From NCBI GenBank assembly GCA_035506275.1, contig DATJPT010000009.1:1-64000 (forward strand): a DNA stretch of 64,000 nt, given 5' to 3'. Of the stretch, positions 1 to 64,000 are shown one piece after another. A model generated the notes under the pieces. It worked only from the letters and a program-made list of their open reading frames with translations. It did not search any database and was not told the origin of the DNA. The first letter of the stretch is position 1. Every line of letters begins with the position of its first letter. The DNA is from Bacteroidota bacterium (GTDB lineage: Bacteria > Bacteroidota > Ignavibacteria > UBA10030 > UBA8401). The position numbers were made by a program, and so were the translations under genes.

Positions 1-2
1 AA

Positions 3-125
3 GCGGTGAAGCTTGGGTGGGCTCACGGGGCATTGCTGACGAGCTTTCCGGGGGATACAACGATGGCAACAGTCGAACAGGTCCGCGCGTTTGCCAAAGG
101 CGGATCGGCTCGCATTCAACGATAA
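3..125 (+). CDS. C-terminal end of a PfkB-family sugar kinase (2-keto-3-deoxygluconate kinase-like), 5' partial
   Basis: The window opens inside a reading frame that codes for about 40 residues and stops at TAA 123-125. The visible end reads KLGWAHGALLTSFPGD, then TTMATVEQVRAF and GGSARIQR. This is the pattern I know from the C-terminus of PfkB (ribokinase-superfamily) kinases of the 2-keto-3-deoxygluconate kinase type, where the GALLTxFPGDT segment sits near the end of the fold. Such enzymes phosphorylate KDG with ATP in the cytoplasm. The nucleotide-binding and anion-hole segments lie outside the window, so substrate cannot be judged. An intrinsic terminator follows 25 bp later, so this is the last gene of its transcript. 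Confidence 0.7.
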   Translation, partial: AVKLGWAHGALLTSFPGDTTMATVEQVRAFAKGGSARIQR

Positions 126-149
126 CAACAGCAAGCAGAAATTATTAGA

Positions 150-182
150 AGCCGACATCTGAAAAGATGACGGCTTTTTTAT
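150..182 (+). terminator. Rho-independent terminator after the sugar kinase
   Basis: AGCCGACATC (150-159) can pair with GATGACGGCT (166-175) around a six-base loop TGAAAA, with one A-A mismatch in the stem. A run of T follows (175-181). Confidence 0.85.
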
Positions 183-415
183 TAGTGCGGCGATTAAATG
201 GGGGTTTATATGCTTGACAAAGAGGGTTTGTCTTCTCTACGGTGGTTCACGTAGGCACAATCGTGATAAAATCACTCAATCTTTGGCCATTTTTGCTCAA
301 TTTCGCAAATTATTACGAATTTATTGGACTTTTGCGTTGCTTTTAATCACAGCCAAGTGCCCCTGAGATTCAGATTTTGCCAGCGAGGACGTAGGTAAAA
401 TTACGGAGGTGATTT
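183..415. other. Upstream region of the small zinc-binding protein gene, with a perfect palindrome
   Basis: No gene is supported here. GTGAT-AAA-ATCAC at 263-275 is a perfect inverted repeat and could be an operator. TTGACA at 214-219 has only a weak -10 match (TACGGT, 18 bp away), and TTCACG (247-252)-TAAAAT (267-272) overlaps the palindrome. I cannot decide which promoter is used. Confidence 0.4.
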
Positions 416-649
416 ATGGCATTCTACAAATACTCGAGGTTCCTGCAGCAAAACAATAACAAGCTGTTCGATGAAATTTATGCGCCGGGACAGGCGACGC
501 CGAGTTCGGGAATCTACCGGTGCGACGGATGCGTCCGCGAAGTTACTGTTGTTGCTGGGACCGCGCTTCCGCCGCAAAATCATCACGCGCATGATGCAAC
601 GCAGGGAAGCATCCGGTGGCGCCTGATCGCATACACCGCGAATCAGTGA
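416..649 (+). CDS. Small cysteine-containing protein of the 'protein L' type
   Basis: A 77-residue protein starts at ATG 416 behind a good ribosome site (GGAGGTG, about 404-410). It has the features I recall for small proteins annotated 'protein L': an N-terminal MAFYKY segment, PSSGIYRCDGCVREV with a CxxC pair, LPPQNHHAH, and a C-terminal IRWRLIAY segment. The CxxC pair plus the HHxH cluster suggests a metal-binding (probably zinc) fold, but this is inferred. There is no signal peptide or membrane segment, so it should be cytoplasmic. No biochemical role is established that I know of. It stands alone, with a terminator before it and an oppositely oriented gene after it. Confidence 0.7.
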   Translation: MAFYKYSRFLQQNNNKLFDEIYAPGQATPSSGIYRCDGCVREVTVVAGTALPPQNHHAHDATQGSIRWRLIAYTANQ

Positions 650-771
650 AGAAAAAGCGCAGAGGAAAATCGTCTTCGGGAGCAGGCTTTTGTGCTGAAT
701 GATCTATTTCCAAAATCCATTATTGATGGAACGCAGCCAATCCTCCTTAACCGGCAGGGCTGAGGAATGAT

Positions 772-1161
772 CTACTTCGTCCTTCTCTTTTCTCTTATTG
801 CTTGCTTCAATTTATTTTGCTTTACCCGATCTTTGACAATTTTTATCACCAATGACGCCGGCAGCGGTTTATCGACCGGAAATCGGATCGTCCCTTTCGA
901 GGTATCAAATTTCGCAATGTCTTTCTTGAATTTTTCAAGAAGCGAGGAACTCATTGGGAAGAAACTGCAATGGTTCTTGAACGCTGCGTACGCCACGAGC
1001 CCGCCATAATAAAAGAACGTCGGTATTTGATAACTTATCCCTTCCGTTGCGCCGGGAGCTGCCGATCTGATCGTTGCTCGAAGTTTGGAGAGCGTTTTAC
1101 GCGCCTCACCGCTCAAGGAGGAGAGATATTCATCAACATTTTCCGGCGTTTCTTTTTCCAT
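772..1161 (-). CDS. DUF1801 (YdhG-like) protein
   Basis: A 129-residue protein matching the DUF1801/YdhG fold: an N-terminal helix with VDEYLSSLSGEARKTLSKLR, then the core ISYQIPTFFYYGG and YAAFKNHCSFFPM, and a basic C-terminal tail. Bacillus relatives have been described as frataxin-like iron chaperones, but many family members are uncharacterised, so I do not assign that function. It lies 9 bp downstream of the 136-residue membrane protein gene on the same strand and is probably cotranscribed with it. A second relative with the same core (YdeI type) lies at 26480-27097. Confidence 0.8.
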   Translation of the reverse strand: MEKETPENVDEYLSSLSGEARKTLSKLRATIRSAAPGATEGISYQIPTFFYYGGLVAYAAFKNHCSFFPMSSSLLEKFKKDIAKFDTSKGTIRFPVDKPLPASLVIKIVKDRVKQNKLKQAIREKRRTK

Positions 1162-1170
1162 GATGAACCT

Positions 1171-1581
1171 CTATCCTTTGGTGACTGGGATTTTCGGCGC
1201 CACGAGATTCTGCCGTCGAGATTCGGAGAGCCTCAGCCCCAGTAGTGCAAGCGGGATCGAGGTGACCGCACCGGCGATGCTATACCAAAGAGGCCCGTAA
1301 TCGCTCATTATTATCCCACCGAAAATCCAAACAACGCTTCCGAAGATCGCCGCGATCCAGACCGCTTTCTTTGCTTTTTCCCTTGCGATCACCGCCGTAA
1401 GGTACATTCCCCCGACTTCGAAGATCGAACGATAGCTGAGTGCAAGCAGCACTAACCATGTATCAAACATCGGCTGACCGTACGGCGGGTATATATTCGT
1501 CACATGAAAAAAATGATCGGTTGCCAGCGTGATAAGCGTTGTGGCAAAAAAACCTGCTACGATGGCAAGAGTCGTTCGCAT
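1171..1581 (-). CDS. Hypothetical four-helix membrane protein
   Basis: A 136-residue protein starting at ATG 1581 with an AAGGAG ribosome site upstream on the minus strand. It has hydrophobic stretches at about residues 5-22, 42-62, 72-92 and 98-117, so it should be an integral membrane protein with about four helices and a short charged tail. I do not recognise a family. It is the first gene of a two-gene unit with the DUF1801 gene. Confidence 0.65.
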   Translation of the reverse strand: MRTTLAIVAGFFATTLITLATDHFFHVTNIYPPYGQPMFDTWLVLLALSYRSIFEVGGMYLTAVIAREKAKKAVWIAAIFGSVVWIFGGIIMSDYGPLWYSIAGAVTSIPLALLGLRLSESRRQNLVAPKIPVTKG

Positions 1582-1745
1582 AAAAATTGTTTTCAGCTAT
1601 TCTCCTTTTTATGCATTGTTTAGCCCCTCGATATTGATTTCTTTCATCTATGCATCGAGGTTAAAGCTCTTTTTGCCCTTTGGAGATCTTCGTCCCTAAG
1701 AAGCCCCCTAAAATTGACGGGACAGTTTGCCCTCTGTCGCCGAAT

Positions 1746-2180
1746 TTACTGTTGCTTATGAAGCTGTGCCTTGACCGTCGGGCTGTCGGCGGCCTTTTGA
1801 ACATCTTCAGGAAATTCGTCATTCTCAAATACCCGCCTCACTTCGATGATATCGCCGTCGTCCGCCGGAACTTTTTTTGCCCATTCTACCGCTTCGTTCT
1901 TTGACTTCACATTGATCATCCAGTATCCGCCAAGCACCTCCTTGGATTCAACGAAAGGGCCGTCGGTTACTTTCACGTTTCCTTTGGAAAATGAAACGCG
2001 GGCGGCTGTCGAAGGGGAGTGAAGACCGTCGAGTGAAATGAGCGCCCCCGATTTAGCCAAGGCTTCATTGTATCTCATCATTCGCTCGACCGCCTCAACC
2101 TTCGGAGTGAAATCCGCTCCTGCCTGTTCTCCCTTTTTTCCCTGGTATGCGCTCGGTATCATCAGCATCATGAATCTCAT
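1746..2180 (-). CDS. YciI/DGPF-domain protein
   Basis: A 144-residue protein with the hallmarks of the YCII-related (DGPF) family: an N-terminal MRFMMLMIPS strand, a central VTDGPFVESKEVLGGYWMI segment containing the name-giving DGPF motif, and a conserved acidic end after the EAVEWAKK helix. Family members are small ferredoxin-like-fold proteins, often encoded near ECF sigma factors, and mostly of unknown function. No sigma factor is adjacent here. The start at 2180 is supported by AAGGAG on the minus strand. The extra C-terminal segment rich in Lys/Gln is common in this family. Confidence 0.85.
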   Translation of the reverse strand: MRFMMLMIPSAYQGKKGEQAGADFTPKVEAVERMMRYNEALAKSGALISLDGLHSPSTAARVSFSKGNVKVTDGPFVESKEVLGGYWMINVKSKNEAVEWAKKVPADDGDIIEVRRVFENDEFPEDVQKAADSPTVKAQLHKQQ

Positions 2181-2635
2181 TTGAATAACTCCTTATAATT
2201 GGTGGAGGGCGGCTGAATGCCGGCCCGTGATAGCTTGTTGAACATTATAGTCGAACGACGATAGTGGACCTCGACACATTTTATAGTGAATGGACGGATC
2301 GTTCTTTGTAACTCTTTCCCAATAAGAGCTGATTCTCTTCCGTAGAGATTTCCTCGGAGCGATCGCGGGAAGGAAGTAGCGAAATATGATAAGGATGTCG
2401 ACAATTCATAACAAATGTAGATCGTTTTCAGTGCGTGAAAATCCGGCTGATCTTTTTGATTTGTATTCCGTTATTGCATCAAACAATTGTTTTGAGACGG
2501 TGCTGGCAAACACCAAAAAATTGACGGGAAAAATGAAAAATATTTAACGGTTTTTTTTGTAACAAAACTACAATTTTTTCCGTATAATGACGTCATAATA
2601 AATGACCGATAGTATAATTTTTAATTGGAGAGTCA
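2181..2635. other. Intergenic region between YciI and the TetR efflux operon
   Basis: About 455 bp between divergently transcribed genes. The left part holds TATAAT on the minus strand (2249-2244) that could serve the YciI gene, although no good -35 lies 17 bp away. The right part is A/T-rich and carries the tetR promoter and palindrome listed separately. A 75-codon minus-strand frame (2404-2177) has no coding character and is not called. Confidence 0.5.
2583..2598 (+). promoter_or_regulatory. tetR-efflux promoter -10 box overlapped by a palindromic operator candidate
   Basis: A consensus TATAAT (2583-2588) runs directly into the perfect palindrome ATGACGTCAT (2587-2596). No convincing -35 lies at 16-18 bp (TTGTAA is 20 bp away). 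A strong -10 with a poor -35 and a dyad on top is what a repressor-controlled promoter would look like. The obvious candidate repressor is the TetR protein encoded 40 bp downstream. This is inference. Confidence 0.45.
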
Positions 2636-3343
2636 GTGGGTATTCCAGAACGCAAAGAACGGGAGAAAGAACGCAGAAAAGAAGAAATTCTCGATGCAGC
2701 CCATAGAGTATTTGTCGAGAAAGGGCTGACGACAGCAACAGTCGATGACATAGCTGCCGCTGCAGAGTTAAGCAAGGGGACGCTCTATCTCTATTTCGAC
2801 AGCAAAGAAGACATCTACATCGCGCTTATGATGCGGGGGCTCCGTCTGCTTTATGGAAAATTCGACAATATAATCATCGGTGAGACGTCCGTTGTGAAAA
2901 TCCTGCACCGGATCGAGGGGGAATACATAGAATTCTTCAACAACGACAGGCACTTTTTCCGGATGATGGACTCGGCACACAGGCCAAACGTTCACAAAGA
3001 GATTTCCGAGGAGATGCGGAATTTGTACAAGTCGGAAAGCCAAAAGAACTGGGCGCAGATCATCGAGCTGTTCGACCGAGGAGTGCGCGAGAAGAAAATC
3101 CGGGATGACATCAATCCGGTGGACATGGCGATCATCATCTGGTCGAACGCGACCTCCCTTATGACCCGGATCGACAGGGAAGGAGATATCTGGTTGAAGG
3201 AGAGGAATATCGACCTGATGAAAACGCTGGAGGCCTCCTTTCATCTCCTTATGGACGCTATCCTGACCGGCGAAGGGCGGGCCGAATATGAAGCTCTTTT
3301 GGAAGATGAATACGTTAAACATGATAACTTGAGGAATCAATGA
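2636..3343 (+). CDS. TetR/AcrR-family transcriptional repressor of the efflux operon
   Basis: A 235-residue protein beginning at GTG 2636, placed by TTGGAG five bases upstream. Residues about 12-60 form the TetR DNA-binding domain: ILDAAHRVFVEKGLTTATVD, then the helix-turn-helix AAAAELSKGTLYLYFDSKED. The C-terminal two thirds are the variable ligand-binding and dimerisation region. The gene is the first of a TetR-TolC-adaptor-RND operon, and its stop overlaps the start of the next gene (ATGA). By family precedent it should repress its own operon until a pump substrate binds. The inducer cannot be read from sequence. Confidence 0.93.
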   Translation: MGIPERKEREKERRKEEILDAAHRVFVEKGLTTATVDDIAAAAELSKGTLYLYFDSKEDIYIALMMRGLRLLYGKFDNIIIGETSVVKILHRIEGEYIEFFNNDRHFFRMMDSAHRPNVHKEISEEMRNLYKSESQKNWAQIIELFDRGVREKKIRDDINPVDMAIIIWSNATSLMTRIDREGDIWLKERNIDLMKTLEASFHLLMDAILTGEGRAEYEALLEDEYVKHDNLRNQ

Positions 3344-4686
3344 AACGCCGATCATTATTAATTGCCGGCCTCGCTGCTTTTTTTTCGTTGACGGCGGGGG
3401 CGAAGCAAAAACTTGTATTGTCAATCGACGACGCAATTCGCATAGGACTCCAGAACAGCAAGGCTCTTCATAGCTCTCAATTCAAGCTCGATGCGGCGGC
3501 TGCAAAAGCGAGCGAGACAAATACTCTGGCGCTTCCATCGCTGAAATTCAACGGGGTGTACACCCGGCTCAGCGAAGTTCCGCCGGAAGCGGTGGATCTA
3601 CCGGCAAATTCATTCGCCCCCGGTTTCCCCCCGACCGATCTTTCGCTGACGCTGTCGCCGACGATCCTGGACAACTATTCTCTGCGCGCAACACTCGCAC
3701 AGCCCCTCTTCACCGGGAAAAAAATTTCCGGAGCGATCGAAGCGGCAGATTATTCAGCCCGCGCAACGGAGCAGGATCTCCGCAAAGATAAAGCCGACAT
3801 CACCTACGGAATCCAGGAAGCATACTGGGTCTTGTACCAGGCGATCGAGGCAAAGCGCTTCGTGGATGAAAATGTCGATCAAGTACGGATTCACGAGACC
3901 GACGCAGACAACCTGCTAAGGCAGGGCTTACTCACCAAAAATGACCTGATGAAAGTTCAGGTGCAAATGTCCGACGCTCTGGTCCGGCAGATCGACGCTG
4001 AGGACGCAGTGCAGCTGGCGATGTATTCGCTCAACAATACGCTCGGCCTTCCGCTCCAGACGCAGATCGAGCTCTCGTCCGCCATTCGGGTCAACGACCG
4101 GTCATGGGATGCGGTGGACTCGCTGATCAAGTCCGCCATGGACAGACGCCCGGAAGTTCTGGGAATGGATGCGCGCGTCAAAGCGGGGGAAGCTGGCCTT
4201 GAATCGGCGCGGGGCTCGTGGTGGCCTCAAATCTATTTGGTCGGGAATTACAGCTACCTCAACCCCAACACGCGCTATTTCCCCGTCGTAGAACAATTCA
4301 AGGGAACCTGGGATCTTTCCGTTTCTTTGTCGTATGACATCTGGAACTGGTGGCAGACCGGCTATCAGACTGCACAGGCGCAGGCACAGCTGGCGCAGGC
4401 GCAAGAGGGGCTTTCGATCGTTCGGGACGGCGTGACGCTTGAAGTGACCCAATGCTATCTCTCAATAGAGAAGGCAAAGGAACGGAAGGCGGTCTCGGAG
4501 CAGGGGGTCGCACAGGCGGAAGAGAATTACAGGATCATGACTGGCAAATACAAACAAGGCCTTGCGGTGAACTCGGACCTTCGCGATGCTGAGGTTGAGC
4601 TCCTTCAGGCAAAATTGAATCTAACTCAATCGTTGGTCAACTATCAACTAGCGATTGCCCGTCTCACGAGGGCGATCGGCGAATAG
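3340..4686 (+). CDS. TolC-family outer membrane efflux protein
   Basis: A 448-residue protein with a signal peptide (SLLIAGLAAFFSLTAGAKQ) and two repeats of the outer-membrane-efflux-protein fold. The start of each repeat is visible in the LSIDDAIRIGLQNS region and in the QAQLAQAQEGL to YKQGLAVNSDL region, with long heptad-like alpha-barrel segments rich in Ala, Gln and Glu. It should form the outer-membrane and periplasmic tunnel of a tripartite pump. The start codon overlaps the tetR stop by 4 bp, giving translational coupling. The periplasmic adaptor gene follows after 30 bp. Confidence 0.93.
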   Translation: MKRRSLLIAGLAAFFSLTAGAKQKLVLSIDDAIRIGLQNSKALHSSQFKLDAAAAKASETNTLALPSLKFNGVYTRLSEVPPEAVDLPANSFAPGFPPTDLSLTLSPTILDNYSLRATLAQPLFTGKKISGAIEAADYSARATEQDLRKDKADITYGIQEAYWVLYQAIEAKRFVDENVDQVRIHETDADNLLRQGLLTKNDLMKVQVQMSDALVRQIDAEDAVQLAMYSLNNTLGLPLQTQIELSSAIRVNDRSWDAVDSLIKSAMDRRPEVLGMDARVKAGEAGLESARGSWWPQIYLVGNYSYLNPNTRYFPVVEQFKGTWDLSVSLSYDIWNWWQTGYQTAQAQAQLAQAQEGLSIVRDGVTLEVTQCYLSIEKAKERKAVSEQGVAQAEENYRIMTGKYKQGLAVNSDLRDAEVELLQAKLNLTQSLVNYQLAIARLTRAIGE

Positions 4687-4716
4687 CATGGAACAATACT
4701 GAAGAGGAAATTACTC

Positions 4717-5781
4717 ATGAGTACAAGGAATCGATTATTACTGATAGGCATCGTCGTCGTGGTGATTCTGATTGCGCTGATTGCAAGGAACAAGGCCGCG
4801 CTGAATTCGGAAACCGGCGGCGAATCCATCGAGACGGCAACCTCTGTCTCGGTGGTTCCGGTTCAAAAAGAGGCCCTCAACGAAAAAATCTCCGCCGTCG
4901 GAACGCTCAATGCCATCAACGACGTGGTGGTCCTGTCGGAAACCCAGGGACGGATCCTCAAAGTGGATTGCGAAGTAGGAGACTATAAAACGGCCGGTTC
5001 AGTTCTCGTCGAAGTTGACAGCGAGCTTAAGGAAGCGGCTTTCAAAATGGCGGAGGTGACGTACGAACGGGCGAAAAAGGATCTGCAGAGATATGAAACC
5101 CTCTCGACCGAGCATTCTGTTTCGGATGCACAGATCGAACAAGCCCGCTGGTCGTATCAATCGGCGGAAGCGCAGTACATCACAGCGCGCCGCCAGCTGA
5201 CGGATACGAAGATCACAACCCCGATTTCGGGTATCGTCACGGCGCGCTACGTGAACCAGGGGACAATGGTCATGGGAGCTCCGCAAGCGACTCAAATTGC
5301 GAATGTCGTCGACATCTCAAAATTGAAAGCGAAGATTTTCGTGGCGGAAAAAGATGTCTTTCGGATTCATACGGGCGATACGGCGGAGGTGACGACCGAC
5401 GTGTATCCGCAAACGACTTTTTTTGGAACGGTTTTCACGATTGGTTCAAAGGGGGATGAAGGGCATACGTATCCGGTTGAAGTTCTGCTGACAAACTCAA
5501 ACCGGCAATTACGGGCAGGAATGTTCGTGACGATAACCGTGAGGCCGAACTCGAACGGCGCGGTGACGGTCATTCCCCGCGAGGCGATCGTGGGAAGCAT
5601 CCAGGACGCAAAAGTCTTTGTCGTGAAGGACAAGATCGCAAAGCTCCGGTCCGTGGTAGCGGGCAGGGAGATCGGTACCAACGTCGAAATCACCAGCGGT
5701 CTCGAAGTCGGGGAAACCGTCGTGACCGACGGCCTGAACAATTTAAGCGACAACGCTCAAGTCATCGTTCGCAACGAGTGA
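4717..5781 (+). CDS. RND efflux periplasmic adaptor (HlyD/AcrA family)
   Basis: A 354-residue membrane-fusion protein. An N-terminal anchor (LLLIGIVVVVILIALIA) is followed by the lipoyl-like half motif GRILKVDCEVGDYKTAG, an alpha-hairpin rich in Ala/Glu (about residues 100-155), the second lipoyl half TKITTPISGIVTARYVNQG-like region, and the beta-barrel and membrane-proximal domains ending NLSDNAQVIV. It links the inner-membrane RND pump to the TolC-like channel. It is 18 bp upstream of the pump gene in the same operon. It has no lipobox cysteine, so it is probably anchored by the N-terminal helix. Confidence 0.93.
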   Translation: MSTRNRLLLIGIVVVVILIALIARNKAALNSETGGESIETATSVSVVPVQKEALNEKISAVGTLNAINDVVVLSETQGRILKVDCEVGDYKTAGSVLVEVDSELKEAAFKMAEVTYERAKKDLQRYETLSTEHSVSDAQIEQARWSYQSAEAQYITARRQLTDTKITTPISGIVTARYVNQGTMVMGAPQATQIANVVDISKLKAKIFVAEKDVFRIHTGDTAEVTTDVYPQTTFFGTVFTIGSKGDEGHTYPVEVLLTNSNRQLRAGMFVTITVRPNSNGAVTVIPREAIVGSIQDAKVFVVKDKIAKLRSVVAGREIGTNVEITSGLEVGETVVTDGLNNLSDNAQVIVRNE

Positions 5782-5799
5782 CGCTAAAGGATCAAAAAC

Positions 5800-8700
5800 A
5801 TGACGATTACTGAATTATCAATAAAACGACCGACGCTTGTTGTCGTTATTTTTTCCGTGCTCGGAGTCCTCGGCCTCTTCAGCTACTACGAACTTAATTA
5901 CGAGCTGTTGCCGAAGATGTCCATTCCCGTCGTGACGATTTCCACCGTCTATCCGGGGGCCTCTCCCTACGAGGTAGAGAACAACGTAACGAAAGTCATC
6001 GAGGACGCCGTGTCCGGCATCGACAAGATCGACGACGTCCGATCGTCCTCCCTTGAGGGCTTTTCGCTCGTCATCATCGAGTTCAAACAGGACGCGAACA
6101 TCGATTTTGTCGTACAGGATGCGTCGCGAAAAGTCAACGCTATTGTCGCAAATCTACCGACGGATGCGAAACAACCCACCGTCTCCAAAATTGCCTTCGA
6201 TGAGATCCCGGTGCTCAGAATGGGGGTCACGAGCGCAATGGATTCGCGGCAATTCTATCAGTTCCTGATCGACCGGGTCCAGCCGCGCATCGCGAAGATT
6301 GCCGGTGTCGCTCAGGTTTCTCTTTCGGGAGGAGATGAAAGAGAGATCCATGTCAACCTCGATGCGAACAAAGTACGCGCGTATGCGCTTTCAGTGCCGC
6401 AGGTCGTGCAGGCGGTTCGAAGTGCCAACATGGATTTCCCGACGGGGAACTTCAAGGATTCCGACGAACAGTTTGTCGTCCGCGTTGCGGGAAAATTCAC
6501 TTCCATCGAGGATCTGCGAAAACTGGTCGTCGGCCGTACGCGGCTCGGAGGCGATGTCCATCTGGACGAGATCGCTGAAATCCAGGACGGCCGGAAAGAT
6601 TACGAGCAGATCAACCGCGTGAACGGCGTGACCTCCGTCGGCATCCAGGTTGTCAAGCAGTCCGATGCGAACGCCGTTTCGGTGAGCCAGCTGGTCCGCG
6701 AAGAATTAAAGAAGATCCAGGATGAATACAAGAAGGAAGGAATCACCTTCACGATCGCGGAAGACAGCTCCACGTTCACGCTCGATGCTGCGAATGCGGT
6801 CAAGCACGATCTTGCGCTCGCCGTGATTATGGTCGCGATCGTCATGCTCCTCTTTCTTCACAGCATACGAAATTCATTTATCGTTCTTGTGGCGATTCCT
6901 GCTTCGTTGATTACCACCTTTGGCTATATGTATGCCATGGGCTTCTCGCTCAATATGATGACGTTGCTGGGAATGTCGCTGGTCATCGGAATTTTGGTGG
7001 ACGACTCCATCGTTGTTCTCGAGAATATCTATCACCACCTCGAAAAAGGGGAGGAACAGCGCGCTGCCGCTCTCAACGGAAGAAATGAAATAGGGTTTGC
7101 CGCCCTTTCCATCACCATGGTGGACGTCGTGGTCTTCCTTCCGCTTTCGCTCGTCAGCGGAATCGTCGGCCAGATCATGAGAGAGTATGCGCTCGTCGTT
7201 GTCGGTTCCACCCTGACGAGTCTTTTCGTCTCTTTCACCATCACGCCCACGCTGGCATCTCGGTTTGCAAAGCTCGAAAGGCTCACGGACAGGACGCTGC
7301 TCGGAAAATTCGCGCTTGCGTTCGAACGAACCTACCACCGGTTTTCCGAATTTTATCAGAGAATGTTGAAGTGGGCGCTGTCGCATAAGATGAGAGTTGG
7401 GTTGGCCACGACGGCATTATTTCTCGTTTCGCTTCTGTTCCCGGCGCTCGGCTTGATCGGAAATGAATTCATGCCTCAATCGGACCGCGGGGAGTTCGGC
7501 GTGTCGATCGAATTGGCCCCGGGCGCTTCCATCGAGCAGAACAACCTGACGACGTTGCGCATAGAAAAGATCTTCTCGCAAATGCCGGAGATAGAGAAAG
7601 TATTCACCGGCGTCGGCTCCCAGGCGACCGGATCGCTGTCTCTTTCGAGCAACAACCTCACCCAGCTCAACGTCACGCTTGTGCCCAAAGAGCTAAGAAA
7701 GAAATCCACATCCGAGGTGGGCGAGGAGATCAAGGCCAAGTTAAAAGAAATACCGGGATTGAAGGTGTTCGTCAATCCGATCGGCCTCTTCGGTTCAGCG
7801 GATCAATCGGCCATCCAGATCGCCGTCAACGGAACGGATTTTAACGAAATAACAAAAGCTGCGCTGCAGGTGGAAGATGTCCTGCGGAGCACGCCGGGCA
7901 CGACCGACGTTCGACTCTCATCCGAGGCGGGAAAACCGGAGATGCGCATCAATATCGACCGCGCGAAAATGGCGCAGCTCGGCCTCTCGGTTGCCGACGT
8001 CGGCACGACGCTCCGCATTGCTCTCACCGGGGACGACCAGTCGAAATTCCGCGACGGCACGAACGAATACGACATCCGGATCCGCTTCGACCAGTTTGAC
8101 CGCACGCGCACGGACGACATCGGGAATATTTCGTTCGTGAATAATCGGGGGCAGCAGATCCAACTGAACCAGTTCGCCACGATTTCTCAGACCTCGGGCC
8201 CTACGAAACTTGAACGCAGAGACCGCATCGGCATCATCTATGTCAACGGCCAGACGCTCGGCCGGCCGGTAGGAACGATCATGGGCGATTTCAAAAATAG
8301 GATCGCCGGCGTGCAGCTTCCCCCGGGGATTACGCTTGCGTACCTCGGGATGGAGAAGATGCGCGCGGAAGGCTTCACCGACCTGTTTCTGGCGATGCTG
8401 ACGGGGATCCTCTTCATCTATCTGATCATGGTCGCCCTGTATGATTCGTACGTCTATCCGTTCGTCGTCTTGTTCTCCATCCCGCTGGCAATGGTTGGGG
8501 CAATGGTGGCCCTTGCTGCGACGGGAAAAGCGCTCAGCATTTTTTCCATGCTCGGAATCATCATGCTGATGGGGCTCGTCGCGAAGAACGCCATTTTGCT
8601 CGTCGACAGGACCAACCAGACACGGCTCGAACACGGGCTCACGGTGTACGACGCGCTCCTTGAAGCGGCGCAATCCCGGCTGCGTCCGATCCTGATGACG

Positions 8701-8934
8701 ACGCTGACGATGATTTTTGGTATGCTGCCTATTGCAGTCTCAACGGCGTCCGGGTCTGAATGGAAATCCGGCCTTGCTTGGGCGCTTATCGGCGGCCTGA
8801 CGAGCTCGCTCTTCTTGACGCTGATCGTCGTTCCCGTCGTCTATATGAAAGTCGACGAATGGAAGGAAACGATCCCGGCATTCTTCAGCAAACCGTCCGA
8901 TATTCTTAAGCGGTTTCGAAAAGGCCAGGCGTAA
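5800..8934 (+). CDS. RND-family inner membrane efflux transporter (AcrB/HAE-1 type)
   Basis: A 1044-residue protein of normal length for the family, with 12 predicted membrane helices and two large periplasmic loops after TM1 and TM7. The proton-relay residues can be seen: the TM4 Asp pair in GILVDDSIVVLENIY and the TM10 Lys in MGLVAKNAILLVD. The N-terminus ITELSIKRPTLVVVIFSVL is also typical. It exports hydrophobic or amphiphilic compounds using the proton gradient as part of the operon's tripartite complex. Sequence type (HAE-1-like rather than heavy-metal CzcA) is my reading from the TM4 motif. Substrate is unknown. It is the last gene of the operon. Confidence 0.95.
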   Translation: MTITELSIKRPTLVVVIFSVLGVLGLFSYYELNYELLPKMSIPVVTISTVYPGASPYEVENNVTKVIEDAVSGIDKIDDVRSSSLEGFSLVIIEFKQDANIDFVVQDASRKVNAIVANLPTDAKQPTVSKIAFDEIPVLRMGVTSAMDSRQFYQFLIDRVQPRIAKIAGVAQVSLSGGDEREIHVNLDANKVRAYALSVPQVVQAVRSANMDFPTGNFKDSDEQFVVRVAGKFTSIEDLRKLVVGRTRLGGDVHLDEIAEIQDGRKDYEQINRVNGVTSVGIQVVKQSDANAVSVSQLVREELKKIQDEYKKEGITFTIAEDSSTFTLDAANAVKHDLALAVIMVAIVMLLFLHSIRNSFIVLVAIPASLITTFGYMYAMGFSLNMMTLLGMSLVIGILVDDSIVVLENIYHHLEKGEEQRAAALNGRNEIGFAALSITMVDVVVFLPLSLVSGIVGQIMREYALVVVGSTLTSLFVSFTITPTLASRFAKLERLTDRTLLGKFALAFERTYHRFSEFYQRMLKWALSHKMRVGLATTALFLVSLLFPALGLIGNEFMPQSDRGEFGVSIELAPGASIEQNNLTTLRIEKIFSQMPEIEKVFTGVGSQATGSLSLSSNNLTQLNVTLVPKELRKKSTSEVGEEIKAKLKEIPGLKVFVNPIGLFGSADQSAIQIAVNGTDFNEITKAALQVEDVLRSTPGTTDVRLSSEAGKPEMRINIDRAKMAQLGLSVADVGTTLRIALTGDDQSKFRDGTNEYDIRIRFDQFDRTRTDDIGNISFVNNRGQQIQLNQFATISQTSGPTKLERRDRIGIIYVNGQTLGRPVGTIMGDFKNRIAGVQLPPGITLAYLGMEKMRAEGFTDLFLAMLTGILFIYLIMVALYDSYVYPFVVLFSIPLAMVGAMVALAATGKALSIFSMLGIIMLMGLVAKNAILLVDRTNQTRLEHGLTVYDALLEAAQSRLRPILMTTLTMIFGMLPIAVSTASGSEWKSGLAWALIGGLTSSLFLTLIVVPVVYMKVDEWKETIPAFFSKPSDILKRFRKGQA

Positions 8935-9168
8935 GTTGAGGAGTCCCTCATTTCGTCCAATGGGGGTGTCCGGTTCTTTTTGGGGCGATTTTTTGGCCGA
9001 CGAGCATGCCTTTGCCCACAGGCCAATAAAGTATCGGCTGAAGCTAAACTTCTTCGGCCTTGACCTTGTCCAAGAAACGATTTCCGTGGCGAAACTTTAT
9101 CCCGCCCCTGAAGTGTTAGATACCACAAGAGACGTTGGCAACCAACCGGAGTAATAGGAGGAAGAGCC

Positions 9169-9831
9169 GTGAAAAACTATGTGTCGAATGAAGACAAGTC
9201 AGCAAGGATGTTCGAGTCGGATTTTATGGAACTGTTCACGCATATTCACCCGTCGCTGCCGCTCGTGATCTTCGTTCCCGTTGTGGCGTTGTCATTGTAC
9301 TACACGGACGCACAAATTAGTGCATCGTCCAGGTTCCTTCTCTTTATTGGAGGCTTGTTTGTCTGGTCAGGAAGCGAATATTTATTGCACCGCTTTTTCT
9401 TCCACTTTGTTCCGGAGAACGTCTGGGGGAAGCGGCTTCATTTCATTATGCATGGCGTTCATCACGACTACCCGAACGATTCGCGCCGTCTTGTGATGGC
9501 CCCAGCCATCAGCGTGCCTCTGGCGACAATGTTTTTTTTCATCTTCAGAACCATTTGCGGACCCAAGTTTGCGTTTCCCTTTTTTGCCGGATTCATTACG
9601 GGCTATCTCTTCTATGACATGATGCATTATGCAATTCACCACATTCCGATGAAGAGCAAAGCGGGAAACTATTTGCGGAAGCATCACTTCCGTCATCATT
9701 ATTCCGACGCGGATATCAATTTTGGCGTAAGTTCGCCGGTATGGGACGTTGTGTTCGGTACCTTGAACAATGAACGGAAAGACAATTCCGAACCTGCGCT
9801 CGCAGACGTCAACTCGCGCATCAAACAGTAG
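9169..9831 (+). CDS. Fatty acid hydroxylase / sterol desaturase superfamily membrane protein
   Basis: A 220-residue integral membrane protein starting at GTG 9169 behind AGGAGG. The histidine clusters of the di-iron fatty-acid-hydroxylase family are all present: HRFFFH, HGVHHDYPNDSRR, HYAIHH and LRKHHFRHHY. Helices flank these clusters (about residues 27-45, 55-70, 110-145). The HGVHHxYPxDxxR pattern resembles fatty acid 2-hydroxylases (Scs7/FA2H), which put a hydroxyl on the alpha carbon of acyl chains of sphingolipids. A lipid 2-hydroxylase role is therefore plausible but not proved. An ABC exporter operon follows and overlaps its end. Confidence 0.88.
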   Translation: MKNYVSNEDKSARMFESDFMELFTHIHPSLPLVIFVPVVALSLYYTDAQISASSRFLLFIGGLFVWSGSEYLLHRFFFHFVPENVWGKRLHFIMHGVHHDYPNDSRRLVMAPAISVPLATMFFFIFRTICGPKFAFPFFAGFITGYLFYDMMHYAIHHIPMKSKAGNYLRKHHFRHHYSDADINFGVSSPVWDVVFGTLNNERKDNSEPALADVNSRIKQ

Positions 9832-10645
9832 TACACTGGATTCATTGGAAGAAGCAATTCTCGAAACTTTTCAGCTGACACGGCGTTACGGAGCGCTCAC
9901 TGCCGTGAACGCCGTCTCATTTGCTGTCAACCCGGGTGAGATTTTTGGCATCATCGGCCCCAACGGAGCAGGCAAGACCACGACGATCAAGATGTTGACG
10001 ACGCTCCTCCCTCCGACGTCGGGGAGGGCTCTTGTTGCGAAGTTTGATATCTCCCGCCAAGCCCGTGATGTCCGCCGCTCCATCGGATATGTTCCCCAGT
10101 TGGTGTCCGCCGACGGCAACCTTACCGGATATGAAAATCTCCTTCTCTTTGCCAAGCTCTACGACATTCCTTCTAATAAGCGCCTTGACCGCATTCAACG
10201 TGCGCTTGAGTTGATGGAACTCTCCGACGCGAGAAACAACCTTGTCAAAACCTATTCCGGCGGTATGATCAGGCGTTTGGAGATCGCTCAAGCAGTGCTG
10301 CACCGTCCGCACATTCTTTTTCTCGATGAGCCGACGGTCGGTCTGGACCCGGTGGCGCGTCAATCGGTATGGGCCCAGGTCAAGATGCTTGTTGACCGGG
10401 GAACAACGGTGATCCTGACGACCCATTATATGGAAGAGGCAGAGAGTCTTTGTTCACGGGTTGCGATCATGCACAAAGGCAGTATTGTCGCCAACGGAAC
10501 ACCCGAAGAACTTAAAAAAACTGTGGGCGGGAAGAAGACGACGCTCGACGACGTCTTTGCATTCTATTCAGGCAACGCTCTGGAATCCGGAGGAAATTAT
10601 CGTGAAACATCGCGCGTTCGTCGCACCGCCCGTCGGCTTGGATGA
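9770..10645 (+). CDS. ABC-2 type exporter ATP-binding protein (DrrA-like)
   Basis: An ATPase with Walker A GPNGAGKTT, Q-loop region YVPQ, signature YSGGMIRRLEIAQA, Walker B ILFLDEPT and switch His in LTTHYMEEAE. The DrrA-type C-terminus (TLDDVFAFYSG) pairs with an ABC-2 permease. The longest frame starts at ATG 9770 inside the preceding gene and has no ribosome site. Homologous proteins usually begin close to the ETFQLTRRYG segment, so TTG 9845 is an equally likely start. The C-terminal tail past residue 270 overlaps the permease start by 44 bp. Substrate is unknown. Confidence 0.9.
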   Translation: MNGKTIPNLRSQTSTRASNSSTLDSLEEAILETFQLTRRYGALTAVNAVSFAVNPGEIFGIIGPNGAGKTTTIKMLTTLLPPTSGRALVAKFDISRQARDVRRSIGYVPQLVSADGNLTGYENLLLFAKLYDIPSNKRLDRIQRALELMELSDARNNLVKTYSGGMIRRLEIAQAVLHRPHILFLDEPTVGLDPVARQSVWAQVKMLVDRGTTVILTTHYMEEAESLCSRVAIMHKGSIVANGTPEELKKTVGGKKTTLDDVFAFYSGNALESGGNYRETSRVRRTARRLG

Positions 10646-11453
10646 TGATCCGGAAGTGACGCAGGCCGGTCTCTTGACTGCGGTATGGAGTTTTGTGCGC
10701 AAGACGTTCGTGATCGCTGAGCTCGAAGTGCGGAAGCTGCGCCATGATCCGACCGAGCTGCTGACCCGCGCCCTGCAGCCCGCTCTCTGGATGCTGATCT
10801 TCGGTGAAGTCTTCGCACGGCTCCGTTCCATCCCAACCGGCTCCGTTGGTTATCTTGATTTTCTTGCTCCGGGAATTCTTGCCCAGAGCGTTCTCTTCGC
10901 CGCGATCTTCTATGGGATCGCAATCATTTGGGAGCGCGATCTCGGCATCATTCATAAATTTTTGGTCAGTCCGACGCCCCGGTCGGCGCTTGTGCTTGGC
11001 AAAGCTCTGTCGGCGGGCGTGCGGGGATTGTCGCAAGCGATCATCATCTACCTCCTCTCTATGATCCTTGGCGTGCAGATCAATTGGGACCCGCTTTCAT
11101 TGCTGGGAATTCTACTGTTTGTTTTCCTGGGCTCCGCACTCTTCTCGACATTCTCGCTCATCATCGCCTGCATCGTCAAAACGCGCGAGCGTTTTATGGG
11201 GATCGGGCAAGTGATGACGATGCCTCTTTTCTTTGCCAGCAACGCGATCTACCCGATCGCCATCATGCCGCCGTGGCTGAAAGTCATCGCTCAAGTCAAT
11301 CCGCTGACGTATGAGGTCGACGCATTGCGGGGATTGATGCTGATCGGGGGGACGAGCGTGTACGGGCTGCCGGTGGATTTTGCGGCGCTGGCTGCGTCCA
11401 CATCGCTCCTGATCGCGATCGGCGCGGCGCTCTATCCCTCTGTTGTTGCCTAA
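10602..11453 (+). CDS. ABC-2 type exporter permease
   Basis: A 283-residue membrane protein. I place the start at GTG 10602, which has CCGGAGGA seven bases upstream. A longer in-frame extension back to 10461 lies inside the ATPase gene and lacks a ribosome site. About six hydrophobic helices are seen after a cytoplasmic N-terminus that contains RHDPTELLTRALQPALWMLIFG, and the ABC-2 signature region PLFFASNAIYPIAIMPPWLK precedes the last helices. It should form a homodimer channel with the upstream ATPase and export a drug or lipid. Confidence 0.9.
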   Translation: MKHRAFVAPPVGLDDDPEVTQAGLLTAVWSFVRKTFVIAELEVRKLRHDPTELLTRALQPALWMLIFGEVFARLRSIPTGSVGYLDFLAPGILAQSVLFAAIFYGIAIIWERDLGIIHKFLVSPTPRSALVLGKALSAGVRGLSQAIIIYLLSMILGVQINWDPLSLLGILLFVFLGSALFSTFSLIIACIVKTRERFMGIGQVMTMPLFFASNAIYPIAIMPPWLKVIAQVNPLTYEVDALRGLMLIGGTSVYGLPVDFAALAASTSLLIAIGAALYPSVVA

Positions 11454-11468
11454 CGTAACGGAGCTTCC

Positions 11469-12173
11469 ATGGAAAATTACATCACACTCAAAATAGCCGA
11501 CGGCACCGAGATGCGTGCTTACGTTTCTCGGCCGTCCGTCCCCGGAAAATATCCCGGCATTATTGTCTATCAGGAAGCATTCGGCGTCAACGCCCATATC
11601 CGCGACGTTGACGGCAGGTTTGCGCGCGAGGGGTATGTCGCCGTTGCTCCGGAATTGTATCATCGCACCGGGGCTGGAATCGAGGGGGACTATAAGGATT
11701 TTTCGTCGCTGCAGCCGCATTTCTCGGCCCTCAAAGAGGATCTCGTCGGACAGGATGTTCGTGCGGTGTATGATTGGCTCATCAATGATTCTTCGGTCGA
11801 CGCTGAGCGAGCGGCATGCGTTGGTTTTTGTTTGGGGGGAAGGATCGCATTCCAGACAAATACGATGCTTCCTGTGAAAGCTGCGATCAGCTTTTATGGC
11901 GGTGGAATAGCGGAGACGCTCGTCAACAGGATTCCGCAGCTCCATGGAGCTTCCCTGATGTTTTGGGGAGGACGGGACAAACGGATTCTTCCCGAACACA
12001 TACGCACAATCATCGATGGATTTCGTGCCGCAAATAAGCCTTATACCAACATCGAATTTTCGGAAGCCGAACATGGCTTCTTTTGCGATGCCCGGCCCGC
12101 CTATCACAAGGAATCAGCGCAACAGGCGTGGACCGTTCTTCTTCATTTTCTAAGGACTCACGTCGGCAATTAG
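11469..12173 (+). CDS. Dienelactone hydrolase family protein
   Basis: A 234-residue alpha/beta hydrolase. The nucleophile elbow is GFCLGG with Cys as nucleophile, the acid is Asp in WGGRDKRI, and the base is His in EAEHGFF. An N-terminal Glu in IVYQEAFGVN matches the Glu that switches the nucleophile in dienelactone hydrolases. Classical members hydrolyse dienelactone in chloroaromatic degradation. No other ring-cleavage gene is present here, so the true substrate is probably another ester or lactone. It lies 15 bp after the ABC permease and may share its transcript. Confidence 0.9.
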   Translation: MENYITLKIADGTEMRAYVSRPSVPGKYPGIIVYQEAFGVNAHIRDVDGRFAREGYVAVAPELYHRTGAGIEGDYKDFSSLQPHFSALKEDLVGQDVRAVYDWLINDSSVDAERAACVGFCLGGRIAFQTNTMLPVKAAISFYGGGIAETLVNRIPQLHGASLMFWGGRDKRILPEHIRTIIDGFRAANKPYTNIEFSEAEHGFFCDARPAYHKESAQQAWTVLLHFLRTHVGN

Positions 12174-12341
12174 GGAGTACCCGATCGAGCGAGAGCCGCC
12201 TCGAAGGATCTCTTCTTATCCCTTTCGCAATAATCACCCTCCTCTTTCCCGCTGGAATCTTACGTCCTCATCTGATGTTAAGAAGTCGGCCATGATGCCA
12301 TGCACCCCCCATTTTTTCCGCCAATCACAGGCAAGTCCAGG

Positions 12342-12716
12342 ATGAAATATTTATTTGCCGTTTTGCTCTTCGCTCTCGCGGCATGCGGAAGTGCTCAACA
12401 GTTCGATGCCATCCCCCCGGATGTTAACAGGCAGGATGTCCCTAACGATACAGTCAGCGTGACGGCCGAATCGTTCAGGTTCACGCCTGAGGTCATCCGG
12501 GTCAAAACAGGGACGCTGGTGACGCTGAGGATCAATTCGATCGACGGGACTCATGGATTTAAGCTCAGCGCGTTCGGAATTGATGAACGTCTCGACGAAA
12601 ACGTACCGAAGTCAATTGAATTCTATGTTTCAAGAAAAGGGGAGTATGACTTTCGCTGTTCTCATTTTTGCGGTCTTGGTCATCTCGGCATGACCGGCAG
12701 AATCATCGTAGAATAA
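12342..12716 (+). CDS. Free CuA-type cupredoxin lipoprotein (cytochrome oxidase subunit II-like)
   Basis: I start the gene at ATG 12342 because the encoded protein then opens with a lipoprotein signal (KYLFAVLLFALAAC, lipobox LAAC). A longer frame from 12300 adds only a proline-rich leader. The mature 108 residues form one cupredoxin domain. The ligand set of a binuclear CuA centre is present: a His in THGFKLSAF, then CSHFCGLGHLGM, which fits C-x3-C-x3-H-x2-M. No membrane helices or other oxidase subunits are encoded nearby. It is probably an outward-facing electron carrier or copper donor anchored to a membrane by lipid. The next gene starts 24 bp later. Confidence 0.85.
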   Translation: MKYLFAVLLFALAACGSAQQFDAIPPDVNRQDVPNDTVSVTAESFRFTPEVIRVKTGTLVTLRINSIDGTHGFKLSAFGIDERLDENVPKSIEFYVSRKGEYDFRCSHFCGLGHLGMTGRIIVE

Positions 12717-12740
12717 TTTCTAGTTTCGGCAATTTCCGCT

Positions 12741-13451
12741 ATGGTATTGAAGAGACAATTTTCCGATACCCGGCTTGAGATGATGGATCGCCCCGATGCC
12801 GATTCTGAAGTGCTGCGGGACGACCTTCGCAACCTGCGCATCATTAATCGCTATTTTGGAGGGCTATCGGCGCTGCGCAAAGCCGTTATGCCGATGATCA
12901 CGAAGGGAAAAACGAAAGAGACTGTGACAATTCTCGATCTGGCGACTGGCTCGGGGGATCAACCCGTCTCGTTGGCGAAGGCATTCAGGCGGCAGAGTCA
13001 GCCGGCGCAGATCACGGCGATCGACAGGAACGAGATTATGCTGAACGCAGCGCGCGAGTACGCCGCGGATTTTCCGGAAATTCATTTTGAGCGCGGCGAC
13101 ATTCTCAGTGTACCGTACGCATCAGCAAGTTTCGATATCGTTACCTGTTCGCTCGCAATTCATCATTGTTCACGTGAAGATGCGGTACGGCTCCTTGGCG
13201 AGATGAACCGCCTAAGCCGGCGCGGCTTTGTCGTCAATGATCTTTCGCGAAGCCGGACGGGGGCGGCCACTGCATGGATCTACACGCGGCTCACGACGCT
13301 CAATCCAATGACCCGGTACGACAGCGTTGTTTCCGTCCTGAGAGCGTTCACCAAGAAAGAACTTACAGAAATGGCCGCCGAAGCCGGGGTACATCCGGTA
13401 AAAATTTTTACGGCCCCTCTTTTTAGACTCGTTGCGGTCAAGGAAAAATAA
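12741..13451 (+). CDS. Class I SAM-dependent methyltransferase
   Basis: A 236-residue protein with the Rossmann methyltransferase core. Motif I is ILDLATGSGDQPVSLAKAF, the acidic loop after strand 2 is ITAIDRNEIML, and motif IV is FDIVTCSLAIHHC. It resembles UbiE/COQ5-like C- or O-methyltransferases that act on quinones and polyketides, but no residue fixes the substrate. Its stop codon overlaps the start of the SRPBCC gene (TAATG), and it is the first of four tightly spaced biosynthetic genes. Confidence 0.85.
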   Translation: MVLKRQFSDTRLEMMDRPDADSEVLRDDLRNLRIINRYFGGLSALRKAVMPMITKGKTKETVTILDLATGSGDQPVSLAKAFRRQSQPAQITAIDRNEIMLNAAREYAADFPEIHFERGDILSVPYASASFDIVTCSLAIHHCSREDAVRLLGEMNRLSRRGFVVNDLSRSRTGAATAWIYTRLTTLNPMTRYDSVVSVLRAFTKKELTEMAAEAGVHPVKIFTAPLFRLVAVKEK

Positions 13452-13900
13452 TGGTCAAAGAAAATACCATTTTTATCAAAGCATCCCGGGAGACGGTCTT
13501 TGAAACAGCGGCGGACCTCGCTCAATGGCCGGCGATCCTTCCCCATTACCGGTGGATCCGTTATCTCCAGAGATCGCCGCACAAGAATGTCGTGGTCATG
13601 GCGGCAAAGCGGGGCTGGATACCGATTCAGTGGACATCGGAGGAAGAGATAGACCGCACCCGCTGTGAGGTCAGGTTCCATCATCTCAAAGCGTTCACAA
13701 AAGGAATGGATGTTGTCTGGACGTTCAAAGAAATGAACGACGGCGTCGAAGTGAAAATATCGCATACCTTAACGCCGACAATCCCGGTTATCGGATCATT
13801 CATCGCGGATGCCATTATTGGGAATTTTTTTATTCATCATGTCGCGAACCGGACACTGCATCACATGAAATCATACCTTGAAAAACGGCATGGAGCATAG
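13451..13900 (+). CDS. SRPBCC (START-like) polyketide cyclase/dehydrase-type protein
   Basis: A 149-residue protein of the SRPBCC hydrophobic-pocket fold. It shows the typical entry strand NTIFIKASRETVFETAADL, then AQWPAILPHYRWIRYL, and a C-terminal long helix before HHMKSYLEK. Members bind or cyclise hydrophobic ligands such as polyketides, quinones and lipids. The location between a methyltransferase and a ketosynthase makes an aromatase/cyclase or ligand-carrier role reasonable, as inference. It overlaps both neighbours by a few bases. Confidence 0.85.
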   Translation: MVKENTIFIKASRETVFETAADLAQWPAILPHYRWIRYLQRSPHKNVVVMAAKRGWIPIQWTSEEEIDRTRCEVRFHHLKAFTKGMDVVWTFKEMNDGVEVKISHTLTPTIPVIGSFIADAIIGNFFIHHVANRTLHHMKSYLEKRHGA

Positions 13901-15131
13901 AAGGGTCGTTATCACCGGGTTGGGGGCGCTCACGCCGATCGGTCATGGCAAGGACGGGCTGTGGGAAGGGGTGAAAGAAGGACGGACCGGCATCCGCACG
14001 ATCACACGTTTCGACACGTCGCAGATCAAAACAAAGGTTGCGGGGGAGATCGATGATTTCGATCCGTTGAATTTTTTTGATGCCAAGTCGGCGCGGCGGA
14101 TGGATCGCTTTGCACAGCTCGCGCTGGCCGGCGCGGGAATGGCGATCGATGATGCGAAGCTTGCCTTCGATGCAAAAAGACCTCAGGAAAATGTCGGCGT
14201 AACGTTCGGAACTGCTCTTGGCGGAGTGGCGGGAGCGGAGCTTCAGCACGAGCGTTACGTGAAGGATGGAATTAAAGCCGTTGACCCGAACCTTGCGCTG
14301 ACGGTGTTCGGCGGCGCCGGCTCAAGCAATATCGCCATACATTATGGATTCACCGGACCGAGCAATGCCAATTCGAACAGCTGCAGCTCGGGAGCGATCG
14401 CGATCGGGGAGGCCTATCGATACATCCGCGACGGCTACGCAGATATTATGATCGCCGGAGGCGCCGAAGCGCCGTTGTATGAACTGACGTTCAGCGCGTT
14501 TACGATCATCCGGTCGATGAGCACCAATCCCGACCCGATGACGGCATGCAGGCCTTTCGATCTGCATCGCGACGGGTTCGTGATGGGTGAGGCTTCGGCT
14601 GTCCTTGTGTTGGAGGAACTGAGTTCGGCCGTTCGACGCGGTGCTCACATCTATGCGGAGCTTCTTGGGTATGCATGCAACAACGATGCCTACCATCTGG
14701 TGCAGCCCCGTCCGGACGGAGACTCAGCTGCCCGGGTGATGAGAGATGCTCTGGCGGATGCAAAAGTTACTCCTGACGGTATCGGCTACATCAACGCGCA
14801 CGCCAGCGGGACCGTTCTCAACGACAAGTGCGAGACTGTCGCGATCAAAAAAGTGTTTGGCGCAGATGCGAGGACACCCGTCAGCGGCACAAAAGCGATG
14901 CATGCTCACGCTCTCGGTGCGACCGGAGCCGTCGAAGCGGTCATCTGCACGCTGATGTTCGACGGAAATTACATTCCGCCGACCATCCATCTTTCGGCCC
15001 CCGATCCCGAATGCGACCTGGACTGCGTCCCCAATGCCGGCAGACACGAAAGCGTGAATTTCATCCTTTCCAATTCGTTCGGATTCGGCGGCATCAATGC
15101 CGCATTGGTCTTTGGGAGATTTCGTCAATGA
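13890..15131 (+). CDS. Beta-ketoacyl-ACP synthase II-like ketosynthase
   Basis: A 413-residue thiolase-fold condensing enzyme. I start it at ATG 13890 (EHRRVVITGLGALTPIG), inside the end of the preceding gene; TTG 13878 is an alternative. The catalytic Cys is in NSNSCSSGAIAIG, the two His in YINAHASGTVLND and KAMHAHALGATGA, and the C-terminal NSFGFGGINAALVF is standard for KAS I/II. The His motifs differ from ordinary FabF (NAHGTST and GHxLGAAG), so this is probably a specialised paralogue rather than the housekeeping enzyme. No acyl carrier protein is encoded beside it. Its stop overlaps the FAD enzyme start (ATGA). Confidence 0.88.
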   Translation: MEHRRVVITGLGALTPIGHGKDGLWEGVKEGRTGIRTITRFDTSQIKTKVAGEIDDFDPLNFFDAKSARRMDRFAQLALAGAGMAIDDAKLAFDAKRPQENVGVTFGTALGGVAGAELQHERYVKDGIKAVDPNLALTVFGGAGSSNIAIHYGFTGPSNANSNSCSSGAIAIGEAYRYIRDGYADIMIAGGAEAPLYELTFSAFTIIRSMSTNPDPMTACRPFDLHRDGFVMGEASAVLVLEELSSAVRRGAHIYAELLGYACNNDAYHLVQPRPDGDSAARVMRDALADAKVTPDGIGYINAHASGTVLNDKCETVAIKKVFGADARTPVSGTKAMHAHALGATGAVEAVICTLMFDGNYIPPTIHLSAPDPECDLDCVPNAGRHESVNFILSNSFGFGGINAALVFGRFRQ

Positions 15132-16285
15132 TGGCAGCGCGAGACAGTTCTTTCGACGTTGTGATCGTCGGAGCCGGTCCGGCCGGATCCACGTGCGCCG
15201 CAATGCTGGCGAAGAAGGGGGTCCGCGTGCTGATCTGCGAGAAAGCAAAGTTCCCTCGAGAAAAAATTTGCGGCGATTGCGTCAACCCGGCATGCTGGGA
15301 CGTATTTAGGACGCTCGGAGTTGATAATGAAATCGCCGCCAATGCCGAACTGATCCTGAATATTGCGATCGCAGACGGGTCGGGGAAGGTTCTGCAGATC
15401 CCTGTTGCCGATTCACTTGCCCTGTCCCCACGCCGGCCGTTCATTGCGATCAAACGAAGCATTCTCGATTCTCTGCTCGTACAGCGCGCGGTTGCAGACG
15501 GAGCGGTGCTGCGCGAGAACACATCCGTCGATTCGATAGAGGAGGATGGGGGCCGCTGGAAAGTCTCTTTGAGACTTCAGGACTCGGGCGGGGTGGTCCC
15601 CGTTAAAGCGGGGATCCTTATCGGCGCCGACGGACGCAACTCTCTTGTCGCCAGACTTCTAGCGGAGAAGGAAACGAAGAATCAAGCCAGGGCAGAATCG
15701 TCCTCGGAGAGAATAGGGGTTCAATGTACGGGCCGGAAGCGGTGTCACGCCACTTCGAACCTCCTCATGTATTTTTTTGAAGGGGGATACGGAGGCATGG
15801 TCAGCGTAGGCGCCGGCGAAGTAAACATCGCCATGGTTGTTCGCAGAGATCTCGCCCGGCTTGCTGTTGAGAATCCCTCCGTCTTTTTGGAGAGAACGAT
15901 GTATGCTAATCCGCGAGCTCGAGAAATAGCTTCGGATCTACAGATCGTTGGAAAGATCCGCACCGCCTTTCCGATCAACCCTCAAAAAAACAGTCATCGG
16001 CAAACAGGGGCGTATCTTATCGGCGACGCACGCCGAACGACGGAACCATTTACGGGCGAGGGAATTTTGTTCGCGATGCTGGACGGTCTCTTGGCCGCGG
16101 GCAAAATTCTCAGGAGGTTGGGATTGCCTGACGGGGGGGTACGAGTGCCTTCTCGCAATCGGATTTGGAGAGATAAGCTCCTTGTCCGGGGGTTGCAAAA
16201 CAAGGGGATGATTGAGACGGTCGTATCACTCGGCCAGCGGTATAGGGGGCTATCGCAAATTGCGTCGGGCATGATTTTGCGTTGA
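15128..16285 (+). CDS. FAD-dependent oxidoreductase, geranylgeranyl reductase family
   Basis: A 385-residue flavoprotein. The start ATG 15128 overlaps the ketosynthase stop and puts the dinucleotide-binding motif VVIVGAGPAGSTCAAML at residues 10-26. Other family marks are EKAKFPREKICGDCVNP, LIGADGRNSLVARLL and the FAD-closing segment LIGDARRTTEPFTGEGI. Relatives reduce isoprenoid or polyene double bonds or hydroxylate polyketides. In this setting it probably acts on the ketosynthase product. A longer frame from 14828 runs through the ketosynthase gene in another frame and is rejected. Confidence 0.88.
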   Translation: MMAARDSSFDVVIVGAGPAGSTCAAMLAKKGVRVLICEKAKFPREKICGDCVNPACWDVFRTLGVDNEIAANAELILNIAIADGSGKVLQIPVADSLALSPRRPFIAIKRSILDSLLVQRAVADGAVLRENTSVDSIEEDGGRWKVSLRLQDSGGVVPVKAGILIGADGRNSLVARLLAEKETKNQARAESSSERIGVQCTGRKRCHATSNLLMYFFEGGYGGMVSVGAGEVNIAMVVRRDLARLAVENPSVFLERTMYANPRAREIASDLQIVGKIRTAFPINPQKNSHRQTGAYLIGDARRTTEPFTGEGILFAMLDGLLAAGKILRRLGLPDGGVRVPSRNRIWRDKLLVRGLQNKGMIETVVSLGQRYRGLSQIASGMILR

Positions 16286-16407
16286 GGAGAACTTGGCGAA
16301 ACCCCGGAAGGAACCATTTGTCCTCTTCAAAATGTTGTCATTCATGTTCGGGGATTGTGCCGTGGAGGCACCGGCATCCTTTTTCAGTTGCATAACCTGA
16401 CGGAATA

Positions 16408-17115
16408 ATGAAGAGATTACCACTCAATAAGTTCTCGAGGCGCGATCTTCTGAAGTTTTCCCCCCTCCTTCTTCTCGCCGCCTGCGATGCTCCGGAAGGG
16501 AAGACGGAATCGTTTCTCCATTCGGTTCAGTCGTTCAACGATTGGGTCCAATCGAAGATCTTCAGTCCGACAAAACTCGCCCCTGAATTCACCGACGCCG
16601 AGATGACGCCGGAATCCGGTTTCCGTGTGAACGGTAAAGACGAAGAAGACCCTGATATCGACCTCGACGGCTGGACGCTGAGCGTCGAAGGACTGGTGAA
16701 AAATCCCGGCACCTTCACGCTTGAGCAAATTACGGCTCTCCCGAAACGGGTGATGAACACGAGGCATTGCTGTGTGGAGGGATGGAGCATGATTCCGAAA
16801 TGGGGAGGGACGCCTCTTCGCGGTTTTCTCGAAATGGCTGGCGCTGACCCTCAGGCAAAGTATCTCTCCGTTCAATGCGGAGATGACTACTACACGGCGT
16901 ACGACATGCCGAGCGCATTGCATCCCCAAACATTGTTGTGTTTTGAGGCATACGGCAAGCCGCTCACGCTTGAGCACGGTGCGCCGGTACGCATCGTCAT
17001 GCCGACAAAGCTCGGGTACAAAAGCGCGAAATGGATCAGCAAGCTTATTGTCACAAACGAAAAACCGGGGGGGTATTGGGAAGACCAGGGTTATGATTGG
17101 TTTGCAGGGATATAA
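16408..17115 (+). CDS. Tat-exported molybdopterin-dependent oxidoreductase (sulfite oxidase fold)
   Basis: A 235-residue protein with a twin-arginine signal (FSRRDLLKFSPLLLLAAC), where the Cys could also be a lipobox. The core is the oxidoreductase molybdopterin-binding domain: WTLSVEGLVKNPGTFTLEQI, then TRHCCVEGWSMIPKWGG with the Mo-ligand Cys, and later GAPVRIVMPTKLGYKSAKWI. It lacks the C-terminal dimerisation domain of eukaryotic sulfite oxidase, like YedY/MsrP. Substrate could be a sulfoxide, sulfite or another small oxidant. A cysteine lipoprotein and a cytochrome b follow directly, so electrons probably pass to or from the membrane quinone pool. Confidence 0.88.
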   Translation: MKRLPLNKFSRRDLLKFSPLLLLAACDAPEGKTESFLHSVQSFNDWVQSKIFSPTKLAPEFTDAEMTPESGFRVNGKDEEDPDIDLDGWTLSVEGLVKNPGTFTLEQITALPKRVMNTRHCCVEGWSMIPKWGGTPLRGFLEMAGADPQAKYLSVQCGDDYYTAYDMPSALHPQTLLCFEAYGKPLTLEHGAPVRIVMPTKLGYKSAKWISKLIVTNEKPGGYWEDQGYDWFAGI

Positions 17116-17343
17116 ATGAGACGGAATCTATTATTTATTACTCTGGCGGGATCATTGTCGATCGCGATCGGCTGCTCCAGCCATCTTAAGCCGCACGAAG
17201 TTCTCGTCATTAAAAAAACGAACACATATCACCGCGAAGGATGTCCCCCCACGAAGATGGCTAAGACGGTGGTCATGACGGCCGCTGAAGCGAAAGCGGA
17301 AAATTACAAACCGTGTGCAGGATGCAAACCGGACAGCGAATAA
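17116..17343 (+). CDS. Small lipoprotein with an Ada-like metal-binding cysteine motif
   Basis: A 75-residue protein starting immediately after the oxidoreductase stop. It has a lipoprotein signal (LLFITLAGSLSIAIGC). The mature part contains YHREGCPPTKMAK and, 20 residues on, KPCAGCKP. This spacing resembles the zinc-binding domain of Ada (HxxxC ... PCxxC), here placed outside the membrane. The CAGCK sequence is not a heme-c site, since no His follows. Its place between a molybdoenzyme and a cytochrome b suggests a structural or electron-transfer accessory role, which is inference. Confidence 0.75.
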   Translation: MRRNLLFITLAGSLSIAIGCSSHLKPHEVLVIKKTNTYHREGCPPTKMAKTVVMTAAEAKAENYKPCAGCKPDSE

Positions 17344-17346
17344 GGT

Positions 17347-17978
17347 ATGACAGAGAATAAAAAGGAATTCCACCATCCGCTGACTATTCGTTTGACGCAC
17401 TGGATCAATTTCGTCGCTCTCGGCATAATGGTGATGAGCGGACTGCAGATATACAACGCGTCGCCGATCCTCGGTTTTGAGTTTCCCGAATTCCTGACCC
17501 TGGGAGGATGGCTTGCCGGGGCGCGGATGTGGCATTTCTTTGCGATGTGGATCCTCTTTGTGAACGGCCTCGTGTGGGTCGTCTATAATATTGTGACAAG
17601 GCATGGGAGACGGACCACGATCTTCAGAAAAGAGGATCTCCCCGGCGTCGTGCCGATGATTCAATACTATTTGCGGATCCGGAAAGAGCATCCTCCTGTC
17701 AAAAAGTACAATGCGCTTCAAAAGCTCGCCTATACTTCGGTCGCATTTCTTGGGATGGGATCTCTTGTCACTGGAATGTCGATCTACTGGCCGGTGCAAT
17801 TTTCCCAATGTACATCGTTTTTCGGAGGTTATGACGCAGCCCGCGGCTGGCACTTTTTCTTCACGATGTCATTTGTTTTCTTCTTTTTTGGCATATCTTT
17901 ATGGTAATCATTTCAGGATGGTCAAATTTTCTCTCTATCATCACAGGCTGGAAGAAAACGTTTGGCGCCGAGCATTGA
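17347..17978 (+). pseudogene. Cytochrome b561-type membrane subunit, frameshifted near its last helix
   Basis: The frame opening at ATG 17347 encodes a di-heme b561/Ni-hydrogenase-type cytochrome b: heme-ligand regions TIRLTHWINFVALGIMVMSG, ARMWHFFAMW and ARGWHFFFTMSF. It then stops early at 17907 with ISLW. If one base is restored near the T-run at 17884-17889, reading continues from CAT 17892 as HIFMVIISGWSNFLSIITG and KKTFGAEH to TGA 17976-17978. This supplies the expected fourth-helix histidine and a normal C-terminus of about 210 residues. The break is either a true mutation or an indel error in the homopolymer. Apart from this the gene looks intact and should serve the upstream molybdoenzyme. 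Confidence 0.8.
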
Positions 17979-18043
17979 GGAATGCCTGATGGCACCGATT
18001 CACCCTGTCAATTTTCTCCTCTCTCTCTGACCCGACCGTATCA

Positions 18044-18574
18044 ATGAAAACCAAATTTTTATATCTTCTCCTTGCTGCGCCCCTGGTTGCTGCGGGAATG
18101 AAGTTTGTTTCAAAGGCTGACGAGAGCCCCTTGGTCGGGATGAAAGCGCCGGAACTTCAATCGGGGAGCTGGATCAATTCAACACCGTTGCGCCTGAGCG
18201 GTCTTCACGGCAAGGTCGTTGTGTTGGAATTCTGGACCTTTGGATGCGTTAATTGCCGAAACACTATTCCGCACGTGAGGGAATGGTTTAAGAAATTTAA
18301 CGGCAACGGCGTTGCGATCATCGGCGTGCATACGCCCGAGTTCGATGCTGAAAAATCTTTGTCCGGTCTTGATCACGCGATCAAGGAATTAGGCATCGAA
18401 TACGCCGTCGTCACCGACAACGACGATAGAACATGGGATGCGTACGGACAGGAATACTGGCCGACGGTATACGTGATCGACAAAAAGGGGATCGTTCGTT
18501 ACATTCACGTCGGAGAAGGAAATTATGACGAGACCGAGCAAACAATTAAATCACTCCTTTCTGAACCGGGCTGA
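18044..18574 (+). CDS. Periplasmic thioredoxin-like (redoxin/TlpA-type) protein
   Basis: A 176-residue protein with an N-terminal signal (FLYLLLAAPLVAAGM) and a thioredoxin fold. The active site is LEFWTFGCVNCRNTIPHVR (a CxxC pair), followed by the redoxin segment GVAIIGVHTPEFDAEK and the cis-Pro loop YWPTVYVIDKKG. The WTFGCVNC form resembles the periplasmic domain of DipZ-like proteins. It probably works as a thiol reductant outside the cytoplasmic membrane, fitting the neighbouring cysteine-rich lipoprotein and molybdoenzyme. Confidence 0.88.
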   Translation: MKTKFLYLLLAAPLVAAGMKFVSKADESPLVGMKAPELQSGSWINSTPLRLSGLHGKVVVLEFWTFGCVNCRNTIPHVREWFKKFNGNGVAIIGVHTPEFDAEKSLSGLDHAIKELGIEYAVVTDNDDRTWDAYGQEYWPTVYVIDKKGIVRYIHVGEGNYDETEQTIKSLLSEPG

Positions 18575-18593
18575 CAACGATCTTCTCACGGGT

Positions 18594-19598
18594 ATGCGTT
18601 CGAATCGCTTGATACGCTTTTCTTCGCTTCATCGTTTCATCCATCGTTCGAGAGCGCATTATGCCATCCTCTGCTTGATCCTTTGCTTCGCGAAGGAGGC
18701 AGATGCATTTCAATCGATTCGTACCGGTTCGTTCCATTCAGCCCGCATTACGATAGAGAATCTTAAGAGGACATTCCTTTTTCATGTGCCAAAGCTTTTG
18801 GCGGATTCCGCGAAACTCGTTTTTGTGCTTCACGGTTCGGGAATGGAAGCCAGGGGAATGCAGGTCTTGACCGGCGGAGAGTTCGACAGAATTGCCGACA
18901 GGCAGAAAGACATCATTGTCGTTTATCCGCAAGCGTACGGCCGTTACTGGAATGACTGCCGGAAATCCGCCACGTACGACGCAAGAAAGCTCCATATTGA
19001 CGATATTGCCTTCTTCGAAGCCATGGTAAAGTATTTCAAAGATCATTATGCGGTCGACGACCAACAAGTGTTTGCAGCGGGTTATTCGAACGGTGCACAG
19101 ATGTGCTTCAAGCTCGCGAAAGAGCGGCCGGGAATGTTTAAGGGCTTTGCGGCCGTTGCCGCTAATCTCCCGGCAGAAACGAACGATGATTGCGTCGAAA
19201 GTCATCAGCCGGTTTCAATGCTTCTTCTCAACGGCACTTCGGACCCGATCAACCCGTACAACGGCGGAATGGTCAAAGCGGGGGATGGCAAAGAGCGCGG
19301 TCCGGTGATGTCTACAGATCAAACATTGCATTACTGGCTTGTCGTCGACAAGGGCGATTCAACCGCGCCGAAGGAATTTGATTTCCCGGATATCAACACA
19401 AAGGATAAGTCGACCGCTGTCGAATATACGTACGATTGTGTCGAATCGGGAAAGAAAGTTGTTCTGGTGAAAGTTATCAACGGGGGGCATATTTTTATGA
19501 ATACGGGCTTCCGTTTCTGGCCGAGAGTCTTAGGCAATGTGAATAAAGATATCAGCGCGCCGCAGGTCATCATGGAGTTTTTTGCCGGTATGAAGTAA
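18594..19598 (+). CDS. Secreted esterase of the polyhydroxybutyrate depolymerase / LpqC type
   Basis: A 334-residue alpha/beta hydrolase from ATG 18594; a longer frame overlaps the previous gene and lacks a ribosome site. The N-terminus has a secretion-like segment ending near EADAF. Catalytic features are the oxyanion region FVLHGSGMEARG, the nucleophile elbow AAGYSNGAQM (Ser), the acid region LNGTSDPINPYNGG, and His in INGGHIFMN. Family members cleave short-chain polyesters or feruloyl esters. No PHB synthesis genes lie here, so the substrate is open. Confidence 0.85.
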   Translation: MRSNRLIRFSSLHRFIHRSRAHYAILCLILCFAKEADAFQSIRTGSFHSARITIENLKRTFLFHVPKLLADSAKLVFVLHGSGMEARGMQVLTGGEFDRIADRQKDIIVVYPQAYGRYWNDCRKSATYDARKLHIDDIAFFEAMVKYFKDHYAVDDQQVFAAGYSNGAQMCFKLAKERPGMFKGFAAVAANLPAETNDDCVESHQPVSMLLLNGTSDPINPYNGGMVKAGDGKERGPVMSTDQTLHYWLVVDKGDSTAPKEFDFPDINTKDKSTAVEYTYDCVESGKKVVLVKVINGGHIFMNTGFRFWPRVLGNVNKDISAPQVIMEFFAGMK

Positions 19599-19709
19599 CA
19601 ATGATAAAACAAGTGTTTCTCAAGGGACCGTAGAGCCTGGCAACATTCTAGAATAAAAATCATCGTTCGTGGACAGCAAGTATTTGAGATCCAACCAAAG
19701 GAAATTCGA

Positions 19710-19976
19710 ATGGCTGAAAAAGTATCGATAGAACTGCGCTGCAACAAGAACAGCGGCGGATCATACACCGCTCATACGTACGTCAACGGCAAGAAGAACG
19801 AAAACGCTGAGTGTTCCGTAAATCGCGGAAATTGCGATTTGATTGTTCTCCTTCACGCCAGAGTCAAAAAATTGTATCCGAACTCAGAAATTCGCGTGAA
19901 AGGTCTGGATAAAATGTGCATGGACATGATCCTTCGTGCCGAGCGGAACCAGCCGCAGGAATCCAAAGCGAAGTAA
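19710..19976 (+). CDS. Small hypothetical protein
   Basis: An 88-residue protein starting at ATG 19710 with AAGGAAA upstream. It is polar, with two central cysteines (ECSV and GNCDL) and one near the end (DKMCMDM), and has no membrane segment or signal. I do not recognise a family. The next gene overlaps its end by 41 bp in another frame, so the two are probably translated from one message. Confidence 0.6.
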   Translation: MAEKVSIELRCNKNSGGSYTAHTYVNGKKNENAECSVNRGNCDLIVLLHARVKKLYPNSEIRVKGLDKMCMDMILRAERNQPQESKAK

Positions 19977-20583
19977 CGACCCAGAGTACGATACCACGGT
20001 CTCAACACCGAACATATCCTCGCCGCCGTCCCGGTCAACGTTCGTCACCGGCCTCTCGCTTGTCTCGGTTGTCATCGCGTTATTCTTGACCGCGACCGAT
20101 CTAACGGGGCTGATCTCGTACATCAATCTTACCGACAGCGCCGAATACCGCACGGCGATGCGCTTGCTGCAGGCCTATCAACCGGACGCCTCCTCACTTT
20201 CGTTGAACGCAGGATGGATGCTGACGTCGAGCATTACTGGAATCGCCGTCAACCTCGCAACGATCGTCGCATCCTATGGCCTGTTCAGACGGCTGAAATG
20301 GGGAAGGATCTCATTTATCTCTGTCGTGGTGGTTCAAACGATATTCTACTTCGTTACAATGTTCAGCACCTATTCCATGGCGCGGTCATTTCTCAGCGGC
20401 ACTGGAATTGACCAGGTAGCGGGAGGCTCCAGTATGATGGCCATGGGGGAAGCGGCCGGCATCATCGGCGGAGTACTGGTCATTACCTTTGCAATTGTCA
20501 TCGTCCGGAAACTATCCTCGGCGGAGGTTCGACGCGAGTTCGAAGCGGGTTCGGCATCCCTGTCATCCGTCAAAACCTCATAA
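19936..20583 (+). CDS. Hypothetical four-helix membrane protein
   Basis: A 215-residue protein from GTG 19936 with about 35 polar N-terminal residues and then hydrophobic segments at roughly residues 36-58, 93-115, 124-145 and 168-188. I do not recognise a family. The start is uncertain because no good ribosome site is visible and no later start precedes the first helix. It overlaps the upstream small gene. Confidence 0.55.
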   Translation: MPSGTSRRNPKRSNDPEYDTTVSTPNISSPPSRSTFVTGLSLVSVVIALFLTATDLTGLISYINLTDSAEYRTAMRLLQAYQPDASSLSLNAGWMLTSSITGIAVNLATIVASYGLFRRLKWGRISFISVVVVQTIFYFVTMFSTYSMARSFLSGTGIDQVAGGSSMMAMGEAAGIIGGVLVITFAIVIVRKLSSAEVRREFEAGSASLSSVKTS

Positions 20584-20625
20584 TTCATTCTCATCATAAA
20601 ACCACACACTTTGGACTCCGGAGCA

Positions 20626-20652
20626 GGTACGAAGCGTTAAACGCTCCGTACC
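20626..20652. repeat. Near-perfect 27-bp palindrome
   Basis: The arms GGTACGAAGCGTT (626-638) and AACGCTCCGTACC (640-652) pair with a single mismatch around one central base. No T-run follows, so it is not a standard terminator. It lies 43 bp after the membrane protein gene and just upstream of the adk promoter. Confidence 0.75.
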
Positions 20653-20665
20653 ATCACTTTCCCTG

Positions 20666-20694
20666 TTTACTTCTCCCCCCGAAAATCGTATCTT
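20666..20694 (+). promoter_or_regulatory. Promoter of the tandem adenylate kinase gene
   Basis: TTTACT (20666-20671), a 17-bp spacer and TATCTT (20689-20694) match the pattern of the other promoters in this window. The start codon lies 84 bp downstream of the -10. Confidence 0.5.
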
Positions 20695-20777
20695 TAACAG
20701 TTTAGGATTTGCATCAATCCTGATCACATAACTCACGAACATGCTTCACACTATGATCATCATTCCAGACTACGTTT

Positions 20778-21947
20778 ATGTTGAATATCGCATTATTCGG
20801 CCCCCCGGGGGCCGGTAAAGGAACCCAATCAGAATTCCTGATAAAAAAATACAACCTCTTTTATATCTCCACAGGAGACCTGTTACGGAAGGAAATTGCA
20901 AATCACACCAAATTGGGGATGGAAGCTCAGAGCATTATTGCCTCCGGCGGATTGGTGTCGGACGAGATCATCGTTCAAATTATCGAGAAGACGATCACCG
21001 ACAACCCCGATTCAGGCGGTTTCTTGTTCGACGGATTTCCCCGAACGTACATCCAGGCGTATATCCTCGAAGGCCTGATGCTGAAATTGAACACCTCGTT
21101 GAATTGTCTTATCAGTTTAGTTGTACCTGAGGATGTCTCTGTCTCGCGTTTGTTGAACAGAGGAAAAACTTCCGGGCGTTCGGATGACAACGAAACGGTC
21201 ATCCGGAACAGGCTCAAAGAATACCATGAGAAGACAATTCCCGTCCTCCAGTTCTACAAGGACAAGGGGATCTGTGTCGAGGTTGACGGCAGCCGTGCGA
21301 TCGAAGAGGTAACACGATCTATCGACGAGATCATCCAGCGCGAACTCAGCAAGCGGCTTCTCAATATCGTGCTCTTCGGATACCCGGGTTCGGGGAGAGG
21401 ATCGCACGGCAAGGCGATTGCAAAGGAATACGGGCTTGAGTACGTGGCGACCGGCGAAATGTTGCAGCAGGAGATCGAAAAAAAATCAGAGCTCGGAAGG
21501 AAGATCACGGAGCTCTACGAAAACGGCCAATTGGTCGAAGACGAGATCGTCGTTCAATTGATCGAAAAGAAGCTCGCAAACCATGCGGGCGTTAAAGGGT
21601 TTATCTTCAAAGGATTTCCGCGGACGTTGGTTCAGTCGTATATCCTCGACGGACTCTTGAAGAAACATGATTCGTCGATCGCGAAAATCATCGAAATAGA
21701 AGTGCCGATGCTCGAGCTGATCAACCGGCTGGATGCGCGGAGCAAAACGGACCGCTGCATGCCGTATGATACCAGCACAGCCAAGATTGTCAAGCGCCTG
21801 GGAGAGCATGAGAAGAAAACTGTTCCCGTCATCGCGAAGTACAACCAGCTTCACGGCGTCATAAAGATAGACGGAATGGGAACGTTTGAGGAGGTCTATA
21901 AGAGAATTTCGGTCGAAGTCGAAAGCGGTTTCAAGAGCATGAGATAG
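20778..21947 (+). CDS. Tandem adenylate kinase: active N-domain plus degenerate C-domain
   Basis: A 389-residue protein made of two adenylate-kinase domains. Domain 1 (1-190) is canonical and of the short-LID type: P-loop GPPGAGKGT with Lys14, AMP-site STGDLLR, FDGFPRT and SGRSDDNETV. Domain 2 (about 194-389) repeats the fold but has GYPGSGRGSHG (Arg207 in place of the P-loop Lys, Ser-His in place of Thr), ATGEMLQ, FKGFPRT (Asp to Lys) and loses the DD pair of the LID. Domain 1 should interconvert AMP, ADP and ATP. Domain 2 looks like a pseudo-kinase, perhaps regulatory. The pair arose by duplication, judging from parallel motif spacing (offset 193 residues). Confidence 0.9.
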   Translation: MLNIALFGPPGAGKGTQSEFLIKKYNLFYISTGDLLRKEIANHTKLGMEAQSIIASGGLVSDEIIVQIIEKTITDNPDSGGFLFDGFPRTYIQAYILEGLMLKLNTSLNCLISLVVPEDVSVSRLLNRGKTSGRSDDNETVIRNRLKEYHEKTIPVLQFYKDKGICVEVDGSRAIEEVTRSIDEIIQRELSKRLLNIVLFGYPGSGRGSHGKAIAKEYGLEYVATGEMLQQEIEKKSELGRKITELYENGQLVEDEIVVQLIEKKLANHAGVKGFIFKGFPRTLVQSYILDGLLKKHDSSIAKIIEIEVPMLELINRLDARSKTDRCMPYDTSTAKIVKRLGEHEKKTVPVIAKYNQLHGVIKIDGMGTFEEVYKRISVEVESGFKSMR

Positions 21948-21982
21948 GGCCGTTTGGTAGCAGCATGTCGCATGGACAACCG

Positions 21983-22011
21983 TTGCTTCATCGGTCAAGA
22001 TATCATACATT
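21983..22011 (+). promoter_or_regulatory. Promoter of the 143-residue membrane protein
   Basis: TTGCTT (21983-21988), 17 bp, TACATT (22006-22011). It follows the adk stop directly and lies 50 bp before the start codon. Confidence 0.55.
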
Positions 22012-22061
22012 CCAAAGATGTTTGGTCTGCCGTTCTCAATTCTTACACAGGAGGAATAACC

Positions 22062-22493
22062 ATGGCCGATGCTCCAGCACCATCCAGTAAATTGCAGTGG
22101 AAATGGGTCGGAATCACGTTTGCGATTGAAGTCGTGTTTTATTTGCTGCCGATCCTCTATGTCTCGGGCGTGTTCGGCAACAGCGTCATCAACATGAAAG
22201 CGGAAATGTTCATCGGTGCGTGGTCGTTCGGCGGCGCGATCTTGCTTCCCGCGATTGCCGCTTTCCTTTCTGAGGGAATCACCATCTGGGAACCCGCTAT
22301 CGCGGGCGTCATGCTGGTCGCGCTCTGGTACGTTGCCTTTCGTCTTTTCTTTGCCCGCTACATCGCGCCGGGGATCTCGGAGGACGTTCCGTATCTTGCG
22401 CTTATCATGGTTCTGATCTTTCTTCTTTCCCTCTTGGGCGCGTGGTACGGAGAGCGGGTCCAGAAAGTGTGGGAAAACAAAAACCCCGAATAG
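22062..22493 (+). CDS. Hypothetical membrane protein
   Basis: A 143-residue protein. ATG 22062 is chosen because AGGAGGAATAACC precedes it and the promoter lies just upstream; a longer frame from 21954 would start before that promoter. It has four hydrophobic segments (about residues 15-37, 47-68, 76-97, 110-130) and a charged C-terminus. I do not recognise the family. Confidence 0.75.
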   Translation: MADAPAPSSKLQWKWVGITFAIEVVFYLLPILYVSGVFGNSVINMKAEMFIGAWSFGGAILLPAIAAFLSEGITIWEPAIAGVMLVALWYVAFRLFFARYIAPGISEDVPYLALIMVLIFLLSLLGAWYGERVQKVWENKNPE

Positions 22494-22525
22494 AACTTCG
22501 GCAGTGTCAATAAAGAGTATGTCAC

Positions 22526-23233
22526 GTGAAAACCATCGGACTTATCGGGGGAACAAGCTGGATCTCCACGGTTGAATATTATAGAATCATCAATCAACTG
22601 ACCAACGAACGGCTCGGCGGCCTCAATTCAGCAAAAATTCTCCTCTACTCGATCAACTTTGAAGATTTCAAGCCCCCGTCTGACCCCAACGGATGGGGAC
22701 CCGTTGTCGAGACGCTGACCGGCATTGCAAGAAGGCTCGAGCATGCCGGAGCGGATTGTCTGCTCCTGTGTGCCAACACGCCGCATATGGCCGCCGCCGG
22801 CGTTCAGAAAAATATTCGCATCCCGTTGATCCACATTGCCGAAGTCACCTCTCAAGAGATAGCGAAACAAAAGTTGTCTACAGTGGGGCTCCTCGGAACA
22901 AAGTACACGATGGAGCTTCCGTTCTTCAAGACAAAACTGCTCGAGCACAATATCTGCCCCCTTGTCCCTGGTGACAAAGAACGAATTGATATCAATGCTT
23001 CAATTTACGGCGAATTGGGAAAAGGGGTTTTCAAGCCGGAAACAAAAGAGAAGTACCTCCGTATCATCGAGGACTTGAAGAAGAAAGGCGCTCAAGGAGT
23101 GATCCTCGCTTGTACCGAGATTCCCCTGCTCCTTAAGCAGAGCGATTGTGACATTCCTGTTTTTGACACCACTGCCATCCACGCCCGATCCGCGGTTGAT
23201 TTTGCTCTTAGCGATGAGCAGATGAAAAATTAA
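22526..23233 (+). CDS. Aspartate/glutamate racemase family protein
   Basis: A 235-residue cofactor-independent racemase starting at GTG 22526. The N-terminal IGLIGGTSWISTVEYYRIIN is characteristic of the aspartate racemase (YgeA-like) group. The two catalytic cysteines are in CLLLCANTPHMAA and GVILACTEIPLLL. It should interconvert an L- and D-amino acid, or act on a related substrate, in the cytoplasm. It stands alone between a membrane protein and the M13 peptidase. Confidence 0.88.
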   Translation: MKTIGLIGGTSWISTVEYYRIINQLTNERLGGLNSAKILLYSINFEDFKPPSDPNGWGPVVETLTGIARRLEHAGADCLLLCANTPHMAAAGVQKNIRIPLIHIAEVTSQEIAKQKLSTVGLLGTKYTMELPFFKTKLLEHNICPLVPGDKERIDINASIYGELGKGVFKPETKEKYLRIIEDLKKKGAQGVILACTEIPLLLKQSDCDIPVFDTTAIHARSAVDFALSDEQMKN

Positions 23234-23287
23234 GATCTCAAAGGCGTCCGAGTCATCACCGATCATTCACTACAAAATAGCATAACC

Positions 23288-25327
23288 ATGAAACCAATTA
23301 TCGTTGCTGCTTTTCTCGCACTTGGAGCTTCCGTTCTTTCCGCTCAGTCCGGACCGCAAATGAAGGAGTCCGATGCGCTCGCATCGCATATCGACTCGAC
23401 TGTCCGGGCGCAAGATGACTTCTTCCTGTTTGCCAACGGAAAATGGTTCAAAGAGAATCCCATTCCGCCAAGTGAACCGTTCAACGGCCTGTGGCAGATG
23501 ATCCAGGATACGATCAACGCCCAGATCCGCAACGTCTGCGAATCCTCTGCGGCGCTGAACAATGCCGAAAAAGGGAGCAACAGGCAAAAGATCGGTGACT
23601 TTTTTTTCACGGGAATGGACAGCACGACCCTGAACAAAAAGGGGCTTGCAGATCTGAAAAGCGATTTTGACATGATCGACGGCATAAAAAGTTTGGATGG
23701 AATCGCAAAAGCCGTCGAGTATATCCATGCCGTTGCCGGCTCGCCCGCCTTCGGGTTCGGTGTCGGCCAGGATGACAGGATCAGCAGCAAGAATGCGGTC
23801 TTTATCTGGCAGGGAGGATTAAGCCTGCCCGACCGGAATTTTTATTTTGACACCGATTCGCGTGCCTTGATGATCAGGCAGAAGTTCCTTGCCCATCTGT
23901 ACAACGTGTTCAGGATCATCGGCGACGACAGCGCTGCAGCAAGCCGCGCCGCCGTCCGCGTGATGGAACTGGAAACGGCAATTGCCAAAGCCTCCCGCAA
24001 AAGAGAGGATACCCGCGATCCTCTGAAGAACTATCATAAGATATCCTATACGCAGCTGAAAGAATCTACTCCGAATTTTGATTGGACGATCTTTATGAAC
24101 GCGGCGGGGTTGAAGAATGTCGATACGGTCATTGTCGGCCAGCCGGAATTTTTGACGGCGGTCGACGGCTACCTCAGGTCGTTCTCGCTTGACGACTGGA
24201 GGAACTATCTCAAGTACCATCTCGTCCGGGGGCTGTCGCGTTACCTCGACGACAGGACATACCTCGAAGCATTCAGTTTCTACTCGACGACATTGCGCGG
24301 TATTGAGGAACCGAAGCCCCGGTGGAAACGCGTCGTGGAAGAAACCGACGGTTCGCTTGGCGAGCTGATCGGCCAGGTCTATGCTGCGGAGTATTTGCCG
24401 AAAGGGACAAAAGAGAAGCTGCTCGAAATCGGAAACGCCATCAAAGCGGTCTACGCAGAGCGGATCAAGCAGCTGGATTGGATGAGCGCCGCGACGAAGG
24501 AAAAGGCGCTGAAAAAGCTCAACGCGATCATTATGAAGGTCGGATATCCGGACAAATGGAAGGATCTGAGCACACTGCAGATCGACCGCTCGTCATTCGT
24601 CCGCAACGCGATGAACGCCAACCGATGGGAGTTCGAGTACATGATCGCGAAATTCGGGAAGCCGGTCGACCGGACAGAATGGGACATGGAGCCGCAGACC
24701 TACAACGCGTACTATAATTCATCCAACAATGAGATCGTTGTACCCGGCTGCAATATTATCGTGTCGGGGTATGAACACGTCCTGGCCGATGATGCGATTC
24801 TCTATTCCGTGATCGGTGGCTCCACATTCGGCCATGAGATCACGCACGGGTTCGACGATCAGGGGAGCAAGTATGATGAATTCGGCAACCTGAACAACTG
24901 GTGGACATCCGACGACAGCGCAAAGTTCTATGCAAAGACAAGGATGATCGTCAGGCAATTCGACGATTACGTCGCCGTCGATAGTTTGCATATCAACGGC
25001 GAGTTGACACAGGGAGAAAATATCGCCGACCTCGGCGGCATTATGATGGGCTACGAGGCATTCAAAAAAACTTCTCAATACAAAGAGCATCAGATGATCG
25101 CCGGATTGACCCCTGACCAGCGGTTCTTCCTCGGCTATGCTCTCGCATGGGTGGTGAACGAACGCCCTGAAGCGGTCGCAAACCAGGTTCGCAGCAACGA
25201 GCATTCGCCCGCGAAATTCCGCGTCATCGGCCCGCTGACGAACATGCCGGAATTTTACGCGACGTTCGGGATCAAACCGGGCGATCCGATGTGGCGGTCG
25301 GACAGCGTGCGGGTGAAGATCTGGTGA
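23288..25327 (+). CDS. Secreted M13-family zinc metallopeptidase (neprilysin/PepO-like)
   Basis: A 679-residue protein with a signal peptide (IIVAAFLALGASVLSAQ) and the full M13 architecture. After a helical N-domain (DFFLFANGKWFKENPIP) the catalytic domain carries NAYYNSSNNEIVVPG, the zinc motif GHEITHGFDDQG (HExxH) and the downstream ENIADLGG with the third zinc ligand Glu. The C-terminus ends VKIW as usual. It should degrade peptides in the periplasm or outside the cell. Confidence 0.95.
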   Translation: MKPIIVAAFLALGASVLSAQSGPQMKESDALASHIDSTVRAQDDFFLFANGKWFKENPIPPSEPFNGLWQMIQDTINAQIRNVCESSAALNNAEKGSNRQKIGDFFFTGMDSTTLNKKGLADLKSDFDMIDGIKSLDGIAKAVEYIHAVAGSPAFGFGVGQDDRISSKNAVFIWQGGLSLPDRNFYFDTDSRALMIRQKFLAHLYNVFRIIGDDSAAASRAAVRVMELETAIAKASRKREDTRDPLKNYHKISYTQLKESTPNFDWTIFMNAAGLKNVDTVIVGQPEFLTAVDGYLRSFSLDDWRNYLKYHLVRGLSRYLDDRTYLEAFSFYSTTLRGIEEPKPRWKRVVEETDGSLGELIGQVYAAEYLPKGTKEKLLEIGNAIKAVYAERIKQLDWMSAATKEKALKKLNAIIMKVGYPDKWKDLSTLQIDRSSFVRNAMNANRWEFEYMIAKFGKPVDRTEWDMEPQTYNAYYNSSNNEIVVPGCNIIVSGYEHVLADDAILYSVIGGSTFGHEITHGFDDQGSKYDEFGNLNNWWTSDDSAKFYAKTRMIVRQFDDYVAVDSLHINGELTQGENIADLGGIMMGYEAFKKTSQYKEHQMIAGLTPDQRFFLGYALAWVVNERPEAVANQVRSNEHSPAKFRVIGPLTNMPEFYATFGIKPGDPMWRSDSVRVKIW

Positions 25328-25352
25328 TCGCCGTCCAGCAGGATGACAAGGT

Positions 25353-25802
25353 ATGAAAAGCCTTTTTAATTCGGCCGACAACAAAGAAATTATCGACCGC
25401 GTTGAGCATTTATCGCCGGTGTCTCAGGCCAAATGGGGGACGATGAATGTCTCTCAAATGCTGGCGCACGCGCAGCAGCCGTTGAAGGTCGCGTTCGGTG
25501 ATATGCGACTGAGGCTTTCGGTGGCGGGGTTCTTCTTCGGGAAAATTGCAAAAAGAAAGTTAGCGAAGGATGAGCCGTGGGGAAAAGCTTTGCCGACCGA
25601 CAAACACTTCGTCGTCGTGGAGCAGAAGGACTTCGATGAAGAAAAGAAGAATCTCCTTCGATCCGTCCGGCGGTTCGCCGAACAAGGGCCGAGCGGGATT
25701 GTCAACGATCTGCACCCGTTCTTCGGCAAGCTTACCACCGATGAATGGGACCGGCTGATGTGGAACCACCTTGACCACCATCTCAGACAATTCGGCGTGT
25801 AG
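25353..25802 (+). CDS. DUF1569 (DinB-like fold) protein
   Basis: A 149-residue helical protein with the DUF1569 pattern: WGTMNVSQMLAHAQQPL near residue 30, GKALPTDKHFV in the middle and WDRLMWNHLDHHLRQFGV at the end. The His positions of the three helices resemble the metal site of DinB/YfiT-type four-helix proteins. Function is not known. It begins 25 bp after the peptidase gene. Confidence 0.85.
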   Translation: MKSLFNSADNKEIIDRVEHLSPVSQAKWGTMNVSQMLAHAQQPLKVAFGDMRLRLSVAGFFFGKIAKRKLAKDEPWGKALPTDKHFVVVEQKDFDEEKKNLLRSVRRFAEQGPSGIVNDLHPFFGKLTTDEWDRLMWNHLDHHLRQFGV

Positions 25803-25884
25803 ATGCGGCGGTGCCGGTGGCTGGTTCCGTTGGGGTAAATATTTTTCAAACGATAGAGAGCAACTTGGCTCAATTGGAGGAACA

Positions 25885-26430
25885 ATGAACAAAAATATTT
25901 TATCCTGCATAGCTCTGATTATTGTGTTAGCATTCCCGGCAGCAGCCCAGTTCGAGAGGCCCGCGTTTGGACCCGAACAGGCGAAGCTGGCGTTTATCGT
26001 CGGCTCGTTTACCACCGCGACTCATATTCCGGCGAGTCCCATGGCTCCGAACGGAGCGGATGGAACAGGGACGTTGAGCGTGAAGTGGGGCCTTGACTCG
26101 ATGTTCGTTATTCTCGACGAACAAAGCAAAAATGACCTTCTTGGAAATTACAAAGGGCACGGCGTCTTGGGGTTCGACCGCCGCGACGGGAAATACACCC
26201 TTTCGATGTTCAACAACTTTGGCGACACACCGCAGTACCGAGGCAATTTCAGCGGAGATACCCTTGTCCTGATGACCAAGGTGGAATATCCCAATGGGTC
26301 GTTTGATCAAAAATTGGTTTGGTATAAAGATAACAACGCGGTCCGGTTGAAAATCTATAACGATATGGGAAGCGGATTCACGTTGTCGATAGAAGAAACT
26401 TCCACTCCGTCCGCCGATTCAAAAAAATGA
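25885..26430 (+). CDS. Secreted DUF1579-like protein
   Basis: A 181-residue protein; ATG 25885 is chosen because TTGGAGGAAC precedes it and it gives a clean signal peptide (NILSCIALIIVLAFPAAAQ). The mature part is a beta-rich lipocalin-like sequence with TGTLSVKWGLDSMFVILDE and GHGVLGFDRRDGKYTLSMF, which fits DUF1579 (often annotated as 'heme-binding-like' folds). No function is assigned. A longer frame from 25771 overlaps the previous gene and is rejected. Confidence 0.75.
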   Translation: MNKNILSCIALIIVLAFPAAAQFERPAFGPEQAKLAFIVGSFTTATHIPASPMAPNGADGTGTLSVKWGLDSMFVILDEQSKNDLLGNYKGHGVLGFDRRDGKYTLSMFNNFGDTPQYRGNFSGDTLVLMTKVEYPNGSFDQKLVWYKDNNAVRLKIYNDMGSGFTLSIEETSTPSADSKK

Positions 26431-26479
26431 TCGCACGAGTGAGAGTTCGTGACGCAGGGTCCGAACTTTACGAGAGCCT

Positions 26480-27097
26480 ATGGGAAAAAAAGACAAGAGA
26501 GTGGATCTTTACATCGCAAAATCTGCAGGTTTCGCCAGGCCGATTCTTGCGCATCTTCGGCAGCTCGTACACAGCACTTGCCCCGACGTCGAGGAGACCA
26601 TCAAATGGGGATTTCCGCATTTTATGTACAAAGGGATGTTGTGCAGCATGGCATCGTTCAAGCGCCACTGCGCTTTTACACTTTGGAAAGCCTCCGTCAT
26701 GGCTGATTCAAAAATGCATCTTTCAAAGGTCGGGAAGACCTCCATGGGACAATTCGGACAACTGACCTCGCTCAAGGATCTCCCTTCTGACAACATCATC
26801 ATCGCATATGTGAAGGAAGGAATGAGGCTCAACGACGAGGGGGTGAGAGCCCCGGTCAAATCAAGAGATCTCGGGAAGAAATCGTTGAAGGTTCCGGAGG
26901 ATTTCAGAAAGGCTCTTGCGGCAAATAAAAAAGCCCTTCAAACATTCGAGGGATTCAGCTACACGAACAAAAAAGAATATGTCGAATGGGTTGCCGGTGC
27001 GAAGACAGGCGAGACCAGAGCCAAACGCCTTGCAACGTCGATCGAATGGCTGTCGAAAGGGAAAGTACGCAACTGGAAATATTTGCGGAAATCATGA
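26480..27097 (+). CDS. YdeI/OmdA-type DUF1801-containing protein
   Basis: A 205-residue protein. The N-terminal half is a DUF1801 domain (TIKWGFPHFMYKGMLCSMASFKRHCAF). The C-terminal half has the YdeI/OmpD-associated helix pair (PEDFRKALAANKKALQTFEG, YTNKKEYVEWV, ETRAKRLATSIEWLSKG). E. coli-type relatives are linked to resistance to stress or bacteriocins, without a known mechanism. It shares the first domain with the protein at 772-1161. Confidence 0.88.
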   Translation: MGKKDKRVDLYIAKSAGFARPILAHLRQLVHSTCPDVEETIKWGFPHFMYKGMLCSMASFKRHCAFTLWKASVMADSKMHLSKVGKTSMGQFGQLTSLKDLPSDNIIIAYVKEGMRLNDEGVRAPVKSRDLGKKSLKVPEDFRKALAANKKALQTFEGFSYTNKKEYVEWVAGAKTGETRAKRLATSIEWLSKGKVRNWKYLRKS

Positions 27098-27107
27098 AGG
27101 CACTGAA

Positions 27108-27659
27108 CTACCGGACGTTGTGCCATTCGTGAACCAGCATTCTGTACAACACCAGATCCACAAAATGATCGTAGAGCCATTCCCCGTCTTTGATGACCCC
27201 CTCTTTGACAAAGTGAAGCCGCTCCGGTATCGCGCAGCTCTTGGTATTCCCCGTCGCACATCTGATCTCAACGCGATGCAGCAATAGTTCATTGAAGGCG
27301 TAATTGACGAGGATGCGGGTTGCTTCCGTCATGATTCCTTTCCCCTGAAAATCTTCCCCCAGCCAGTACCCGATCATCACACATCTGTTTTGCCAATCGA
27401 TCGGATGGTAGCCGATGATCCCAGCGGTTTCATTCTTATAGGTGATGACCGCTTGAAAACCTTTTTTGCTTGCATACTGCTCTTGCGCATGGCGAATGAA
27501 TGCATAGGTGTCCTCGGCCGAAGTATTGCCGTCCAGCCAGGGGAGCCATTGACGAAGATGCGCGCGGTCCCGGTCGATCAACGCAAAGAGTCTATCTGCA
27601 TCGGCCTCTTCGACGAGATGCAATTCGGAGGGGAAAATATTTGGGAATAGAATTCTCAT
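27108..27659 (-). CDS. GNAT N-acetyltransferase, RimJ/RimL type
   Basis: A 183-residue acetyltransferase. It carries LFALIDRDRAHLRQWLPWLD, the acetyl-CoA loop IGYWLGEDFQGKGIMTEATR, and RVEIRCATGNTKSCAIPERL, all typical of RimL/RimJ-like enzymes that acetylate ribosomal-protein N-termini or other amines. I choose ATG 27659 because a promoter (27682-27710) sits just upstream; the longer frame from 27710 would begin inside its -35 box. Confidence 0.88.
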   Translation of the reverse strand: MRILFPNIFPSELHLVEEADADRLFALIDRDRAHLRQWLPWLDGNTSAEDTYAFIRHAQEQYASKKGFQAVITYKNETAGIIGYHPIDWQNRCVMIGYWLGEDFQGKGIMTEATRILVNYAFNELLLHRVEIRCATGNTKSCAIPERLHFVKEGVIKDGEWLYDHFVDLVLYRMLVHEWHNVR

Positions 27660-27681
27660 GAGCTGTTGATGCGCCGACTCA

Positions 27682-27710
27682 AAAATAACCGTAAACCATT
27701 CCATTTGCAA
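27682..27710 (-). promoter_or_regulatory. Promoter of the GNAT acetyltransferase gene
   Basis: On the minus strand TTGCAA (27710-27705), 17 bp, TATTTT (27687-27682). Predicted transcription would begin about 15 bases before ATG 27659. Confidence 0.6.
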
Positions 27711-27745
27711 GTTCTTCGCATGCGGTATGAAATATCCTCCTCATC

Positions 27746-27774
27746 TTGAATCGCACACGGGAATCCCGTATCTT
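27746..27774 (+). promoter_or_regulatory. dinB promoter with a palindrome inside the spacer
   Basis: TTGAAT (27746-27751), 17 bp, TATCTT (27769-27774). The palindrome ACGGG-AAT-CCCGT (27757-27769) fills the spacer and touches the -10, a good place for a repressor such as an SOS regulator. The start codon at 27783 lies 9 bases after the -10, so the message would be nearly leaderless. Confidence 0.55.
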
Positions 27775-27782
27775 GCCCTCCG

Positions 27783-28937
27783 ATGGCGCATCAAAAAAGA
27801 TATATTGCCCACCTTGACCTCGACTGTTTCTTCGTTTCAGTGGAACGCATAAAGGATCCGGGCCTTAACGGCAAACCGGTTGCGGTCGGGGGGAACGCGG
27901 AGGGGAGGGGAGTGGTTGCTTCCGCATCGTACGAAGCCCGAAAGTTCGGCGTCCGTTCTGCCATGCCGACCCGGCGCGCTCTTCAACTATGCCCACAACT
28001 CCTGGTCGTCGGGGGACATCACAAAGAGTACAGCGAATATTCTGACAAGCTCTACCGGCGGATGCTGGATTTTACCCCCATTGTGGAGAGGGCCTCGATC
28101 GACGAGATGTATTTGGATTTTACCGGATGCGAAGGCTTGTACAGGAACGATCTCCCCGGTGTGATGAAGACAATGCAGCAATCAGTGTGGAAGGAATTTT
28201 CTCTTCCGTGTACCATTGCGTTGGCTTCAAATAAATATATCGCAAAGATCGGGGCCGGTACGGTAAAACCGGCGGGGGTTTGTTACATTCCTCACGGTGA
28301 AGAAAAAGCATTTCTTGCCCCTCTCCCGATTGAAGTCATCCCGGGAATCGGCCCGAAGACTGCTCCGTTGCTGCGAGAAAAAGGGTTTCACATTGTCGCT
28401 GATCTGCAGAATGTTTCGCGTGACCGCATGGATCGGTTGTTAGGGGAAATTGGAACTCATCTTTTTGAGATCGCCAACGGTAAAGGGCCGGATACGCTTG
28501 CGGTCGATTGGGACAGAAAGAGCATCAGCAGGGAAGAAACATTCGCGCACGATATCGGGGATGTCGGTCAGCTTACAAAAATTCTTCATTCGTTGTCGGA
28601 AGACGTCTGTTCAACACTGCGCTCCTGTCAATGGAAAGCGCGCACGGTCTCGGTAAAAATCCGTTATTCCGATTTTACGACGCTCACACGCGCCGTGACA
28701 ATGGAACCCACCGACGACGATACCATTGTCCACAAATCCGTCACCGAATTGCTGAACGGAGCGTATTCGAAGCGAAGGCCGTTGAGGCTGTTAGGGGTCA
28801 AGCTCTCAAATTTTGTCGGGAAAGTCGAGGAAGACCTTACGCTTTTTCCCGCGGACGGCAAACGGTCACAGATGTTTACTGCCGTCGATAGACTGCGTAA
28901 AAAATTTGGGGATGACGTGATTCATGTGGGAGGCTGA
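27783..28937 (+). CDS. dinB: DNA polymerase IV (Y-family translesion polymerase)
   Basis: A 384-residue Y-family polymerase. Catalytic acidic residues are in AHLDLDCFFVSVE and ERASIDEMYLDFTG, and the nucleotide-binding segment is VVASASYEARKFGVRSAMP. The thumb has helix-hairpin-helix motifs (VIPGIGPKTAPLLREKG) and the little-finger domain follows to about residue 350. It copies past DNA lesions with low fidelity. It does not end with a clear beta-clamp peptide, though TLFPAD near residue 355 is a possible one. No ribosome site is seen; the promoter suggests leaderless translation. Confidence 0.95.
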   Translation: MAHQKRYIAHLDLDCFFVSVERIKDPGLNGKPVAVGGNAEGRGVVASASYEARKFGVRSAMPTRRALQLCPQLLVVGGHHKEYSEYSDKLYRRMLDFTPIVERASIDEMYLDFTGCEGLYRNDLPGVMKTMQQSVWKEFSLPCTIALASNKYIAKIGAGTVKPAGVCYIPHGEEKAFLAPLPIEVIPGIGPKTAPLLREKGFHIVADLQNVSRDRMDRLLGEIGTHLFEIANGKGPDTLAVDWDRKSISREETFAHDIGDVGQLTKILHSLSEDVCSTLRSCQWKARTVSVKIRYSDFTTLTRAVTMEPTDDDTIVHKSVTELLNGAYSKRRPLRLLGVKLSNFVGKVEEDLTLFPADGKRSQMFTAVDRLRKKFGDDVIHVGG

Positions 28938-28986
28938 CGAAGGACCTGCGGGAGTTCTTTGTCGATAGGGGCAGGGGAGAGCTCAG

Positions 28987-29589
28987 TCACTTGCCGGCAG
29001 ATTTCAATGCGTGCTTCAGCAGTTCCTGAATCGTCGGCGTCTTTCCGTTTAATCCCTGGAGTGCCGCCCGTATGGCCTTCTCTGCTGAACCGCGGTTGTA
29101 TCCGAGAGAAATGAGCGCCATTAATGCCTCGGCGCGGATTTCATGCCCCGCATCCGGCGAACCCGCCGTGTGCGGGATGGCATCCCCCTTGGCGATCTTG
29201 TCTCGCAATTCAACGATCAACCGTTCCGCAGTTTTCCTTCCCACTCCGGGAATTGCAGTGAGTGCTGAAACATTTCCCTGTCCAATCAGAATCTGCAATT
29301 CCCCCGGCTGGATCCCGGACAAGATCCCCTGAGCAATTTTTGGTCCGATTCCCGAGACTGAAATCAGAAGTCGGAACATTTCCCTTTCGAGTTCAGTGGC
29401 AAAGCCGAAGAGCTGCAGCGCATCCTCACGTACGTGCGTGTGCGTTAGGATCGTCACCGCGGCGCCGGCCTCTCCAAGCTTTTCGAACGTGGACAAAGGA
29501 ATGCTGACGGCGTAGCCGACGCCGTTGACGTCAACGACAATTTCAGTCGGGGACTTGTGAGAGAGGATTCCTTTGAGATGGCTGAACAT
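28987..29589 (-). CDS. ruvA: Holliday junction DNA helicase subunit RuvA
   Basis: A 200-residue protein of normal length. Domain I opens with MFSHLKGILSHKSPTEIVVDVNG, domain II has the two helix-hairpin-helix motifs SGIGPKIAQGILSG and PGVGRKTAERLIVE, and domain III is the C-terminal ALISLGYNRGSAEKAIRAA. RuvA binds the four-way junction and loads RuvB, which is not in the window. It is the last gene of a minus-strand unit after yebC and ruvC. Confidence 0.96.
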   Translation of the reverse strand: MFSHLKGILSHKSPTEIVVDVNGVGYAVSIPLSTFEKLGEAGAAVTILTHTHVREDALQLFGFATELEREMFRLLISVSGIGPKIAQGILSGIQPGELQILIGQGNVSALTAIPGVGRKTAERLIVELRDKIAKGDAIPHTAGSPDAGHEIRAEALMALISLGYNRGSAEKAIRAALQGLNGKTPTIQELLKHALKSAGK

Positions 29590-29637
29590 GGAAAAACGAT
29601 TAAGAATTATGAATTCATCGATGAAAAGGGAAATGGA

Positions 29638-30201
29638 CTAATTTCTCCTTTTTCCCTTTTCCTTCTTCATTATCACTCTCTCGGGGTGTGTTTCGACGAA
29701 CGATTTCCAGCTTTTGAAGCTTGCCCGGGGCCGCGTGATCCGGTGAGAATGGCAGACGGCCACTGCCAGCGCATCAGTCGCGTCGAAGAACTTCGGCGTC
29801 GTTCTTAATTTGAAGAGATTTTTCATCATGAACTGGACCTGCTCTTTGGACGCGGCGCCGTTGCCGACGACGGACAATTTTATTTCACGAGGGGAGTATT
29901 CGGAAACGGGGACCTCAAAGTTGACCCCGGCCAGCATTGAAACGCCCCTCGCCTGTCCGATTTTTAGCGCCGATTGTGCATTCTTGCTGTAGAATGCCGT
30001 CTCGATCGCAAATTCATCCGGATGAAACTTCTCGATGACGCGGCATAGCTCGGAATAGATCCTTCGCAGGCGGAGCGGCATTGAATCGACCGACGGTATC
30101 CGGATCACGCCGACATCAAGCACTGTCAGCGAGGCGCCATTTTTTCTGATGACGCCATAGCCTGTAACGAGAGTGCCCGGGTCGACTCCGATGATGATCA
30201 T
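29638..30201 (-). CDS. ruvC: Crossover junction endodeoxyribonuclease RuvC
   Basis: A 187-residue RNase H-fold nuclease. Catalytic acidic residues are seen in IIGVDPGTLVTGYGVI (Asp7 region), AIETAFYSKNAQSALKIGQ (Glu) and DATDALAVAVCH (Asp pair). It resolves Holliday junctions bound by RuvA and RuvB. The C-terminus is a lysine-rich tail. It lies 15 bp after yebC and 48 bp before ruvA, so it is cotranscribed with both. Confidence 0.96.
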   Translation of the reverse strand: MIIIGVDPGTLVTGYGVIRKNGASLTVLDVGVIRIPSVDSMPLRLRRIYSELCRVIEKFHPDEFAIETAFYSKNAQSALKIGQARGVSMLAGVNFEVPVSEYSPREIKLSVVGNGAASKEQVQFMMKNLFKLRTTPKFFDATDALAVAVCHSHRITRPRASFKSWKSFVETHPERVIMKKEKGKRRN

Positions 30202-30216
30202 TGGACGTGCACAGCG

Positions 30217-30966
30217 TCAGTTGCCAAAGGTCGCCAAAATTTTCTCGTCGATGTCAAAATTAGCATAGACGTGCTGGGTATCGTCGTGTTCTTCGAGGGC
30301 TTCCATCAGCTTGAGAACTTTTTCTGCCTCCGGTCCTTCAACCTTCACGGTATTTTCGGGCACCTTATGGATCTCCGCTTCTTCGATGGCAATGTGCTTG
30401 TCTTCAATCGCCTTTTTTACCGCTTCGAACGTTTCGGGAGATGTCGTTATTTCGAACGAATCGCCGTCGATCCGGAGATCGTCCGCCCCCGCGTCCAGCA
30501 CGATGGAGAGCATGTCATCCTCTGACATTCCCCCCTTCGGCGCACGGATCGTCCCTTTGTTGTGGAACATCCAGGCGACGGAGCCGCTCGCGCCTAATTT
30601 TCCGTTGTTTCGTTCGAGCAGATGCCGGATTTCGGAGACCGTCCTGTTCTTGTTATCGGTGACCGACTCGATGATGAGCGCGACGCCTCCCGGTCCGTAG
30701 CCTTCATACGTTACGTCTTCGTACGAAACCCCGGGAAGTTCGCCCGTTCCTTTCATGATGGCTCGCTTGATGTTGTCTGCGGGCATATTGCTGGACTTGG
30801 CTTTATCGATCGCCAAACGGAGGCGCGGGTTGCCGGCCGGATCGCCTCCCCCGGATTTTGCAGCGATCGTAATTTCTTTGATGATTTGCGTGAAAATTTT
30901 TCCGCGCCGTGAGTCGGTGACCGCTTTCTTCCTTTTGATTGTCGCCCATTTCGAATGACCGGACAT
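30217..30966 (-). CDS. yebC: YebC/PmpR family protein
   Basis: A 249-residue protein with the unmistakable N-terminus MSGHSKWATIKRKKAVTD and GGGDPAGNPRLRLAIDKAKS, followed by the three-domain YebC fold. The family has been described as transcription regulators (including of ruv genes) and, more recently, as ribosome-associated factors that relieve stalling at proline stretches. It sits directly before ruvC as in many bacteria. Confidence 0.96.
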   Translation of the reverse strand: MSGHSKWATIKRKKAVTDSRRGKIFTQIIKEITIAAKSGGGDPAGNPRLRLAIDKAKSSNMPADNIKRAIMKGTGELPGVSYEDVTYEGYGPGGVALIIESVTDNKNRTVSEIRHLLERNNGKLGASGSVAWMFHNKGTIRAPKGGMSEDDMLSIVLDAGADDLRIDGDSFEITTSPETFEAVKKAIEDKHIAIEEAEIHKVPENTVKVEGPEAEKVLKLMEALEEHDDTQHVYANFDIDEKILATFGN

Positions 30967-31002
30967 AGTCTGTCTCCTTGCGTTTCCAGGTTCACATAAA
31001 TG

Positions 31003-32736
31003 CTAGTGCGTTCCGTTTCCCTCGGATGCCGCTCGCAGGTCTTTGATCTTCAATTGTGGTAGCTGAACTCCGGTAAAGTCGCTTTCATCAACCGCAAAAA
31101 CAATATCACAGTATTTGTTTCCGTTGTTGACGCGGTCCAGCAAATAGCCGAGGTTGAAACCGATGCAATCCAGCGTCACGTTGTTCTTTTTAATCTTAAA
31201 GCGTAAGTGATTCCTGCCGACAATTCGTGCCTGTCCTAATGTCTCTACGTTTCTGGTGACAAACGTCGGCCTCATATTTTTCGGACCGAACGGTGCGAAT
31301 TGCTTCAGGACGCGCGTATATTTTGGAGTTAATTCCCCGAGGTCGATCTCCGCGTCGATCGTGATGACCGGCGTGAGAAGGTCTTCCGTCAGCAGCTCCT
31401 TGGCAACGGCATTGAAGGCCTCCTTGAATTCCTCCACACGGTCGACCTCCAGCGTCAATCCCGCCGCGTATTTATGCCCCCCGAACTGCAGGAGCTTGTC
31501 CTCGCAGCGTTTCAACGCCTGATAGATGTTGAATCCGGCGATGCTGCGCGCTGAGCCCTTTGCGACGCCGTCCACTGTCGTCATCATTATTGCGGGACGG
31601 TAATATTTTTCCACCATCCTCGATGCGACGATGCCGACCACCCCGGGGTGCCATTGTTCTTGATGGAGGATGATCGCTCCTTCGTTTTCGACGTCAAGGA
31701 ATTGTTCGACAAGCTGCTGGGCATGGATGAACACATCTTCGTCGATTTTTCGCCGGTTGATGTTCTCCGACTCCAGAACGCGGGCAAACTCCACTGCGGA
31801 ACTATAGTCGTCGGTGACGAGTAACTCGACCGCACGTTTTGCGTCGCCGAGCCTGCCGACCGCATTGATGCGCGGAGCCAAGACGAAAACGACCTGGCCG
31901 GTTGTCATCGCATCCGGTTTTAATCCCGCTGTGTCGAGAAGCGCCTTGATGCCCGGCCGCGGATGCGTCGTGATGATCTCGAGTCCCAGTTTGACGAAGA
32001 TGCGGTTCTCATCCACCAGCGGCACGATGTCGGCGGTCGTCGCAAGGGCAACGAAGTCGAGATATTTTCCGACCGATGCCTCGGCGCCCACCGTTCGCGC
32101 AAGCGCTTGGATCAATTTGAACCCGACGCCCGTCCCGCAGAGGCTTTTGAACGGATACTTGCAGTCAGCTTTCAGCGGGTCGAGAACCGCAACCGCTTTG
32201 GGCAGTTGATCGTTCGGCTCGTGGTGGTCGCAGATAATAACGTCGATGCCCAGCGACCGGGCGTACTCCACCTGGTCTACCGCAGTGATCCCGCAGTCGA
32301 TCGAAACGAGAAGGGTGGTCTCCCGTCCCTTTGCATGGTCGATGCCGGCCTTCGATATTCCGTATCCTTCCTTGATCCGGTCCGGGATGTAGTAGGCAAC
32401 GTCGCAGCCGAGCTCTTTGAAAAAAAGATAGAGCATACCGGCGCCGTTCGTTCCGTCGACGTCATAGTCGCCATAGACGAGAATTTTTTCATTCTTTGTC
32501 CGGGCGGAAAGGATCCGGTCCACAGCAAGGTACATCCCGTCCATGAGAAACGGGTCGTGAAATTCGCTCTCCGAAGGACGGAAATAGCGGTGGGCTTTCT
32601 CGAAATCATCGATGCCGCGGTTGACGAGGATCGTTGCGAGTGATGGAGCGATGGAGAGTTCATCGGACAGTTTTTTAACGAGCAACGGATCGGGGGGTTC
32701 CGAGATCGTCCAACGGTATTCCTTGATCGGTGTCAA
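31003..32736 (-). CDS. recJ: Single-stranded-DNA-specific exonuclease RecJ
   Basis: A 577-residue protein. I place the start at TTG 32736: GGAGGAG lies eight bases upstream, and the longer frame back to 33012 overlaps the RNase P RNA. The DHH phosphoesterase motifs are ILVYGDYDVDGTNGAGML, LLVSIDCGITAVDQV and VIICDHHEPND, the DHHA1 domain has FGGHKYAAGLTLE, and an OB-fold follows. It degrades ssDNA 5' to 3' in recombination and mismatch repair. It heads the recJ-yebC-ruvC-ruvA group. Confidence 0.94.
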   Translation of the reverse strand: MTPIKEYRWTISEPPDPLLVKKLSDELSIAPSLATILVNRGIDDFEKAHRYFRPSESEFHDPFLMDGMYLAVDRILSARTKNEKILVYGDYDVDGTNGAGMLYLFFKELGCDVAYYIPDRIKEGYGISKAGIDHAKGRETTLLVSIDCGITAVDQVEYARSLGIDVIICDHHEPNDQLPKAVAVLDPLKADCKYPFKSLCGTGVGFKLIQALARTVGAEASVGKYLDFVALATTADIVPLVDENRIFVKLGLEIITTHPRPGIKALLDTAGLKPDAMTTGQVVFVLAPRINAVGRLGDAKRAVELLVTDDYSSAVEFARVLESENINRRKIDEDVFIHAQQLVEQFLDVENEGAIILHQEQWHPGVVGIVASRMVEKYYRPAIMMTTVDGVAKGSARSIAGFNIYQALKRCEDKLLQFGGHKYAAGLTLEVDRVEEFKEAFNAVAKELLTEDLLTPVITIDAEIDLGELTPKYTRVLKQFAPFGPKNMRPTFVTRNVETLGQARIVGRNHLRFKIKKNNVTLDCIGFNLGYLLDRVNNGNKYCDIVFAVDESDFTGVQLPQLKIKDLRAASEGNGTH

Positions 32737-32834
32737 TGCTTTCTCCTCCAAGTGATCGGATTGCCGGAGGTCCCGGCAGTCCAATTCCTGATTTGAAAAA
32801 GCATCTATACGGCGTGCAACTGCATTCTTCCTGC

Positions 32835-33289
32835 AATATTTCTGAGGTCCGTCGGTAAGCCGAATTCTGTCTTCCTCAGCCGGCACGAGGCCGGCGGAAG
32901 GAGGCAACCATTTATCTCGTATCGTTTTTACAAACGAACTGAAGCGACCTACCCATTCCGTTTCTGCGGGGCAGAGTTGAGTAGGCGTCTCTTCTTCCGG
33001 AAACGTTTGCACGTTCGGAAAACGGAATTTACTTGGTCTTTCTCCCGGTGGGGTTTGTCATGCCGGCGCTATCGCTAGCGCCGCGGTGCGCTCTTACATT
33101 AAGGCCTCGAGAGGCCCGCACCTTTTCACCCTTGCTCCCGACAGTGCGAACGCACCGTCGCGGGCGGTATATTTTCTGTGACACTTTCCGTAAGATTGCT
33201 CTTCCTGGATGTTATCCAGCACCGTGCCCGTCCCGGCGAGTCGTTGTGAGACCCGCCGCGATGGAGTTCGGACTTTCCTCCTAAATAAT
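32835..33289 (-). ncRNA. rnpB: RNase P RNA (bacterial type A)
   Basis: Read on the minus strand, the 5' end has AGGAGGAAAGTCCGAACTCC (CR-I) and the 3' part ends with AGACAGAATTCGGCTTA (CR-V, ACAGAAnnnGGCTTA consensus). Between them are GGATAACATCC (P-arm near CR-I), AAAGTGTCACAGAAAATA, AGGGTGAAAAGG (CR-II/III), CCCACCGGGAGAAAGACCAA (P15 region), GGGTAGGTCG and AGATAAATGGTTGCC (CR-IV). The ends can pair as P1 (TATTT and GAGG with CCTC and AAATA). It cuts 5' leaders from tRNA precursors. It lies between rnhA and recJ on the same strand. Ends are accurate to about 10 bases. Confidence 0.95.
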
Positions 33290-33419
33290 GTGCAGCAGTA
33301 TTTAAGCGATTGCCTGACGTACGCTCAGCATCAATTGCAAGAATGTTGAATGAACGAGTCAGCACGTGATATAGATGAATGAATTAAATTCTGTGGAACC
33401 TGCGACCGGGCGCCGTTCG

Positions 33420-33848
33420 TCAGCCGGCATGCTCGTCGATACTTTCGTTTGCCAATGCGTCTGCTTCTTTGTTCTTCTCTCTCGGCACATGATTGATGGA
33501 AAATTCAAACGACGACTTGCTGATGATCTTTTGCACCTCGTCGAAGAGTTTCTTCAGGGTTTTATCCTTCACCTTGTATTCGCCGTTGATCTGACGGACC
33601 ATCAATTCGCTGTCGGAATGAATCACCAGTTTGCTGCACGATGTTCCATTGCCGTTGCCGAACAGCCCATTCACCCTCAGCAGGCATTCGATCAGGGCCG
33701 TGTACTCGGCAACATTGTTGGTCACCTTCCCGAGATACTTTTTCTCTTCCGCCAGCACATTTCCGGATTCATCTTTCAGCACGACGCCGATTCCTCCATG
33801 CCCAGGATTTCCCCGCGCCGCTCCGTCCGTGAATCCGTAAACGGTCAT
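33420..33848 (-). CDS. Ribonuclease HI-like protein
   Basis: A 142-residue RNase HI fold starting at ATG 33848, which overlaps the stop of the zinc-ribbon gene (ATGA). Catalytic residues are Asp in GFTDGAARGNPG, Glu in NNVAEYTALIECL, Asp in HSDSELMVRQ and the final Asp in KNKEADALANESID. It removes RNA from RNA-DNA hybrids. The form matches the small 'reverse-transcriptase-like' RNase H group without the basic handle of E. coli RnhA. A longer frame back to 33911 is rejected. Confidence 0.92.
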   Translation of the reverse strand: MTVYGFTDGAARGNPGHGGIGVVLKDESGNVLAEEKKYLGKVTNNVAEYTALIECLLRVNGLFGNGNGTSCSKLVIHSDSELMVRQINGEYKVKDKTLKKLFDEVQKIISKSSFEFSINHVPREKNKEADALANESIDEHAG

Positions 33849-34576
33849 AACACCTTTTCGCTCGCCTGCGCGAGTTCCGCCGAAATAATGATCCTGCCGC
33901 AATGCTCGCACGTGAACATTCTACTTTGAGTGCGAAGTTCGAGCAGGCGCTGGGGGGGAATTTTATTGTGGCAGCCTCCGCACGAATTGCGCCGGACCGG
34001 GACGACGGCTTGGCCGTGGCGTCCCTTTCTGATGCGGTCGTAGCGGGAGAGCGTATCCGCTTCCAGCCGGACGACGATCTTCTCGCGCTGGTGTTTCAGC
34101 TTCAATTCTTCATCTTCGTTTGCCTTCGACACTTCGGCAAGCTCTGCTTCCTTCTCGTTCAGCTGGACAGTCAGCTCCTCGAGCTGCTTCGTCAAGCCTT
34201 CAATCTCTGTCTTGGCGCTTGCCATCGCGTTTTCGAGCGTCTCGAACTGCTTCTGCAGGTTTTTTATCGATTCGTTTGAAAAGTCTATTTCCTTCGTCAA
34301 CGCATCGTACTCCTTGTTGCTCCGCACCTCGTACTGCTGCGCTTTATATTTTTCCAGTTTCTCCTTCAACTCGAGAATTTCGACATCGGCCTTGTCGCGT
34401 CCCATGACCGAGGCTGTGACGATTTCCTGCTTTTCTTTGATCTGTCCTTTGAGTTTATCAGCCTCCCCCTGAAGCTTTCTCACAGCTTCCGGTAGATCTC
34501 CTTTCATTTCCTCCAAGTCGTCGAGCGAACTATCGACAATCTGCAGCCTGTACAGCAGTTTTAATGTTTCGTCCAA
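33845..34576 (-). CDS. Coiled-coil protein with C4 zinc ribbon (CdsZ-like)
   Basis: A 243-residue protein. Residues about 15-180 form a long coiled coil rich in Glu, Lys and Leu. The C-terminus is a C4 zinc ribbon, CGGCHNKIPPQ followed by FTCEHCGRII. The family is widespread and is usually found beside the Nif3-like gene and an RNase H gene, as here; Chlamydia and Helicobacter members have been studied but a unified role is not settled. It is 27 bp downstream of the Nif3-like gene and coupled to rnhA by ATGA. Confidence 0.9.
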   Translation of the reverse strand: MDETLKLLYRLQIVDSSLDDLEEMKGDLPEAVRKLQGEADKLKGQIKEKQEIVTASVMGRDKADVEILELKEKLEKYKAQQYEVRSNKEYDALTKEIDFSNESIKNLQKQFETLENAMASAKTEIEGLTKQLEELTVQLNEKEAELAEVSKANEDEELKLKHQREKIVVRLEADTLSRYDRIRKGRHGQAVVPVRRNSCGGCHNKIPPQRLLELRTQSRMFTCEHCGRIIISAELAQASEKVL

Positions 34577-34603
34577 TTCCTGCTCCTTTACAGCGATCCT
34601 GTG

Positions 34604-35710
34604 CTAATAGTATGTTACTGGGTTTGTATTTTCCTTCGTGATGAAAACCTTTGCTTCCGATTTTTCGCGGGTAATGATCTCTTTTATTCGTTCAGCAAGC
34701 ACGGGGAGGACGTGGCGTTCCGTTTCAAAATGCCCCGCGTCGATGAGGAAAATGTCCTTCTCCGCATCCTGAAATCCATGATATTTGATATCCGCCGTGA
34801 TATAGGCATCCGCACGCTGCCGGATTGCTTCGGAGACAAGCTCACCTCCTGCGCCTCCGCACACTGCAACATGTCTGACCGGCCTTGCCGTCCTTCCGGT
34901 ATAGCGCAGAACCTTCGTGCCGAATGATCTCTTGATCAGGGACAAGAATTTTTCCGGCGGCACGGGTTTCGTAAACTCTCCGATCGCGCCAAGGCCGAAT
35001 TGCTCGCTTCTGTTCTGAAGGGGAGATACATCATAAGCAACCTCTTCATAAGGATGCTCTCGAAACATTGCGGCGAGCGCGCCCCCCAGCTTCCACGTTT
35101 CCACGGGCATTTCCAATTTCACTTCCGGAGTTTTTTCGAGGACTCCCTTCGAGCCGATGAACGGTGTTGCTCCCTCTTTCGGTTTGAACGTCCCGATCCC
35201 TTCAGTCCGGAAACTGCATTCCTCGTAGTGTGTAAACCTGCCTCCTCCGGCGCCGTGCATCGCCTTTGCGACTTTCTCAAGATGGCTCGCCGGCACGAAG
35301 ACCGATACCTTTACCAGGGTATCGGGGAGGTGCGAGAGCATGCGAACGTTCCGGAGTCCAAGCAGAGATGCCATGACGAAACTCACACCGCCGTTGACAT
35401 GATCGAGATTGGTGTGGGCGGCGTAAAGATTGATGTTGCGTTCCGCCATGAAAAGGGCAATTGCGCCTGCCCTGGAATCGTCTGTCAAAGATCGCAGCGG
35501 GCGAAAAAGCAGCGGATGATGCGTGACGACCAGATTCGCTCTGCGCGTCATCGCTTCTTTTGCAACGTCAAGCGTCGCGTCGAGCGAGAGAAGTATGTTG
35601 CGTATCTCCGTTGTGGCCCGGCCAACCTGAATTCCGCAATTATCTCCCTTCCATGCTGATGCCGGCGGAATCCATTCCTCAAGCGCCTGCTGAAATTTTC
35701 CTAGTGTCAC
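34604..35710 (-). CDS. Nif3-like dinuclear metal-centre protein (YqfO type, with inserted domain)
   Basis: A 368-residue protein starting at GTG 35710; this gives the normal YqfO length and a canonical N-terminus (KFQQALEEWIPPASAWKGDN). Metal ligands are seen in LVVTHHPLLF (His pair), YAAHTNLDH and IDAGHFETE. The middle part (about 125-235) is the PII-like inserted domain (VSVFVPASHLEKVAKAMHG). Members are hexameric, with suggested GTP cyclohydrolase or phosphatase activity but no firm role. A longer frame runs back through a terminator and is rejected. An attenuator-like hairpin lies 13 bp upstream. Confidence 0.9.
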   Translation of the reverse strand: MTLGKFQQALEEWIPPASAWKGDNCGIQVGRATTEIRNILLSLDATLDVAKEAMTRRANLVVTHHPLLFRPLRSLTDDSRAGAIALFMAERNINLYAAHTNLDHVNGGVSFVMASLLGLRNVRMLSHLPDTLVKVSVFVPASHLEKVAKAMHGAGGGRFTHYEECSFRTEGIGTFKPKEGATPFIGSKGVLEKTPEVKLEMPVETWKLGGALAAMFREHPYEEVAYDVSPLQNRSEQFGLGAIGEFTKPVPPEKFLSLIKRSFGTKVLRYTGRTARPVRHVAVCGGAGGELVSEAIRQRADAYITADIKYHGFQDAEKDIFLIDAGHFETERHVLPVLAERIKEIITREKSEAKVFITKENTNPVTYY

Positions 35711-35723
35711 AAACCCTGATAGA

Positions 35724-35751
35724 AATAAAAAATCCCGTTGGTTGGACGGGA
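35724..35751 (-). terminator. Rho-independent terminator of the small-peptide unit, just before the Nif3-like gene
   Basis: On the minus strand TCCCGT (35751-35746), loop CCAACCA, ACGGGA (35738-35733), then six T (35732-35727) and ATTT. It stands 13 bp after the small ORF stop and 14 bp before GTG 35710. It could be a true terminator or an attenuator for the downstream operon. Confidence 0.75.
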
Positions 35752-35763
35752 GTTGTGAGCGTT

Positions 35764-35856
35764 CTAAATCTGAATTTTGATCTTCAAAAACTTGGTGAAA
35801 TGAACCTCGCCAAGTCGTGAAAATTTTTCTTTGATTCTTTTCATTCGCTTCATCAT
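35764..35856 (-). CDS. Candidate 30-residue basic peptide in its own transcription unit
   Basis: ATG 35856 (or the adjacent ATG 35853) opens a 30-codon frame to TAG 35766-35764: MMKRMKRIKEKFSRLG then EVHFTKFLKIKIQI. It has 10 Lys or Arg in 30 and few acidic residues. No ribosome site is seen, but a TTGCAT-17-TACTTT promoter places the transcript start about 5 bases upstream, so translation would be leaderless. A terminator follows 13 bp after the stop. It may be a microprotein, a leader peptide of an attenuator controlling the Nif3-like operon, or a chance frame in a small RNA. Confidence 0.4.
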   Translation of the reverse strand: MMKRMKRIKEKFSRLGEVHFTKFLKIKIQI

Positions 35857-35867
35857 AGAACCAAAGT

Positions 35868-35896
35868 AAAGTACAATTTTTTGCGGAAAGATGCAA
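35868..35896 (-). promoter_or_regulatory. Promoter of the small-peptide transcription unit
   Basis: On the minus strand TTGCAT (35896-35891), 17 bp, TACTTT (35873-35868), the same pattern as the other promoters here. The resulting RNA up to the terminator would be about 135-140 nt. Confidence 0.6.
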
Positions 35897-36045
35897 TATG
35901 AACGGGATCGAATTATGAGCATGCCCGCGGGAATACGGCGGACGATCGAACACAGGCAACATCTTAGCCGGTCTGGTTTAACGATTAATTTTGACCAGGG
36001 CCATAATGCTTATAGCTTGAAATGGTTTACCCTCAGATCCCCGCC
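35897..36045. other. Remaining intergenic DNA between the small-peptide unit and psd
   Basis: Together with the small transcription unit and the psd promoter this belongs to a 424-bp gap (35711-36134). I see no further gene, RNA or repeat in this part. Confidence 0.5.
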
Positions 36046-36074
36046 TTGACTTTTCCTCTTTTTTTCGGTATTAT
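36046..36074 (+). promoter_or_regulatory. psd-pss operon promoter
   Basis: TTGACT (36046-36051), 17 bp, TATTAT (36069-36074). It is a near-consensus sigma70-type promoter 60 bp before the psd start codon. Confidence 0.7.
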
Positions 36075-36134
36075 TTTGAGGATTTTTCGGAATATCTTCC
36101 CTCGTTTTAGACCAGGCACGTTCGGAGTGCGCGA

Positions 36135-36785
36135 TTGATCACGGAATATGGGTACGACAGCTTTTTCACGGTAACGATCGTTTGTTGTGTTGTCATCGCA
36201 GGCTCCTACTTCTTCATCCCCAACCCTTATCTTAAGTATGCGTTGTGTGCTCTTGCGGGGATTGCCTTTCTCCTTACATTGAATTTTTTCCGCGATCCTG
36301 ACAGAGTAACTCCCTCCGGGAACAACATGATCATCTCTCCGGCTGACGGAACCGTTGTCGTTGTCAAAGACACGGCGGAAGAGCTTTACTTGAAGGGGGA
36401 AGCGATCCAGATCAGCATTTTTATGTCTCCTCTTAACGTGCATGTCAACAGAATTCCTCTCTCGGGCAGGGTCGGATACTTTGACTATGTGAAGGGAAAA
36501 TATTTCGCAGCGTTCGAGGATAAGGCATCCCTCGACAACGAACAGACTCACATCGGCATCGACAACGGCAGTTCGAAGGTCTTCTTTAAGCAGATTGCGG
36601 GGTTTATCGCGCGCCGGATCGTTTGCACGCTGAAGGTAGGGGATGAGGTCGTTGCGGGGGAACGGTTCGGAATGATCAAATTCGGATCGCGTGTGGATGT
36701 TTTTGTTCCGAAAAATTCCGATATTAAAGTATCGGTCGGGGATAAAACGGCGGCGGGCGAGTCGGTGCTTGCCGTTGTTCGGTAA
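36135..36785 (+). CDS. psd: Phosphatidylserine decarboxylase, short (archaeal-like) form
   Basis: A 216-residue protein starting at TTG 36135 with CGGAG upstream. Two N-terminal membrane helices (about 10-27 and 33-50) are followed by FFRDPDRVTPSGNNMIISPADG, FMSPLNVHVNRIPLSG, and DNGSSKVFFKQIAGFIARRIV. The GSS site is where the proenzyme would cleave itself to make the pyruvoyl group. It converts phosphatidylserine to phosphatidylethanolamine in the membrane. The synthase that makes its substrate is encoded 28 bp downstream. Confidence 0.94.
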   Translation: MITEYGYDSFFTVTIVCCVVIAGSYFFIPNPYLKYALCALAGIAFLLTLNFFRDPDRVTPSGNNMIISPADGTVVVVKDTAEELYLKGEAIQISIFMSPLNVHVNRIPLSGRVGYFDYVKGKYFAAFEDKASLDNEQTHIGIDNGSSKVFFKQIAGFIARRIVCTLKVGDEVVAGERFGMIKFGSRVDVFVPKNSDIKVSVGDKTAAGESVLAVVR

Positions 36786-36813
36786 TGAGTGTTGAACAAG
36801 CTCGGAAGTATGC

Positions 36814-37584
36814 ATGAAAATAACTAGGGCCGTTGTTCCGAGTCTTTTTACGGTCTTAAATATGTTCTGCGGTTTTCTGTCCATCGTCAATTCGAGCGAG
36901 GGACAGTTTGATGTCGCCGCATGGTTCATTATCCTCGGCGGAGTGTTTGATTCGCTCGACGGCGTGATGGCAAGGATCACCAAGTCTTCGAGCGAATTCG
37001 GCGTGGAGTTCGATTCTCTTTCCGATGTCGTGACGTTTGGCGCCGCACCGGCGTTTTTAGTGTATAAGCTCCATCTCTACCAGCTCGAGGGGATCGGGCT
37101 TATCATCAGTTCCTTGCTGGTCATTTTCGGCGGTATCCGGCTGGCCCGGTTCAACGTGCAGCTGGTCGGCTTCGACAAGGATTATTTCACGGGACTGCCG
37201 ATTCCGGCGAGCGCGATCACCATCGTCGCCTTTGTTCTCAGTTTTCGTGATGAAGTTTTCGGACTGCGAGGCCTCGCTGCTGACATTCTTGCGCCGATGG
37301 TCGTCGTCGTCTCCTTGCTGATGGTGAGCAAGATCAAGTACGACCCGATCCCGAAATTCTCGAAAAAAGATTTCAAGAAGCATCCGATCCGGGTCATTTC
37401 GTTTGCGGCGGCGGGACTTATCCTGCTCTTCACGCGAGGCAAAGCGTTGTTCTATATTTTCGTCGTCTTCTTGCTGTTCGGCATCATCCGTTATGCTTAC
37501 GTCGCTCTTCGGAGGATGATGGGCTACGTCGACGCTACAGCAGAGGAGGAGCGCGCGGAAGAGGCGACAAGTTACGATATCTAA
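36814..37584 (+). CDS. pssA: CDP-diacylglycerol-serine O-phosphatidyltransferase
   Basis: A 256-residue integral membrane protein. The CDP-alcohol phosphotransferase signature D-G-x2-A-R-x8-G-x3-D-x3-D is present as SLDGVMARITKSS then EFGVEFDSLSDVV. About seven helices follow. It makes phosphatidylserine from CDP-diacylglycerol and serine, feeding the adjacent decarboxylase, so the two genes form a phosphatidylethanolamine module. The acidic C-terminal tail is cytoplasmic. Confidence 0.94.
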   Translation: MKITRAVVPSLFTVLNMFCGFLSIVNSSEGQFDVAAWFIILGGVFDSLDGVMARITKSSSEFGVEFDSLSDVVTFGAAPAFLVYKLHLYQLEGIGLIISSLLVIFGGIRLARFNVQLVGFDKDYFTGLPIPASAITIVAFVLSFRDEVFGLRGLAADILAPMVVVVSLLMVSKIKYDPIPKFSKKDFKKHPIRVISFAAAGLILLFTRGKALFYIFVVFLLFGIIRYAYVALRRMMGYVDATAEEERAEEATSYDI

Positions 37585-37593
37585 GGAGACCGA

Positions 37594-37842
37594 GTGTATC
37601 ATTCCAATATTTCTATCACGCTGAGAAAATCGATCCTCGACCCGCAAGGGAAAGCGGTTGAACATGCGATCCATTCTTTAGGGTATCCGACCGTGCAGGA
37701 TGTCAGAATCGGAAAACACATCGAGCTGACCATCAACAGCTCGACGAAAGAAGAGGCGGAGCAGATCACGGAGCACGTGTGCAAAAAACTTCTTGCCAAT
37801 CCTGTGATGGAAGACTATTCCTTTCGAGTAGAGAAATCATAA
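37594..37842 (+). CDS. purS: Phosphoribosylformylglycinamidine synthase subunit PurS
   Basis: An 82-residue protein from GTG 37594 with TAAGGAG upstream. The PurS signature is clear: [37 protein letters not shown] and a C-terminal [10 protein letters not shown]. It forms the small bridging subunit of the PurLQS complex of purine synthesis. It is directly followed by purQ; purL is not in the window. Confidence 0.95.
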
Positions 37843-37855
37843 CGAGGACGAAGCG

Positions 37856-38560
37856 ATGGCGAAATCGAAGTTTGGGGTTGTGGTATTTCCTGGGTCCAAT
37901 TGCGACCACGATGCGTATCGTGCGGCGAAGGATGTCATGGGACAGGATGCGCACTTCATCTGGCACAAGGATTCGTCCCTCGGCGATGCGGATGTTGTCG
38001 TCCTCCCCGGCGGGTTTTCGTATGGCGATTATCTCCGCACTGGGGCCATCGCGCGCTTTTCTCCCGTGATGAAAGAGGTCGTCCGGTTCGCGAAGAACGG
38101 CGGCACGGTCATCGGCATTTGCAACGGTTTCCAGATTCTCCTGGAAGCGGGATTGCTGCCCGGCGTCATGCTGCGGAACAGCTCCCTGAAATTTGTCTGC
38201 AAGTTCATCCATCTGCGGGTTGAGAACGCCGACACGCGCTTTAGTTCGGAGTGCCGTGTCGGCGACGTATTGAAGATCCCCGTCGCCCACGGCGAAGGAA
38301 ATTATTTTGCGAGCCGTGAAGTGCTCGACGCGCTCCAGGCAAACGACCAGATCGTATTCCGATACTGCAGCGCGTCGGGCGAGATCAATGATGCGTCCAA
38401 CCCTAACGGGTCGTTGTTGAATATCGGGGGCATCATGAACAAGGAAGGGAATGTTCTTGGCATGATGCCGCACCCGGAGCGGGCTGTCGAATCGCAGCTT
38501 GGTTCGGCGGACGGCAAAAAGATCTTTCAGTCGATGGTCGAAAGTTTGGTGCTGAGTTGA
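37856..38560 (+). CDS. purQ: Phosphoribosylformylglycinamidine synthase subunit PurQ
   Basis: A 234-residue class I glutamine amidotransferase. The nucleophile Cys is in GICNGFQIL, the oxyanion segment is [14 protein letters not shown], and the His-Glu of the triad is in [10 protein letters not shown]. It supplies ammonia from glutamine to PurL. It lies 13 bp after purS. The tatA pair follows in the same direction. Confidence 0.96.
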
Positions 38561-38579
38561 TTCGCGAAAGGAGCGGGCC

Positions 38580-38765
38580 ATGAATCTCGGATTCTCCGAA
38601 TTGCTGTTGATCGGACTGGTCATTCTCGTCCTGTTCGGACCGAAGAAAATTCCGGAGATCGCCCAGGGACTCGGGAAGGGGATGAACGAATTTCGAAAAG
38701 CAATGAGGGAAGTCCAGGAGAAGGTCGAACAGGCGGTAGAGGAAAACAAGGCTGAAAAAAAATAG
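38580..38765 (+). CDS. tatA: Twin-arginine translocase subunit TatA (copy 1)
   Basis: A 61-residue protein with one N-terminal membrane helix (FSELLLIGLVILVLFGP), the [16 protein letters not shown] hinge and an amphipathic helix (FRKAMREVQEKVE), ending in a Lys-rich tail. TatA oligomers form the pore for folded proteins. A likely Tat client is the molybdoenzyme at 16408-17115. TatC is not in the window. Confidence 0.92.
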   Translation: MNLGFSELLLIGLVILVLFGPKKIPEIAQGLGKGMNEFRKAMREVQEKVEQAVEENKAEKK

Positions 38766-38792
38766 CGACGTCTTAGGAGAAGGAGAGAGACA

Positions 38793-39011
38793 ATGTTTGA
38801 AAATATAGGGTTCCCGGAGCTGATGCTCATCATGCTGGTGATCGTCATCTTCTTTGGGCCGAAGAAAATTCCGGAATTTGCGAAGAGCCTCGGAAAAGGG
38901 ATCGCGGAGTTCAAGCGCGCGATGCGCGATGTTCAGTCGGAACTGACAAAGCCCGAGCATTCGCTCCCGGAGAAGCCCGCCGACACCTCCTCTTCAACTC
39001 CGAAAAAGTAG
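38793..39011 (+). CDS. TatA/TatB-family translocase subunit (copy 2)
   Basis: A 72-residue paralogue of the preceding gene, 27 bp downstream. The helix is [17 protein letters not shown], followed by [20 protein letters not shown], and a longer tail rich in Pro, Ser and Thr. The pair may divide TatA and TatB roles, but both keep the FGPKKIP hinge of TatA and neither is long like classical TatB. Confidence 0.9.
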
Positions 39012-39048
39012 AAGAGCGCACGATGATTTGCACCAGGGAACGGTCCGA

Positions 39049-40473
39049 GTGAACCTCAAAGAGCCCTTCGATTCATATCACGTCCGGCTTGCATCGGGCG
39101 GTGATTCATGCGAAGCACGTACCCGTGAATACCTCTCCGTTATTTCCGCCCGGAAAAATCTCAACGCGTATCTGACGGTTTTCGAGGAGGAAGCGCTGGA
39201 ACGGGCGCGCGCCGTCGATAAAAAAATCGGAACAGGAAAAGCAGGCCCCCTTGCCGGATTGGTCATCGCGGTCAAAGATGTCCTCTGCATGAAGGGAAAA
39301 CGGACCACCTGCGCTTCTAAGATCCTCGGCAACTATGAAGCGATCTATGATGCGGCCGTCATCGAAAAACTTCAGGCGGCGGATGCAGTGATCATCGGCA
39401 AGACCAACATGGACGAATTTGCCATGGGATCGTCGACGGAGAATTCGGCATTCGGTCCCGTGAAAAATCCGATAGATGAATCGCGCGTTCCCGGCGGTTC
39501 TAGCGGCGGCTCGGCCGTCGCCGTTGCTGCCGGAATGGCAACGGCTGCGCTGGGATCCGACACCGGCGGTTCGATCCGTCAGCCGGCCGGCCTGTGCGGC
39601 GTGTATGGGATGAAGCCGACGTACGGGAGAGTTTCCCGTTATGGGCTTGTCGCTTTCGCGTCATCGTTCGACCAGATCGGTCCCTTTGCAAATTCAGCGC
39701 GCGATATCGCCCGGATTTTAGGGGTCATCGCCGGACATGATGAACGGGATTCGACGTCGGCGAAGGTTCCGGTTCCCGATTATCTTGCCTCGATGAACCG
39801 CGACGTGAAAGGATTAAGGTTCGGCCTCCCGAAGGAATACTTCAACGACGCGTTGAACACGGAGATCCGGGGCTGCCTCGAAGGGCATGTCGCCCGGTTG
39901 AAAGGGGGCGGCGCAGAAGTTATCGAAGTTTCTCTTCCTCATTCTGAATACACGATCGCCACCTATTACATTCTTGCGACCGCGGAGGCATCATCGAACC
40001 TTGCCAGGTACGACGGCGCCCGTTACGGCTATCGGAGCAAGCATGCCTCGACGCTGATGGAGATGTACACAAAATCGCGTAGCGAGGGCTTCGGCGCAGA
40101 AGTTAAGAGACGCATCATGCTCGGCACGTATGTACTTTCGGCCGGCTATTATGATGCGTATTACAGGAAGGCGCAAAAAGTGAGAAGGTTAATTCAGGAG
40201 GATTTCTTTAACGCCTTTAAGAAGGTCGATTGCCTGATCACGCCGATATCGCCGACGACGGCGTTTGCATTCGGTGAAAAAGCAGACGACCCGCTGCAAA
40301 TGTATCTGTCGGATATTTATACCGTCTCGGCAAACCTTGCCGGAATTCCTGGCATCAGCATCCCGGCCGGCGTCGACAAACAAGATCTTCCGGTCGGGCT
40401 TCAGCTTCTTGGAAAACAATTCGACGAAGCGACGTTGCTGAGGGTCGCGGATTTCTTAGGAACCGTGAACTAA
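39049..40473 (+). CDS. gatA: Asp-tRNA(Asn)/Glu-tRNA(Gln) amidotransferase subunit A
   Basis: A 474-residue amidase-signature enzyme. I start it at GTG 39049 (AGGGAA eight bases upstream); TTG 39028 is possible. The Ser-cisSer-Lys triad is seen as Lys in [11 protein letters not shown], cis-Ser in [12 protein letters not shown] and nucleophile Ser in [13 protein letters not shown]. It releases ammonia from glutamine for GatB, which converts misacylated Glu-tRNA(Gln) or Asp-tRNA(Asn). gatB and gatC are not adjacent. It lies in a co-directional run between tatA and sucD. Confidence 0.93.
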
Positions 40474-40496
40474 TTTTTGATCAGGAACAAACTCCC

Positions 40497-41477
40497 ATGA
40501 GCATACTCGTCAACAAAAAGACCAGGCTTGTCGTCCAGGGCATCACCGGCGGCGAAGGAACATTTCATTCATCGCAAATGCTTGCGTACGGCACGAACGT
40601 TGCCGCGGGGGTCACCCCGGGCAAAGGCGGGACGATGTACAAGGGGAATGAAAAGGATCAGTTCAAGACCGAAGTCCCCGTCTTCAACACGGTTGCAGAA
40701 GCGGTCAGGAGCGAAGGGGTCGATACCTCTGTTATCTTTGTCCCCGCGGCGTTCGCGGCCGACGCGGTGATGGAGTCGGCCGATGCCGGCATCGGATTGA
40801 TCGTCTGCATCACGGAAGGAATTCCGACGAAGGACATGATCCGCGTCTACGAATATGTCAAGCTCAAAGGAACCCGGCTCATCGGCCCGAATTGTCCGGG
40901 CATTATTACGCCGGGAGAATGCAAGGTCGGGATCATGCCGGGATTCATCCACAAGCGCGGACGGGTCGGCCTGGTTTCACGCAGCGGAACATTGACGTAC
41001 GAAGCCGTTTGGCAGCTCACCGAGCGCGGCATCGGCCAATCGACATGCATCGGAATCGGGGGGGACCCGATCATCGGGACACGCTTCATCGATGCGGTCA
41101 GGCTGTTCAATGAGGACGATAACACGGACGCGATCGTCATGATCGGCGAGATCGGAGGGAGCGCTGAAGAAGAAGCGGCGGAATACATCGCGAAGCATGT
41201 CAAGAAACCGGTCGTCGGTTTCATCGCGGGCCGGACCGCTCCCCCGGGCCGGCGGATGGGACACGCCGGCGCGATTATCTCCGGCGGGAAAGGAACTGCC
41301 GCGGAGAAGATGGAAGCAATGAGCGATGCGGGCATTCATGTCTGCGACAGCCCCGCAATGATCGGCGAGACAATGAAACTAGCCCTGGCAAAAAAACGCC
41401 CGCATTCTGTCCCGGTCATCGCCACAAAACCGGCAAAGAAAACGGCGCCAAAGAAGAAATCCAAAAAGAGAAAATAA
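40497..41477 (+). CDS. sucD: Succinate-CoA ligase alpha subunit with a lysine-rich C-terminal extension
   Basis: A 326-residue protein. CoA-binding domain: [20 protein letters not shown] and [19 protein letters not shown]; the phospho-His is in [14 protein letters not shown]. The usual protein ends near LALAKKRPH (about 300). Here a further 25 residues follow that are almost only Lys, Ala and Pro ([17 protein letters not shown]). The enzyme makes ATP or GTP in the TCA cycle; sucC is not in the window. The tail is an unusual addition and its role is unknown. Confidence 0.94.
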
Positions 41478-41502
41478 TACTATACGATCTGAGGAATTTT
41501 CC

Positions 41503-41919
41503 GTGATTGAACGAACGCTCTGCATCTTGAAACCCGACTGTGTAAGAAAGAATCTTCAGGGGGAAGTGCTCTCAAGAATTCAAAAAGCAGGGTTTAAAAT
41601 TTTGGGGATGAAACAAATTCGTCTGACAAAGGAGGAAGCCGGCGGATTTTATGCCGTCCATAAAGGGCGCCCCTTTTATGTCGGCCTTGTCGAATTCATG
41701 ACATCGGGTCCGTGCGTCCCCGTTGCCCTGGAAAAAGCCGACGCTGTGGCGGAGTACCGAAGATTGATCGGTGCCACCGATCCGAACGATGCGGAACCCG
41801 GGACCATCCGGAAGCTGTTTGCTGATAGCAAAGGCGAGAACATCGTCCACGGCTCCGACTCTGTCGAGAACGGGAAGATCGAAGTGGCATTTTTCTTCGC
41901 AGAGAGTGAATTGCTCTAG
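41503..41919 (+). CDS. ndk: Nucleoside diphosphate kinase
   Basis: A 138-residue protein starting at GTG 41503 with TGAGGA upstream. [15 protein letters not shown], the Kpn-loop region and the active-site His in [16 protein letters not shown] are all standard. It transfers phosphate between nucleoside di- and triphosphates. It lies 25 bp after sucD, a sensible neighbour since succinate-CoA ligase and Ndk are known to work together. Confidence 0.96.
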
Positions 41920-41969
41920 CACCGCAGCATCGAACATAGTTTCCATCTTCCATTTTCTATCCCACGAGA

Positions 41970-42506
41970 ATGCTCTCCCGCTGGAAAAAACTCACTTCTG
42001 CGATCGTCCATAAGAATCCATGGTGGACGTATTTTCTTGATTCGTTTCAGATTCCCAACGGGGTGAAGGGGGAATACCACTACGTTCACACTGAAGGGTC
42101 CAGTCTCATCATCCCGGTCACGGACGACGGCAAGATCATTCTCGTCAATCAGTATCGTTATCTGAAAGACCGAGAGAGCATCGAATTCCCTTGCGGCGGC
42201 GTGAAACCCGGACACTCGTACGATGAGATGGCCAAACTTGAACTGGAAGAAGAGACGGGATACACGGGAAGATCGTGGGAAACGGCCGGAGAGTTCAATC
42301 CCTTCAACGGGGTAACGGACGAAATGTGCCGCGTTTTTATTGCACGCTCTCTTTTGTCCGGAAAGCCAAAACCCGAAGCGACGGAAGAGTTTGAGATCGT
42401 GGAAGTCTCCCCGAACCATCTGGAAGAAATGATCTCAAGCAGAAAGATCTGGGATGGGATGACGCTCGCCGCGTGGGCGCTGGTGCGAAAACGATTCGTT
42501 CAATAA
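41970..42506 (+). CDS. Nudix hydrolase, ADP-ribose pyrophosphatase-like
   Basis: A 178-residue protein with a Nudix box GGVKPGHSYDEMAKLELEEETGY. Compared with the consensus G-x5-E-x7-REUxEExGU, the first Glu is His and the Arg is Leu, while the metal-binding Glu cluster (EEETG) is kept. The surrounding fold (LIIPVTDDGKIILVNQYRY) resembles ADP-ribose or sugar-nucleotide pyrophosphatases. It should still bind metal, but activity or substrate may be altered. It ends 7 bp from the convergent cystathionine lyase gene. Confidence 0.85.
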   Translation: MLSRWKKLTSAIVHKNPWWTYFLDSFQIPNGVKGEYHYVHTEGSSLIIPVTDDGKIILVNQYRYLKDRESIEFPCGGVKPGHSYDEMAKLELEEETGYTGRSWETAGEFNPFNGVTDEMCRVFIARSLLSGKPKPEATEEFEIVEVSPNHLEEMISSRKIWDGMTLAAWALVRKRFVQ

Positions 42507-42513
42507 CCCTTCT

Positions 42514-43653
42514 TTAAATCCCCATCAAGGCATTCTTCAAATCATCGATCAGATCCTCGACGTCCTCTATGCCGACCGAGATCCGAACGAGTCCGTCGGT
42601 GACGCCGGTTTTCTCCCGTTCCGATTTAGGGACCGACGCGTGCGTCATTGTTGCCGGATGAGAGATGAGCGTTTCCACCCCGCCGAGACTTTCGGCCAAC
42701 GTACAGACGCGCAGGCGTTTCAGGAATCGCTTGGCATTTTTCAGCGAGCCGACGTCAAACGAGATCATGCCGCCGAATCCGCTCATCTGGCGCCGTGCCA
42801 GGGCGTACTGAGGATGGCTTCGCAGCCCCGGATAATTCACCTTGACAACTTCTTTGCGCCCGGACAGCCATTCTGCAATGATGGTGGCGCTTTCACAATG
42901 CTGTTTCATGCGGACTGCGAGTGTTTTTGTGCCGCGCAGGCAAAGCCAGGCATCGAAGGGGCTCATGATCCCGCCAACCGCCTTTTGTGAGAACCGGAGT
43001 TTCTCCGCAATGCCCGCGTTATTCGTGACCGCCATGCCCCCGAGCATGTCGCTGTGGCCGTTCAAATATTTCGTGACGCTGTGAACGACAACGTCGATGC
43101 CGAAATCGATCGGGCGCTGCAGGTACGGAGTGGCAAAGGTATTGTCAACGATGGAAATTAATTGATGCGCCCGTGCGAATTTGGCGATCGCGCCGAGGTC
43201 GGAAATTTCCATCGTCGGGTTGGTGGGAGTCTCAACAAAAATCATTTTTGTGCTCGGTTTTCGCGACCGTATCACGACGTTCATGTCCGTGGTGTTGACA
43301 AAATCGAACTCCAGACCGAAGCGTTCAAAGACCATTTTCGCGATCCGGTACGTCCCTCCGTAGACGGCGTTCGTCGCGATCACGTGATCCCCCGGAGCAA
43401 GCAGCCGGAACAGCGCATCGATCGCAGCCATCCCCGAGGCGAATGCCATTCCTTCTTCGGCATTCTCGAGCGCTGCGATGTTTTTTTCAAGCGCGGTGCG
43501 TGTCGGGTTGGACACGCGTGAATATTCGTAACCTTTGTTCTGTCCCAGACCTTCCTGAGCATAGGTCGAAGTAAGAAAGACTGGAGTCATCACTGCTCCG
43601 GTCGCGGGGTCGGGGTGCTGCCCCGCATGCACTGCCTTCGTCGAAAATTTCAT
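42514..43653 (-). CDS. Cystathionine gamma-lyase/gamma-synthase (Cys/Met metabolism PLP enzyme)
   Basis: A 379-residue fold-type I PLP enzyme. PLP Lys is in HSVTKYLNGHSDMLGG, preceded by FVETPTNPTMEISDL and SIVDNTFATPYLQRP, with the C-terminal SLGGVETLISHPATMTHAS typical of the family. Its gene overlaps the 90-residue gene by 4 bp and is downstream of a cystathionine beta-synthase gene. That pairing suggests cystathionine gamma-lyase working in reverse transsulfuration (homocysteine to cysteine). A gamma-synthase role cannot be excluded from sequence. Confidence 0.92.
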   Translation of the reverse strand: MKFSTKAVHAGQHPDPATGAVMTPVFLTSTYAQEGLGQNKGYEYSRVSNPTRTALEKNIAALENAEEGMAFASGMAAIDALFRLLAPGDHVIATNAVYGGTYRIAKMVFERFGLEFDFVNTTDMNVVIRSRKPSTKMIFVETPTNPTMEISDLGAIAKFARAHQLISIVDNTFATPYLQRPIDFGIDVVVHSVTKYLNGHSDMLGGMAVTNNAGIAEKLRFSQKAVGGIMSPFDAWLCLRGTKTLAVRMKQHCESATIIAEWLSGRKEVVKVNYPGLRSHPQYALARRQMSGFGGMISFDVGSLKNAKRFLKRLRVCTLAESLGGVETLISHPATMTHASVPKSEREKTGVTDGLVRISVGIEDVEDLIDDLKNALMGI

Positions 43654-43922
43654 ACTTTGTCGTTGTTGTCGATTAACGTAAACTCTTTTTCGTCGATGCC
43701 GTATTCCTTAAGCAGCATCGCCCCCTCGGTGTTCAACTTATGCGATCGCGCTCGCAAGAACCCCAGCACGGCATCCTTCAAGGTCACATGCGGCTTTTGA
43801 CGCTGTGCAGCGTACCGTTCTGCGTGCGTTTGCGCCGAATTCTTGATGATCTCGCGGAATGGGTCGCGGACGACCCGGACTAATTCGTCGAGTTTATCGA
43901 CGGCCGATTGTTCCCATTGCAT
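43650..43922 (-). CDS. Small PCP_red-like protein
   Basis: A 90-residue protein between cbs and the cystathionine lyase gene, ATGA-coupled to the latter. The first 60 residues (WEQSAVDKLDELVRVV, DPFREIIKNSA, HAERYAAQR, KPHVTLKDAVLGFL) look like the 'proto-chlorophyllide reductase 57 kDa subunit' (PCP_red) helical module: Trp start, an arginine-rich helix pair and a VT-x-x-x-V helix. This module also occurs as a stand-alone protein in non-phototrophs. The C-terminal 25 residues (EGAMLLKEYGIDEKEF) are distinct. Function is unknown. Confidence 0.6.
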   Translation of the reverse strand: MQWEQSAVDKLDELVRVVRDPFREIIKNSAQTHAERYAAQRQKPHVTLKDAVLGFLRARSHKLNTEGAMLLKEYGIDEKEFTLIDNNDKV

Positions 43923-43927
43923 AGTGG

Positions 43928-45316
43928 CTATCGGGTAAGGTATCCTAAAACGTCGAATCGCGTAATGATTCCTATCACGCCGGAATCATTCTTGACGAGC
44001 ACTGCTGATTCCTTCTTGGCAAAATGTTCCACGGCTCTTCCGAGCTCTTCGTTCATGTGGACTTCAGGAAACGGCGGTTCCATTGCCGTCCCTACCAGCG
44101 CGTCGAACTTTGATGAATCTTTCAGCAGCAATGTGAGAAGATTTCCTTCGGAGACGCTGCCGATGCATTTCTTTTTTTCGAAGACAGGGAGCTGTGAGAC
44201 GTTTTTTCCCGTCATGATGTCGAGCGCTGTGCGGATCGTTGATGAAGCATCGACGGTGATCAGCTGCGGGAGTTTTGACGATTTTGCCTCCATCACATAT
44301 CTGAGCGTGATGCGCTCGGGGGCGATAAACCCGTTTTCCCTCATCCAATCGTCGTTGTACAGCTTGCTGAGGTATTTGGAGCCGCCGTCCGGCAGGATCA
44401 CGACCACGACGTCGTTCTCCGACAGTCGCTCCGCAAGCTTGAACGCGCCCGCGACGGCAGTGCCGCACGAGCCTCCGGCAAAAATTCCTTCTTCACGCGT
44501 CAGCCTCCGCGCTGCAAGGAACGACTCTTTGTCCGTTACCTCGATGATCTCGTCGATGTACTCGAAATGGAGCGCCCCCGGAAGGAAATCCTGTCCGATC
44601 CCTTCGACCTTGTATGTTTTAAACACCGGGGAGAACTGTTTGGTATAAAAATAGTCGCGCAGGATCGATCCCTTCGGGTCGATGCCGACAACTTTCACCT
44701 TCGGATTCTTTTCTTTGAGATATCGTCCGGTGCCGCTGATCGTTCCCCCTGTCCCGATGCCGCAGACGAAGTAATCGATTTGTCCGCCGGTTTGCTCCCA
44801 AATTTCGGGGCCCGTCGTGTGGTAATGCGATTCCTCGTTTTTCGGATTATAGTATTGGTCGGCAAGGATGGAGTTCGGAGTTTCACGGACGATCCGTTTT
44901 GCGACTTCGGTGTAGCTCTCTGGGGAATCGTGCGGAACCGCCGTTGGAGTGACAATCACCTCGGCGCCAAATGCCCGAAGAAGCTGAATCTTTTCTCCGC
45001 TCATCTTGTCGGGCATCGTGAAAACAGTCTTATATCCTTTGATCGCCGCCGCGATCGCCAGACCCATTCCGGTATTGCCCGAAGTCGATTCGACGATCGT
45101 TCCCCCTGGTTTCAGCCGGCCTGTCCGTTCTGCTTCCTCTATAATTTCAACGCCGATCCTGTCCTTTACGGATCCGCCCGGATTGAAGCTTTCAACCTTG
45201 GCAAAAATTGCGGGTTTGTACCCCTTCGCCATTTTATTGAGCTTGATGAGCGGAGTATGCCCGATGGTTTCAAGAATGGTCTCTTTATATTGGATTTTTT
45301 TCAGATCGCTGAGCAT
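43928..45316 (-). CDS. Cystathionine beta-synthase with C-terminal CBS domain pair
   Basis: A 462-residue protein; ATG 45316 is chosen over TTG 45346 because GAGGG precedes it. Catalytic domain (1-320): TIGHTPLIKLNKM, PLP Lys in FNPGGSVKDRIG, ESTSGNTGMGLA and GTGGTISGTGRY. A Bateman pair of CBS domains covers about 335-460 (TVDASSTIRTALDIM, VLVKNDSGVIGIITRFDVL). It condenses serine and homocysteine to cystathionine. The CBS pair probably senses a nucleotide such as SAM. It is the second gene after larB. Confidence 0.92.
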   Translation of the reverse strand: MLSDLKKIQYKETILETIGHTPLIKLNKMAKGYKPAIFAKVESFNPGGSVKDRIGVEIIEEAERTGRLKPGGTIVESTSGNTGMGLAIAAAIKGYKTVFTMPDKMSGEKIQLLRAFGAEVIVTPTAVPHDSPESYTEVAKRIVRETPNSILADQYYNPKNEESHYHTTGPEIWEQTGGQIDYFVCGIGTGGTISGTGRYLKEKNPKVKVVGIDPKGSILRDYFYTKQFSPVFKTYKVEGIGQDFLPGALHFEYIDEIIEVTDKESFLAARRLTREEGIFAGGSCGTAVAGAFKLAERLSENDVVVVILPDGGSKYLSKLYNDDWMRENGFIAPERITLRYVMEAKSSKLPQLITVDASSTIRTALDIMTGKNVSQLPVFEKKKCIGSVSEGNLLTLLLKDSSKFDALVGTAMEPPFPEVHMNEELGRAVEHFAKKESAVLVKNDSGVIGIITRFDVLGYLTR

Positions 45317-45354
45317 GGCAGTTTTTCCCTCGTCACAGAATATCAATAGGAACT

Positions 45355-46104
45355 TTACGATTTCACGATCAGGCTCGCTGCAAATGCGGCGCCGAAGCCG
45401 TTATCAATATTGACGACGGTAATTCCGGCTGCACAGGAATTTAACATTGTGAGCAGCGGCGCGATACCGCCAAACGACGCGCCGTACCCTGTCGACGTCG
45501 GAACAGCAATGACCGGAACGCGCACGAGGCCTCCGACGACGCTTGCGAGGGCGCCGTCCATTCCCGCAACAACGATAATGACGCTTGCCCGATGGAGCTT
45601 ATCGGTTTGATTGAGCAGGCGATGTATTCCTGCAACTCCGACATCATAGAGCGTCTCCACATGTTGTCTCATCATCTTCGCAGTGACGACCGCTTCTTCA
45701 GCCACCGGAATATCGGAGGTCCCGGCTGTCACGATCAAAATTATTTTCTTCGATGATGGAATCAGCGTTGGCTCATTGGCGGTTATTGTTCTTGCTGCCG
45801 GATTAAAACGGGCTTTCTTGACCGCCTTCCTGACAGCGTCAAAGTCTTTTTTGGTTGCTCGCGTTGCCAGAAGAGCGCTTCCCCGATCCACGATTTTTTT
45901 TGCAATGCCCGAAATCTGCTGCGGGGTCTTCCCTTCGCATAAGATCACCTCGGGAAATCCCTGGCGGAATTGCCGGTGGTGGTCGATGGTCGCAAAACCG
46001 ATCGACTCGTACGAAAAGTTCTGCAGCGAAGAGAGAGCATCCTCTTCGGAGATCCGCGACCGCTTGAAATCTGATAATAGTTTTTTGAGGTAGGTCTCGT
46101 TCAT
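45355..46104 (-). CDS. larB: LarB-like protein (pyridinium biscarboxylic acid synthase family, AIR carboxylase domain)
   Basis: A 249-residue protein. The C-terminal two thirds is a PurE-like domain: LIVTAGTSDIPVAEEAVVTA, VVAGMDGALASVVGGLV, VPTSTGYGASFGGIAPL and NIDNGFGAAFAA. This is LarB, which carboxylates and cleaves nicotinic acid adenine dinucleotide in the first step of nickel-pincer cofactor synthesis. larC and larE are not adjacent. It heads the minus-strand transsulfuration operon, 38 bp before cbs, behind its own promoter. Confidence 0.9.
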   Translation of the reverse strand: MNETYLKKLLSDFKRSRISEEDALSSLQNFSYESIGFATIDHHRQFRQGFPEVILCEGKTPQQISGIAKKIVDRGSALLATRATKKDFDAVRKAVKKARFNPAARTITANEPTLIPSSKKIILIVTAGTSDIPVAEEAVVTAKMMRQHVETLYDVGVAGIHRLLNQTDKLHRASVIIVVAGMDGALASVVGGLVRVPVIAVPTSTGYGASFGGIAPLLTMLNSCAAGITVVNIDNGFGAAFAASLIVKS

Positions 46105-46129
46105 GTGATCATCATTTTTTCTTCAAGAG

Positions 46130-46158
46130 AATATACTTGTTTGAGGAAGAAGAATCAA
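46130..46158 (-). promoter_or_regulatory. Promoter of the larB-cbs operon
   Basis: On the minus strand TTGATT (46158-46153), 17 bp, TATATT (46135-46130). The start codon is 26 bp past the -10. It is divergent from the plsY promoter. Confidence 0.7.
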
Positions 46159-46220
46159 GGAACAGCAGCCACAACTACTGTAATGACTTTAGGTTATGCG
46201 GATGCGCTCTTCAGGTTGCC

Positions 46221-46249
46221 TTGACTATCGGGCGTTTTTTTGGTACTTT
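46221..46249 (+). promoter_or_regulatory. plsY promoter
   Basis: TTGACT (46221-46226), 17 bp, TACTTT (46244-46249), 42 bp before the TTG start at 46291. Confidence 0.7.
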
Positions 46250-46290
46250 GAACTCACAGAAACAAACAACCATACAACGGAAGCAATTTC

Positions 46291-46914
46291 TTGTCGACCC
46301 TTGAAGCTTTTGTCCTGAGCTATCTCATCGGTTCCCTTCCCACTGCCTACATTGTTGTAAAACGAAGTTCAGACATCGATATCCGGCTTGCGGGCAGCGG
46401 TAATGTGGGAACGCTGAACGCGTATGAGGTGACCGGCCAACGCCTTGTCGGCCTTATCGTGCTTGCGGTTGATCTCGTGAAGGGCATCTGCGCTGTTCTT
46501 CTCTCGCTTTTTATCTGGGGATCCGTCCCCGGATGCATTTCGGCTTCCCTTGTCGGCATTGTCATCGGACATTGCTTTCCCGTCTGGTTGAGGTTCAAAG
46601 GGGGTAGAGGTCTTGCGCCCGCTGCCGGCGCAATGCTGGTCGTGAGCTGGATTTTTGTCGCCGTTTGGTGCGCGTGCTGGGTTGCCGGATATTCGTTCTC
46701 TAAGAATATTCATATTGGAAATATCGCCGCGATTCTCGCCTCGCCTCTCTTAGGATACGCGATCCCTCAAGGGATCGTGGCGAAGTTTTCAACAGGCGCG
46801 CTTTCCGTCGCGCAATTATTGGCTGCGTACAGTGCAATGTCTGCAATTTTGTTCATCCGGCATATCGGCCCGTTACGGGAAATCATTTCATCACGAAGCT
46901 CAGATAAAAAATAA
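46291..46914 (+). CDS. plsY: Glycerol-3-phosphate acyltransferase PlsY
   Basis: A 207-residue membrane protein from TTG 46291. The three PlsY motifs are present: SYLIGSLPTAYIV, GSGNVGTLNA (the usual GSGNxGATN with Leu for Thr and Thr for Ala), and GHCFPVWLRFKGGRGLA. It transfers acyl from acyl-phosphate to glycerol-3-phosphate, the first step of phospholipid synthesis. The altered second motif suggests a divergent subgroup. Its stop is followed after one base by the htrA start. Confidence 0.9.
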   Translation: MSTLEAFVLSYLIGSLPTAYIVVKRSSDIDIRLAGSGNVGTLNAYEVTGQRLVGLIVLAVDLVKGICAVLLSLFIWGSVPGCISASLVGIVIGHCFPVWLRFKGGRGLAPAAGAMLVVSWIFVAVWCACWVAGYSFSKNIHIGNIAAILASPLLGYAIPQGIVAKFSTGALSVAQLLAAYSAMSAILFIRHIGPLREIISSRSSDKK

Positions 46915-46915
46915 C

Positions 46916-48103
46916 ATGTCCCGCAAAGCATTTTTTCTCTTGATGATCTTTTTGTGTGTCGGCGGAATTCTTGGATATTCGCTGGCGCCGAAAGTGAACG
47001 GCATTGCCACCGCAGGAAGTTCCGGGCAACAAAGCTCCCTGTTTGTTTCTGAAGAACAGCAGAAAAGCCCGGACGACGACGTTTCCAAATCGAGGAAGAA
47101 TGCCATTACCGCCACGGTCGAAAGCGTCAGCCCGGCCGTGGTCGGCATCACCGTGACCGAAGTGAGAGAAGTGCAGGACCCTTTCTCGAACTTTTTCGGC
47201 GATGATCCGTTCTTCAGACAGTTTTTTGGGAACAGAAGCCTCAAACAGGAAGTGAAGGGGCTCGGGTCCGGGTTCATCATCTCGCCCGAAGGCTATGTTC
47301 TCACCAACGACCATGTCGCCGGCAACGCGAAAGAAATCATCGTAACGATGACGAACGGAGAAAAATATCCCGCCGAGCTTGTCGGCACCGACATGATCTC
47401 GGACGTGGCGCTCCTGAGGATCAAAGGGAAGAACTTTCCATATGTGAAGCTCGGCAATTCCGACGACGTGATGATCGGCGAGTGGGCGGTGGCGTTCGGC
47501 AATCCGTTCGGGCTCTTTGAGAACATCGACAAACCGATCGTGACCGTCGGCGTCGTGAGCGCAAAGGGGATGAACCTCAACGTCGAAGATAACCGGTCGT
47601 ACCGCGGGTTGATACAAACCGACGCGGTGATCAACGCGGGGAACAGCGGCGGGCCGCTGGTGAACAGCGCCGGCGAGGTCATCGGCATCAACACGCTGAT
47701 TTACACCGCGGGGGTGAGCCAGGCGTACATCGGGTATGGCTTTGCCATTCCGATCAACCGGGTGAAGTCGATCGTCGATGAGCTTCAGAAGAAGGGGAAG
47801 GTCGAGCGCAATTTCTGGACGGGGATGGAAGTGAACATTGTCGACCAGCGGATCGCAAAATATTTCGGACTGAAAACTGCTGAGGGGGTGATCATCAGCG
47901 ACATCAAGAAGAACAGTCCCGCCGAAAAGGCTGAATTAAAGGTCGGCGACATCATTCTAGAAATCAACGGGGAAAAGATACAAAATGAGGAAACGATCAT
48001 CTCGATCATCAACGACGCAAAAGCGGGAGATGTTCTCAGCCTGAAAATCTATCGGGACAAGAAGACATTCGACGCCAATCTAACGTTGGAAAAACGAACC
48101 TAA
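46916..48103 (+). CDS. HtrA/DegQ-family periplasmic serine protease with one PDZ domain
   Basis: A 395-residue protein starting at ATG 46916, giving a signal anchor (FFLLMIFLCVGGILGYSLA). A longer frame lies in plsY. Catalytic triad: His in VLTNDHVAGNA, Asp in MISDVALLRIKG, Ser in VINAGNSGGPLVNS. One PDZ domain follows (about 300-390; GVIISDIKKNSPAEKAELKVGD). It degrades misfolded envelope proteins. A second PDZ domain of DegP is absent, as in DegS/HhoB-like forms. Confidence 0.93.
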   Translation: MSRKAFFLLMIFLCVGGILGYSLAPKVNGIATAGSSGQQSSLFVSEEQQKSPDDDVSKSRKNAITATVESVSPAVVGITVTEVREVQDPFSNFFGDDPFFRQFFGNRSLKQEVKGLGSGFIISPEGYVLTNDHVAGNAKEIIVTMTNGEKYPAELVGTDMISDVALLRIKGKNFPYVKLGNSDDVMIGEWAVAFGNPFGLFENIDKPIVTVGVVSAKGMNLNVEDNRSYRGLIQTDAVINAGNSGGPLVNSAGEVIGINTLIYTAGVSQAYIGYGFAIPINRVKSIVDELQKKGKVERNFWTGMEVNIVDQRIAKYFGLKTAEGVIISDIKKNSPAEKAELKVGDIILEINGEKIQNEETIISIINDAKAGDVLSLKIYRDKKTFDANLTLEKRT

Positions 48104-48115
48104 CCTTCTAAGAAA

Positions 48116-49414
48116 ATGATCGCTCGGTACACGCGCCCAGTGATGGGCAAAATATGGAACGACCAAAATAAATTCTCGGTCTGGCTGCAGATAGAGATCC
48201 TCGCATGCGAAGCGCAGGCGGAATTAGGGGTGATTCCGAAGGAAGCGGTCGCGGTTATCCGGGAGAAAGCAAAGTTTGATATTGCCAGGATCGATGCTAT
48301 TGAGTTGGAGGTGAAGCATGATGTCATCGCATTCCTGACGAATGTCGGGGAATATGTCGGTCCCGAATCGCGTTACATCCATCTTGGAATGACGTCGTCC
48401 GACGTGCTCGATACTGCGTTGGCGGTTCAGATGAAGCAATCGGGAGAACTCCTCTTGAAAGGATTGGAGGAATTGAAAGAGGTCCTCGCGCGGCGAGCGA
48501 AAGAGTTCAAAATGACCGTCATGATCGGGAGATCGCACGGCATCCATGCCGAGCCGACGACTTTCGGGCTGAAGCTGGCTTTGTGGTACGACGAAACGAG
48601 ACGGAACATCCAGCGGCTCATTCGCGCGATCGAGACGATCTCGTACGGCCAGATCTCCGGCGCCGTCGGGACCTTTGAACATCTGAGCCCGAAGGTCGAA
48701 GAATATGTCTGTGCGAAACTCGGGCTGAAACCGGCGCCGGTCTCGACGCAGATCCTTCAGCGCGATCGACATGCGGAATTTATGACGACGCTTGCCGTCG
48801 TTGGCAGCTCGCTCGAAAAATTCGCGACGGAGATCCGCCATCTTCAAAAAACGGAAGTGCTGGAGGCGGAGGAATATTTTTCAAAAGGACAGAAGGGCTC
48901 GTCGGCCATGCCGCACAAGCGCAATCCGATCACGTGCGAGCGGATCGCCGGATTATCGCGCGTGCTTCGGGGGAATGCACAGGCGGCAATGGAGAACGTC
49001 GCCCTCTGGCATGAGCGTGACATCACCCATTCGTCGGTCGAGCGCATCATCGTTCCGGACAGCTGTATCCTCCTGGATTATATGCTTGCGCTTACAAAGA
49101 ATGTCATTGAGAAGCTCATCGTCTACCCCGAGAACATGAGGAACAATATCGACCTTACTCACGGACTGGTCTTTTCGCAGCCGGTGCTCCTTGCCCTGAC
49201 GACGAAAGGGATGAAACGGGAAGACGCGTACAGGATCGTTCAGAAAAATGCGATGGACGTCTGGCAATCCAAGAAGAATTTCAGGGAAGTGTTGGAGGAC
49301 GATGCGGAGGTCAACAGGCTGCTGACAAAGAGCGAACTTCAGGAAGCATTCGACCCGACGAAGAGTTTGCGTCACGTCGATTATATTTTTGAGAGAGTAG
49401 GCTTGGGCAGCTGA
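48116..49414 (+). CDS. purB: Adenylosuccinate lyase
   Basis: A 432-residue fumarase-superfamily lyase. IHLGMTSSDVLDTALA, the catalytic region GRSHGIHAEPTTFG, and the signature GSSAMPHKRNPI are all intact. It acts twice in purine synthesis (SAICAR to AICAR, adenylosuccinate to AMP). It is 12 bp after htrA and 40 bp before the aldehyde dehydrogenase gene. Confidence 0.96.
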   Translation: MIARYTRPVMGKIWNDQNKFSVWLQIEILACEAQAELGVIPKEAVAVIREKAKFDIARIDAIELEVKHDVIAFLTNVGEYVGPESRYIHLGMTSSDVLDTALAVQMKQSGELLLKGLEELKEVLARRAKEFKMTVMIGRSHGIHAEPTTFGLKLALWYDETRRNIQRLIRAIETISYGQISGAVGTFEHLSPKVEEYVCAKLGLKPAPVSTQILQRDRHAEFMTTLAVVGSSLEKFATEIRHLQKTEVLEAEEYFSKGQKGSSAMPHKRNPITCERIAGLSRVLRGNAQAAMENVALWHERDITHSSVERIIVPDSCILLDYMLALTKNVIEKLIVYPENMRNNIDLTHGLVFSQPVLLALTTKGMKREDAYRIVQKNAMDVWQSKKNFREVLEDDAEVNRLLTKSELQEAFDPTKSLRHVDYIFERVGLGS

Positions 49415-49454
49415 GTATCCGCTGATCAAGCTATTACGCGATATCGTATGGTGA

Positions 49455-50948
49455 ATGATCATGCCGCAGAAATTTCAGAACCTTATCAATGGAAGATGGG
49501 TTGACGCGAAGTCGGGGAGAACTTTCGAGAATCGGAATCCCGCCAATTGGGATGAGGTGATCGGCGTTTTCCCAAGATCGTCGAAGGAGGATGTCGACGA
49601 TGCCGTGAAAGCGGCCCGCGCGGCATTTGAGAAGTGGCGGCTTGTTCCCGCACCGAAGCGCGGTGATATTCTCCGGAAGGTCGGGGATATCATGGTCGCC
49701 CGAAAGGAAGACCTCGCCCGGGAAATGACCCGTGAGATGGGGAAAGTGATCGTTGAGACGCGCGGAGATGTGCAGGAGGGGATCGATACTGCGTACTATG
49801 CTTCGTCCGAAGGGCGGCGCCTCTTCGGTCACACCGTTCCGTCCGAGCTCCCCAATAAATTTGCGATGGCGATCCGCGTTCCGATCGGAATTGCCGGCAT
49901 CATCACTCCATGGAATTTTCCGATGGCGATCCCCACGTGGAAGATCTTCCCCGCAGTTCTTTCGGGAAACACGGTCGTCTTCAAGCCTGCGACCGATACC
50001 CCGAGAACCGCGGCCGCGCTGGTGGAGATCATGATGGAGGCGGGAATTCCTGAAGGGGTCGTGAATATCGTTCATGGGAGCGGAGGCGAAGTGGGCAATG
50101 CGATCACCTCGCATCCCGACGTTGACCTTATTTCTTTCACCGGTTCGACCTCGGTAGGGAAACAGATTCAAAAGGATTCGAGCGAGACGCTCAAAAGGGT
50201 CTCGCTTGAGCTCGGGGGGAAAAATGCGCAGATCGTAATGGACGATGCTGACCTGAACCTCGCGCTCGACGGAGTCCTCTGGGGAGCGTTCGGCACGACC
50301 GGACAACGCTGCACTGCCACGAGCCGGCTCATCCTCCATGAAAAAATCTATGATCAATTCATCTCGATGCTCCTCGACCGGACGAAAAAATTGAAGCTCG
50401 GGGACGGTTTGCTTCCGTCCACTGAGGTTGGTCCGTGCGTGAACGAAAAGCAGCGTGAGACCGTGCATTCGTATGTCGAAATCGGACAGAAGGAGGGTGC
50501 CAGCCTTGCGGCCGGGGGCAAGGCGGCCAGCGGCGACAAGCTGAAGAACGGATGGTTTTACGAACCGACAATCTTCACTGATGTTACTCCCGGAATGCGG
50601 ATCGCGAAAGAGGAGATCTTTGGGCCGGTCTTGTCGGTGATTCGTTCGAGGTCTTTGGAAGAGAGCATTATGATTCTCAACGACACGGTGTACGGCCTTT
50701 CATCCTCGATTTATACCCGTGATGTCAACAAGGCGTTTATCGCCGTGCGCGACATCAAGGCCGGCATCACCTATGTCAACGTTCCGACGATCGGGGCGGA
50801 AGCGCATCTTCCGTTTGGAGGAGTAAAACAAACGGGCAACGGCCATCGCGAAGGAGGCTGGGCAGTGTACGATTTCTTTACCGAGTGGAAAGCGGTCTAC
50901 GTCGATTACAGCGGCGCCCTGCAGCGGGCGCAAATAGACAACTATTGA
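49455..50948 (+). CDS. Aldehyde dehydrogenase, probable alpha-aminoadipate semialdehyde dehydrogenase
   Basis: A 497-residue NAD(P)-dependent aldehyde dehydrogenase (start ATG 49455 or 49461). Motifs: [28 protein letters not shown], the general-base Glu in [12 protein letters not shown], and the nucleophile Cys in [13 protein letters not shown]. The next gene encodes a lysine 6-transaminase, whose product is alpha-aminoadipate semialdehyde (piperideine-6-carboxylate). This enzyme is therefore likely to oxidise that semialdehyde to alpha-aminoadipate. That assignment rests on context, not on residues. Confidence 0.88.
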
Positions 50949-51078
50949 AATGAAAACGTTTCTGTGCCTCTATTTCGTTTCGCTCTACGAACATCAGGAA
51001 TTTTTCTGAGTCATGGTGGATGAAGGTTATTGCGCTCTTTCATTCTATCATCGAACTGAAAATGCCTGGAGGTGCAGC

Positions 51079-52509
51079 ATGTTGGAATCAGCCATCAGAA
51101 CCGCAGGGGAAGAAGTTGGAACGAACAGGAATGGGGGCGGCCCAAAGAAGCAAACGGGCAAGCCTACCACGAATTTGCCGGTCGCGGTCTCTTCGACGGA
51201 CGTTCATCTAACCCTTTCCCGCCACATGCTTGTGGACGGGTTCGACCTGGTCGTCGATCTAAAAAGAAGCCAGGGTTGCTATCTTTACGATTCTCGTTTC
51301 AATAAACGGTATCTCGATTTCTTTTCCTTTTTTGGATCGTCCGCGGTCGGGATGAATCATCCGAAAATGACCGAGCCGGGATTTCTCGAAACACTCGGCC
51401 AGGTTGCCGTGAACAAGCCGTCGAACTCCGACGTGTACAGCGTCGAGATGGCGGAATTCGTTGAGACGTTCTCGCGAATTGTGCAGCCGGAATATCTGCC
51501 GTATGTTTTCTATGTCGACGGCGGTGCGCTTGCCGTCGAAAATGCCTTGAAAACCGCGTTCGATTGGAAGGTTCGCAAGAATTTTATTAAGGGATATACC
51601 GAGGAACGGGGAAGGCAGATCATTCATTTTCGGCGCGCATTCCACGGGCGGAGCGGCTACACGCTTTCCCTCACGAATACGGACCCGACGAAGACGAATT
51701 ATTTTCCGAAATTCAAATGGCCGAGGATTTTGAACCCTGCGATGACGTTTCCGCTCAACGACATCCATCTGAAAGAGGTGATGGATGACGAAGAAATTGC
51801 GGTCCGGCAGATCAAAGAGGCGATCATCAACAATCCTGACGACATCGCGGCGCTCATCATAGAACCGATCCAGGCCGAAGGGGGGGACAATCATTTCCGG
51901 AAAGAATTTCTGGTGAAGCTTCGTGAGATCTGCGACGAAAACGAGATCCTTCTTATCTTTGATGAAGTGCAAACGGGAATCGGGCTGACCGGAAAGATGT
52001 GGGCGCATGAATACTTTGTGAAGCCCGATCTGATGTCCTTCGGCAAGAAGACACATGTCTGCGGATTTATGAGCAGCACGCGGATCGATGATGTGCTCGA
52101 CAACGTGTTCCATAAGCCAAGCCGTCTCAACTCGACCTTCGGCGGCAATTTGGTCGACATGGTTCGGTTCACGCGGATCATGGAGATCATCGAAGAGGAG
52201 CAGCTCGTGGAAAACGCACGGCTCCAGGGAGAATATATGCTTCGGGAATTAGCTGCGATGGGAGAGGAATTTCCTTCGCTCGTTTCGAATGTCCGGGGGC
52301 GCGGAATGATGTGCGCGATCGACCTGGATACGGCACAAAACCGGGATCAGCTGCGTCAGAAGGCGTACGAGGAAGGATTGATCATTATCGGCTGCGGCGA
52401 TCGGTCCATCCGTTTCAGGCCGCCGTTGACGATTCAGCGCGGCGAATTGGAAGAAGGGTTCAACATCATGCGGAAAGCCCTTCGGGAACTTAACGCGGGC
52501 GAACTTTGA
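51079..52509 (+). CDS. lat: L-lysine 6-transaminase
   Basis: A 476-residue class III PLP aminotransferase. ATG 51079 is chosen because GGAGGTG lies upstream; a frame from 51013 lacks one. Features include LDFFSFFGSSAVGMNHPKM, VDGGALAVENALKTAFDWK, RRAFHGRSGYTLSLTNT, LIFDEVQTGIGLTG and the PLP Lys in SFGKKTHVCGF. The FFSFFGSSAVGMNHP and STFGGNLVDMVR segments match lysine epsilon-aminotransferases (Lat) rather than ornithine or GABA enzymes. It removes the epsilon-amino group of lysine and works with the upstream dehydrogenase. Confidence 0.9.
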   Translation: MLESAIRTAGEEVGTNRNGGGPKKQTGKPTTNLPVAVSSTDVHLTLSRHMLVDGFDLVVDLKRSQGCYLYDSRFNKRYLDFFSFFGSSAVGMNHPKMTEPGFLETLGQVAVNKPSNSDVYSVEMAEFVETFSRIVQPEYLPYVFYVDGGALAVENALKTAFDWKVRKNFIKGYTEERGRQIIHFRRAFHGRSGYTLSLTNTDPTKTNYFPKFKWPRILNPAMTFPLNDIHLKEVMDDEEIAVRQIKEAIINNPDDIAALIIEPIQAEGGDNHFRKEFLVKLREICDENEILLIFDEVQTGIGLTGKMWAHEYFVKPDLMSFGKKTHVCGFMSSTRIDDVLDNVFHKPSRLNSTFGGNLVDMVRFTRIMEIIEEEQLVENARLQGEYMLRELAAMGEEFPSLVSNVRGRGMMCAIDLDTAQNRDQLRQKAYEEGLIIIGCGDRSIRFRPPLTIQRGELEEGFNIMRKALRELNAGEL

Positions 52510-52521
52510 AGGCGGTATGCT

Positions 52522-53370
52522 ATGGAAACGACCACTCGAACGATGAACGGCAACGAGTTGCTTCTCAATCCGAAATTTGTGAAGAAGATGCTGGTGGATT
52601 TTCTCCGCGATCAGATTCACAACGCCGGATTTACGAAAGCAGTGATCGGACTATCGGGAGGGGTCGACTCGGCGGTCTCCGCGTATCTTTCAGCAGAAGC
52701 GCTCGGCAAAGAAAATGTTTTCGCTGTCCTGATGCCGTATGCCTCGAGCAGTCCACAAAGCAAGGCAGACGCCGAACTGGTTGTGAGCAACCTTCACGTT
52801 CACTCTGAAGTTGTCGAGATTACGCCGATGGTCGATCCGTTCATAACGGCACAGCGCATGACCGACAATGTCCGCCGGGGAAATGTCATGGCGCGGATGA
52901 GGATGATCGTTCTCTACGACCGTTCGATCCAGCATCATGCGCTTGTTGTCGGAACCTCCAACAAAACGGAAACGATGCTCGGTTACGGGACGTTGTTCGG
53001 GGACATGGCGTGCGCCGTCAATCCGCTCGGCGATCTTTTTAAGACTCAGGTATGGCAGCTCGCCGAAGCTCTTGGCGTTCCTAAAAGGATCGTCGAGAAA
53101 AAACCCACCGCCGATTTATGGCAGGACCAGACCGACGAGGGGGAGCTGGGTTTTTCGTACCGGGATGTTGACCGGCTCCTCTATTACATGATCGACGAAC
53201 GGCGGAGAGATGATGAACTGACCGCGATGGGCTTTGAAAAGAAGTTCATCGAGACGATCAAAAGACGTGTCAAGCAAAACCAATTCAAACGCCGGCCGCC
53301 GATCGTGGCAAAGATCTCGCAGCGGACGGTGAACGTCGATTTCCGGTACGTCCGCGATTGGGGTATATAG
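52522..53370 (+). CDS. nadE: NH3-dependent NAD+ synthetase
   Basis: A 282-residue N-type ATP pyrophosphatase. PP-loop AVIGLSGGVDSAVSAYL, GTSNKTETMLGYGTLFGDMACAVNPLGDLFK and KKPTADLWQDQTDEGELGFSY are diagnostic. It converts nicotinic acid adenine dinucleotide to NAD using ammonia. There is no glutaminase domain. It starts 12 bp after lat and rsmI begins 4 bp after its stop. Confidence 0.94.
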   Translation: METTTRTMNGNELLLNPKFVKKMLVDFLRDQIHNAGFTKAVIGLSGGVDSAVSAYLSAEALGKENVFAVLMPYASSSPQSKADAELVVSNLHVHSEVVEITPMVDPFITAQRMTDNVRRGNVMARMRMIVLYDRSIQHHALVVGTSNKTETMLGYGTLFGDMACAVNPLGDLFKTQVWQLAEALGVPKRIVEKKPTADLWQDQTDEGELGFSYRDVDRLLYYMIDERRRDDELTAMGFEKKFIETIKRRVKQNQFKRRPPIVAKISQRTVNVDFRYVRDWGI

Positions 53371-53374
53371 AGCG

Positions 53375-54064
53375 ATGCCCGAAGAAATCCGCCCTGGGGC
53401 GCTATACATTGTTCCGACGCCGATCGGCAATCTCGACGATATTACGTATCGCGCGGTAAAAATCCTCTCTTCGGTTGACGTGATCGCGGCAGAAGATACC
53501 CGCACGACGAAGGTTCTTCTCGACCATTTGCAGATCCAAAAACCCCTTCTCAGTTTTTTCACGCATAACGAAACCATCCGTGTTCCGCAGATCGTTGCCA
53601 GGCTGAGGGACGGCCACTCGGTCGCGCTTGTTTCAGATGCGGGGACGCCGGGAATTTCCGACCCGGCCTATTCGATCATTCAGGCTTGCATCGTGGATGA
53701 TATTCCTATCATTCCCCTTCCCGGGCCGACGGCGTTTATTCCTGTGCTGGTGGCGAGCGGAATGCCGACTCAGTCGTTCGTGTTCGAAGGTTTTCTTCCA
53801 CACAAAAAGGGAAGGTCCACGAAACTGTCCCAGCTCAAAGACGAAGCCCGGACGATGGTCTTCTACGAATCTCCTCATCGCATCCTTCGAACGCTAGAGG
53901 ACATTCGCGATGCGTTTGGCGACCGTCCCGCCGTCATCGGACGGGAAATCACTAAAAAGTTTGAAGAAATCCTTCGCGGAACCCTCTCATCACTCCACAC
54001 AACGTTGTCCGCCCGCCCCGTTAAAGGGGAGTTCGTCCTCATCGTTTCGGGAGCAAAATTATAG
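53375..54064 (+). CDS. rsmI: 16S rRNA (cytidine-1402 2'-O)-methyltransferase RsmI
   Basis: A 229-residue tetrapyrrole-methylase-fold enzyme. LYIVPTPIGNLDDITYRA, ALVSDAGTPGISDPAY, PGPTAFIPVLVASGMP and FYESPHRILRTLEDI are characteristic of RsmI. It modifies C1402 in the decoding centre. It lacks the C-terminal helical domain of the longer E. coli protein. It ends just before the groESL promoter. Confidence 0.94.
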   Translation: MPEEIRPGALYIVPTPIGNLDDITYRAVKILSSVDVIAAEDTRTTKVLLDHLQIQKPLLSFFTHNETIRVPQIVARLRDGHSVALVSDAGTPGISDPAYSIIQACIVDDIPIIPLPGPTAFIPVLVASGMPTQSFVFEGFLPHKKGRSTKLSQLKDEARTMVFYESPHRILRTLEDIRDAFGDRPAVIGREITKKFEEILRGTLSSLHTTLSARPVKGEFVLIVSGAKL

Positions 54065-54074
54065 TCGAAACCAC

Positions 54075-54103
54075 TTGACAATAGCATCGTGAATTGCTAT
54101 ATT
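54075..54103 (+). promoter_or_regulatory. groESL promoter
   Basis: TTGACA (54075-54080), a 17-bp spacer, TATATT (54098-54103). It is the best promoter in the window. Confidence 0.88.
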
Positions 54104-54128
54104 AGCACTCATTGAACGTGAGTGCTAA
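54102..54128 (+). promoter_or_regulatory. CIRCE element (HrcA operator)
   Basis: TTAGCACTC (54102-54110), nine bases, GAGTGCTAA (54120-54128) is a perfect CIRCE inverted repeat. It overlaps the end of the -10 box and the start site, so HrcA binding would block groESL transcription until heat shock. hrcA itself is not in the window. Confidence 0.97.
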
Positions 54129-54200
54129 TTATTTTTTATACCATAAGTTATTTCAATTAAATAGGTTACATCGTATTAACTTAACGTTAAGGAGACTTGT

Positions 54201-54491
54201 ATGAAATTACATCCTTTGGCTGACAGAATTGTTGTCAAGCCCGCCGAGGCTGAGGAAAAAACAAAGGGAGGAATCATTCTTCCTGACACTGCCAAAGAAA
54301 AACCGGTGTGGGGCGAGGTTGTTGCCGCCGGACCGGGGAAGGTCACAGATGAAGGGAAGAAAGTTCCGATGGAGGTGAAGGTCGGCGACAAAGTTCTTTA
54401 CGGTAAATATTCCGGGACAGAAGTGACCGTCGACGGGGAAGAAGTTCTGATCATGCGTGAGAGCGACGTGTTCGCGATCATGCCCAAGTAA
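54201..54491 (+). CDS. groES: Co-chaperonin GroES
   Basis: A 96-residue protein with AAGGAG upstream. [29 protein letters not shown] contains the mobile loop, and the roof region and [13 protein letters not shown] follow. It caps the GroEL cavity. It is the first gene of the CIRCE-controlled operon. Confidence 0.98.
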
Positions 54492-54495
54492 TTGA

Positions 54496-56169
<1,674 letters not shown>

Positions 56170-56196
56170 CCACCGTTGCCGTAGAAGGAAGAAGGG

Positions 56197-56233
56197 ATCC
56201 CCGAACGCTCGTTTGCGTTCGGGGATTTTTATT
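56197..56233 (+). terminator. Rho-independent terminator of groESL
   Basis: A perfect 12-bp stem, ATCCCCGAACGC (56197-56208) with GCGTTCGGGGAT (56215-56226), loop TCGTTT, followed by TTTTATTT. Confidence 0.95.
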
Positions 56234-56248
56234 TGTGCCGGAATTCTT

Positions 56249-56254
56249 TATATT
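56249..56254 (+). promoter_or_regulatory. Possible -10 box for the M24 peptidase gene
   Basis: TATATT stands 51 bp before the ATG. The hexamer 17 bp upstream (TTTTTA) is the terminator's own T-run and a poor -35, so this is a weak call. Confidence 0.35.
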
Positions 56255-56304
56255 GACGCACAAATGCTCCACCGATACTCTCCGACAGCGTAAAGGAGGA
56301 CGCC

Positions 56305-57513
56305 ATGTCAAAGGCCGACGAATTAACGAAAAGAATCTCATCGATTCAGGCTGCGCTGCACGCATACAAGCTTGAAGGATGGCTGCTCTATAATTTCCGA
56401 CAGTCCAACGTATTCGCTTCGAAATTGTTGGAACTGCCGGCACATCTCACGCAAATGAGGCGATACTTCTATTTTATCCCGGCGCAAGGAACGCCGCACA
56501 AGCTTGTTCACGGCATTGAACAATACAACCTGGACCATCTCCCCGGCGGCAAAACCGTCTATGTCAGCTGGCAATCGCTCCAGGACGGGCTTAAGGCGAC
56601 CCTTAAAGGGGTGAACTCAGTTGCGATGGAATATTCTCCGAATAATGCGATTCCGTACGTCTCGAAAGTTGACGGCGGTACAGTCGAATTAATCCGGTCA
56701 TTCGGCGTCAATGTCGTCTCCTCGGCGGATATCGTTCAATTTTTCGAAGCACGGTGGACCGAGGAACAGCGGGCGGATCAATTTGAGACCTCGAAGGTTC
56801 TGAGGAAGACCGTCGATGTCGCTTTTGGGTTTATCGGCGAAAGGCTTCGGGCAGGACAGAGGGTGACGGAATACGATGTTCAGCAAACAATGGCAAATTA
56901 TTTCAAGGAAAACGGGCTTGTGATCGACGATGCCCCGAATTGTTCCGTCAATGCGAACGCGGCAAATCCTCACTATGAACCGACGAAAGAAATTTTTTCA
57001 GAGATCAAGAAGGGGGATCGCATCCTGATCGATCTGTGGGCAAAGAAGAACAAAGCCGAGAGCGTCTATTCCGATATCACCTGGGTTGCGTTTGCCGGTG
57101 AGGAGATCCCGGCGAAGTATCAGAAGGTTTTTGAGGTCGTGAAAGGGGCGCGCGATACCGCGGTCGAGTATTTAAAGTCGGAATTCTCCAGCGGACGCAA
57201 AGTACGCGGCTGCGATGTGGACGATATTACCCGAAAGTACATCAGTGATAAAGGGTACGGCGAATTTTTTATCCACCGAACGGGGCATAATATCGGCACC
57301 GAAGTCCACGGAAACGGCGCCAACATCGATAATTTAGAGACCCATGACCAGCGCGAAATTATTCCGGAAACATGTTTTTCTATCGAACCCGGTATCTATC
57401 TTCCGGGCGAATTCGGCGTCCGGCTGGAGATCGACGTGTATGTCAGCAAGGAGAGAAAGATCGAAATTCCGGGAGGACCGATTCAACAAGAAATCGTGAA
57501 GATCAAGTGTTAG
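56305..57513 (+). CDS. M24-family Xaa-Pro aminopeptidase-like metallopeptidase
   Basis: A 402-residue protein with an AAAGGAGG site upstream. After an N-terminal creatinase-type domain (1-150) comes the pita-bread domain with metal ligands in RILIDLWAKKN (Asp), YSDITWVAF (Asp), FIHRTGHNIGTEVHG (His), SIEPGIYLPG (Glu) and the last Glu in VRLEIDVYVS. It should remove N-terminal residues next to proline in the cytoplasm. The M28 peptidase gene overlaps its end. Confidence 0.9.
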   Translation: MSKADELTKRISSIQAALHAYKLEGWLLYNFRQSNVFASKLLELPAHLTQMRRYFYFIPAQGTPHKLVHGIEQYNLDHLPGGKTVYVSWQSLQDGLKATLKGVNSVAMEYSPNNAIPYVSKVDGGTVELIRSFGVNVVSSADIVQFFEARWTEEQRADQFETSKVLRKTVDVAFGFIGERLRAGQRVTEYDVQQTMANYFKENGLVIDDAPNCSVNANAANPHYEPTKEIFSEIKKGDRILIDLWAKKNKAESVYSDITWVAFAGEEIPAKYQKVFEVVKGARDTAVEYLKSEFSSGRKVRGCDVDDITRKYISDKGYGEFFIHRTGHNIGTEVHGNGANIDNLETHDQREIIPETCFSIEPGIYLPGEFGVRLEIDVYVSKERKIEIPGGPIQQEIVKIKC

Positions 57514-59231
57514 AGAAACTTCATCGAAATCGCCGGGGATACCGCACGGGGAAACGATACAATGCCGGCCGAAACGCCAAGATCGCGCTTTATACGCTTG
57601 CATGGTTGAACATATGTTCTTCCTCGCTTTATCCTCAAATGCCGGAAGACGAGGCACAAGCGTTCGCAGCCATCAATCCTCGCATTTTTCAAAGCCACCT
57701 GAAATTTCTCGCCGATGATTTGCTGGAAGGGCGCGCCCCTGCCACCCGCGCCGACGCAGTAGCGGAAAAATATCTGATGTCGCAGCTGCAGCTGCTCGGA
57801 CTTCAGCCCGGAGGAGAAAACGGGACCTACCTTCAGCGGTTCCCGATCGTAGGGATCACGGCAGATTCGTCGATGGAACTGGTTGCCCGGTGCGGGACAA
57901 AGGAAGAACGGTTCAAATTTCGGGATGAATTCATCGGTTTTTCTGGGATACAGGAAGAACATGTCGATATCGCGAACGCCGAGGTCGTCTTTGTAGGATA
58001 CGGCATCGATGCACCGGAACAAAAATGGGACGATTACAAAGGGGTCGATGTTTCGGGCAAAGTGCTGCTGATGATGAATGACGAACCCCCGAGCAACGAC
58101 CCGAAGTTCTTCGGAGGCAAGGCTCGGACATACTACGGGCGATGGACGTACAAATACGAGATCGCCGCGCACAAGAAAGCGGCCGGGGCTATCATCATCC
58201 ATACGGATCGGTCGGCCGGCTACCCCTTTCAGGTGGTCCAGACATCATGGAGCGGCGAGAATTTTTCGATCGAGGATCCCAAAGAAGAGCCGATGAAATT
58301 GGAATCGTGGCTCTCATGGAGCGCGAGCAAAACCCTGGTTGCGTTGTCGGGGAACAATCTGGATGAGTTGATGAGGAGGGCGAATTCAAGAAAGTTCACA
58401 CCGGTTCCGCTCGGTACAGTAGTTTCGGTCCATCTTCATAACACGATCAGAAAGATCACCACGGCGAACGTCGCGGGATTGCTTCCTGGGAGCGATTCCA
58501 GCCTTTCAAAGGAAGCCGTCATCTACACCGCGCATTTCGACCATTTGGGAATTGTTCAGCCGGTCAACGGCGACTCGATCGACAACGGCGCGCTTGACAA
58601 TGCGTCCGGCGTGAGCATGGTGCTGACGCTTGCGAACGGATTCACTCATCTTGCGATCAGGCCGAAGCGGTCGATCCTCTTTTTGCTTGTCGGCGGGGAA
58701 GAAGCAGGCACGCTCGGCTCGGAATATTACGCCGCCCACCCGACATTCCCCGCGGCAAAGATCGCCGCCGATATCAACATCGACGGCGTGAATATGTTCG
58801 GTGAGACTCGGGATATTTCGATGATCGGGAAGGGGCGGTCGACGATCGATGAATCGGTGAAGAAGGCGGCAACGCTGGCCGGTTTTGTCGTGAAACCCGA
58901 CCAGTTTCCCGAACAAGGGGCCTTCTACCGTTCAGACCAATTCAGCTTTGCGCAGATCGGCGTGCCCGTAGCGTATTTCGACGGCGGAATTGATTTCATC
59001 GGCAAGCCTGCCGGCTGGGGAAAACAAATGGCCGAAGAGTACAATGACTACAACTACCACCAGCCCAGCGACGAGATTCGCAGCGATTGGACGTATGAGG
59101 GGACGATGCAGGAAGCCAAGTTCTATTTCCACCTTGCGTATCTTCTTGCCAACCAACGGTCCATGCCGCAATGGAACAGGGGGGATGAATTTGAGGGGGT
59201 GCGGCTGCGCTCGCTGAGCGAGGGGAAATAG
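57507..59231 (+). CDS. Secreted M28-family zinc aminopeptidase with PA domain
   Basis: A 574-residue protein. GTG 57507 overlaps the previous stop; the frame extends further upstream but only into the M24 gene. A secretion-like segment (KIALYTLAWLNICSSSLYPQ) lies at about 25-44. A PA-domain insert spans about 150-290. M28 zinc ligands: His-Asp in AHFDHLG, Asp in GALDNASGVSM, Glu pair in GGEEAGTLGSEYY, Asp in NIDGVNMFG and His in YHQPSDE. It should release amino acids from peptides outside the cytoplasm. The exact start is uncertain. Confidence 0.9.
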   Translation: MLEKLHRNRRGYRTGKRYNAGRNAKIALYTLAWLNICSSSLYPQMPEDEAQAFAAINPRIFQSHLKFLADDLLEGRAPATRADAVAEKYLMSQLQLLGLQPGGENGTYLQRFPIVGITADSSMELVARCGTKEERFKFRDEFIGFSGIQEEHVDIANAEVVFVGYGIDAPEQKWDDYKGVDVSGKVLLMMNDEPPSNDPKFFGGKARTYYGRWTYKYEIAAHKKAAGAIIIHTDRSAGYPFQVVQTSWSGENFSIEDPKEEPMKLESWLSWSASKTLVALSGNNLDELMRRANSRKFTPVPLGTVVSVHLHNTIRKITTANVAGLLPGSDSSLSKEAVIYTAHFDHLGIVQPVNGDSIDNGALDNASGVSMVLTLANGFTHLAIRPKRSILFLLVGGEEAGTLGSEYYAAHPTFPAAKIAADINIDGVNMFGETRDISMIGKGRSTIDESVKKAATLAGFVVKPDQFPEQGAFYRSDQFSFAQIGVPVAYFDGGIDFIGKPAGWGKQMAEEYNDYNYHQPSDEIRSDWTYEGTMQEAKFYFHLAYLLANQRSMPQWNRGDEFEGVRLRSLSEGK

Positions 59232-59255
59232 CCGCGAAGCGCGATATGCCGCGCC

Positions 59256-60650
59256 TCAGGCCTTTTTGTTCTTCAGCACCCTTGTCCAGTGGACGATCTG
59301 TTTCTTTATTTCCTGAGGGGAAGTGCTGCCTGCCGATTTCTTGTGTTCGACGCTCTTGTGAGGCGTCAGCACCTCGAACACATCTTCGCCGAGCAAATCC
59401 GAAAAATGTCGTAACTCCGGCATCGTAAGGTGCGATAAGCTCTTTTTATGTTCGATGGCGTATGCGACAATTTTTCCCGTGATCGAATGCGCGTCCCTGA
59501 ACGCCTCTCCTTTTTTGACGAGATAATCCGCAATTTCTGTCGCCGTCAAGAAATCATTCTTCAGTTCCTCTTCAAACCTGCTTTTCTCGAATTTTGTGTG
59601 AACGAGAATGTGGGAAAAGATGAAGAGGCATTGACGTGTTGTCGCGACCGCGTCGAGCATTGGTAGCTTGTCTTCCTGCATGTCGCGGTTGTAGGCGAGC
59701 GGTAGGCCTTTCATGATCGTGAGGATGTTGACCAGATCGCCGAACACTCTTCCTGCTTTTCCCCGCACAAGCTCCGCCATATCGGGGTTCTTTTTCTGCG
59801 GCATGATGCTGCTTCCGGTGGTATAGGCATCGTCGGTTTTCGCAAAATTGAACTCCTGCGAGCTCCAGAGGACGATCTCTTCGGCGAACCTGCTCAAATG
59901 TGTTAAAATAATGCTGCACGCGGAAATGAACTCGATAAGATAATCCCGATCGCTCACCGCATCCATACTGTTCTCAATGATGCCGTCGAACCCCAGTTTG
60001 CGGGCGACCATCGCCCTATCGATGGGAAACGATGTTCCCGCTAACGCTGCCGCTCCGAGGGGGAGCCTATTCACCCGTTTGTAGCAATCCGCCAAACGCC
60101 CGAAATCTCTTTCGAACATCCCGATGTAGGCGAGGAAATGGTGGGATAAATATACCGGCTGGGCACGCTGCAGGTGGGTGTAGCCGGGCATGATAGTATC
60201 GAAATATTTTTCAGCCTTATAGAGCAACACCCGCTGGAGCTGGAGGATGAGCTTCTGCAGTTCGCGGATCGCCCCCCGAAGATGGAGGCGCTCGTCGAGG
60301 GCAACCTGGTCGTTCCTGCTCCTTCCGGTATGGAGTTTTCCCCCGATAGGGCCGATCTTTTGGATCAGCCTCTGCTCGATCGCCATGTGGATGTCTTCTT
60401 TGTCCCACGAAAGGTCGAGTTTCCCTGAATCGATCTCCTTGCCGATGGCTCTCAGCGCGGTGCGGATGCGCCGGGCTTCTTCCGGCGAAATGATCTTTAC
60501 CGCCGCGAGCATCTCAACATGCGCGATGCTCCCGGCAATGTCTTCCTGGTAGAGGTGCTTGTCGAGCTCGACGGATGACGAGAACCTCAGAGCAATTTCG
60601 GACAGTGGCTCTTTGAATCGTCCGCTCCATAACGGCTGTTGATGGGACAT
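59256..60650 (-). CDS. argH: Argininosuccinate lyase
   Basis: A 464-residue fumarase-superfamily lyase. The N-terminus LWSGRFKEPLSEIALRFSSS, HTGRSRNDQVALDERL, MPGYTHLQRAQPVYLSHH and the signature GSSIMPQKKNPD are intact. It splits argininosuccinate into arginine and fumarate. It lies just past the rplI terminator on the same strand (27 bp), so it either has a weak own promoter or is reached by read-through. No other arg gene is present. Confidence 0.96.
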   Translation of the reverse strand: MSHQQPLWSGRFKEPLSEIALRFSSSVELDKHLYQEDIAGSIAHVEMLAAVKIISPEEARRIRTALRAIGKEIDSGKLDLSWDKEDIHMAIEQRLIQKIGPIGGKLHTGRSRNDQVALDERLHLRGAIRELQKLILQLQRVLLYKAEKYFDTIMPGYTHLQRAQPVYLSHHFLAYIGMFERDFGRLADCYKRVNRLPLGAAALAGTSFPIDRAMVARKLGFDGIIENSMDAVSDRDYLIEFISACSIILTHLSRFAEEIVLWSSQEFNFAKTDDAYTTGSSIMPQKKNPDMAELVRGKAGRVFGDLVNILTIMKGLPLAYNRDMQEDKLPMLDAVATTRQCLFIFSHILVHTKFEKSRFEEELKNDFLTATEIADYLVKKGEAFRDAHSITGKIVAYAIEHKKSLSHLTMPELRHFSDLLGEDVFEVLTPHKSVEHKKSAGSTSPQEIKKQIVHWTRVLKNKKA

Positions 60651-60677
60651 GACTATTTCCTCATTCAGTAACGATGT

Positions 60678-60718
60678 TAAAAAAAATACCTGACGGTCGT
60701 GATTGAGGCGTCAGGTAT
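60678..60718 (-). terminator. Rho-independent terminator of the rpsF-rpsR-rplI operon
   Basis: On the minus strand ATACCTGACG (60718-60709) pairs perfectly with CGTCAGGTAT (60695-60686), followed by eight T including the last stem base. Confidence 0.93.
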
Positions 60719-60738
60719 AAAGCAGGACTCGGGAAGGG

Positions 60739-61182
60739 TTATTCCCGGACAACCCACACTTTGGCTTTTGCGCTGACCTTCGTGTGTAGTTTCACAGGAA
60801 CTTCAAAAATGCCCAGTGTTTTGATCGGCTCTTCCAGTTCGATGACCCGCTTGTCCACCGTGAAGCCCTTTTCTTTCAGCGCATCAGCGATCATCTGCGA
60901 TGTCACCGAGCCGAAGAGTTTGTCGTCCTCTCCGACCTTCATCGGAATCGTCACCGAAAGCTTCTCAAGCTCTACGCCGAGCTTCTCCGCGTCCTTCAAA
61001 AGCTTTTGTTCCTGCCGCTCGTGCTGCTTCTTTTCTTCTTCAAGAGCGCGCAGGCTGCTTGTCGTTGCACGGTATGCGATGCTCCGGGGGATCAGGTAAT
61101 TGCGCGCATAACCGTCCTTCACTGCGACGACTTCGCCGATTTTTCCGAGGCTTTCAAAATCCTTACGTAAAATGACTTTCAT
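60739..61182 (-). CDS. rplI: 50S ribosomal protein L9
   Basis: A 147-residue protein: MKVILRKDFESLGKIGEVVAVKDGYARNYLIP is the L9 N-domain, then the long connecting helix (ALEEEKKQHERQEQKLLKD) and the C-terminal rRNA-binding domain. Last gene of the rpsF-rpsR-rplI group, followed by a terminator. Confidence 0.97.
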   Translation of the reverse strand: MKVILRKDFESLGKIGEVVAVKDGYARNYLIPRSIAYRATTSSLRALEEEKKQHERQEQKLLKDAEKLGVELEKLSVTIPMKVGEDDKLFGSVTSQMIADALKEKGFTVDKRVIELEEPIKTLGIFEVPVKLHTKVSAKAKVWVVRE

Positions 61183-61212
61183 ACTCTCTCCAGCATTCTT
61201 GTTGAGTGCAAA

Positions 61213-61497
61213 TTATTTAATGGCGTCGGAGACGAAGGGGAGCAGTGCAAGATGCCGTGCCCGTTTGATCGCCTTGACCAACTGCCGCTGATGTTTTGCG
61301 CACGATCCGGTGATCCGTTTCGGAATTATTTTTCCCTGTTCGGTGACGAACCGGTAGAGCTTCTTTTCGTCTTTGTAGTCGATGTAGACCTCTTTCGAGT
61401 CGCAGAAGCGGCATGTTCGTTTTTTGCGGATCGCGTTCGATTCGCGCTTTTCCCGCCGGTCGTCGCCCCCCCGCCGATTTTGATTTTGATGGAACAC
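61213..61497 (-). CDS. rpsR: 30S ribosomal protein S18
   Basis: A 94-residue protein with an arginine-rich start ([14 protein letters not shown]), [19 protein letters not shown] and the conserved [28 protein letters not shown] end. The CxxC is of the Zn-binding (C+) type. It binds S6 on the small subunit. It sits between rpsF and rplI. Confidence 0.97.
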
Positions 61498-61562
61498 GAT
61501 GATTCTCCTTCTTAAATTCTTTGATAGTCGGACTTTTTGTGGACTGGTCTTCTCAGAACTAA

Positions 61563-61946
61563 TTACACGACGACATCGCCGGCTCCGGCTGCCGCAGCAG
61601 CCTGGCTTTTCTGGAGCGCGGACGCTATTTCCTTTGCCTTGAGCGCTTTTTTGTCCAATTGGATCGTCAAATAACGAATGATCTGCTCATCCAGCTGGTA
61701 GTGCCGGTCGAGCTTTGCGATAAGATCGCCGGGGGCTTTGAATTCGAAGAAGGCATAAAAGCCGTTGTTCTTTTTATCGACCGTGTAGGCAAGGCGCTTC
61801 CTTCCCCATTTTTCGAGCGAGCGGACTTCGCCTCCGTTCTTCACGATCACATCCTTCACCTTTTCGATGACGGCATCGATCTGCGCATCGTCGAGCGTCG
61901 CGTTGACGATGAAGGTCGTCTCGTATAGCTTGTTCTCTTTTTCCAA
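61563..61946 (-). CDS. rpsF: 30S ribosomal protein S6
   Basis: A 127-residue protein: [50 protein letters not shown] and [14 protein letters not shown] are typical. The C-terminus is Ala-rich. The gene order rpsF-rpsR-rplI is standard, but no ssb lies between rpsF and rpsR as it does in many bacteria. Confidence 0.97.
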
Positions 61947-62053
61947 TGACGAATCTCCTATGGACTTGGATTGTTGGTCCCATCTCTTTTATGATGGAAC
62001 AGGATGAATTAGAAATTAATTATGAAATTTAAAGAAGCAAAACATTTAAATGA

Positions 62054-62722
62054 TTAAGGTTCGGTCTCTAGAAACGATCTATTGAAATTGTTCATCGCGA
62101 ACTCGATCCCGTTGGCGACGAGCGCAAGGACGGCGTCGCGTGCGCGGTCGACCATCGCCGCAGCGAGCTTTGTCTCCTCTTTATCAAAGGGGGAGAGAAC
62201 ATACTCGGCCATCACCTCTTTTCTCTCCTGAGCCGGGCATGTCGCGCCCGCAATGCCGATCCGCAGACGCGGAATTTTCTCGCTCTGCACCTGGTAGATG
62301 ACCGAGGCCAGACCGTTATGCCCGCCGTCGCTTCCTTCAGGGCGGATTCTCAGCGTACCAAGCGGCAGCTGAAAATCATCGAGAACGATCAGCAGGTCAG
62401 AAGGCGCAACGTGGAACTGCTCCATGATCTGTACCACCGCGATACCGCTGTCGTTCATGTACGTCATGGGCGTCGTCAAAAGGAGCGGACGGTTCTCAGC
62501 GCGCGCTTCAGAGAACAGGTAATCGCCGTTGCCGTCGAACATGCGTGACCGCAATGCCTGAGAAAGTGACGCGACGACGTTAAAGCCGACGTTGTGTCTC
62601 GTCGCGGCGTATTGCTTCCCCGGGTTTCCCAACCCGACGACGCAAATTCTCTTGCCCGAAGCCGAGTCTTCCTCGAAAAAGGTCTGCACAGAACGAAGGA
62701 GCGATGAAAAATAATTTCTCAA
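62054..62722 (-). CDS. pth: Peptidyl-tRNA hydrolase
   Basis: A 222-residue protein. After a 24-residue N-terminal lead the core begins RICVVGLGNPGKQYAATRHNVGFNVV (catalytic His), with PMTYMNDSGIAVVQI, LLIVLDDFQLPLGTLRI and GSDGGHNGLASV. It frees tRNA from stalled peptidyl-tRNA. It lies 35 bp after rplY, a common arrangement. A start about 22 residues further in is possible. Confidence 0.95.
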   Translation of the reverse strand: MRNYFSSLLRSVQTFFEEDSASGKRICVVGLGNPGKQYAATRHNVGFNVVASLSQALRSRMFDGNGDYLFSEARAENRPLLLTTPMTYMNDSGIAVVQIMEQFHVAPSDLLIVLDDFQLPLGTLRIRPEGSDGGHNGLASVIYQVQSEKIPRLRIGIAGATCPAQERKEVMAEYVLSPFDKEETKLAAAMVDRARDAVLALVANGIEFAMNNFNRSFLETEP

Positions 62723-62757
62723 AGAACAAAATATTGCAACAACGATCGGAGGACGAA

Positions 62758-63507
62758 TTATTTTTTCTTCTCTTCTTTTGCCGGCGCCGCGGGAGCAGCC
62801 TTCGCCGCAGGGGCAGCTTTTGCAGCCGGTGCGGCCTTTGCTCCGGCCGGAGCGGCTTCGGCTCCTTCTTCACCTTCCTCAGGCTTCTTGCCCTTGGCAA
62901 TGACTTCCGGCTCGGCAATCGTTGCAGCCGCTGCTGCTTCTGCCGGCGTTTCCTCTTTCAGGATGGTCGGAGGAACGACGGCGACAATCGTGCTCGATTC
63001 GCTTTCGAGAATCTTCACGTTGTCGACTTTGATATCGCGGATATGGACGGACTGATTGATGCCCAGTTCCGCGATATTGACCTCAACATGATCGGGAATG
63101 AATTTAGGTAAGCAGGATACTTTGAGTCGGTGCATCACATGCTGAACGGTTCCGCCGTCTTTCACACCTTTCGGCGTGCCGATAAGCATCACAGGCACCT
63201 CGATGGTTAATTCTTCGTCTGCGCGAACTCCCTGCAGATCGAAGTGGATTGGTAAATCTGTTACGGGGTCGAACTGAACGTTGCGAAGCACGCAGGTCTT
63301 CGTCTGGCCGTCGCCGAGCTTCAGGCTGACGATATGCGCTTCAGAGGTATAGATCAGCGGTTTCAATCCAAGCGGTGTCGCCGCGATATGAATGTTCTTT
63401 TCACCGCGCGAATAATACTCGCCGGGAATTTTTCCTTCCTTCCGGACCGCTTTCCCGCGCTTCCCGGTTTGTGTACGGACTTCCGCTTGAAGAACTACTT
63501 CTGACAT
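62758..63507 (-). CDS. rplY: 50S ribosomal protein L25 (CTC form) with long Ala/Lys tail
   Basis: A 249-residue protein. VLQAEVRTQTGKRGKAVRKEGKIPGEYYS is the L25 N-domain binding 5S rRNA; FDLQGVRADEELTIEVPVML and the beta-domain follow to about 190. The last 55 residues are low-complexity Ala, Pro, Lys and Glu repeats (GAKAAPAAKAAPAAKAAP). Such tails occur in the family but this one is long. It is 19 bp after prs. Confidence 0.96.
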   Translation of the reverse strand: MSEVVLQAEVRTQTGKRGKAVRKEGKIPGEYYSRGEKNIHIAATPLGLKPLIYTSEAHIVSLKLGDGQTKTCVLRNVQFDPVTDLPIHFDLQGVRADEELTIEVPVMLIGTPKGVKDGGTVQHVMHRLKVSCLPKFIPDHVEVNIAELGINQSVHIRDIKVDNVKILESESSTIVAVVPPTILKEETPAEAAAAATIAEPEVIAKGKKPEEGEEGAEAAPAGAKAAPAAKAAPAAKAAPAAPAKEEKKK

Positions 63508-63526
63508 GTCTTACTCCTTTGAAAAA

Positions 63527-64000
63527 CTAATCGTCCTGTGTTTTATCTTTATCAACGTCGAACAGTGAACTGATGGATTTGTTCTCGAAGGACCGCTTGA
63601 TCGCTTCGGCAAAAATCCGCGCAACGGACATCACCTCGATTTTCGGTGATGACTGCTTCAGCTGAATGCTGTCCGTCACCAGCAGCGTTGAAAGCTCTGA
63701 ATGATTGATGCGCTCCATCGCCTTTCCCGAGAGGATCGGGTGCGTGCAGGCGCCGTACACTTCCTTTGCTCCGGCCTCCTTCAGGGTCTTGACTGCGCTC
63801 GTAAACGTACCTGCGGTATCGATCAGGTCGTCGACGATGAGAACATTGCGGCCCTTCACTTCGCCGACGATGTTCATCACTTCGACCTCGTTGGGGGCCG
63901 GCCTTCGTTTATCGATGAGCACCAGGTCGGCGTCGAGACGCTTCGCATACGCGCGCGCCATCTTGATCCCGCCGACATCGGGAGAAACCACCGTTAAATC
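63527..64000 (-). CDS. prs: Ribose-phosphate pyrophosphokinase, 5' partial
   Basis: The C-terminal 157 residues of PRPP synthetase, running off the right edge of the window. VVSPDVGGIKMARAYAKRL, DADLVLIDKRRP and the PRPP-binding loop VLIVDDLIDTAGTFTSAV are diagnostic. It makes PRPP from ribose-5-phosphate and ATP for purine, pyrimidine and histidine synthesis. It is the first visible gene of the prs-rplY-pth-rpsF-rpsR-rplI unit. The N-terminal ATP-binding half is outside. Confidence 0.96.
   Translation of the reverse strand, partial: DLTVVSPDVGGIKMARAYAKRLDADLVLIDKRRPAPNEVEVMNIVGEVKGRNVLIVDDLIDTAGTFTSAVKTLKEAGAKEVYGACTHPILSGKAMERINHSELSTLLVTDSIQLKQSSPKIEVMSVARIFAEAIKRSFENKSISSLFDVDKDKTQDD

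What the first reader, a model, noticed from the sequence alone, without database searches (positions are those of the whole stretch)
35724..35896. Autonomous micro-transcription unit encoding a leaderless 30-residue basic peptide, or an attenuator
On the minus strand a TTGCAT-17-TACTTT promoter, a 30-codon frame whose ATG lies about 5 bases from the predicted start site, and an intrinsic terminator fit into about 170 bp. The peptide starts MMKRMKRIKEKFSRLG and is strongly cationic. The terminator stands only 14 bp before the GTG of the Nif3-like operon, so the same elements could be a leader-peptide attenuator for that operon.
Basis: partly seen in the sequence, partly recalled or inferred. 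Interest (0 to 1): 0.62.

Follow-up and report, generated by a model that had tools for sequence, protein, structure and literature searches.

The report
Translated leader attenuator before nif3 operon
Across a whole group of poorly known bacteria (Ignavibacteria), the gene nif3, and often the RNase P RNA gene behind it, is preceded by a tiny translated gene and a transcription stop signal, an arrangement that looks like a switch letting the operon be expressed only when ribosomes keep up with transcription.

Summary
The promoter, 30-codon basic frame and terminator exist as described. Taken alone they are no better than chance. Comparison makes them real. In the window's order, 82 of 85 nif3 loci carry a terminator within 95 nt upstream of nif3. 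So do 33 of 33 loci in three further lineages (f7, f14, f10). Only 6 of 81 other loci do, and at least 3 of those are tRNA-gene terminators. Three unrelated hairpin sequences occupy the same position. A short ATG frame (10-58 codons) precedes the hairpin in 102 of 112 loci (33% in shuffles). It is basic and under purifying selection in its own frame only (synonymous z +4.1, similarity z +6.1). Its stop codon usually lies 0-20 nt before the hairpin, or the frame runs into or through it. No second promoter was found before nif3 (0 of 115). I found no antiterminator, no leader structure and no run of one amino acid. Best explanation: a ribosome-mediated transcription attenuator of the pyrE/pyrBI kind, in which a ribosome at the leader's end masks the terminator and lets the nif3 operon be transcribed. 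In the window's order that operon leads into rnpB (83 of 83 linked). The stimulus is unknown and nothing was tested experimentally.

The parts
35868..35896 (-). sigma-70-like promoter TTGCAT-17-TACTTT
   Evidence: TTGNNN-17-TANNNT found within 75 nt upstream of the leader ATG in 91 of 103 relatives, 3.6% of shuffles
35764..35856 (-). leader ORF, 30 codons, basic peptide MMKRMKRIKEKFSRLGEVHFTKFLKIKIQI; true start could be Met1, Met2 or Met5 (alignment with the congener G001 begins at Met5)
35733..35751 (-). intrinsic terminator hairpin, 12 nt after the leader stop codon
35723..35732 (-). T-rich tail of the terminator (TTTTTTATTT)
34604..35710 (-). nif3-like gene (DUF34/NIF3, long form), GTG start, the gene behind the terminator
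   Evidence: PF01784 E=1e-73; TIGR00486 above cut-off
33845..34576 (-). coiled-coil plus C4 zinc-ribbon protein (CdsZ/CT398-like), second gene of the operon
   Evidence: PF02591; NF047363 below its cut-off
33420..33911 (-). RNase HI-like gene
   Evidence: PF00075, PF13456
32840..33326 (-). rnpB, RNase P RNA class A, probably reached by readthrough of the same operon
   Evidence: RF00010 E=2.2e-68; downstream of nif3 on the same strand in 83 of 83 genomes of the order with both on one contig

Best explanation
A ribosome-mediated transcription attenuator for the nif3 operon. Shown by comparison: one promoter; a short ATG frame under selection for a basic peptide; a terminator directly after or within that frame; and nif3 close behind with no recognisable promoter of its own, throughout the sampled Ignavibacteria lineages that carry the long form of nif3. 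Inferred: a free leader transcript folds the terminator hairpin and transcription stops at about 140 nt. When a ribosome translates the leader closely behind RNA polymerase and reaches its end, its footprint covers the 5' arm of the hairpin, so polymerase reads on into nif3, the zinc-ribbon gene, RNase HI and, where linked, rnpB. The operon would thus be tied to translation capacity. The conserved basic peptide would tune how fast or how long the ribosome dwells near the stop codon.
For: Terminator within 95 nt of nif3 in 82/85 (order) and 33/33 (f7, f14, f10) loci against 6/81 elsewhere, at least 3 of the 6 being terminators of tRNA genes. Three unrelated hairpin sequences at the same place: GTCCCG in the order, TGCACT in f7/f14, GTGTTCC in f10. 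No nif3-proximal promoter in 115 loci, against a promoter before the leader frame in 91/103. Leader frame in 102/112 loci, 33% in shuffles; net charge +0.18 per residue against +0.08 in shuffled frames. Substitutions favour synonymous and conservative changes in the leader frame only: synonymous z +4.1 and similarity z +6.1 in frame, nothing of the kind in the other two. In promoter-anchored loci, a first frame of 14 or more codons exists in 86/89 (41% in shuffles), with its stop 0-27 nt before the stem in 55% of them (20% in shuffled frames) and inside or beyond the stem in 40%. Precedent in E. coli: a terminator a few bp after a stop codon is almost completely repressed by the translating ribosome, and repression is lost beyond about 27 nt (PMC4824070); the ribosome covers up to 12 nt after the stop codon (PMC4833913).
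Against: No transcript, ribosome or reporter data. PMC4824070 also reports that terminators within the first 100 bp of a coding region are repressed little, because ribosome and polymerase are not yet coupled; known leader attenuators solve this with pause sites, and I found no excess of U-runs in the leaders (longest run 3.66 against 3.50 in shuffles). For the window's own pair with G001 the codon test alone is not significant (P=0.18). The direction of control and the stimulus are not shown.
Confidence: 0.68

Rival explanations
1. A stand-alone gene for a small basic protein that acts in trans; its terminator merely ends its own transcript and nif3 is fed by leakage.
For: The frame is under purifying selection and peptides are recognisably conserved within groups of genera, for example MVKRRPYTDKNHIS and MSxRIRxKQLDxKFP.
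Against: Peptide sequence is replaced between families while position and terminator persist; no second copy in the own genome; no family match; stop codons crowd the hairpin, which a stand-alone gene does not need; nif3 would have no promoter.
Confidence: 0.12
2. A plain partial terminator that sets a fixed ratio between leader and operon transcripts, with translation of the leader as fixed protection rather than a regulated switch.
For: No sensor element or common amino acid found; same geometry everywhere.
Against: Conservation of peptide sequence beyond mere openness suggests more than a fixed leak.
Confidence: 0.1
3. A classical amino-acid attenuator (trp/his type) sensing lysine or arginine through alternative hairpins.
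For: Lys 15% and Arg 9.7% of leader residues.
Against: No segment complementary to the 5' half of the terminator beyond shuffles (z +0.29, meaning weaker than shuffles); no leader structure (z +0.13); stop codon beside the terminator instead of far upstream; no fixed run of one codon.
Confidence: 0.04
4. A structured RNA element (riboswitch or protein-bound leader) in which the open frame is incidental.
For: The window's own 138-nt leader folds somewhat better than shuffles (z -2.18; this stretch includes the terminator hairpin).
Against: No Rfam match; no excess structure across 103 leaders; the selection signal is codon-phased.
Confidence: 0.04

Closest known systems
pyrE (rph-pyrE) and pyrBI attenuators of Escherichia coli
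   Same: An upstream frame ends beside (pyrE, from memory) or runs through (pyrBI) an intrinsic terminator just before the structural gene, and a ribosome close to polymerase prevents the hairpin (pyrBI as described in PMC5021804 and PMC4824070).
   Different: No U-rich pause tract signal found here; the operon is not pyrimidine biosynthesis; the leader peptide is basic and conserved; different phylum.
ampC growth-rate attenuator of E. coli (from memory; no useful paper found)
   Same: Ribosome occupancy of a short leader would lower termination, tying expression to growth.
   Different: There the leader holds only a minimal start-stop pair, here a 10-58 codon conserved peptide.
trp/his leader-peptide attenuators
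   Same: Promoter, leader peptide, terminator, operon.
   Different: No run of regulatory codons, no alternative antiterminator, stop codon beside the terminator.

Membership tests
Ribosome-mediated transcription attenuator (general) | Single promoter, short leader frame, intrinsic terminator, then the operon without its own promoter | tested here: met
Ribosome-mediated transcription attenuator (general) | Leader frame is really coding | tested here: met
   codon-phased selection over 24 pairs
Ribosome-mediated transcription attenuator (general) | Translation of the leader changes termination | not testable with these tools
   needs a reporter or RNA-seq
pyrE/pyrBI-type attenuator | Stop codon close before the terminator, or frame reading through it | tested here: met
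   0-27 nt before the stem in 55% and overlapping or beyond in 40% of promoter-anchored leader frames
pyrE/pyrBI-type attenuator | U-rich UTP-sensitive pause tract in the leader | tested here: not met
   longest T-run 3.66 against 3.50 in shuffles
pyrE/pyrBI-type attenuator | Controls pyrimidine biosynthesis genes in response to UTP | tested here: not met
   operon is nif3, zinc-ribbon gene, rnhA, rnpB; response not testable
trp/his-type amino-acid attenuator | Run of codons for the regulating amino acid | tested here: not met
   no common run; Lys 15%, Arg 9.7% spread out
trp/his-type amino-acid attenuator | Alternative antiterminator hairpin | tested here: not met
   duplex z +0.29 over 103 leaders
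ampC-type growth-rate attenuator | Ribosome loading on the leader rises with growth rate and lowers termination | not testable with these tools
   experiment needed

The most novel reading that the evidence does not exclude
A lineage-wide attenuator whose conserved basic nascent peptide times the ribosome at the terminator, so that translation capacity sets transcription of an operon that includes the catalytic RNA of RNase P. A tRNA-processing ribozyme would thereby be placed under direct control of translation.
Probability: 0.25. Interest if true: 0.8.

Novelty: new variant of a known kind. Interest (0 to 1): 0.6.

Why it matters
Ribosome-mediated attenuation is mostly known for amino-acid, pyrimidine and antibiotic-resistance genes. 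Here it appears, conserved across deep lineages of Ignavibacteria, in front of nif3, a near-universal gene whose function is still disputed, and in many genomes upstream of rnpB. The regulation offers a handle on what NIF3 is for, and on whether RNase P RNA can be tied to translation through readthrough. The replacement of the hairpin sequence at a fixed position is also a clean case of selection on the position of a terminator rather than its sequence.

Tried and rejected
Antiterminator pairing and leader structure across 103 leaders: none beyond shuffles. U-run pause sites: none in excess. Rfam over the window: only rnpB. Families for the peptide in Pfam and NCBIfam: none. Second copy of the peptide in the genome: none. 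DNA search with the leader in 60 genomes: only the congener G001 matched at the right place; hits in G010 and G054 are unrelated sequence. A first codon-position test with freely gapped alignments was unreliable and was replaced by ungapped pairs with frame controls. rnpB as the real target: disfavoured, because family f7 keeps the leader and terminator although its rnpB lies elsewhere. Locus L008 was first read in the wrong orientation and corrected.

Full report
Judged alone they are weak: the scan found 1 terminator where shuffles give 1.9, and the promoter missed its threshold. The nif3 frame itself stays open upstream to 35962, but the leader ATG lies in another frame.

I therefore fetched nif3 loci from the 98 genomes of the order, from the wider class and phylum and from a named genome collection. 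Named records there (Ignavibacterium sp., Melioribacteraceae, Ignavibacteriaceae, uncultured Ignavibacteriae) place the window in the Ignavibacteria. Within 95 nt upstream of nif3 a terminator is found in 82 of 85 order loci and 33 of 33 loci of families f7, f14 and f10 and their named relatives, against 6 of 81 in other Bacteroidota and Firmicutes. With a stricter cut, shuffles gave 2 of 1180. Three of the outgroup cases are terminators of a tRNA gene next door (L199, L201, L202). Of the three order loci without one, L067 is interrupted by N, L055 keeps the hairpin without a T-tract, and L051 has a similar hairpin about 160 nt away. Twelve loci from further families of the class, which have the short NIF3 form, show no such arrangement by eye. 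The hairpin is GTCCCG-type in the order, TGCACT-type in f7 and f14 and GTGTTCC-type in f10, so position is kept while sequence is replaced.

The leader frame is real. An ATG frame ending near or in the terminator exists in 102 of 112 loci against 33% of shuffles, and its peptides are more basic than shuffled frames (+0.18 against +0.08 net charge per residue). Over 24 pairs of relatives, with ungapped alignments, substitutions are biased to synonymous (z +4.1) and conservative (z +6.1) changes in the leader frame, with no such bias in the two other frames. Peptides are recognisable within groups: MVKRRPYTDKNHIS, VKRTPYTDRKL, MSxRIRxKQLDxKFP, MINQM..ILTII.D.G.S..SAVSEQ, MRKFLIK..RRKTTELT. The window's own pair with its congener G001 (MKRIKEKFSRLGEVHFTKFLKI / MKRIRKKIFRLTENRFTKFLKI) fits the pattern but is not significant by itself (P=0.18).

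The geometry points to a mechanism. A TTG-17-TANNNT promoter lies before the leader ATG in 91 of 103 loci (3.6% in shuffles) and none was found between hairpin and nif3 in 115, so nif3 is most likely reached through the terminator. Among 89 promoter-anchored loci, 86 have a first frame of 14 or more codons (41% in shuffles); its stop lies 0-27 nt before the stem in 55% of them (20% in shuffled frames), and in or beyond the stem in 40%. Those distances are just where a terminating ribosome represses a terminator in E. coli: nearly complete at a few bp, lost beyond about 27 nt (PMC4824070); the footprint reaches 12 nt past the stop codon (PMC4833913). I found no antiterminator, no leader structure and no excess of U-runs. 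The best reading is an attenuator in which a ribosome at the leader's end masks the hairpin, as in pyrE/pyrBI, not an amino-acid attenuator with competing hairpins. A caveat from the same paper is that terminators within the first 100 bp of a frame are normally repressed little, because coupling is not yet established; the default here may therefore be termination, with readthrough needing fast initiation or polymerase pausing. These mechanistic steps are inferred.

What is controlled? nif3 is the common factor. In the order, rnpB lies 773-1493 nt behind nif3 on the same strand in 83 of 83 genomes with both on one contig, sometimes only about 20 nt after the preceding gene (L017, L026), so readthrough probably feeds RNase P RNA too. 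The linkage also occurs in f14, f10 and several Bacteroidota without the attenuator, while f7 has the attenuator without the linkage. The attenuator thus follows nif3, not rnpB. Searches of the paper library found nothing on leader peptides or attenuation in Ignavibacteria, and the DUF34 survey does not mention rnpB or discuss attenuation in its text; the library is incomplete, so this is weak evidence of novelty.

Noticed in passing
window 32840-33326 (-): rnpB sits at the end of the nif3 - zinc ribbon - rnhA cluster in every genome of the order where both are on one contig (83/83), and also near nif3 in several Bacteroidota outside the class.
   Followed up: partly
window 54101-54129 (+): Inverted repeat TTAGCACTC-N9-GAGTGCTAA, resembling a CIRCE element (HrcA site, from memory), followed by T-rich sequence.
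   Followed up: no
window 56196-56227 (+): Very strong terminator hairpin (GATCCCCGAACGC..GCGTTCGGGGATT) about 78 nt before a 402-codon frame starting at 56305; could be an ordinary end-of-gene terminator or a second attenuator.
   Followed up: no
L003, L004, L009, L010, L012, L014, L018 upstream of rnpB: A conserved stretch TTTTAATTCATCATCT about 50-70 nt before the matched rnpB start in the window's family; may be an rnpB promoter or a 5' extension of the RNA.
   Followed up: no
L055: The GTGTCCCGCC..GGCGGGACAC hairpin is kept but its T-tract is lost, a possible natural loss of termination.
   Followed up: no
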